IMG/VR virus record: IMGVR_UViG_3300030109_001746
Location: 1-23,164 of that record
Strand: one strand, 5' to 3'
Origin: a virus
Length of the DNA stretch: 23,164 nucleotides
Notes under the pieces: model-generated
Seen by the model: the letters and a program-made list of their open reading frames with translations, nothing else
What the model was told of the DNA's origin: nothing
Database searches by the model: none
In this document: positions 1-23,164 of the stretch, in pieces
Position numbering within the stretch: position 1 is the first letter of the stretch
Layout: each line of letters opens with the position of its first letter
Position numbers and translations under genes: made by a program

Positions 1-1
1 T

Positions 2-208
2 AGCGAATATGATCGCGTGATTGAGGCGTTGTTGCTGTTGGGTGAGGATGCACGGCTGGTGTGGGCGGTGGCGGTCAGTGCCGCTAGGCGTGCCAGAGGG
101 CCGGCATGGACGCAGTTAGGAAAGATGTTGGGGATGCATCCAAGGACGGTTAAGCGAAGGTTCGAGAGGTCGTTGCTGGAGTTGTGGTTTAAGATTTCAG
201 TTCGGTGA
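2..208 (+). CDS. DUF6362-like helix-turn-helix protein (5' partial)
   Basis: The frame is open from the left edge of the window, so the N-terminus is missing. A GTG at 17 could start a 63-residue protein, but the acidic stretch before it reads on into the homologous region and I treat the gene as partial. The visible part has an R-L-V-W helix followed by a tryptophan, a short linker and a C-terminal helix-turn-helix (LGMHPRTVKRRFERSLLEL). From memory this arrangement matches the DUF6362 family of small phage and prophage proteins, which resemble sigma-factor region 4 or TerS-like HTH domains and whose role is unknown. Its 3' end overlaps the convergent gene at 189-401 by 20 bases. GC content is clearly higher than in the leftward operon genes between 398 and 3637. 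The family call is moderate. Confidence 0.6.
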   Translation, partial: SEYDRVIEALLLLGEDARLVWAVAVSAARRARGPAWTQLGKMLGMHPRTVKRRFERSLLELWFKISVR

Positions 209-401
209 TTAGGTGATGAAGCTCTGTTGAGCGTTGGTTGATTAGTTCAATAAGTTCTTGGCGTAGGTCAGGTATGCCACGGTCACCCGTGAGCCAGCGT
301 TGTACTGAGCGAGGCGCAACGCCAAGGTCACGGGCAAGGTCGGCTTGCCAGCGTGGGCCATAAAGCGCTACGCCTATCTTTTCCAATAGTGAGCGGGTCA
401 T
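189..401 (-). CDS. Small helix-turn-helix DNA-binding protein
   Basis: This 70-residue protein is the last gene of the leftward operon. Residues 15-40 form a clear Cro/CI-type helix-turn-helix: a Y-G-P-R-W-Q-A-D-L-A start, then LGVAPRSVQRWLTGDRGIP, followed by a C-terminal helix. The same small HTH architecture is common in alphaproteobacterial phages and prophages. The start ATG (399-401) overlaps the stop of the upstream gene in an ATGA junction and has an AGGAG about 11 bases before it. Being HTH-bearing and operon-distal, it could be a late repressor of the operon or a regulator of its own promoter, but this is inference. Its last codons overlap the convergent gene by 20 bases. Confidence 0.8.
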   Translation of the reverse strand: MTRSLLEKIGVALYGPRWQADLARDLGVAPRSVQRWLTGDRGIPDLRQELIELINQRSTELHHLITELKS

Positions 402-796
402 GCGTTTGATTGCTCCTCGTAGCCGTCTTCAAGTTTTAGAATTAACCCGTTGAGATACATTATTAATGCATCATCAACTTTTCCTGTATAATTTTTTGTG
501 TGCCAATCAGCCTTCTGTTTTAAAGCTAATATTATTGTGTCTATATCCTCTTTTGTTAGTTGTTTTGCAAAGGCTTCTTGAAACATTTCGTCTTGCATAA
601 CGTTGTCATATTCGGCTTGTTCTAAATTAATTTGAACTGTTAAACCGTTTAGCGATGCGTTAAGGACTTCACCTGTTAAGCAAACCTTATTTTGACTACC
701 TATGTACACGTTTAAATCCTCTGCGCGAATATTTATGATTTCTTGCAACTGTTGTATTGTTAGATTTTTTATATCCATTGAAGATAAATCAACCAT
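398..796 (-). CDS. Acidic protein of unknown function
   Basis: I do not recognise this family. The product is about 132 residues, mostly charged and predicted helical, with no signal peptide or membrane segment, and it is acidic (about 22 Asp/Glu against 10 Lys/Arg by eye). Two ATG codons are possible, at 802 and 796. I prefer 796 because the AGGGG ribosome-binding site lies about 7 bases upstream of it but only about 1 base from 802, and because the repeat carrying this signal places the same spacing before the next gene's ATG at 1154. The stop codon overlaps the downstream HTH gene in an ATGA. It belongs to the ArdA-containing operon, so a role in countering or adjusting host functions is possible but unproven. 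Confidence 0.7.
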   Translation of the reverse strand: MVDLSSMDIKNLTIQQLQEIINIRAEDLNVYIGSQNKVCLTGEVLNASLNGLTVQINLEQAEYDNVMQDEMFQEAFAKQLTKEDIDTIILALKQKADWHTKNYTGKVDDALIMYLNGLILKLEDGYEEQSNA

Positions 797-832
797 TTTC
801 ATTCCCCTAACTTTTGGTTATCCAGTTTTGAT
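797..832 (-). repeat. Direct repeat copy A, flanking the 843-1154 gene
   Basis: This 36-base stretch matches 1154-1189 at 33 of 36 positions. On the minus strand it spans the ribosome-binding site of the 398-796 gene. Read in the frame of the 843-1154 gene past its TGA, it gives the tail QNWITKS and a stop at 807-809, almost the same as the C-terminus QNWITKT of the protein encoded at 1164-1475. Copy A is therefore best read as a leftover 3' end of that gene together with its downstream translation signal. Confidence 0.85.
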
Positions 833-842
833 AATGAAGGGG

Positions 843-1154
843 TCATGCTTCTACAATCATATCATCAAAAAATTCTTTAGCATTTTCGGCTTCACCATGC
901 TTTTCAAATAGCTCTAATGCTTCTTCTTTTGTTAGCGAAATCAAACCACGCCCTTGCGTTTTTGTGTTTCCGGTTACCGTTGGGAATCTACTCAAAGCAC
1001 CGCCAGCACCAGCTATAAAAAATGCACCTTTTTTTGTTTTATAAAGAGCGCTTATTTCCCACTTAAAATCGGAATTAGGTAATGCGTTTCCAGTCTCGCA
1101 AATGAAATTTGCCGTATCTGTGTTGTAAAGTTTACCGTCTATAACTTTTTTCAT
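843..1154 (-). CDS. Small protein of a mobile-element family, function unknown
   Basis: A 103-residue soluble protein. Its N-terminus KKVIDGKLYNTDTANFICE, then a K-T-K-K-G-A-F-F-I strand followed by a glycine-rich turn and a C-terminal helical segment with SLTKEEALELFEKHGE, resemble a family of small uncharacterised proteins that I recall from plasmids, integrative elements and phages, often next to antirestriction genes. No enzymatic motif is visible. The ATG at 1154 has AGGGGA 6-7 bases upstream, inside the direct repeat. The gene is exactly bracketed by the two repeat copies (797-832 and 1154-1189), suggesting it entered, or could leave, as a single-gene cassette. Family resemblance is from memory; function is unknown. 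Confidence 0.75.
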   Translation of the reverse strand: MKKVIDGKLYNTDTANFICETGNALPNSDFKWEISALYKTKKGAFFIAGAGGALSRFPTVTGNTKTQGRGLISLTKEEALELFEKHGEAENAKEFFDDMIVEA

Positions 1155-1189
1155 TTCATTCCCCTAAGTTTTAGTTATCCAATTTTGAT
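1154..1189 (-). repeat. Direct repeat copy B, at the 1164-1475 / 843-1154 junction
   Basis: This is the partner of the repeat at 797-832, with three mismatches in 36 bases. On the minus strand it encodes the last codons of the 1164-1475 gene, its TAG stop and the AGGGGA ribosome-binding site for the 843-1154 gene. The two copies are 357 bases apart. Recombination between them would remove exactly the 843-1154 gene and leave both neighbours intact. Confidence 0.85.
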
Positions 1190-1475
1190 GTCGCGTTTCG
1201 TCAGTTCGATGCTGGATGTAAGCGTCAATCGCGTGTATCGCTTCATCGCAAGTTTTTGCTAAAACTTCTTTGCTTGGCACTTCATCAATAAATTGAAAAT
1301 CGTAAATTATAATCGGGTTAACTGGGTCATTGTCTCCAAACACAAAGTCAGACAAAATCTCCTTTTCGTCTTCGTACCCCCACTTGGCTATAAGCTCTGG
1401 TGCTAAACGGTGTACGATGTAGCCTTGTTCATCGTCTGTATACGGGTCACTGCCCACTATCCATTTGTTTTTCAT
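1164..1475 (-). CDS. Acidic protein of unknown function
   Basis: This 103-residue protein is not recognised. It is rich in Asp and Glu (about 21 acidic against 10 Lys/Arg by eye). It contains an aspartate-rich N-terminal stretch (GSDPYTDDEQGYIVHRL), a middle segment FVFGDNDP followed by a hydrophobic strand, and a helical C-terminus ending QNWITKT. The start ATG at 1475 has GGGAG 9 bases upstream, and only three bases separate it from the preceding gene's stop. Its 3' end has been duplicated downstream of the next gene (see the direct repeats). Its acidity and position in the ArdA operon would fit a DNA-mimic or other anti-defence role, but the sequence does not demonstrate one. Confidence 0.7.
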   Translation of the reverse strand: MKNKWIVGSDPYTDDEQGYIVHRLAPELIAKWGYEDEKEILSDFVFGDNDPVNPIIIYDFQFIDEVPSKEVLAKTCDEAIHAIDAYIQHRTDETRHQNWITKT

Positions 1476-1478
1476 TTA

Positions 1479-1811
1479 TTATGCTCCCAATTGCTTTACT
1501 TCTTCATGAACGTTATCAACTTCTTCTTTTATCTCGTCTGCGTCTGTAAAATTATCTAAAAATATTGTTGTCATAAGTCCAAATTTTTCAAATGACTTTC
1601 CTTGTTTTTCAAAAAGTTCGAGATCAATCGAAGCTCCCTCGGCGTCTTTTTTTAACTCCCAAGTGATACTTCTCTCAGGGCCGCCAAAACTTTTCGGGGC
1701 TACAGCACTACTTGCAGTTAAATAATCTCGATGCTTAGTTGCTGGGGAAGTTTCCCAACCTTTATTTTGGAAATTCTCGATTATTATATTTTCAGCCTGT
1801 TTATATTTCAT
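1479..1811 (-). CDS. Acidic protein of unknown function
   Basis: I do not recognise this product of about 110 residues. It begins MKYKQAENIIIENFQNKGWE, has a central W-E-L-K-K strand and an acidic C-terminal helix containing DADEIKEEVDNVHEEV. A TTG at 1826 could extend the frame by five codons. The ATG at 1811 is preferred because it forms an ATGA junction with the upstream stop and has GGGAG about 8 bases before it. The product is moderately acidic (about 21 Asp/Glu against 14 Lys/Arg). Translational coupling ties it to the rest of the ArdA operon. Confidence 0.7.
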   Translation of the reverse strand: MKYKQAENIIIENFQNKGWETSPATKHRDYLTASSAVAPKSFGGPERSITWELKKDAEGASIDLELFEKQGKSFEKFGLMTTIFLDNFTDADEIKEEVDNVHEEVKQLGA

Positions 1812-2041
1812 TTTTCTTTCTCCCAATCTTTTAACGCAAACTGTTGAGCAGTGCTTATAAGTTCCTCTGCAATTTCTTCCGTAGGTGCGGCGGCATATGC
1901 GCAGTGCATAACCGTTGTCATAATTCCGGCAAGCGCATCTTTTAAGTCGCTGTGGTTGTCGTCGCCTAAAGTTTTATGGATCTTTTCGAGCGCTTCTAAC
2001 CCGGCGTTTACGCCGATTGAATAGTTTTCTTCGGTATTCAT
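1808..2041 (-). CDS. Small acidic helical protein of unknown function
   Basis: This is a 77-residue protein, apparently all helical, with no recognised family. It has an alanine-rich middle (HCAYAAAPTEEIAEELI) and is acidic overall (about 15 Asp/Glu against 6 Lys by eye). A start at 2056 is possible, but 2041 is preferred because ATGA couples it to the stop of the upstream gene and GGGAG lies about 9 bases upstream. It contains no predicted membrane segment or signal peptide. Its company (ArdA two genes upstream) suggests an accessory host-takeover protein, but this is only context. Confidence 0.65.
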   Translation of the reverse strand: MNTEENYSIGVNAGLEALEKIHKTLGDDNHSDLKDALAGIMTTVMHCAYAAAPTEEIAEELISTAQQFALKDWEKEK

Positions 2042-2523
2042 CCGACTAACTCCCATGAAATATGGTTTCCGTTCGCTTTCTTTTTACCGCCTTGGTCTAA
2101 ATAAATCCAATTACCGCGCTTCACGCCCTCGAATTTTTCTTGCCCCACCGGGTAGGGTTTGCGGCGTGATCCACCCCAGATGGTATAAAAACCTGTGACT
2201 TTTTGTTCGTCTTTGGACGGTTCAACTTTTCTGCAATTTTCGAGAAGTGTTTTTTGTTCGATAGCGTTTAAACTATTCCACTCATTCACAAGCTCTCCAG
2301 GGTCATAAAAATCAACTTTATTATACCAAGTGCCGCCGCTATGATGCCATTCCGAAGGCTTCCAAAATCCAGCCTTTGCTAGGCGGATTGCGTCCGCCTT
2401 GGTGCCCCTCCAGCATACCCGCCTTAAATCCTCGGAGGCAATTTGTGAAAGTGGTTTTATGCCGTCTTCGTAAGCGTCGAGGGCGTTGTTGCTCATGCCT
2501 TCGGTGTAATTATATCCAGCCAT
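2038..2523 (-). CDS. Conserved mobile-element protein of unknown function
   Basis: This 161-residue soluble protein starts with an N-terminal motif GYNYTEGMSNNALDAYEDG followed by KPLSQI. I recall the same 'MSNNA-x-x-AY-x-x-G-x-x-P-x-S' signature from uncharacterised proteins of plasmids, integrative elements and phages, often close to ArdA genes. The C-terminal half is rich in Trp, Gly and Lys (W-G-G-S-R-R-K-P and GNWIYLDQGGKKKANGNHIS) and is less acidic than its neighbours. GGAG lies 8 bases before the ATG, and a single base separates that ATG from the ArdA stop codon. Coupled expression with ArdA and recurrence in such islands make an anti-defence or conjugation/transfer-linked role plausible; no biochemical activity can be read from the sequence. 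Confidence 0.75.
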   Translation of the reverse strand: MAGYNYTEGMSNNALDAYEDGIKPLSQIASEDLRRVCWRGTKADAIRLAKAGFWKPSEWHHSGGTWYNKVDFYDPGELVNEWNSLNAIEQKTLLENCRKVEPSKDEQKVTGFYTIWGGSRRKPYPVGQEKFEGVKRGNWIYLDQGGKKKANGNHISWELVG

Positions 2524-2524
2524 T

Positions 2525-3064
2525 TTACACGCTCCAAAAGGCGGTTACGCCTTTATCATCGTGAGCAAAGTACACATCGCCCCCATATTTTAAGTCGCGT
2601 AAGTAAGATTTATAATTAAAATAATATTTAAGATTTTCGGGAACCTCTGCGAGCAATCCGGTATTTTCTACAAATTCCTCAACCCACTCAATCTCAGTGT
2701 TTGTATTCCCCGCGTATGCTTCAATTGCGGTATCAAAATCTGCGCTTCCATCAATGTAGTCTAGATATAGCTGAACAATATCTTTCTCATAGTCATCTAA
2801 CTTAATCCAATCGAAAATTTTATTGTCTATTCCGCACTCCGAATAAAGGGCCTCAGGAAATCCTTTGTACCCTTGGAACATAAGTTCGGGGTCGTGCTCG
2901 TCTTTGTGTAACTCTCGGCAAGCCTCTAAAAAATCTTCCTTGTCGCTATAATCTTCTAATTGCAACCAAGCGCCCTTGATGCTTCCGTTGTTATATTTTT
3001 CATATGTTCCAACATATAACGCTGGTTGTCCGTGTTTTGTTGTTGTATTGTTTTCTGTAGTCAT
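2525..3064 (-). CDS. ardA: Antirestriction protein ArdA
   Basis: ArdA proteins mimic bent B-form DNA and bind type I restriction-modification enzymes, blocking restriction (and often modification) of entering DNA. This 179-residue protein has the family's landmarks: an N-terminal LYVGTYEKYNNGSIKGAWL (the YN-x-G-x-x-x-GAW motif near residues 20-35), a helical acidic middle, and a C-terminal motif FVENTGLLAEVPENLKYYF followed by NYKSYLRDL. That C-terminus aligns well with my memory of Tn916 ArdA. The protein is very acidic (about 37 Asp/Glu against 15 Lys/Arg), as a DNA mimic requires. I chose the ATG at 3064, not 3079, because GGAG lies 9 bases before it; that GGAG sits in the loop of a small GATAA/TTATC inverted repeat. 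It is the third gene of the leftward, presumably early, operon. Confidence 0.93.
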   Translation of the reverse strand: MTTENNTTTKHGQPALYVGTYEKYNNGSIKGAWLQLEDYSDKEDFLEACRELHKDEHDPELMFQGYKGFPEALYSECGIDNKIFDWIKLDDYEKDIVQLYLDYIDGSADFDTAIEAYAGNTNTEIEWVEEFVENTGLLAEVPENLKYYFNYKSYLRDLKYGGDVYFAHDDKGVTAFWSV

Positions 3065-3173
3065 TATTGATAACTCCATTTATCAGTTCTGATCAGCACT
3101 TTGGGAGGCGTTACAGCGCCCCCTAGTGCGTTATTTCCAATTCTTTTCCCAATTTTGAACGATCAATAATTTT
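3065..3173 (-). promoter_or_regulatory. Structured leader upstream of ardA
   Basis: The 109 bases before ardA are the longest gap within the leftward operon. They hold three symmetric elements. The first is an imperfect 8-bp hairpin at 3103-3124 (GGGAGGCG/CGCCCCCT with one mismatch, loop TTACAG). The second is the perfect palindrome CTGATCAG at 3089-3096. The third is an inverted repeat GATAA/TTATC around the ribosome-binding site (about 3069-3084). No good sigma70 promoter is visible here. The structures could modulate ArdA translation or transcript processing, or mark a protein-binding site; this is inference. Confidence 0.4.
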
Positions 3174-3404
3174 TTAGACACGATTCAACCTCGGTATAGG
3201 GGTCCATTCATAAACACCGCCTATAAGTTCACCGTCTTCCATAAAATTTATAAAATCATTGGCTATTAATTCTTGTTTATTAAAATCAAAACGCTTGGCC
3301 ATTTCGTCTATTTCTTTACGGCTAAACAACGGTGATGGAAAAACTGTTGACCCATCTTGGAACCAGATTTTGTAGAATTTATTTTTCTTCATTTGCTCAC
3401 TCAT
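3174..3404 (-). CDS. Small protein of unknown function
   Basis: This 76-residue protein is not recognised. It starts with a lysine-rich segment and a FYKIWFQDGSTVF strand pair and ends with a GGVYEWTPIPRL strand. Charge is near neutral, unlike the acidic products downstream. The ATG at 3404 has no clear ribosome-binding site. An in-frame ATG at 3392 is preceded by GAGTGAG and may be the true start, shortening the product by four residues. It is the second gene of the leftward operon and is followed by the structured ardA leader. Confidence 0.65.
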   Translation of the reverse strand: MSEQMKKNKFYKIWFQDGSTVFPSPLFSRKEIDEMAKRFDFNKQELIANDFINFMEDGELIGGVYEWTPIPRLNRV

Positions 3405-3424
3405 TTGTTAATACTGAATGTTTT

Positions 3425-3637
3425 TCAAATCCATGTTGCTTTTTCTTTGAACTGTATTTGCTTCTGATCGATTAACCACCGTGGAACAAAAATTACATCA
3501 TCTTTGAATGGATGAATACGTATTTGTGACTTCGGAAGCACAGCTTCACTGCCGTCATAACATTTAATGGCTATTGCCTTTTCACTAATGTTTTTTAATT
3601 CTCTAAACCTTACAATGTGAAATGGTTTTTTTTTCAT
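3425..3637 (-). CDS. First gene of the leftward operon, unknown function
   Basis: A 70-residue basic protein beginning MKKKPFHIVRFRELKNISEK, with an AIKCYDGSEAVLPKSQI segment that looks like a beta hairpin and a C-terminal VPRWLIDQKQIQF. I do not recognise a family. The frame can be extended to 3682, but a strong AAAGGAGG (3648-3655) lies 10 bases before the ATG at 3637. The promoter's predicted start point (about 3687) would leave almost no leader for the longer form, so 3637 is chosen. As the promoter-proximal gene with the best ribosome-binding site in the operon, it is probably the most strongly expressed early product here. Confidence 0.75.
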   Translation of the reverse strand: MKKKPFHIVRFRELKNISEKAIAIKCYDGSEAVLPKSQIRIHPFKDDVIFVPRWLIDQKQIQFKEKATWI

Positions 3638-3685
3638 TATAAATCGGCCTCCTTTGCCGTGTTTGCTTGGCCTAGTTGCCAACGC

Positions 3686-3707
3686 ATGGTCTATATATAA
3701 TGACCAT
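3686..3707. promoter_or_regulatory. Operator-like palindrome overlapping the leftward promoter
   Basis: ATGGTC (3686-3691) and GACCAT (3702-3707) form a perfect 6-bp inverted repeat with a 10-base AT spacer. The two half-site centres are 16 bases apart. The site covers the -10 box and start point of the leftward promoter, where a bound repressor would block transcription. The small HTH protein at the operon's end (189-401) is a candidate ligand, by context only. Confidence 0.5.
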
Positions 3708-3722
3708 TATATTAATTGTCAA
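3694..3722 (-). promoter_or_regulatory. Near-consensus sigma70 promoter for the leftward operon
   Basis: Read on the minus strand there is a perfect TTGACA (-35, 3717-3722), a 17-base spacer and TATATA (-10, 3694-3699). The predicted start is near 3687, about 50 bases before the first ATG at 3637. The quality of the match suggests recognition by unmodified host RNA polymerase, as expected for immediate-early phage genes. The operator-like palindrome at 3686-3707 overlaps the -10 element and start point. Confidence 0.85.
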
Positions 3723-3802
3723 TACAAAATATACATTTTTTTTACGTGTTATATAAAATATCTTTTTTGTAGACACGATGTCCACGAAATGATATTGTTT
3801 TT

Positions 3803-3830
3803 TTGTAAGCTTCAGAGGGTAATATATAAC
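3803..3830 (+). promoter_or_regulatory. Possible rightward sigma70 promoter
   Basis: TTGTAA (3803-3808), a 16-base spacer and TATAAC (3825-3830) give 4/6 and 5/6 matches to consensus. Transcription would begin near 3837 and meet the terminator at 3891-3917 after about 80 bases, with no open reading frame between. The match is modest and AT-rich DNA gives such hits by chance. Confidence 0.3.
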
Positions 3831-3890
3831 GGGTTAAATCAACGCTGTTGCACCGTTGCCAATACGCGCGATACCCCCCCAAAGTTTATG

Positions 3891-3917
3891 AAATTCAGGT
3901 TTATTACCTGAATTTTT
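3891..3917 (+). terminator. Rho-independent terminator in the divergent spacer
   Basis: AAATTCAGGT (3891-3900) and ACCTGAATTT (3906-3915) pair perfectly over 10 bp with loop TTATT. They are followed by TTATTTATTT. The T-rich side is to the right, so it would stop rightward transcripts best; the opposite flank is only partly T-rich on the minus strand. It lies between two diverging operons, where no annotated gene would need it. Confidence 0.75.
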
Positions 3918-4080
3918 ATTTATTTAATCAATCACTTACACGTTTTGGTAGCAAACCAGTAACAAAACACCGTTTTAGGGCGGGGTATGATTGCGCACAG
4001 ACCACCCCCCACCCCCCGCGAGGTAGGGCGCTGTTGCTATAGCGTATTAACCCGTTGGCAAGTGAGGCTCTGACACTCTG

Positions 4081-4383
4081 ATGGCGACACCAGCATATAC
4101 ACGAAAAGAGGGTCAAAACCCTCGCGGCGGCCTCAACCGTAAAGGTCGCGCAAGCTACAAACGCGAGACGGGCGGCACGCTCAAGCCGCCGGTCAAATCA
4201 GGCGACAACCCGCGTAGGGCATCATTCCTCGCGCGCATGGGCAACATGCGTGGCCCAGAGCGCGACACCAAGGGGCGTCCCACAAGGCTTTTGCTCTCAC
4301 TCCGGCAGTGGGGCGCCTCTTCTAAGGCCGACGCCCGTACCAAGGCCCGAAATATTAGCAAACGAAACAAGGTAAAAAAGTGA
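4081..4383 (+). CDS. DUF6321-like basic phage protein
   Basis: This 100-residue, highly basic protein has the order GGLNRKGRASYKRETGGTLK, PPV, a gap, RRASFLARMGNM, then DTKGRPTRLLLSLRQWG. That order matches what I remember as the DUF6321 family, found in many tailed phages and some large DNA viruses next to packaging or structural genes. Function is unknown; the charge suggests nucleic-acid contact. Family members usually end near the conserved R-x-W, but here a further 25 basic residues follow. It is the first gene of the rightward late operon. Its TGA overlaps the ATG of the small terminase gene (TGATG). A weak GAGG precedes the ATG. Confidence 0.8.
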   Translation: MATPAYTRKEGQNPRGGLNRKGRASYKRETGGTLKPPVKSGDNPRRASFLARMGNMRGPERDTKGRPTRLLLSLRQWGASSKADARTKARNISKRNKVKK

Positions 4384-4838
4384 TGTCTGCCAAAAAGGCT
4401 ACTAAGGCAAATATGCAAGTAATTTGTGACGGATTGGCTCAAGGTAAAAGCCTTCGTTCTGTGTGTGCCAGCGACTCCAAATTACCGCATTGGGTGAATG
4501 TTCTGAAAGCTGTTCAAAGAGATGAGAACTTTTACGAGATGTACTCTCGCGCACGCGCAATTGGTGCTGAAGTATTATCAGACGAAATGCATGACTTGGC
4601 CGCTTCACCTTTGCCAGAGGGTTTAGATCCTAAATTGGCTATGGCTGAGATACAGCGTCGGCGTATCGAAGTGGACACAAAGAAGTGGACGTTCTCAAAG
4701 ATGCAACCGCGAGGCGTGCGTCACAAAAAACAGGACATTGAACAGCAAGGCGGTGAGGTAACGCTGGTTTGGGGAGAGCAAAAAAAAGAACAAGCCGAAA
4801 TCGTAAAATTGGTTCAAAAGAAGAAAGAGGTTTCCTAA
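4383..4838 (+). CDS. terS: Terminase small subunit (Sf6 gp1-like)
   Basis: Small terminases bind the packaging start site and deliver phage DNA to the large terminase. This 151-residue protein has an N-terminal helix-turn-helix region (ICDGLAQGKSLRSVCASDSK followed by W-V-N-V-L), then an F-Y-E-M-Y-S-R-A-R-A-I-G helix, a long central helical region with R-R-R-I-E-V-D-T-K-K-W and a short K-M-Q-P-R-G. This is the order seen in the Sf6/HK620-type small subunits. The ATG at 4383 is chosen over an in-frame GTG at 4380 because it overlaps the preceding stop. The large subunit follows five genes later. Confidence rests on motif order and position. Confidence 0.8.
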   Translation: MSAKKATKANMQVICDGLAQGKSLRSVCASDSKLPHWVNVLKAVQRDENFYEMYSRARAIGAEVLSDEMHDLAASPLPEGLDPKLAMAEIQRRRIEVDTKKWTFSKMQPRGVRHKKQDIEQQGGEVTLVWGEQKKEQAEIVKLVQKKKEVS

Positions 4839-4972
4839 TGCCAGGATATAGCGCAAAGCAAATGAAACTCGCACAAGTGGCAAAGCCACGCGATAAGTTG
4901 GATGCAAAAGATTTTAGCATGCTCCGTCGCAACCGCAAAAAGAAGGATATGAAAAATGTACGGCAAGCCTAG
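4838..4972 (+). CDS. Tiny basic protein of the packaging cluster
   Basis: A 44-residue protein starting MPGYSAKQMKLAQVAKPRDK, with about 14 Lys/Arg against 4 Asp. The ATG overlaps the stop of the small terminase gene (TAATG). Similar tiny proteins beginning MPGY or MPG-x-S follow packaging genes in other marine phages as I remember them, but I know no function. It is likely a translationally coupled accessory to packaging or DNA condensation; this is inference. Confidence 0.7.
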   Translation: MPGYSAKQMKLAQVAKPRDKLDAKDFSMLRRNRKKKDMKNVRQA

Positions 4973-5027
4973 CAAGAAAAAGCCAAAAGAGAAAAAATCA
5001 ATGATGGGCGCGTATGGCAAAAAGTAA
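4956..5027 (+). CDS. Possible 23-residue lysine-rich peptide
   Basis: ATG at 4956 opens a 23-codon frame encoding a peptide with about nine lysines (ending MMGAYGKK). It has AAGGA 8 bases upstream and overlaps both neighbouring frames. Similar MYGK/MGAYGK mini-peptides occur beside packaging genes in other phages as I recall. Its size makes it uncertain, but the ribosome-binding site and chained overlaps support translation. Confidence 0.5.
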   Translation: MYGKPSKKKPKEKKSMMGAYGKK

Positions 5028-5193
5028 GGTTAACCAAGCCGGGAACTATACAAAACCCGGCATGCGCAAACGCCTGTATCAATCAATTCTAAGACGCGCA
5101 ACCCACGGCACAGCCGCCGGCAAATGGTCAGCCAGAAAAGCCCAGCTACTAGCGAAAACTTATAAAGAAAGAGGGGGTGGCTACCGTGATTAG
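5014..5193 (+). CDS. DUF5872-like basic protein
   Basis: A 59-residue basic protein. KVNQAGNYTKPGMRKRLYQ, then G-K-W-S-A-R-K-A-Q-L-L-A and a final YKERGGGYRD correspond to a widespread small family with the signature 'GxWSARKAQxLAxxYxxxGGGY', which I remember as DUF5872 and which occurs in phages and giant viruses. Function is unknown. The start ATG overlaps the preceding 23-codon frame, and its stop overlaps the next gene's GTG start. Highly basic (about 15 Lys/Arg against 2 acidic residues), so nucleic-acid binding is plausible. Confidence 0.8.
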   Translation: MAKSKVNQAGNYTKPGMRKRLYQSILRRATHGTAAGKWSARKAQLLAKTYKERGGGYRD

Positions 5194-5332
5194 CAAGAAG
5201 CAAGAAAAGACCCTCAAGCAACACAGTGTGCATCACAGCAAAAAACACATGTCCATGATGCGCCAGATGATGGAACGCGGCGCAAGTTTCTCAAAGGCTC
5301 ACAAAGCCGCGCAGAAAAAAGTAGGCAAGTAA
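5186..5332 (+). CDS. Small basic protein with HHSKKHM motif
   Basis: A 48-residue protein starting at GTG (5186), with a GA/GG-rich ribosome-binding site (AGAGGGGGTGG) just upstream. The sequence LKQHSVHHSKKHMSMMRQMM, followed by a G-A-S-F-S-K-A-H-K-A-A stretch and KKVGK, is a recurrent small helical family. I recall it in phages and in large eukaryotic DNA viruses, usually close to the two neighbouring basic families. Function is unknown. The His-rich stretch is conserved in that family and could bind metal, but this is inference. Overlaps: 8 bases with the previous gene, one base with the next (TAATG). Confidence 0.75.
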   Translation: MISKKQEKTLKQHSVHHSKKHMSMMRQMMERGASFSKAHKAAQKKVGK

Positions 5333-5565
5333 TGCGCTCACCCCAGCGCTCACTGAAAAACTGGTCAAAGCAGAACTGGCGAACCAAGAGCGGAAAGAAA
5401 AGCTCAGAAACAGGTGAGCGCTATTTGCCAGAGGCGGCAATCAAAAGTTTGAGCGCCGCTGAATACGCGGCAACCACCGCCGCCAAGCGGCGAGATAAAA
5501 AGGCCGGAAAGCAATTCAGCCGACAACCTGAAAGCATAATGAGGAAAACACGGCGCTTTAGATGA
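5332..5565 (+). CDS. Small basic protein (TGERYLP family)
   Basis: This 77-residue, strongly basic protein contains SLKNWSKQNWRTKSGKKSS, then TGERYLPEAAIKSLSAAEYA and a final K-Q-F-S-R-Q-P motif. The trio 'W-R-T-x-S-G-K', 'RYLP-x-x-A-I-K-x-L-S' and 'K-Q-F-x-x-Q-P' marks a small family that I have seen in phages and giant viruses without known function. It ends in an ATGA overlap with the large terminase gene, which supports a role linked to packaging. Confidence in the coding call is high; function is unknown. Confidence 0.8.
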   Translation: MRSPQRSLKNWSKQNWRTKSGKKSSETGERYLPEAAIKSLSAAEYAATTAAKRRDKKAGKQFSRQPESIMRKTRRFR

Positions 5566-6857
5566 AGACGATTGAAATTGATTATACACCAAGGCCATTG
5601 CAACAAGAGTTGCATGCCATGCTTGACCAAAACCGTTTCAACGTACTGGTCATGCATCGCCGGTTTGGTAAGACGGTGTGTGCTATCAATCACCTTTTGA
5701 AACGCGCAATCGAGGAGACAAAGCCTAACCCGCGCTTGGCATACATAGCGCCCACATACCGCCAAGCAAAAAACGTGGCATGGGATTATCTAAAACAGTT
5801 TAGCGAAAAGATCCCCGGCACGAAATACCATGAGACTGAACTGCGGTGTGACTTGCCAAACGGCGCACGCATTTCGCTTCTTGGATCAGAAAATCCCTCA
5901 TCCTTGCGCGGCATCTATCTCGATATGGCCGTGATGGATGAAGTAGCAGACATGCCGGAAACTATTTTTCCAGAGGTCATACGTCCAGCGCTTTCAGATA
6001 GAAAAGGTTCGTGCGCGTTCATAGGCACGCCACAAGGTCACAATTATTTTCATGAGCTTTGGGAAGCCGCCGCCTCAACAGATGGGTGGGCGCGCAAAAT
6101 GTACAAGGCGAGTGAAACAAACTTGCTTGATCCCGACGAGCTAGAGGCCGCCGCGGCGACGATGACGGAGGATCAATACAACCAAGAGTTTGAATGCTCA
6201 TGGGTTGCGAATGTTCCCGGCTCTGTGTACGGCAAGGAGTTACAGGAAGCAGATGATCAAAACAGAATTACCGCTGTCCCTCATCTCAAAGATCACAAAG
6301 TTTCAACTTTTTGGGATATTGGCATGCATGATTACACCGCAGTTTTTTTTCTGCAAGAAATTCATCGAGGCGTTATTCATGTCATTGATTTCTATCAAAA
6401 CCAAGGCGAAGGCTTGCCGCATTATATCCGCGAACTTGATCAAAAGGGTTACGTGTACGGCAACCATTATGGGCCGCACGATCTGGAGGTACGCGAACTT
6501 GGTACGGGTAAAAGCCGTCGTGAAGCGGCGTACAACTTGGGACTCAATTTCCGCGTGGTTCCGCGCCTTCCGTTAGAGGACGGGATACACGCGGCACGCA
6601 TGTTGATTCCGCGTTGTCATTTTGATCGTGACAATTGCCGAGAGGGTTTGGAAGCGCTCAGACACTATCATCGAAAATACAATGAGCGCACGAGATCATT
6701 TCGTGATCAGCCAGTGCATGACTGGTCATCCCATGCCGCTGATGCGTGGCGCACAGCCGCAATTGGTTTGGAGAATGTCGCCACAAAATTTAGTAAGCCG
6801 CCACAGCAAAGAGCGGTCATGGATTACAACCCGTTTTCACACCAAGGAGCCGCATGA
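5562..6857 (+). CDS. terL: Terminase large subunit
   Basis: The packaging motor: an N-terminal ATPase pumps DNA into the prohead and a C-terminal RNase H-like nuclease cuts it. In this 431-residue protein the Walker A is RRFGKT (residues 33-38), the Walker B is MAVMDE (122-127, with catalytic E127), and the coupling motif is FIGTPQG (153-159). The nuclease domain shows FWDIG (D252), GPHDLE (D307) and a final HAADAW (D394), giving the usual three acidic ligands. Length is typical of the Terminase_6 type. The ATG overlaps the previous stop (ATGA), as does its own stop with the next gene. It lies upstream of the portal gene, not at the end of the late region as in T7. Confidence 0.96.
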   Translation: MKTIEIDYTPRPLQQELHAMLDQNRFNVLVMHRRFGKTVCAINHLLKRAIEETKPNPRLAYIAPTYRQAKNVAWDYLKQFSEKIPGTKYHETELRCDLPNGARISLLGSENPSSLRGIYLDMAVMDEVADMPETIFPEVIRPALSDRKGSCAFIGTPQGHNYFHELWEAAASTDGWARKMYKASETNLLDPDELEAAAATMTEDQYNQEFECSWVANVPGSVYGKELQEADDQNRITAVPHLKDHKVSTFWDIGMHDYTAVFFLQEIHRGVIHVIDFYQNQGEGLPHYIRELDQKGYVYGNHYGPHDLEVRELGTGKSRREAAYNLGLNFRVVPRLPLEDGIHAARMLIPRCHFDRDNCREGLEALRHYHRKYNERTRSFRDQPVHDWSSHAADAWRTAAIGLENVATKFSKPPQQRAVMDYNPFSHQGAA

Positions 6858-7171
6858 TGGGCGTACCCGGAATATTGAAACCTCAAACTCCTGATATCCC
6901 TACACCGCCGCCGCCACCGCCGCCACCGCCTGATCCACCTGTTCAGCCAACGAGAGCGGTACAGCCCACAGCGCCAGCAAGCACGCAAGACCCTGACGAT
7001 AACGTCAAGCGTCGAGTGCCAAAGCGCGGTATCCGTGCGGCACGTCAAACAGGTGGCATGGGTGTAACCAATCAAGCGCCAACTAGAAGGCGTGGCTTGT
7101 ATGGCAGTGTGCAAACGCCGCGCCAGCTTGAGCAAGCACCGACGCGCAAGAAAACATTATTAGGTGGATAA
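6854..7171 (+). CDS. Proline-rich small head-region protein
   Basis: A 105-residue protein of low complexity. Residues 18-26 are nine consecutive prolines, flanked by P-x-P repeats, then a basic tail rich in Arg, Thr and Gly. It is probably disordered. Such proteins with a proline-rich N-terminus often lie between the terminase and portal genes of marine podoviruses as I remember them, but none has a role I can name. Nine prolines in a row would stall ribosomes without EF-P. The ATG (6854) overlaps the large terminase stop; the gene ends in TAATG with the portal. A second ATG at 6857 is also possible. Confidence 0.75.
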   Translation: MMGVPGILKPQTPDIPTPPPPPPPPPDPPVQPTRAVQPTAPASTQDPDDNVKRRVPKRGIRAARQTGGMGVTNQAPTRRRGLYGSVQTPRQLEQAPTRKKTLLGG

Positions 7172-8814
7172 TGGCAGATGATCCACGCGCCACCGCGCTT
7201 CTCAAACGCTATTCGACGTTACAAACACAGCGTCAGCATTGGGAGTCACACTGGCAAGAAATAGCGGATTTTATTGTCCCGCGAAAAGCTGACATCACGA
7301 AGAAGCGCACAGCCGGCGACAAGCGTACAGAACTTATATTTGATGGCACGGCGATACATGCGGCTGAACTGATGTCGGCCTCACTTCACGGTATGCTCAC
7401 AAATGCCGCTACACCGTGGTTTAGCCTTCGGTATGAAAATGATGAACTCAACGGCGATGATGAGGCGAAAGAATGGTTGGAGGGTGCAACCGATGTTATG
7501 TATCAGCACCTTCACAGATCAAACTTCCAAGAGCAAATCCATGAACTGTATTCGGATCTGGTGACATTCGGCACGTCGATCATCTTTATCGAGGACAATG
7601 ATAAAGACGGCTTGCGGTTCAGCACCCGCCACATTGCTGAGTGCTATGTATCAGAAGATCAACACGGGCGCGTTGATACGGTTTACAGAAAGTATAAGAC
7701 AACGGCGCGTGCGGCGATAAGACAATTTGGTGAGGCGAACGTCACACAACGCATTTCTAAAATGTCAAAGGATGATCCGTATAACACGGTTGAGTTGTTG
7801 CATGTTGTTATGCCGCGCGAGGATCGCAATCCTCAGAAAAGAAACACGACCAACAAACCCTTTGCATCAATTTATCTTGATCCCACTGACAAAAAGGTGA
7901 TTGGCGAAAGCGGGTATGACGAGTTCCCGTACTGTGTACCGCGTTTTCTCAAAGCCTCATTTGAGATAGGCTATGGCCGATCCCCGGCAATGACGGCATT
8001 GCCTGATACAAAAATGGTCAACAAAATGTCTGAGATCGTAATAAACGCATCTCAGCTACAAATCCATCCTCCGCTCATGGTGCCTGATGATGGGTTCATG
8101 TTGCCCGTCAGAACAACCCCCGGCGGTCTAAACTTTTATAGATCCGGCACGCGAGACAGGATCGAACCTTTAAATATTGGGGCAAACAATCCTGTCGGTG
8201 AAAACCAGTTGGAGCAAAGGCGGCAAGCAATCAGAGCCGCGTTTTATGTTGATCAACTCATTCTTGGCACTGGCCCACAGATGACGGCAACCGAGGTCAT
8301 ACAGCGCACAGAAGAAAAAATGCGATTGCTTGGCCCTGTGCTTGGCCGTCTGCAAGCAGAATTGTTACAGCCTCTTATCGACCGCTCGTTTGCAATTCTC
8401 TCACGCCAGAAAAAGTTTCAACCCGCACCCGCTCAACTCCGTGCCGGCAACATAGATATTGAATATGTATCGCCGTTGGCCAAAGCACAACGATCTGGTG
8501 ACGTGCAAGCTATCTTGCAGATGCTTGAGTTCCTAATGCCGCTGACAAACATTGATCAATCAGTGCTTGATTATCTGGACATTGATGGGCTTGCCAAACA
8601 CATCATCAAGACCACTGGCACACCGGCGACTGTGGTGAGAGGCGAAGGTGAGGTTTCAGACATTCGTGAAAACCGTGCCGCTCAGATGGCACAGCAAGCC
8701 GAGATGCAAGCAATGTCACAAATGGCTGAAGCCGCTGGCGCCGCCGCGCCGGCGCTTCGCGCAGTTGATGAAACAGACGTAGACCTTGAGGCTCTAGCAG
8801 AAGGTGCGGCATGA
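7171..8814 (+). CDS. Portal protein (T7 gp8-like head-tail connector)
   Basis: The dodecameric portal is the entry and exit channel for DNA and the docking site for the tail. This 547-residue protein matches the head-tail connector family: an N-terminal helix pair with HWQEIADFIVPRKADI, then a T-E-L-I-F-D-G-T-A segment and ELMSASLHGMLTNAATPWF, and a central core with YGRSPAM and ALPDTKMVNKMSE. The channel/stem helices include TATEVIQRTEEKMRLLGPVL and GRLQAELL. The C-terminal tail is Ala- and Gln-rich and likely forms the barrel. Length is typical of the family (about 510-560). The start overlaps the previous stop; the end overlaps the Bbp19-like gene in ATGA. Confidence 0.95.
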   Translation: MADDPRATALLKRYSTLQTQRQHWESHWQEIADFIVPRKADITKKRTAGDKRTELIFDGTAIHAAELMSASLHGMLTNAATPWFSLRYENDELNGDDEAKEWLEGATDVMYQHLHRSNFQEQIHELYSDLVTFGTSIIFIEDNDKDGLRFSTRHIAECYVSEDQHGRVDTVYRKYKTTARAAIRQFGEANVTQRISKMSKDDPYNTVELLHVVMPREDRNPQKRNTTNKPFASIYLDPTDKKVIGESGYDEFPYCVPRFLKASFEIGYGRSPAMTALPDTKMVNKMSEIVINASQLQIHPPLMVPDDGFMLPVRTTPGGLNFYRSGTRDRIEPLNIGANNPVGENQLEQRRQAIRAAFYVDQLILGTGPQMTATEVIQRTEEKMRLLGPVLGRLQAELLQPLIDRSFAILSRQKKFQPAPAQLRAGNIDIEYVSPLAKAQRSGDVQAILQMLEFLMPLTNIDQSVLDYLDIDGLAKHIIKTTGTPATVVRGEGEVSDIRENRAAQMAQQAEMQAMSQMAEAAGAAAPALRAVDETDVDLEALAEGAA

Positions 8815-9023
8815 CCCCAGACGAGTTGAAGGCAACATATAAGTCGGTGCTGAATAGCGATGACGGACTTCGTGTGATGAATGATTTATCATCGCGGTTT
8901 GGACTTTGGAAAACAAGCTACACACCGAACAGCGATGAAACAGCATTTCGTGAAGGTCAGCGTGACGTTGTTTTATTTTTACTCAACATGATTAACGAAA
9001 ACAAAAAACCACAGGAGGAATAA
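8811..9023 (+). CDS. Bbp19-like phage structural protein
   Basis: A 70-residue protein with a V-M-N-D-L-S-S-R-F pattern, then ETAFREGQRDVVLFLLNMI. The F-R-E-G-Q-R-x-V-V motif after a short helical N-terminus matches the Bbp19-like family, named after a Bordetella podovirus BPP-1 protein and usually encoded beside portal genes. The exact role is not established; a small virion or assembly component is likely. The start overlaps the portal stop (ATGA). Confidence 0.7.
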   Translation: MTPDELKATYKSVLNSDDGLRVMNDLSSRFGLWKTSYTPNSDETAFREGQRDVVLFLLNMINENKKPQEE

Positions 9024-9027
9024 ACTT

Positions 9028-9831
9028 ATGTCAGACGAACAGGTAACGGATGTTCCAGCGGAAGCTGGGGAGGCACCGTCTGGAACAGACGACTTTAGAT
9101 CAATGATTCCGATGGAGTATCGGGATCACCCAAGCCTAGCGACTTACAAAGATGTGGGGTCGATGGCAAAATCACTTATTAACGCGCAACAGATGGTTGG
9201 CGCTGAAAAAGTACCTGTGCCGGGATCATGGGCGACAGACGAGGATTGGAACAGTGTATATTCCAAACTAGGCCGCCCCGAAGAAGCAACGGGTTATGAA
9301 TTAGAAAACGCTGAACCCGGTGAAATGCTAGACTGGTTTCAAAACACCGCGCACGCGGCTGGTTTGAATCCACGACAGGCGCAACAGATTTTTGATCAAT
9401 ATAATGAATACATAGGCACCGCTTCATCTGCTAGTGATGAACAGGTCGAGGCTCATCGCACGGGTATCGAAACAGAACTGCGTCAAGAATTTGGCAATCA
9501 GTTTGAAAACAAAATGCATGCCGCGAATGATTTGTTACAAGAGTTCGATGCTCCTGACCTGACAGAAATTCAATTGGCTGATGGCACGCTTCTTGGTGAC
9601 AATCCAGAGCTTGTTCGGCTGATGGTGCGTATTAGCGATTTTGTGAGTGAACAAATCAGCGAAGACGGATTGGCTGGCCGAGATAGCCGCCCAAATCTAT
9701 CAGATCAGGATATACAAAACCGTGTGAGCGAATTGACCAAAAAGGATTCGCCCTATTGGGCAAAAATGCATCCTGATCATTCGCGCTTTGTTGATGAGGT
9801 TTTGCAACTCAGGGAGCAATTACATGGATGA
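9028..9831 (+). CDS. Capsid scaffolding protein
   Basis: Scaffolds guide major capsid assembly and leave before packaging. This 267-residue acidic protein lies directly upstream of the capsid gene. It begins with an acidic disordered segment, then DDFRSMIPMEYRDHPSLATY and SLINAQQMVGAEKVPVPG, a W-x-x-V-Y-S-K-L-G-R-P segment, a helical middle, and a charged C-terminal helix ending in LREQLHG. This pattern is that of T7 gp9-like capsid assembly proteins in marine podoviruses. A strong AGGAGG lies just before the ATG at 9028, consistent with high expression. Confidence is based on sequence pattern and position. Confidence 0.85.
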   Translation: MSDEQVTDVPAEAGEAPSGTDDFRSMIPMEYRDHPSLATYKDVGSMAKSLINAQQMVGAEKVPVPGSWATDEDWNSVYSKLGRPEEATGYELENAEPGEMLDWFQNTAHAAGLNPRQAQQIFDQYNEYIGTASSASDEQVEAHRTGIETELRQEFGNQFENKMHAANDLLQEFDAPDLTEIQLADGTLLGDNPELVRLMVRISDFVSEQISEDGLAGRDSRPNLSDQDIQNRVSELTKKDSPYWAKMHPDHSRFVDEVLQLREQLHG

Positions 9832-9994
9832 ACAAGAACTTAGATTAGAGTGTTTGAAAATGGCGGTTGAATTTGGATCAGCACGAACTGTGAATGATCC
9901 CATTGAGCTTGCCAACAAATACATGGACTGGATAAAAAAATCCGCTGATAAGCCAAAGGCCCAGCGGCGCAAGCCTGTGAGTAAGGCGGGGTAG
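9824..9994 (+). CDS. Small protein between scaffold and capsid genes
   Basis: A 56-residue protein. It starts MDEQELRLECLKMAVEFG, has an N-D-P-I-E-L-A-N-K-Y-M-D-W helix and ends in a lysine-rich tail. ATG 9824 is chosen over upstream in-frame ATGs because AGGGAG lies about 8 bases before it and it overlaps the scaffold stop by 8 bases. The pattern 'L-x-L-x-x-x-x-A-x-x-x-x-P-x-x-x-x-x-x-A-x-x-x-Y-x-x-W' recurs in small phage proteins at this site as I remember them; function is unknown. Confidence 0.7.
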   Translation: MDEQELRLECLKMAVEFGSARTVNDPIELANKYMDWIKKSADKPKAQRRKPVSKAG

Positions 9995-10073
9995 TTGGCC
10001 TAACCGACAGTGAGCCACCCTGACGGGTGACAACCCACGCAATCTTTCAACTTAACCTGTAGGAGCATGTGTA

Positions 10074-10934
10074 ATGTCTACACAAATAACTACTGCATTC
10101 GTGAATCAATTTTCATCGAATGTGCAAATGCTCTCTCAGCAAATGGGAAGTTTGCTAAGAGAGGCCGTTGATGTCGAAAGCGTCACCGGCGAGAAAGCCT
10201 TTTTCGACCAAGTCGGGGAAGCCGCCGCAGTGGCTAAAACGTCACGGCATTCTGACACTCCGCTCGTTGAGACACCCCATTCAAGACGAATGGTAAGTCT
10301 TACTACCTACGAGTGGGCTGATCTTATCGACGATGCTGACAAAGTAAGAATGTTGGTTGACCCAACCTCTTCTTATGCTCGTGCCGCCGCCGCCGCAATT
10401 GGCAGATCTATGGATGATACCATAATCAGCGCTCTTGGTGGTACGTCAAAAACCGGCAAGGAAGGAACGACGGATACGTCATTTCCGTCTGGTCAAAAAA
10501 TCGCTCATGGAAGTGGTGGATTGACAATTGCCAAACTGATAAGCGCGAAGAAAAAGCTCGATGCGAATAGTGTCGATCCGAGTATTCCGCGTTTTATCGT
10601 TGTGTCTCCAGAGCAGATCGAAGATTTGCTTAACACAACTTCTGTCACAAGCGCAGATTTCAACACTGTGCGTGCGCTAGTCCAAGGAGACGTAGATACG
10701 TTCGTCGGATTCAAGTTTATCGTGTCAAACCGATTAACCACTGACTCAACACCATCGCGGCTATGCTACGCATTTGCTCAAGATGGTATGAAGTTAGCTA
10801 TTGGCAAAGACGTGATGGCTAAAATTGATGAGCGTGCAGACAAGTCTTACAGCACACAAGTTTTCTATTGTGCGACCTTTGGGGCAACCCGAATGGAAGA
10901 AGACAAAGTTGTTGAAATCGCTTGTAACGAATAG
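10074..10934 (+). CDS. Major capsid protein
   Basis: The main shell protein, probably with an HK97-like fold. The 286-residue sequence starts with a helical N-arm (VNQFSSNVQMLSQQMGSLLR), continues with E-K-A-F-F-D-Q-V-G-E and a P-L-V-E-T-P-H-S-R-R segment, then ADLIDDADKVRMLVDP and RAAAAAIGRSMDDTII (spine-helix region). The C-terminal half has a PRFIVVSPEQIEDLLN strand-helix and MKLAIGKDVMAKIDERADKS near the axial domain. This matches the Phage_capsid_2 type in order and length. TAGGAG lies 9-10 bases before the ATG. The probable decoration gene follows after 12 bases, and the pair ends at a strong terminator. Confidence 0.93.
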   Translation: MSTQITTAFVNQFSSNVQMLSQQMGSLLREAVDVESVTGEKAFFDQVGEAAAVAKTSRHSDTPLVETPHSRRMVSLTTYEWADLIDDADKVRMLVDPTSSYARAAAAAIGRSMDDTIISALGGTSKTGKEGTTDTSFPSGQKIAHGSGGLTIAKLISAKKKLDANSVDPSIPRFIVVSPEQIEDLLNTTSVTSADFNTVRALVQGDVDTFVGFKFIVSNRLTTDSTPSRLCYAFAQDGMKLAIGKDVMAKIDERADKSYSTQVFYCATFGATRMEEDKVVEIACNE

Positions 10935-10946
10935 GAGGATTGAGAA

Positions 10947-11450
10947 ATGGCTAATGTAAATCAAACTCTCGCCTCAAATTTTGTTGCGAGTCCACCAACA
11001 ATGAGTCCAGTAACTCAACTGCATGGAAGTATGCGTGTCGCGTGCGGCACGATTGCTCTTGCGGCTGGTGACTTGAGTGCTGGTGACACCGTGATGTTGG
11101 CACCTGTGCCGACAGGTGCCGCTGTTATCAGTATCAAGTTATTTAACGATGACTTGGATTCCGGCACGACAAATACGTGTGATGTTGGCCTTTACACAAG
11201 TGACGGCGAAGTTACCGCAAAGGACGATGATTGCTACGCAAGTGCAATTCAAGACCTTCGTGGTGCCGTGACCACTGGGACTGAGGTGGCATTTGAAGCA
11301 CGAAACATAAACTTAATGGGACAAAAGGTTTTTGAAGATGCTGGCGACAGCACTGACCCAAACACCCATTATTTTGTAGGACTGAAGTTTGACGCGGCGG
11401 GTGACACCGCTGGTGATCTCTCTTTTGTGATTACCTACATCGTTGACTAA
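10947..11450 (+). CDS. Probable capsid decoration protein
   Basis: A 167-residue protein, mostly beta, with alternating hydrophobic residues and no membrane or signal segment: CGTIALAAGDLSAGDTVML, D-V-G-L-Y-T-S-D-G-E and a final FVGLKFDAAGDTAGDLSFVI. It is encoded 12 bases after the major capsid gene with an AGGAGG ribosome-binding site. Similar proteins next to capsid genes in marine phages are found in virions, so a head decoration or cement protein is the best guess; a minor head protein is the alternative. The first strong terminator of the late operon follows. Confidence 0.65.
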   Translation: MANVNQTLASNFVASPPTMSPVTQLHGSMRVACGTIALAAGDLSAGDTVMLAPVPTGAAVISIKLFNDDLDSGTTNTCDVGLYTSDGEVTAKDDDCYASAIQDLRGAVTTGTEVAFEARNINLMGQKVFEDAGDSTDPNTHYFVGLKFDAAGDTAGDLSFVITYIVD

Positions 11451-11455
11451 CGAGG

Positions 11456-11486
11456 AAGGGGGGTGCATGGCCCCCCTTTTTCTTTT
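11456..11486 (+). terminator. Strong intrinsic terminator after the capsid genes
   Basis: AAGGGGGG (11456-11463) pairs perfectly with CCCCCCTT (11471-11478), loop TGCATGG, and is followed by TTT, C and TTTT. It lies 5 bases after the decoration gene stop and 13 bases before the next gene's ATG. Its position matches the T-phi terminator after gene 10 of T7, so partial termination probably lowers tail gene transcription relative to capsid genes. Confidence 0.93.
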
Positions 11487-11498
11487 CAGGAAAATTAA

Positions 11499-12089
11499 AT
11501 GGCAAGTGACGTTGATATTTGTAACTCAGCGCTAAACATTATTGGCGCCAGTAATATTATTTCTTTGACAGAAGACAGCCGCGCCGCGCGTGTCTGCAAT
11601 CAGCGTTATGAGTTTGTGCGAGATAGTGTATTTCGAGCGCATCCTTGGAATTGTCTAATTCGTCGTGTGAGCATTGCGGCTGATAGCGACACCCCGGCTT
11701 TTGAATTTAGTGCGCAACACAGTTTGCCTACCGACCCATATTGCTTGCGGGTGATACGCCCGGAAGATCCCGACACAGTTTTTCGCGTCGAGGGTCGAAA
11801 GATTATGAGTTCTACTACGCCCTTCAAAATGATTTATGTGGCAAGGATTACTGATCCAAACGAGTATGATCAACTTTTGATTGAAAGCATTGCGGCACGG
11901 CTTGCACACGAAATATCTTATGCGCTTGTAAATTCTGCAAACCTGACCGCGCAACTTTTTCAGCTATACACAAACAAATTATCGGAAGCGCGATTTGTTG
12001 ATGCGACGGAAGGCACGCCAGATAACATTGTAAACATTGACCGTGCCAGCTACGCGGAAAGCAGTATTTTGGTGTCTAGTAGGTTTTAA
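11499..12089 (+). CDS. Tail tubular protein A (T7 gp11-like)
   Basis: The adaptor ring between portal and tail nozzle. This 196-residue protein begins with a D-I-C-N-S-A-L-N-I-I-G-A motif, then R-A-A-R-V-C-N-Q-R-Y and R-D-S-V-F-R-A-H-P-W-N-C, the family's conserved core near residues 28-51. Next come P-x-D-x-x-x-L-R-V-I-R and a long C-terminal helix with LLIESIAARLAHEISYALV. Length matches gp11 (196 in T7). CAGGAA precedes the ATG, just past the terminator's T tract. The stop overlaps the next ATG (TAATG). Confidence 0.93.
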   Translation: MASDVDICNSALNIIGASNIISLTEDSRAARVCNQRYEFVRDSVFRAHPWNCLIRRVSIAADSDTPAFEFSAQHSLPTDPYCLRVIRPEDPDTVFRVEGRKIMSSTTPFKMIYVARITDPNEYDQLLIESIAARLAHEISYALVNSANLTAQLFQLYTNKLSEARFVDATEGTPDNIVNIDRASYAESSILVSSRF

Positions 12090-14560
12090 TGCCAAAAGTT
12101 TCAAAAGCGTTTGCAAACTTCACGTCTGGCGAGATCACGCCCAAACTACACGGACGTACCGACATAAATCGTTACGATAACGGCGCTGAAACGGTTGAAA
12201 ACTTTTTGGTGCAAAGCCACGGTGGACTTTCACGGCGACCTGGCACAAGATTTATCAGTGAGGTGAAAACAAGTAGTAACGCAGTAAGACTTATTCCTTT
12301 CGAGTTTAACGTCGAGCAAGCCTACGTTTTAGAGTTTGGCCCAACATACTTCCGAATATATAAAGATGGCGGCCAAGTTGTATCTGGCGGGTCAGCCGTA
12401 GAAGTAACGACGACATATACGGCTGACGATCTTGGAACTTTAAAATTTGCGCAAGTTGCCGACGTAATGTACGTCGCTTCGCCTAATCGTATTTTGAGAA
12501 AAATTACGCGCACAAGTCACACGGCTTGGACTATCGCTGATGTTGATTTGCAACGCGGCCCTATGCTTGACCGCAATGTCACAACGACGACGCTAACATC
12601 GAACGGCGCAAGCGGTAATGTGACTATTACAGCTAGCGCTGATTTGTTTGCCAGTACTGATGTTGGCCGGTTGATAAAAATACAAGATGGCTTTGCAAAA
12701 ATTACAGGCTTTACAAATGCAACAACGGTTGCCGCAACTGTACAGCAACTTGAAGATGGCCGAAGTGAGATACAGCCAAGCTATGCGGCAAGCACAATAT
12801 CTTTTCACGAAGGCGACCCAGACAGTACCGGGCTTGAACACAATGACAGGATCGAAGACACAGCCGGAGGATTTGTTGCGCAAGGATTTAAGGTCGGCCA
12901 AACAATCACGATAGCCGGCACAAGTTCAAACAATACAACCGCTGGTCATTTGTTGGTCAGTGTTACAGATACAGTTTTACTTCTCGCGCCGGGTGCGGAT
13001 CTTGCCGCTGAAAGCGCGGGGTCAAGTTTTACAATTGCCGGCAAGTTGGTGGCGGTAACAGATTGGGCGCTGGGCGCTTTCTCTAGCACTACAGGTTTTC
13101 CCCGTGCTGTGACGTTTTACGAACAGCGCATGGTTCTGGCCGCCACCGACGACCAACCCCAAACACTTTTCTTTTCGCAGTCTGGTGATTTTGAAAACTT
13201 TGAAGCCGGAGCCGAAGCCGACGATGGCATGGTGTACACCATTGGTTCAAACGAGGTGAACGTCATAAGGTTTTTGGCGTCTGCGCGTAACATGATTTGT
13301 GGGACTTCGGGCGGTGAGTTTGTGGTAAGGGCGGGGGCTGACGAGGCGATAACGCCAACCAACATTCAGATCAAACAACAGACAAAACACGGCGCGGCTG
13401 ATCAATCGCATGCGCAAGTGGGTAATACAGTTTTGTTTGTACAGAGAGCAAAACGTAAACTAAGAGAGCTACGCTTTAACTTTGATGTCGATGGCTACAT
13501 TGCTCCCGACCTCGCGCTGATTAGTGAGCATATCACTGAGGGCGGCATCACTGAGATGACCTATCAGCAGGAGCCAGACTCAATCGTTTGGTGTGTGAGG
13601 GCTGATGGTCAACTTGTTTGCATGACGTACAAGCGTGAAGAAGAGGTGATCGGCTGGTCCCGCCAAATTATTGGTGGGGCTTTTGGGACAGGTAATTCGG
13701 TGGTCGAAAGGGTTGTGTCTATTCCCGGCGATTTGGATGAAGATGATGTTTATATGGTGGTTAAGCGCACAATCAACGGCGCAACCAAACGCTATATTGA
13801 ATATATAGAAAACTTTGATTTCGGCACTGATATTAATGACGCAATCTTTGTTGATAGCTCTCTAACATATACCGGCGTGACTTCCACGCTTGCTGGAGCC
13901 GAGGCGGCTGATCAGACAACAATCACGCTTGCCGATGGGTCGAGTTTTACAAGTAGCGGCGCAATCAAGATCGGTACGGAAATCATTACCTACACGGGTA
14001 AAAGTTCAAATGATTTAACGGGCTGTGTGCGCGGTGTGGTTGGCCCGGCGGCGGCACATGCCAGCGGCGCGACAGTAACGCAAGCGGCAAATAGCCTGTC
14101 AGGTTTATCCCATTTGGAAGGTCAAACTGTCGGCATATTAGGCGATGGTGCAGTGCATCCTGACAAAACCGTATCGTCGGGTGCGGTAAGTTTAGACCGA
14201 TATGTTTTGAAAGCGCATGTGGGACTCAATTACAACTCAACTCTTACCACGTTGCGCGTTGACGCCGGAAGCGCTCAAGGCACAAGTCAAGGCAAAATTA
14301 AACGCATAAATGAGTTGACGGTGCGGCTATTCAGAAGCGTTGGTTTAAAAGTTGGCCGTGACTCTAGCAACTTAGATATTGTTCCGTTTCGATCCAGTGC
14401 AGATGAAATGGACGCGCCGATTGATTTGTTTACAGGTGATAAAGAGATTGAACTGAATGGTAACTATGACACGGACGGTCAGGTAACTATCCGACAGGAT
14501 CAACCGTTGCCTATGACTGTCCTCGCTGTCTACGCAACCTTGAGTACATTTGACCAGTGA
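12089..14560 (+). CDS. Tail tubular protein B (T7 gp12-like nozzle)
   Basis: The hexameric nozzle of the short tail, to which fibres attach. This 823-residue protein starts with a FTSGEITPKLHGRTDINRYDN motif and G-G-L-S-R-R-P-G-T-R-F. It has the central GFPRAVTFYEQRMVLAATDD, P-Q-T-L-F-F-S-Q-S-G-D-F-E-N-F, and later ADGQLVCMTYKREEEVIGWS, all hallmarks of this family. Two insertions are apparent. Residues about 232-310 hold a DRIEDTAGGF..GFKVGQTITIAG module that recurs in marine phage structural proteins. Residues about 592-667 hold a GTEIITYTGKSSNDLTGC..RGVVG..AAHASGA module of the same kind. The total is about 30 residues longer than T7 gp12 (about 794). A GTGA overlap joins it to the next gene. 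Confidence 0.93.
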   Translation: MPKVSKAFANFTSGEITPKLHGRTDINRYDNGAETVENFLVQSHGGLSRRPGTRFISEVKTSSNAVRLIPFEFNVEQAYVLEFGPTYFRIYKDGGQVVSGGSAVEVTTTYTADDLGTLKFAQVADVMYVASPNRILRKITRTSHTAWTIADVDLQRGPMLDRNVTTTTLTSNGASGNVTITASADLFASTDVGRLIKIQDGFAKITGFTNATTVAATVQQLEDGRSEIQPSYAASTISFHEGDPDSTGLEHNDRIEDTAGGFVAQGFKVGQTITIAGTSSNNTTAGHLLVSVTDTVLLLAPGADLAAESAGSSFTIAGKLVAVTDWALGAFSSTTGFPRAVTFYEQRMVLAATDDQPQTLFFSQSGDFENFEAGAEADDGMVYTIGSNEVNVIRFLASARNMICGTSGGEFVVRAGADEAITPTNIQIKQQTKHGAADQSHAQVGNTVLFVQRAKRKLRELRFNFDVDGYIAPDLALISEHITEGGITEMTYQQEPDSIVWCVRADGQLVCMTYKREEEVIGWSRQIIGGAFGTGNSVVERVVSIPGDLDEDDVYMVVKRTINGATKRYIEYIENFDFGTDINDAIFVDSSLTYTGVTSTLAGAEAADQTTITLADGSSFTSSGAIKIGTEIITYTGKSSNDLTGCVRGVVGPAAAHASGATVTQAANSLSGLSHLEGQTVGILGDGAVHPDKTVSSGAVSLDRYVLKAHVGLNYNSTLTTLRVDAGSAQGTSQGKIKRINELTVRLFRSVGLKVGRDSSNLDIVPFRSSADEMDAPIDLFTGDKEIELNGNYDTDGQVTIRQDQPLPMTVLAVYATLSTFDQ

Positions 14561-15000
14561 TTGTTGTTGATTACGAGCCGGCGCACGCCGATGATATTTT
14601 ACAAGGTCGGATGAACGACGAAAGAGGTCGTCCACTGGAACAATTAGGCGATTTTACTTCCGCTTTTGCTGTGGATTATATGGCTTTTACGGCTTTAGAA
14701 AATGGTCATGTAATTGCTTGCGCCGGAATTTACAAATTGTGGTCAGGTGTTGGCGAGGCGTGGTTGCTTGCCAGTGAACGCATACACAATAACCGAATAA
14801 GCGTTGCACGGGCTGTCCGGCTTGGCATGAAAAATATTATTGATGAGCAAGAGCTGTGGCGCGTGCAAACGGCTATGCGTTCTGATTGGCCTTTGCTTGA
14901 AAGATGGGCCAAATTTCTTGGCATGAAACACGAAGGCTCAATGCAAAAATACGGTGTTGACGGTTCTGATTGGGAAAGGTGGGCGTGGGTGAATGGGTGA
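14557..15000 (+). CDS. T7 gp13-like protein, GNAT-fold (DUF2833)
   Basis: This 147-residue protein starts at GTG within a GTGA overlap. It has the D-Y-x-P-A-H-A-D-D-I opening and an A-F-T-A-L-E-N-G-H-V-I-A-C-A-G-I strand pair, then G-V-G-E-A-W-L-L, and a final R-S-D-W-P-L-L-E-R-W-A-K-F-L-G-M followed by H-E-G. This matches the phage gp13-like / DUF2833 family, related in fold to GNAT acetyltransferases. T7 gp13 is needed for normal virion assembly and is not kept as a major structural protein. Acetyltransferase activity is doubtful, since I see no clear acetyl-CoA (R/Q-x-x-G-x-G/A) loop. Confidence 0.85.
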   Translation: MIVVDYEPAHADDILQGRMNDERGRPLEQLGDFTSAFAVDYMAFTALENGHVIACAGIYKLWSGVGEAWLLASERIHNNRISVARAVRLGMKNIIDEQELWRVQTAMRSDWPLLERWAKFLGMKHEGSMQKYGVDGSDWERWAWVNG

Positions 15001-15532
15001 TCCAATTTCTATTGGTTTAGCAATTGCTGGAACAGCAACAAGTGTTGTGGGTTCTGTGCGCCAAGCGGGAGCTTTGCGTCAAGCTGGTGAGCAAGCCGAG
15101 AAGACAGCCCGGTATAATCAAAGTATTCGAGAGCGTAACGCAAAGGTTGCTGAAAACAATGCAGACTATCGCCGCCGGGTTGGTGAACGAGAGGTCGGAC
15201 GTTTTCAGGAACAATTTGGAAAAGTGCAAGCGCGCGCTGGTGTGGCGTTCCGCAAGGCGGGAGTTGTAGCCAGCACTGGTACACCTCTTCAGGTACTTAT
15301 GGAAAACGCAAACCAAGCAGAAATTGATGCTCAAACAATTAGACTGCAAGCGCTGACAGATGCGGGTCAGTTGCGAGAACAAGCGGCGAATGAGAGATTG
15401 GCGGGTCAATTGACATTATTAGAAGGACGAAGCCAGAGAGCGGCGTCAAACATGCAAGCACGTTCCACAATGGTTGATGCATTTACGTCACTTGCTCAAG
15501 GTGGGTATCGTGTTAGGAAACTTATTAAATGA
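14993..15532 (+). CDS. Internal virion protein B-like (T7 gp14-like)
   Basis: A 179-residue, Ala/Gln/Arg-rich helical protein. It begins with a glycine-rich hydrophobic segment (IGLAIAGTATSVVGSV) that could insert into membrane, followed by long amphipathic helices with many R-E-R and Q-A repeats and a GVVASTGTPLQVLMENANQA turn. T7 gp14 has the same layout and is injected to form part of the trans-envelope channel. The gene lies just after the gp13-like gene, overlapping it by 8 bases, and is followed by the gp15-like gene with an ATGA overlap, the T7 order. Confidence 0.85.
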   Translation: MGDPISIGLAIAGTATSVVGSVRQAGALRQAGEQAEKTARYNQSIRERNAKVAENNADYRRRVGEREVGRFQEQFGKVQARAGVAFRKAGVVASTGTPLQVLMENANQAEIDAQTIRLQALTDAGQLREQAANERLAGQLTLLEGRSQRAASNMQARSTMVDAFTSLAQGGYRVRKLIK

Positions 15533-17115
15533 AGGTGCCAACTTATGAGGCGCGTCAACAAGCGCCACGTCAAGGGCAAGGCCGTTTTTTAACAGCGCAG
15601 TTGTCACCATCTGCAATGATTGCGCCGTCACGCGCGGCGGCTGACCAAGCGCAACAGTTAGCAAGGACAGGCGATAAGATTGCAGAATTTGGTTTTAAAA
15701 AATTAGAAGCGGGGGCAAAACAGGAGGCTTTTGAGGCGGTCTCGAATTACGGTGTTGAACTAGCAACAGCCGAGGGTAATTTTTTACAATCCAATGTTTC
15801 AACAGCGGAGCAAGAGTATAAAAAAGAAAGTCAAAGACTTTATAAAAAGTATGCAAGCAAATTAAAAAATTCTTATGCTAGAAGTTCATTTGCCTCTAAC
15901 GCGATAAAATTACAATCACAAAGCACAATAAATTTTGTTAGAAAAAACAATGCAAGAGTGATTGCACAAGCGGAAACAAATATATCAAACGATCTAAACA
16001 GTAATTTAAAAATTGCAACGAACCCTAATAATAAGATGCAATTGCGTAGAGAGGCATTGGCTGAGAATTTTTTTATTCTTCAAGAGGCAAAAAATACTCT
16101 TGGGCCTGAAAAGCATAAAACCTTTGCCGACACAATGTATATGTCATTAGCTAACGATACTTTGTCTTTTTTTATAAACATCAAACCAGAAAACGCTGAA
16201 GAAATTGTTGACAATTTCAGAGAAAATAAGAGTACCGATGATATACTACAAGCGGCTCGAAATAATCTTTCTGAAACTGAAGTGAGCAAAATAGCAACTA
16301 ATATCGAGAAAATAATACGAAGTAACCGTGAACGAGAAAACGATATTGAACAAAGACAACAAGACGAAGAAAAAGACAAAGATAGAAAATTGTTTCGGGA
16401 ATATCTTTTTGGTGACAAGCCAGAATCAAAAAAAACAGAGATTTTTAACCAATTGAAGATGAGTACCTTTGTATCCGTCTCTGAATTAAAGTTGGCACGA
16501 AAATTTGTAATGAGTGGTGGCTCTCAGGGATCATTTAACAACACCCAAGATGTTTTTGTACTTTCTCAAGCCATAATTAATGAAGAGATTACGAACACGG
16601 ATCAAATAATAAAACGAATAGATGACGACAAACTTAATGTTAATTATCAAACCTTACGAACAGTTTTGTATCCATTGATTGAAGCGACTAAAGACAAAAA
16701 TTTTAAAAACGCTCTTACTTGGGGGTTGAGTACAATTGGTTTTACCGAGTCCGTTGCGGCAAGTGGCACTTTAGATATAGGTTTTAAAATAGATAAAGCA
16801 ACAAAATTTAAAGCGGAAATGCTGGATTGGCAATTTGCGCAAAAAAAGAAAAAGACCCGCGACAAAGTTTATCTAAGTGCAATGACAAAAGCTAAAGCAG
16901 TAATAGACAATTTAAGCAACATGGTTGATCCTGATGCGGAATTACTGATTTTTCGTCTTGCAACTCGATTGAAAAAAGCAAATAAAGGTGGTGATTCGAC
17001 AAAAATAGCAACCAGTAAAGAAGCGCTTATAACAACACTGATACAGTATGGTAGAGTAACGGCGAGCGAAGCTCTGGCACCGGATTACAATCCTTTAAAA
17101 CGGCTAGGGAAATAG
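15529..17115 (+). CDS. Internal virion protein C-like (T7 gp15 position)
   Basis: A 528-residue protein, probably an ejected internal core protein by position between gp14- and gp16-like genes. It is predicted almost entirely helical, with an N-terminal segment rich in Gln and Pro, then Ser/Lys-rich helices, and a strongly charged stretch around residues 265-285 (ENDIEQRQQDEEKDKDRK). Sequence similarity to T7 gp15 (747 residues) is not visible by eye, and this protein is shorter. Base composition is noticeably more AT-rich than in the head genes, so it may have diverged or been exchanged. Membrane segments are absent. Confidence 0.7.
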   Translation: MKVPTYEARQQAPRQGQGRFLTAQLSPSAMIAPSRAAADQAQQLARTGDKIAEFGFKKLEAGAKQEAFEAVSNYGVELATAEGNFLQSNVSTAEQEYKKESQRLYKKYASKLKNSYARSSFASNAIKLQSQSTINFVRKNNARVIAQAETNISNDLNSNLKIATNPNNKMQLRREALAENFFILQEAKNTLGPEKHKTFADTMYMSLANDTLSFFINIKPENAEEIVDNFRENKSTDDILQAARNNLSETEVSKIATNIEKIIRSNRERENDIEQRQQDEEKDKDRKLFREYLFGDKPESKKTEIFNQLKMSTFVSVSELKLARKFVMSGGSQGSFNNTQDVFVLSQAIINEEITNTDQIIKRIDDDKLNVNYQTLRTVLYPLIEATKDKNFKNALTWGLSTIGFTESVAASGTLDIGFKIDKATKFKAEMLDWQFAQKKKKTRDKVYLSAMTKAKAVIDNLSNMVDPDAELLIFRLATRLKKANKGGDSTKIATSKEALITTLIQYGRVTASEALAPDYNPLKRLGK

Positions 17116-17117
17116 TA

Positions 17118-17714
17118 ATGGAAGACCTAGAAGAAATGTTTCTGCGCATGCGTTCAAATGATGAACTAGACGGTGATCTAACGTCACTTAACGCCGTTAA
17201 GTGGGACAGAGTTGAATTTGATAAAGACGGTGATCGTATTGGGTATGATGACGTTACAGGTCAATCTTATTCGTTGGGGCCAATGCCACCGGGTGTGCCA
17301 CCCGCAACAGTGTCAAATATTTCGCGTTCCGTCGTAGGGGGCGCAATAGGCGACGCTGGCAAGTCTTTTGATAATTTTGTTAAGAGTCTTGGTAAATATA
17401 AAGTTGATATTCCGTTTGAGGCGGTTCTTGATACGTTTGGGATGAAAACACCCAAGGCTTTACAAAACGTAAAACTAACCGCTGAAGATGCAGTTAGATT
17501 ATTTACCGGGGATATAGGGCGTTTGGTTAATGAAATGTCAAATGGGTTTTACCCTGTTGTTGGTAAGGGCAATACTTTACGTCTGAAACCAGAAGCGCTC
17601 GATCTTTTAGTGCCTCTTGAAGTAATCGTGCCAGCGGCAAAACCTGTTTCAAAAGCTGTAAAAAAAATGGCCGAGCAACAAGAACTTAATTTCGCCCCGC
17701 CGTTGCAACAGTAG
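17118..17714 (+). CDS. Unknown protein between the gp15-like and gp16-like genes
   Basis: This 198-residue protein is not recognised. It has an acidic N-terminus (MEDLEEMFLRMRSNDELDGD), a short D-K-D-G-D-R-I-G-Y-D-D-V-T-G-Q-S-Y turn, and a middle region with P-M-P-P-G-V-P-P. Its C-terminal half contains a helical stretch and an L-R-L-K-P-E-A-L-D-L-L segment. No enzyme motif is seen. It starts 2 bases after the gp15-like stop with a short gap to the gp16-like gene, so it may be an additional ejected or assembly protein of the internal core, which T7 lacks. Confidence 0.7.
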   Translation: MEDLEEMFLRMRSNDELDGDLTSLNAVKWDRVEFDKDGDRIGYDDVTGQSYSLGPMPPGVPPATVSNISRSVVGGAIGDAGKSFDNFVKSLGKYKVDIPFEAVLDTFGMKTPKALQNVKLTAEDAVRLFTGDIGRLVNEMSNGFYPVVGKGNTLRLKPEALDLLVPLEVIVPAAKPVSKAVKKMAEQQELNFAPPLQQ

Positions 17715-17725
17715 AAAGATAATTC

Positions 17726-20548
17726 ATGGCTATATCTGAACAGGCGGCTGAAGCCTCACGCCGTGGCGGTCCCCTATTGCCTGATGATGGCGTACCAAAG
17801 GATGATAATATTCAAGTCGCTGGCATTGGTTCTTTTTTTACAAAAAAGTTGGGTCAGAAAGCTGAAAACGAGATAGACGATGTTTCTGCAAATGCACAGC
17901 CAGAAAATTTAAACAGCAGTCCCGAAACAGATCCAGAGAAGCCAGCGGTAAATACAACAGAAGAAAATTTAAGTAAGGAAACGCTAAATCCACAAACATC
18001 ACGAATTGATGATAGTCCGACAACAACAGAGGACGTAACTCCAAAACCGAAAACATCAAATCCGACGCGCACAGCCGAGCCAGAAATAAACTTCGATGAT
18101 TACCTTAAGCCAAAAACTGATGCGTACAAGGGCCAAGATTTTAATTTTAGTAATATTGAAACAACAGAACAAGCAAAGAAACTAATCAATCAAGTCAGTA
18201 TTGATTACGCGGCAAAAACTAAAGTTGCAAAAGGTGGTGTTGTCACTGACAAGACAACGCGCGAAGTTGCAGACATGTTGGGGATTGATGGCGATGCCGC
18301 AAAAAGGGCCATTGAAACCTTACCGTCTGATGTAAAGGATTTAAATATTAGAGCGCTTGTAATGCGCGACATGATGATCAAGTCGGCTGAAGAGGTTGAT
18401 AAACTTGCGCGGATTGTTGCTGGCCCAAGTGCCGATGTCAGTGATGCACAGAGATTTGCTTTTCGTCAAAAATTGACTGAGCATGCTTCCCTGCAAGCAA
18501 GCATGAAGGGCGTGCAAACTGAAATAGCCCGTGCGTTGGCTGGTTATAGAATACCGGCTAATGCCACTGCCCTTGAACGATCACAATATATTCAAGATAT
18601 TTTAGAGAATACGGGTGGGCCAAGAGTAGCTGAAGATTTAGCAAAGCGCTGGTTGCAAACCCCGATGAAAGATAAAGGACGCATTACGATTGGATGGGCG
18701 GCGAAAACTAGGGCGGCTGTTTTTGAAATATGGATAAATGGTTTGCTTTCATCATTGCGCACCCAAACAATTAACCTTGGTGGTAATTCAATATTTCGTT
18801 CTTGGCAATTACCAGAACGGGCGGTTGGTGGTTTAATCGGTTCAGCCCGTCAACTGCTTCCTAATGCAGACCCAGATCGAGTTGCCGCCTTAGAATTTGT
18901 CCATCAAATGCATGGTTGGGTTGAAACCATACCAGACGCATTCCGAATTGCGGCAAAAGTTTTTCGCACTGATACACCGCAAAGCCCAACCAGTAGAGTA
19001 GAACTTACTCGTACACGCGCAATCGAGGTTGGCCCAGACAGTATGCAAGGCTTTGGCTTTATACGACACATGACTAATTATTTTGGCTCATTTGTGCGAT
19101 TGCCTAGCCGTTTCCTTATGGCGGCTGATGAGTATGGAAAAGCAATTGGCAACCGTATGGAATTAAGAGCGCAAGCGGCGCGATCTGCCCAGAGAATAAA
19201 AGATGCTGGCGGCACAAAACAAGAAGCACAAAATGCTTATGCATCTGTATTGCGTGGCGAGAGTGAGGTTGCAAATGCAGAAGCAAGGCAATTTGCGGAT
19301 ATTACAACTTTTACTAAAGTGTTGGACGAAAAAGGTCAGGCTTTTACAAAACTTGTAAACAAATTTCCGGGCGCACGCTTGATTTTGCCATTTATTAGAA
19401 CACCAGCAAATATTTTAAAAGAATTAATCAAACGCACACCAGCCGCACCTATTTTAAAAGAAGTTCGGCAAGACATATTAGCCGGTGGTGCGAAACGTGA
19501 TCTTGCTTATGCAAGGGTCGCCATTGGAACCTCCGCTATGTGTTATGGGGTCAATCTTGCCGAGCAAGGGGTTATAACAGGTGGCGGCCCTAAAGACCCC
19601 AACATGCGAAAAATATGGCTTATGACAAATCAACCGTACAGCATAAAAATTAATGATAAATGGTATCCGTATGGAAGACTTGAACCGATTGGCACGTTGT
19701 TTGGTATGGCCGCTGATTACTACGAATTTAATGCATGGAAACCAACGGAACAAACCGACTCTGAGGACACCAGTTTAGAAATTCAAGCATTAGCCGTGGT
19801 GTTGCAAAACGCCGGCCAGAAAACATTTTTGATGGGTTTGGCGGATGCGGCACGGGCAATAAGTGATCCAACGAGATATGGTGAAAGTTGGGTGCAAAGA
19901 TTAACGGGCGGTCTAGCTCAACCTCTTTATTCATCAATGTTGCGCGATGTTGAAAAGGCAATTGATCCAGAACTTTCTGAGAAAAAAGTTGATCCAACTA
20001 CTGAAATGCGAATCAAAGGAAAAACAGTTCCCGGTGTGCAAGCGTTTTATCGTGCGCTTAATGAAGTCAAATCAAGGACTCCGGGTTGGAATGACGATTT
20101 GCCACCACGGCGTAATTTTTGGGGTGAAGAAATAAAGGCTTTTGATGGCGAATGGTATCAAGCCTTTAATGCGTTCGCACCAAAAAAAGTAAAAGTTGAT
20201 GAAGTAGTAAGCGAAATATTGAGATTAAAAGTACCTATTGCCATGCCGCGTAGAGCGATTACGGAAAATGGCACAAGCGTAAAATTAACTCCGAAGCAAT
20301 ACGACAAGTTAGTTGTTTCTATGAACAACATAAAAACACAAAACCAGAATACAAATACAGAAATGAACATGAGGCAATATATGGGGTGGTTGATAAAAAA
20401 GCCCCGATACTACGGAGCCTCAGAAACAGATCAAGCAAAGGAATTAAGAAATGTGCGCAATAAATTTTTAAAAGCGGCACAGATGAAATTATTAAAAGAC
20501 GATATTGAATTATTTGAACGATACATAGTGAAGGCGGCACAAAAATGA
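17726..20548 (+). CDS. Large internal virion / ejection protein (T7 gp16-like)
   Basis: At 940 residues this is the largest product in the window and sits where T7 gene 16 (about 1318) would be. The first 115 or so residues are rich in Pro, Thr, Glu and Asn and likely disordered. A helical core follows, with a W-I-N-G-L-L-S-S-L-R-T-Q-T-I-N-L-G-G-N segment (about residues 337-355) typical of very large phage ejection proteins, and a R-T-P-A-N-I-L-K-E-L segment (about 556-565). A hydrophobic helix (about 593-615, ARVAIGTSAMCYGVNLAE) could insert in membrane. The N-terminus lacks the SLT lysozyme motif (E-S-x-G) that T7 gp16 carries. The stop overlaps the tail fibre start. Confidence 0.8.
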   Translation: MAISEQAAEASRRGGPLLPDDGVPKDDNIQVAGIGSFFTKKLGQKAENEIDDVSANAQPENLNSSPETDPEKPAVNTTEENLSKETLNPQTSRIDDSPTTTEDVTPKPKTSNPTRTAEPEINFDDYLKPKTDAYKGQDFNFSNIETTEQAKKLINQVSIDYAAKTKVAKGGVVTDKTTREVADMLGIDGDAAKRAIETLPSDVKDLNIRALVMRDMMIKSAEEVDKLARIVAGPSADVSDAQRFAFRQKLTEHASLQASMKGVQTEIARALAGYRIPANATALERSQYIQDILENTGGPRVAEDLAKRWLQTPMKDKGRITIGWAAKTRAAVFEIWINGLLSSLRTQTINLGGNSIFRSWQLPERAVGGLIGSARQLLPNADPDRVAALEFVHQMHGWVETIPDAFRIAAKVFRTDTPQSPTSRVELTRTRAIEVGPDSMQGFGFIRHMTNYFGSFVRLPSRFLMAADEYGKAIGNRMELRAQAARSAQRIKDAGGTKQEAQNAYASVLRGESEVANAEARQFADITTFTKVLDEKGQAFTKLVNKFPGARLILPFIRTPANILKELIKRTPAAPILKEVRQDILAGGAKRDLAYARVAIGTSAMCYGVNLAEQGVITGGGPKDPNMRKIWLMTNQPYSIKINDKWYPYGRLEPIGTLFGMAADYYEFNAWKPTEQTDSEDTSLEIQALAVVLQNAGQKTFLMGLADAARAISDPTRYGESWVQRLTGGLAQPLYSSMLRDVEKAIDPELSEKKVDPTTEMRIKGKTVPGVQAFYRALNEVKSRTPGWNDDLPPRRNFWGEEIKAFDGEWYQAFNAFAPKKVKVDEVVSEILRLKVPIAMPRRAITENGTSVKLTPKQYDKLVVSMNNIKTQNQNTNTEMNMRQYMGWLIKKPRYYGASETDQAKELRNVRNKFLKAAQMKLLKDDIELFERYIVKAAQK

Positions 20549-22770
20549 CTGTATCCTCTACCACAACTAAAAATAGCTACAGCGGCGATGGCTCAACAAC
20601 AACCTTTGCGTATGCGTTTAAGATTTTTGCTGACGCTGATCTGCAAGTTATTATTCGATCAAGCACTGGCACTGAAACAACAAAAACTCTCTCTACACAT
20701 TACACGGTTACAAATGCGGGTAACGACAGTGGCGGCAATGTTGTCTTTACCAGCGGCAATATCCCCGCGTCTGGAGAGACAGTTGTAATACGGCGCAACC
20801 TTACACAGACCCAAGGCACAGACTTTGTTGAGAATGATCCGTTCCCCGCTGAAAGCCATGAGTCAGCCCTTGATAGACTGACGTTCATTTGCCAAGCGAT
20901 TCAAGAAGAATTGGATAGAACTTTTAAGATTAGTAAGACGAATACAATCACGACATCTGAATTTACGGATTCGGCCTCTGACCGCGCATCGAAAGTTTTA
21001 GGTTTTAGTAGTGACGGAAACAGCCTTACCGTTTTTGCTAACCCTGACACTGATGTAGAGCTTACCGCTATTGCTGGTCTAACATCTGCGGCAAACAAAA
21101 TGATCAGATATACAGGGTCAGGCACCGCCGACCTAGTTGATTTTCTCGATCAAGATGACATGTCGTCTGACAGCAACAGTGCTGTGGCAAGTCAGCAAAG
21201 CATCAAAGCGTTTGTAGAAAGTGGTACAAGCACGCTGTCAAACAAAACTTTAAATTTCCCCAAGTTTGCTGACGGCGGTTTTCTAGCAGACAACAATGGC
21301 AATGAGGCAATAAAAATTACAACGACTGCCAGTGCGGTGAATGAATTGACCGTTACAAATGCGGCCACCGGCAATGCGGTAACTCTCAGCACAACAGGTG
21401 GCGATACAAATATTGATTTGACTCTTAGCCCAAAGGGAACTGGAGAGGTCAACATTGCGGCTGGTAATTTGAATTACGCTGGTACAGCCGTCACAGCAAC
21501 GGGCGCAGAGTTAAACATCCTAGATGGCGTAACCAGCACAGCGTCAGAACTAAATATACTTGATGGCGTTACTGCTACTGCAAGCGAACTCAACATATTA
21601 GATGGAGTAACTAGCACAGCTACAGAATTAAACATTATGGATGGAGTGACAAGCACGACGGCTGAACTAAACATATTAGATGGCGTAACCAGTACAGCTA
21701 CAGAATTAAACATTATGGATGGCGACACAAGCGCAACTAGCACAACGGTTGCTGACGCTGACAGGGTGGTGTTCAACGATGCTGGAACAATGATGCAAGT
21801 TGCGGTGACGGATCTTGCTACATATTTTGGAACCGCCACGGTAGATCAAACGATCAAAACCTCAGATGGCGGTATACTGAATTTACAAACAAGCGACACA
21901 ACCGTGACCGCAGATAGTGTTTTGGGAGCAGTCGATTTCAAAGCACCTGATGAAGGTTCAGGAACAGACGCAATTTTGTTAGCGGCAAGTATTTCGGCGG
22001 TTGCTGAAGACACTTTTGCCGCCGACAATAATGCAACCAGTTTGGTATTCAAAGTAGGCGCAAGCGAAGCGGCAACGGAAGCTGTCAGAATCAAATCAAA
22101 CGGCAGGGTCGGCATTGGCGTTACGCCTAGCAATGATTTACACATCAAGTCATCAAATCCTGTTATTCGATTTGAAGATTCTGATGGTTCATCAAGTATC
22201 TTTGCACAAATTTTTACGGACGCTTCTGGAAAACTTTCATTTCGTGCAGACCCTGGCAACGCTGGTGGTTCGACAGGAATGTTCTTTGAAATTGACGGAG
22301 CAGAACGCGCACGACTTATGCCCACTGGTGACTTCACGATTACAGGGGCTATATCAAAAGGATCAGGCAGTTTTAAAATACCACATCCTTTGTCATCGAA
22401 AGCAAGCACTCACAATCTTGTACACAGTTTTCTGGAAGGCCCACAAGCTGATTTAATCTACAGAGGCAAGGTTGTTTTGTCTGGAGGTTCAGCCGAAGTA
22501 AATATTGATACTGTTTCTAATATGACCGTTGGAACTTTTGTTTTACTTAATGATGATGTGCAATGTTTTACATCAAATGAAACAGGGTTCACGATGGTCA
22601 AAGGCAGTGTGGATGGTAACGTGTTAACCATTACAGCCGCAGATAATTCATGCACAGACACGATTAGTTGGATGGTTGTTGGTGAGCGAAAAGACGCTCA
22701 CATGATTTCAACAAATTGGACAGATTCTAATGGTAAAGTGATTGTCGAACCAGAAATAGAAACAGAATAA
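20545..22770 (+). CDS. Tail fibre protein
   Basis: A receptor-binding fibre of 741 residues. Residues 1-130 resemble the T7 gp17 N-terminal anchor: a KNSYSGDGSTTTFAYAFKIF start, a VVIRRNLTQTQGTDFVEND strand and D-R-L-T-F-I-C-Q-A-I-Q-E-E-L-D. Next come low-complexity beta repeats including six tandem 13-residue units (residues 322-399). A GRVGIGVTPSNDLHI motif follows near 522-535, then a conserved C-terminal module beginning KGSGSFKIPHPLSSK and ending GKVIVEPE, seen in many marine phage fibres. The GRVGIG motif usually precedes a self-cleaving S74 chaperone domain, but no such domain is present; the C-terminal module may replace it. The start overlaps the previous stop. Confidence 0.9.
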   Translation: MTVSSTTTKNSYSGDGSTTTFAYAFKIFADADLQVIIRSSTGTETTKTLSTHYTVTNAGNDSGGNVVFTSGNIPASGETVVIRRNLTQTQGTDFVENDPFPAESHESALDRLTFICQAIQEELDRTFKISKTNTITTSEFTDSASDRASKVLGFSSDGNSLTVFANPDTDVELTAIAGLTSAANKMIRYTGSGTADLVDFLDQDDMSSDSNSAVASQQSIKAFVESGTSTLSNKTLNFPKFADGGFLADNNGNEAIKITTTASAVNELTVTNAATGNAVTLSTTGGDTNIDLTLSPKGTGEVNIAAGNLNYAGTAVTATGAELNILDGVTSTASELNILDGVTATASELNILDGVTSTATELNIMDGVTSTTAELNILDGVTSTATELNIMDGDTSATSTTVADADRVVFNDAGTMMQVAVTDLATYFGTATVDQTIKTSDGGILNLQTSDTTVTADSVLGAVDFKAPDEGSGTDAILLAASISAVAEDTFAADNNATSLVFKVGASEAATEAVRIKSNGRVGIGVTPSNDLHIKSSNPVIRFEDSDGSSSIFAQIFTDASGKLSFRADPGNAGGSTGMFFEIDGAERARLMPTGDFTITGAISKGSGSFKIPHPLSSKASTHNLVHSFLEGPQADLIYRGKVVLSGGSAEVNIDTVSNMTVGTFVLLNDDVQCFTSNETGFTMVKGSVDGNVLTITAADNSCTDTISWMVVGERKDAHMISTNWTDSNGKVIVEPEIETE
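21508..21741 (+). repeat. Six tandem 39-base repeats in the tail fibre gene
   Basis: The units encode E-L-N-I-L/M-D-G-V/D-T-x-x-x-x. They begin at 21508, 21547, 21586, 21625, 21664 and 21703. Units 4 and 6 share a 29-base identical stretch across their starts, and units 3-4 are more like units 5-6 than like 1-2. This points to a 78-base double-unit duplication. The motif probably forms a regular beta-helical or triple-stranded shaft whose length can vary. Confidence 0.92.
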
Positions 22771-22967
22771 TCAAAATCACATAAAACAGTTTGTTTTACT
22801 TATTGCATAACTTTAAGTAGCTAAAAACGGCTCAAATGGCGTTAAAAGCCTGTAGTCGCCCATACAGCGCGATCTCTGCTTTTTGCTACCACCGTAATCA
22901 AAATAACGCTAGACACCCATTCAGCGGCCATTGTAGCCGCTATTTTTTTGAGTAATTAGGAAAATCT
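22771..22967. other. Non-coding spacer after the tail fibre gene
   Basis: No gene is supported here. Just after the tail fibre stop there is an AT-rich hairpin, TAAAACA/TGTTTTA at 22782-22798, without a good T tract. A short AT-rich stretch follows, and the spacer ends with the intrinsic terminator at 22923-22949. The 100 or so bases between the hairpin and the terminator hold no structure or promoter that I can identify with confidence. Confidence 0.6.
22923..22949 (+). terminator. Intrinsic terminator after the tail fibre gene
   Basis: AGCGGC (22923-22928) and GCCGCT (22936-22941) form a perfect 6-bp GC-rich stem with loop CATTGTA. After one A the run TTTTTTT (22943-22949) follows. It ends the tail module, and the next ATG lies only 18 bases downstream. 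The downstream membrane-protein gene therefore depends on readthrough, unless a promoter lies unseen in the spacer. Confidence 0.85.
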
Positions 22968-23135
22968 ATGCCAAAACCCAGCGTTCAAAGTGTTCAAGCA
23001 CAAATTAATGTCCATGAACAAGTCTGCGCGGAAAGATGGAAAGAGACCATCGAGCGTATTAAACGGTTAGAGTTAATACTTATCTCATCCGCTGGTGCTG
23101 TGATTCTTTGTATGGCTGGATTGCTTTTTAAGTAA
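22968..23135 (+). CDS. Small holin-like membrane protein
   Basis: A 55-residue protein. Residues 1-33 form a charged amphipathic helix (N-V-H-E-Q-V-C-A-E-R-W-K-E-T-I-E-R-I-K-R-L-E). Residues 36-54 are a single membrane segment (LILISSAGAVILCMAGLLF), ending with lysine. This layout resembles the haemolysin XhlA-type holin or holin-associated proteins and the small membrane proteins after tail fibre genes in other podoviruses. TTAGGA lies about 7 bases before the ATG. A role in lysis or as a spanin/holin partner is likely from position, but the family assignment is tentative. Confidence 0.7.
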   Translation: MPKPSVQSVQAQINVHEQVCAERWKETIERIKRLELILISSAGAVILCMAGLLFK

Positions 23136-23164
23136 ATGGACCCAATAACAATAAGCGGCGCAAT
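23136..23164 (+). CDS. Start of a further gene (3' partial)
   Basis: An ATG directly after the previous stop codon opens a frame reading MDPITISGA, cut off by the window edge. Small proteins that start MDPI-T or MDPI-S and continue into a glycine/alanine-rich hydrophobic helix commonly follow the holin-like gene in marine podoviruses, as I remember them. Function unknown; only nine codons are visible. Confidence 0.5.

Follow-up and report, generated by a model that had tools for sequence, protein, structure and literature searches.

The operon and its borders

The window, 23,164 nucleotides of the IMG/VR virus record IMGVR_UViG_3300030109_001746 (positions 1 to 23,164), contains a leftward operon of ten small open reading frames on the minus strand (189-3637), named g1 to g7, ardA, g9 and g10 from left to right. 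The virus is a podovirus-like phage, probably of aquatic bacteria. The first gene of the operon, g10 (3425-3637), encodes a basic protein of 70 amino acids that matches phrog_5809, a PHROG of unknown function (6e-10), and is followed by g9 (3174-3404; 76 amino acids). The operon had been described as ArdA-led from the sequence alone; its ten leftward genes are real, but ardA is the third of them. Four-base ATGA overlaps occur at three junctions (g1/g2, g5/g6, and g6/g7), and the other gaps are 1, 3, 9, 20, 46, and, between g9 and ardA, 109 bases. The tight linkage once ascribed to nearly all junctions, by ATGA or gaps of 1 to 3 bases, therefore holds for five of nine, whereas the remaining four are wider.

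The ardA gene (2525-3064) encodes an anti-restriction protein of the DNA mimic family, with 179 amino acids, a net charge of −22 and a pI of 4.3. It matches PF07275 at 86 bits against a curated cut-off of 27 (E value, 4.5e-24), phrog_2059 (4.5e-23), and Tn916 ORF18 (PDB 2w82; 4e-8), in full agreement with the earlier identification of a clear ArdA with a charge near −22. It shares about 26 to 29% identity with phage ArdA-like genes on record. It would be expected to inhibit type I restriction enzymes by filling their DNA-binding groove.

Downstream of ardA lie g7 (2038-2523), encoding a basic protein of 161 amino acids with an invariant WHH...N motif (charge, +2; family mean, +5); g6 (1808-2041), of 77 amino acids; g5 (1479-1811), of 110 amino acids, for which no relatives were found; g4 (1164-1475) and g3 (843-1154), of 103 amino acids each; and g2 (398-796), of 132 amino acids, with one short relative, in locus L034 beside g7 and g4. 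Searches of Pfam, PHROGs, and NCBIfam gave no usable match for g2 to g7 or g9, with no Pfam model matching g3, and PDB sequence searches with g7, g3, g4, g5, and g2 gave no match. The structural model of g7 retrieved no fold match; its best Z score was 4.4, for a barrel-like C-terminal part only, and Foldseek returned nothing below an E value of 0.06.

Four of these proteins are acidic, as the sequence-only reading had stated, with net charges of −12 (g2), −11 (g4), −7 (g5), and −9 (g6), but they are not exceptional. Among small ORFs of the comparison loci, 27% have a per-residue acidity that roughly equals or exceeds that of g5, and against this background four acidic genes of nine give a binomial tail of 0.21. 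Acidity was therefore ruled out as evidence for anti-defence, being common in small phage ORFs. The same frequency weighs against a generic DNA-mimic role for the acidic proteins, in which they would resemble ArdA or Ocr and target restriction enzymes or other enzymes that bind DNA. Their charges of −7 to −12 would fit such a role, but the fold match of g4 is more specific (see below), and we regard this explanation as improbable.

The last gene, g1 (189-401), encodes a helix-turn-helix (HTH) protein of 70 amino acids (phrog_3626, 3e-14; weak Pfam matches to YdaS/Cro/HTH_3). Its position is Aca-like and makes it a candidate autorepressor; among known Aca families it matches only Aca2_YdiL, at an E value of 0.11. 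HTH genes related to g1 are present in ArdA loci, and HTH-like last genes, some judged by eye, also occur in L003, L205, L043, L004, and L034, whereas some close relatives (L002 and L005) show no sign of a terminal HTH. Pfam HTH domains are commoner in terminal than in internal genes of ArdA loci, yet only in a minority, and a terminal HTH was dropped as a general rule for these loci.

Upstream of g10, the minus strand carries TTGACA (3722-3717), a 17-base spacer, and TATATA (3699-3694), which upholds the near-consensus promoter noticed earlier; a stricter promoter rule omits this site because its second hexamer lacks a final T. Within this region (3686-3722), a 22-bp palindrome (3686-3707; ATGGTC...GACCAT) overlaps the −10 hexamer, with 9 of 11 arm positions paired and the outer 6 bp exact. 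An equally good palindrome arose in 53 of 5,000 Markov shuffles (about 1%), and on its sequence it is a candidate operator. The promoter may transcribe the whole operon early, and g1 would bind the palindrome over the −10 hexamer and turn the operon off. Early transcription would mean that the products meet host immunity as the phage DNA enters.

To the left, the operon converges on the 3′ part of a DUF6362 gene cut by the contig edge (17-208, plus strand), which matches PF19889 at positions 58 to 96 of the profile with an E value of 3.4e-4, below the curated cut-off; a convergent DUF6362 neighbor likewise occurs in L002, L003, L005, L008, L034, L043, and L205. To the right lies a divergent small terminase gene of the Sf6 type (4383-4838, plus strand; PF20901, 8e-23). 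DUF6362 exceeds the cut-off in 45 of 289 genomes of the alphaproteobacterial class, compared with 4 of 274 genomes from the second proteobacterial class sampled, and the host is probably an alphaproteobacterium.

Predicted resemblance of g4 to the Cas9 inhibitor AcrIIC2

AcrIIC2 is a known blocker of CRISPR-Cas9 that stops guide-RNA loading of type II-C Cas9. The AlphaFold model of g4 (pLDDT, 82.5; pTM, 0.75) has a fold resembling that of this protein. In a Foldseek search of the PDB, the first 15 rows were all AcrIIC2, with E values of 0.004 to 0.05 and probabilities of 0.97 to 1.00, and the next row had an E value of 0.35 and a probability of 0.12. Comparison with VIA gave Z scores of 6.8 to 8.6 to AcrIIC2 (RMSD of 2.7 to 3.6 over 79 to 93 residues), against 3.7 for the next fold. 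Identity in these structural matches is just 14 to 19%.

A profile comparison adds a local sequence signal. Residues 15 to 37 of g4 align with residues 21 to 43 of AcrIIC2 at 8.1 bits, a score reached by 7 of 20,000 shuffles (local P value, about 3.5e-4) and by none of 34,930 segments from ORFs other than g4. In the reverse profile search, members of the g4 family fill 8 of the top 15 rows, with weak single E values, and hhalign gave a P value of 0.0096. A global alignment of the profiles falls short of significance (z, 1.9), and the PDB sequence search with g4 did not retrieve AcrIIC2. A tblastn search of phage and plasmid records found no match to AcrIIC2, and the only AcrIIC2-sequence relatives found in viral contigs are at least 89% identical to it. 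In cellular genomes, g4 gave one marginal match of 30 residues (E value, 8e-4) in 1 of the 385 genomes of the alphaproteobacterial class sampled.

These results bear on the possibility that g4 matches AcrIIC2 by chance, as a small fold of beta sheet plus helix might, with g4 being, for example, the acidic partner of another nucleic-acid-binding protein. The borderline Foldseek E values, the low identity, and the nonsignificant global alignment all speak for such a coincidence, and a VIA Z score around 8 can reflect a common arrangement. However, the top matches all belong to one family, whose fold had no DALI neighbor at the time of its determination (PMC6594998), the drop in Z score to the next fold is wide, and the local sequence signal is independent and appears in both search directions. 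A chance resemblance is thus unlikely.

The action of AcrIIC2 is mediated by an electronegative surface, and residues E17, E24, and D108 are required (PMC6594998). Acidic residues are also conserved in the g4 family, with D at position 10 in 17 of 17 sequences, D or E at position 16 in 17 of 17, and D or E at position 84 in 16 of 16. Positions 10, 16, and 84 are candidates for the essential acidic residues of AcrIIC2; the ungapped profile alignment sets G18 opposite E24. On its predicted structure, g4 is a candidate AcrIIC2-like inhibitor of type II-C Cas9. It may dimerize as AcrIIC2 does, and the acidic face of the dimer would then bind the arginine-rich bridge helix of a host type II-C Cas9 before the guide RNA loads. 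Targets for g4 exist: of the 385 genomes examined from the sampled alphaproteobacterial class, 58 have a Cas9 match above the cut-off.

Recurrence of the cassette

On other viral contigs, whose terminases are unrelated, homologs of ardA, g7, g4, g6, and g3 are again found together, with their order rearranged. The most consistent member is g7, present in 8 of the 12 nonredundant g4 loci, compared with 4 for g6, 3 for g3, and 1 for ardA. Among 74 ardA loci, 5 contain g7 and 3 contain g6, even though a pattern scan from the g7 alignment found just 14 g7 loci in 2.9 million contigs. In L240, ArdC accompanies ardA, g7, and g6. In the closest relatives, the homologs occupy the same slot between the terminase and the DUF6362/primase module, a hypervariable hotspot that also houses recombinases, SprT-like proteins, and numerous singletons. 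The operon itself lies in a slot of variable content, with the terminase genes on one side and the replication module on the other.

Association with ArdA is not general. The sequence-only reading had likened g3 and g7 to families of plasmids and integrative elements close to ArdA genes. The g3 family is widespread in phages and mobile elements, and scans confirmed relatives in 204 stretches from viruses and 76 from genomes, but ArdA is found in none of the 67 cellular g3 loci and in only 2 of the 28 viral records found via g7 or g4, which does not support a general proximity. Weak plasmid relatives do exist: those of g7 are on seven plasmids (24 to 34% identity) and those of g3 on a single haloarchaeal plasmid. 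No annotated ArdA was seen in the g3 plasmid neighborhood or in the four g7 plasmid neighborhoods examined. Most g7 or g4 records are without a known anti-defence gene.

The slot could instead be a general hotspot for early or accessory ("moron") genes, in which ArdA and g4 serve anti-defence and most of their neighbors have unrelated jobs in host takeover, replication, or regulation. Its hypervariable content suits this, as does Rhodococcus phage WC1, where the ArdA-like gene is one of the early genes and is surrounded mostly by uncharacterized ones (PMC10986025). In addition, g7 is basic and without anti-defence resemblance, and in mobile elements the g3 families adjoin integrases and HTH genes, not anti-restriction genes. 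Against it stand the repeated grouping with ArdA, once also with ArdC, and the AcrIIC2-like predicted fold in the same cassette. We place this alternative a little short of even odds; g2, g3, g5, g6, g7, g9, and g10 may be other early host-takeover genes.

A probable counter-defence operon compared with known systems

The reading preferred here, at a probability of about 0.6, is that a podovirus-like phage carries these genes as an accessory operon for counter-defence, which includes one candidate Cas9 inhibitor of the AcrIIC2-like kind. With ArdA beside an AcrIIC2-like predicted fold, the operon probably serves as an interchangeable set of genes against bacterial immunity. The proposal that the neighbors of ArdA are anti-defence candidates survives in part, through the shuffled cassette that recurs with ArdA, the predicted anti-CRISPR fold of g4, and a layout like that of acr-aca operons, but not through acidity. 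The remaining unknown genes would be exchangeable cassette members, some of which may be further inhibitors.

A bolder version, in which g4 founds a distant AcrIIC2-type branch of Cas9 inhibitors in aquatic alphaproteobacterial phages and g3, g6, and g7 are further unrecognized inhibitor families traveling with g4 and ArdA in an exchangeable set for evading immunity, is doubtful at present. If true, a distant AcrIIC2 relative in phages that probably infect another class would make the block of Cas9 guide loading a wider strategy. It would also make an unnamed phage gene family the subject of a specific test, and g4 already has a definite, testable target. The cassette singles out g3, g6, and g7 for guilt-by-association screening for new inhibitors in environmental phages.

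The ArdA described here resembles Tn916 ORF18 in PF07275 membership over the cut-off, size, and strong negative charge but, unlike it, is phage-borne. With the AcrIIC2 of Neisseria (PDB 6jd7, 6j9k, and 6n05), g4 shares the predicted fold, one segment of local sequence similarity, and an acidic character in which some acidic positions are invariant or nearly so, although it is about 20 residues shorter and comes from phages probably of alphaproteobacteria. The operon as a whole can be compared with acr-aca operons and anti-defence islands (PMC7648647, PMC11541004), with which it has in common clusters of small, uncharacterized genes in varying order, an anti-restriction gene, an HTH gene at a fixed end, and a promoter palindrome. 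It differs in that g1 has no clear place in a recognized Aca family and in its location, which is the slot between terminase and replication genes of a phage and not a plasmid leading region.

Architecture of the leftward operon

The 23-kb virus record is probably a fragment. A podovirus-like structural module lies on the plus strand and includes an Sf6-type small terminase; its large terminase and portal genes show distant similarity to those of Pelagibacter phages such as HTVC010P. All ten open reading frames (ORFs) that the sequence-only reading placed in the leftward block (positions 189 to 3637, minus strand; numbered g1 to g10, with g10 first in the operon) are present, and the operon promoter was found as TTGACA-N17-TATATA. 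The tight junctions claimed for the block are borne out by three ATGA overlaps and by gaps of 1 and 3 bases, but the remaining gaps measure 9, 20, 46, and 109 bases. The identity of ArdA (2525 to 3064) is certain, although the operon is not led by ardA, which is its third gene. The 109-base gap 5' of ardA (3065 to 3173) contains, by eye, a G+C-rich inverted repeat (GGGGGCG...CGCCTCC, minus strand), a possible regulatory hairpin. Four of the unknown proteins are acidic as proposed, but such acidity is ordinary among small phage ORFs.

A recurrent cassette on other contigs

Scans with g7 (2038 to 2523), g3 (843 to 1154), g4 (1164 to 1475), and ardA yielded about 270 loci, in which cassette membership was scored by profiles of the window genes in all six frames. 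Among 12 nonredundant g4 loci, g7 was found in 8, g6 (1808 to 2041) in 4, g3 in 3, and ardA in 1; g7 and g6 occurred in 5 and 3 of 74 ardA loci, respectively. ArdA was present in only 2 of the 28 records retrieved via g7 or g4. The gene order of the cassette varies between contigs, and the terminases differ too. In the nearest relatives, the cassette is flanked on one side by a divergent small terminase gene and on the other by a convergent DUF6362 gene, beyond which lies an AAA/primase gene; the left edge of the window retains the end of a comparable DUF6362 gene (17 to 208, plus strand), with a score under the family cutoff.

The most consistent cassette partner is g7, a basic protein with invariant residues W59-H60-H61 and N68, which resembles one unnamed viral protein (62% identity). 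Its model is confident (pLDDT 88.2, pTM 0.58), and structure searches with it returned no recognizable fold. A SprT-like protein is frequently first in the cassette; two such metalloprotease families (PF10263, under cutoff) occupy this position in related phages (L003:1006-1581 and L007:4039-4683). ArdC (PF08401, 2.4e-25) lies alongside ardA, g7, and g6 in locus L240 and also near g3 in L075 and L158. In L034, the cassette with g7 and g4 also encodes, two genes 5' of these, a DUF7227 protein (PF23872, 2e-87; L034:1441-2121), and a protein similar to it by eye comes after ardA in L202. On a single phage contig (L003 and L207), two distinct ArdA genes lie close to opposite record ends, and a contig of a different phage lineage carries two divergent g4 copies (L047, 5995-6300 and 7170-7487). 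Between intact g7 and g4 genes, a short ORF (L008:3533-3637) with a g4-like start (MATWIVGF) and a g7-like end (EGGKKKANGNHITFSII) looks like a recombination scar between these two genes.

The g3 family is large, with more than 200 viral and more than 70 cellular occurrences, haloarchaea included (loci L052 to L200), and has no Pfam, PHROG, or NCBIfam model. Its proposed association with ArdA is not upheld in cellular genomes: no ardA gene lies in any of the 67 cellular g3 loci, and just 5 of 50 genomes with cellular g3 encode ArdA anywhere. The neighbors are instead integrases, HTH genes, conjugation genes, and two adenine methyltransferases, and therefore g3 is a mobile-element gene and not a specific partner of ArdA.

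Similarity of g4 to the anti-CRISPR AcrIIC2

The g4 family (17 distinct members aligned) is conserved and acidic. Its AlphaFold model (pLDDT 82.5, pTM 0.75) comprises five strands and one long helix, and in a Foldseek search of the PDB the first 15 rows were AcrIIC2, the Neisseria inhibitor of type II-C Cas9 (E values of 0.004 to 0.05, probabilities of 0.97 to 1.00), after which E falls off to 0.35. By VIA, AcrIIC2 chains scored Z values of 6.8 to 8.6, and the next fold 3.7. The g4 profile matched AcrIIC2, in a sequence identical to the PDB chains, with 8.1 bits across EQGYIVHRLAPELIAKWGYED / NDEFVVHTRYPRFLARKSFDD, a score equaled by 7 of 20,000 shuffles and by 0 of 34,930 other ORF segments. 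In the reverse search with the single AcrIIC2 query, g4 members made up 8 of the top 15 rows, with weak individual E values; a global alignment of the two was not significant. A second stretch fits by eye (AcrIIC2 77-87, SDFIMLDNNKP; g4 58-67, YDFQFIDEVP), within which F60 and P67 of g4 are invariant.

AcrIIC2 has been described as a homodimer in which a sheet surrounds a 20-residue helix, with no DALI neighbor; its acidic face, which requires E17, E24, and D108, grips the Arg-rich Cas9 bridge helix, blocking sgRNA loading (PMC6594998). Acidic residues are retained in g4 at positions 10, 16, and 84, and a glycine stands opposite E24 in the ungapped profile alignment; a residue-by-residue match of the acids in the two proteins is one that we infer. 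On the modeled fold and the profile match, g4 is a candidate AcrIIC2-like anti-CRISPR.

In the class to which the Microvirga genome at the center of the sampling belongs, 45 of 289 genomes scored over cutoff for DUF6362, versus 4 of 274 in the second proteobacterial class that was sampled, which points to alphaproteobacterial hosts. Cas9 targets exist in the Microvirga class, since 58 of 385 genomes encode Cas9 over cutoff; for g4 itself, the only match among these 385 genomes was a marginal one of 30 residues.

Possible regulation and comparison with acr-aca operons

A 22-bp palindrome (ATGGTC...GACCAT) overlies the promoter -10 element; when the region was Markov-shuffled, roughly 1% of the shuffles contained an equal palindrome. 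The last gene of the operon, g1 (189 to 401), encodes an HTH protein, and several of the nearest relatives likewise end in HTH-like genes; over all ArdA loci, HTH-scoring terminal genes are only a minority, compared with about 2 of 70 internal genes that score. In Rhodococcus phage WC1, an ArdA-like gene is an early gene (PMC10986025).

What stands of the proposed anti-defense island is thus a phage cassette that recurs in shuffled order, includes ArdA and a candidate AcrIIC2-like anti-CRISPR, and has an acr-aca-like layout, but not the arguments from acidity or from a general link between ArdA and g3; cassette genes other than ardA and g4 are leads only. Shuffled acr genes share their loci with a fixed aca gene, whose product represses the operon (PMC7648647). 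The operon described here is similar in layout to these acr-aca operons.
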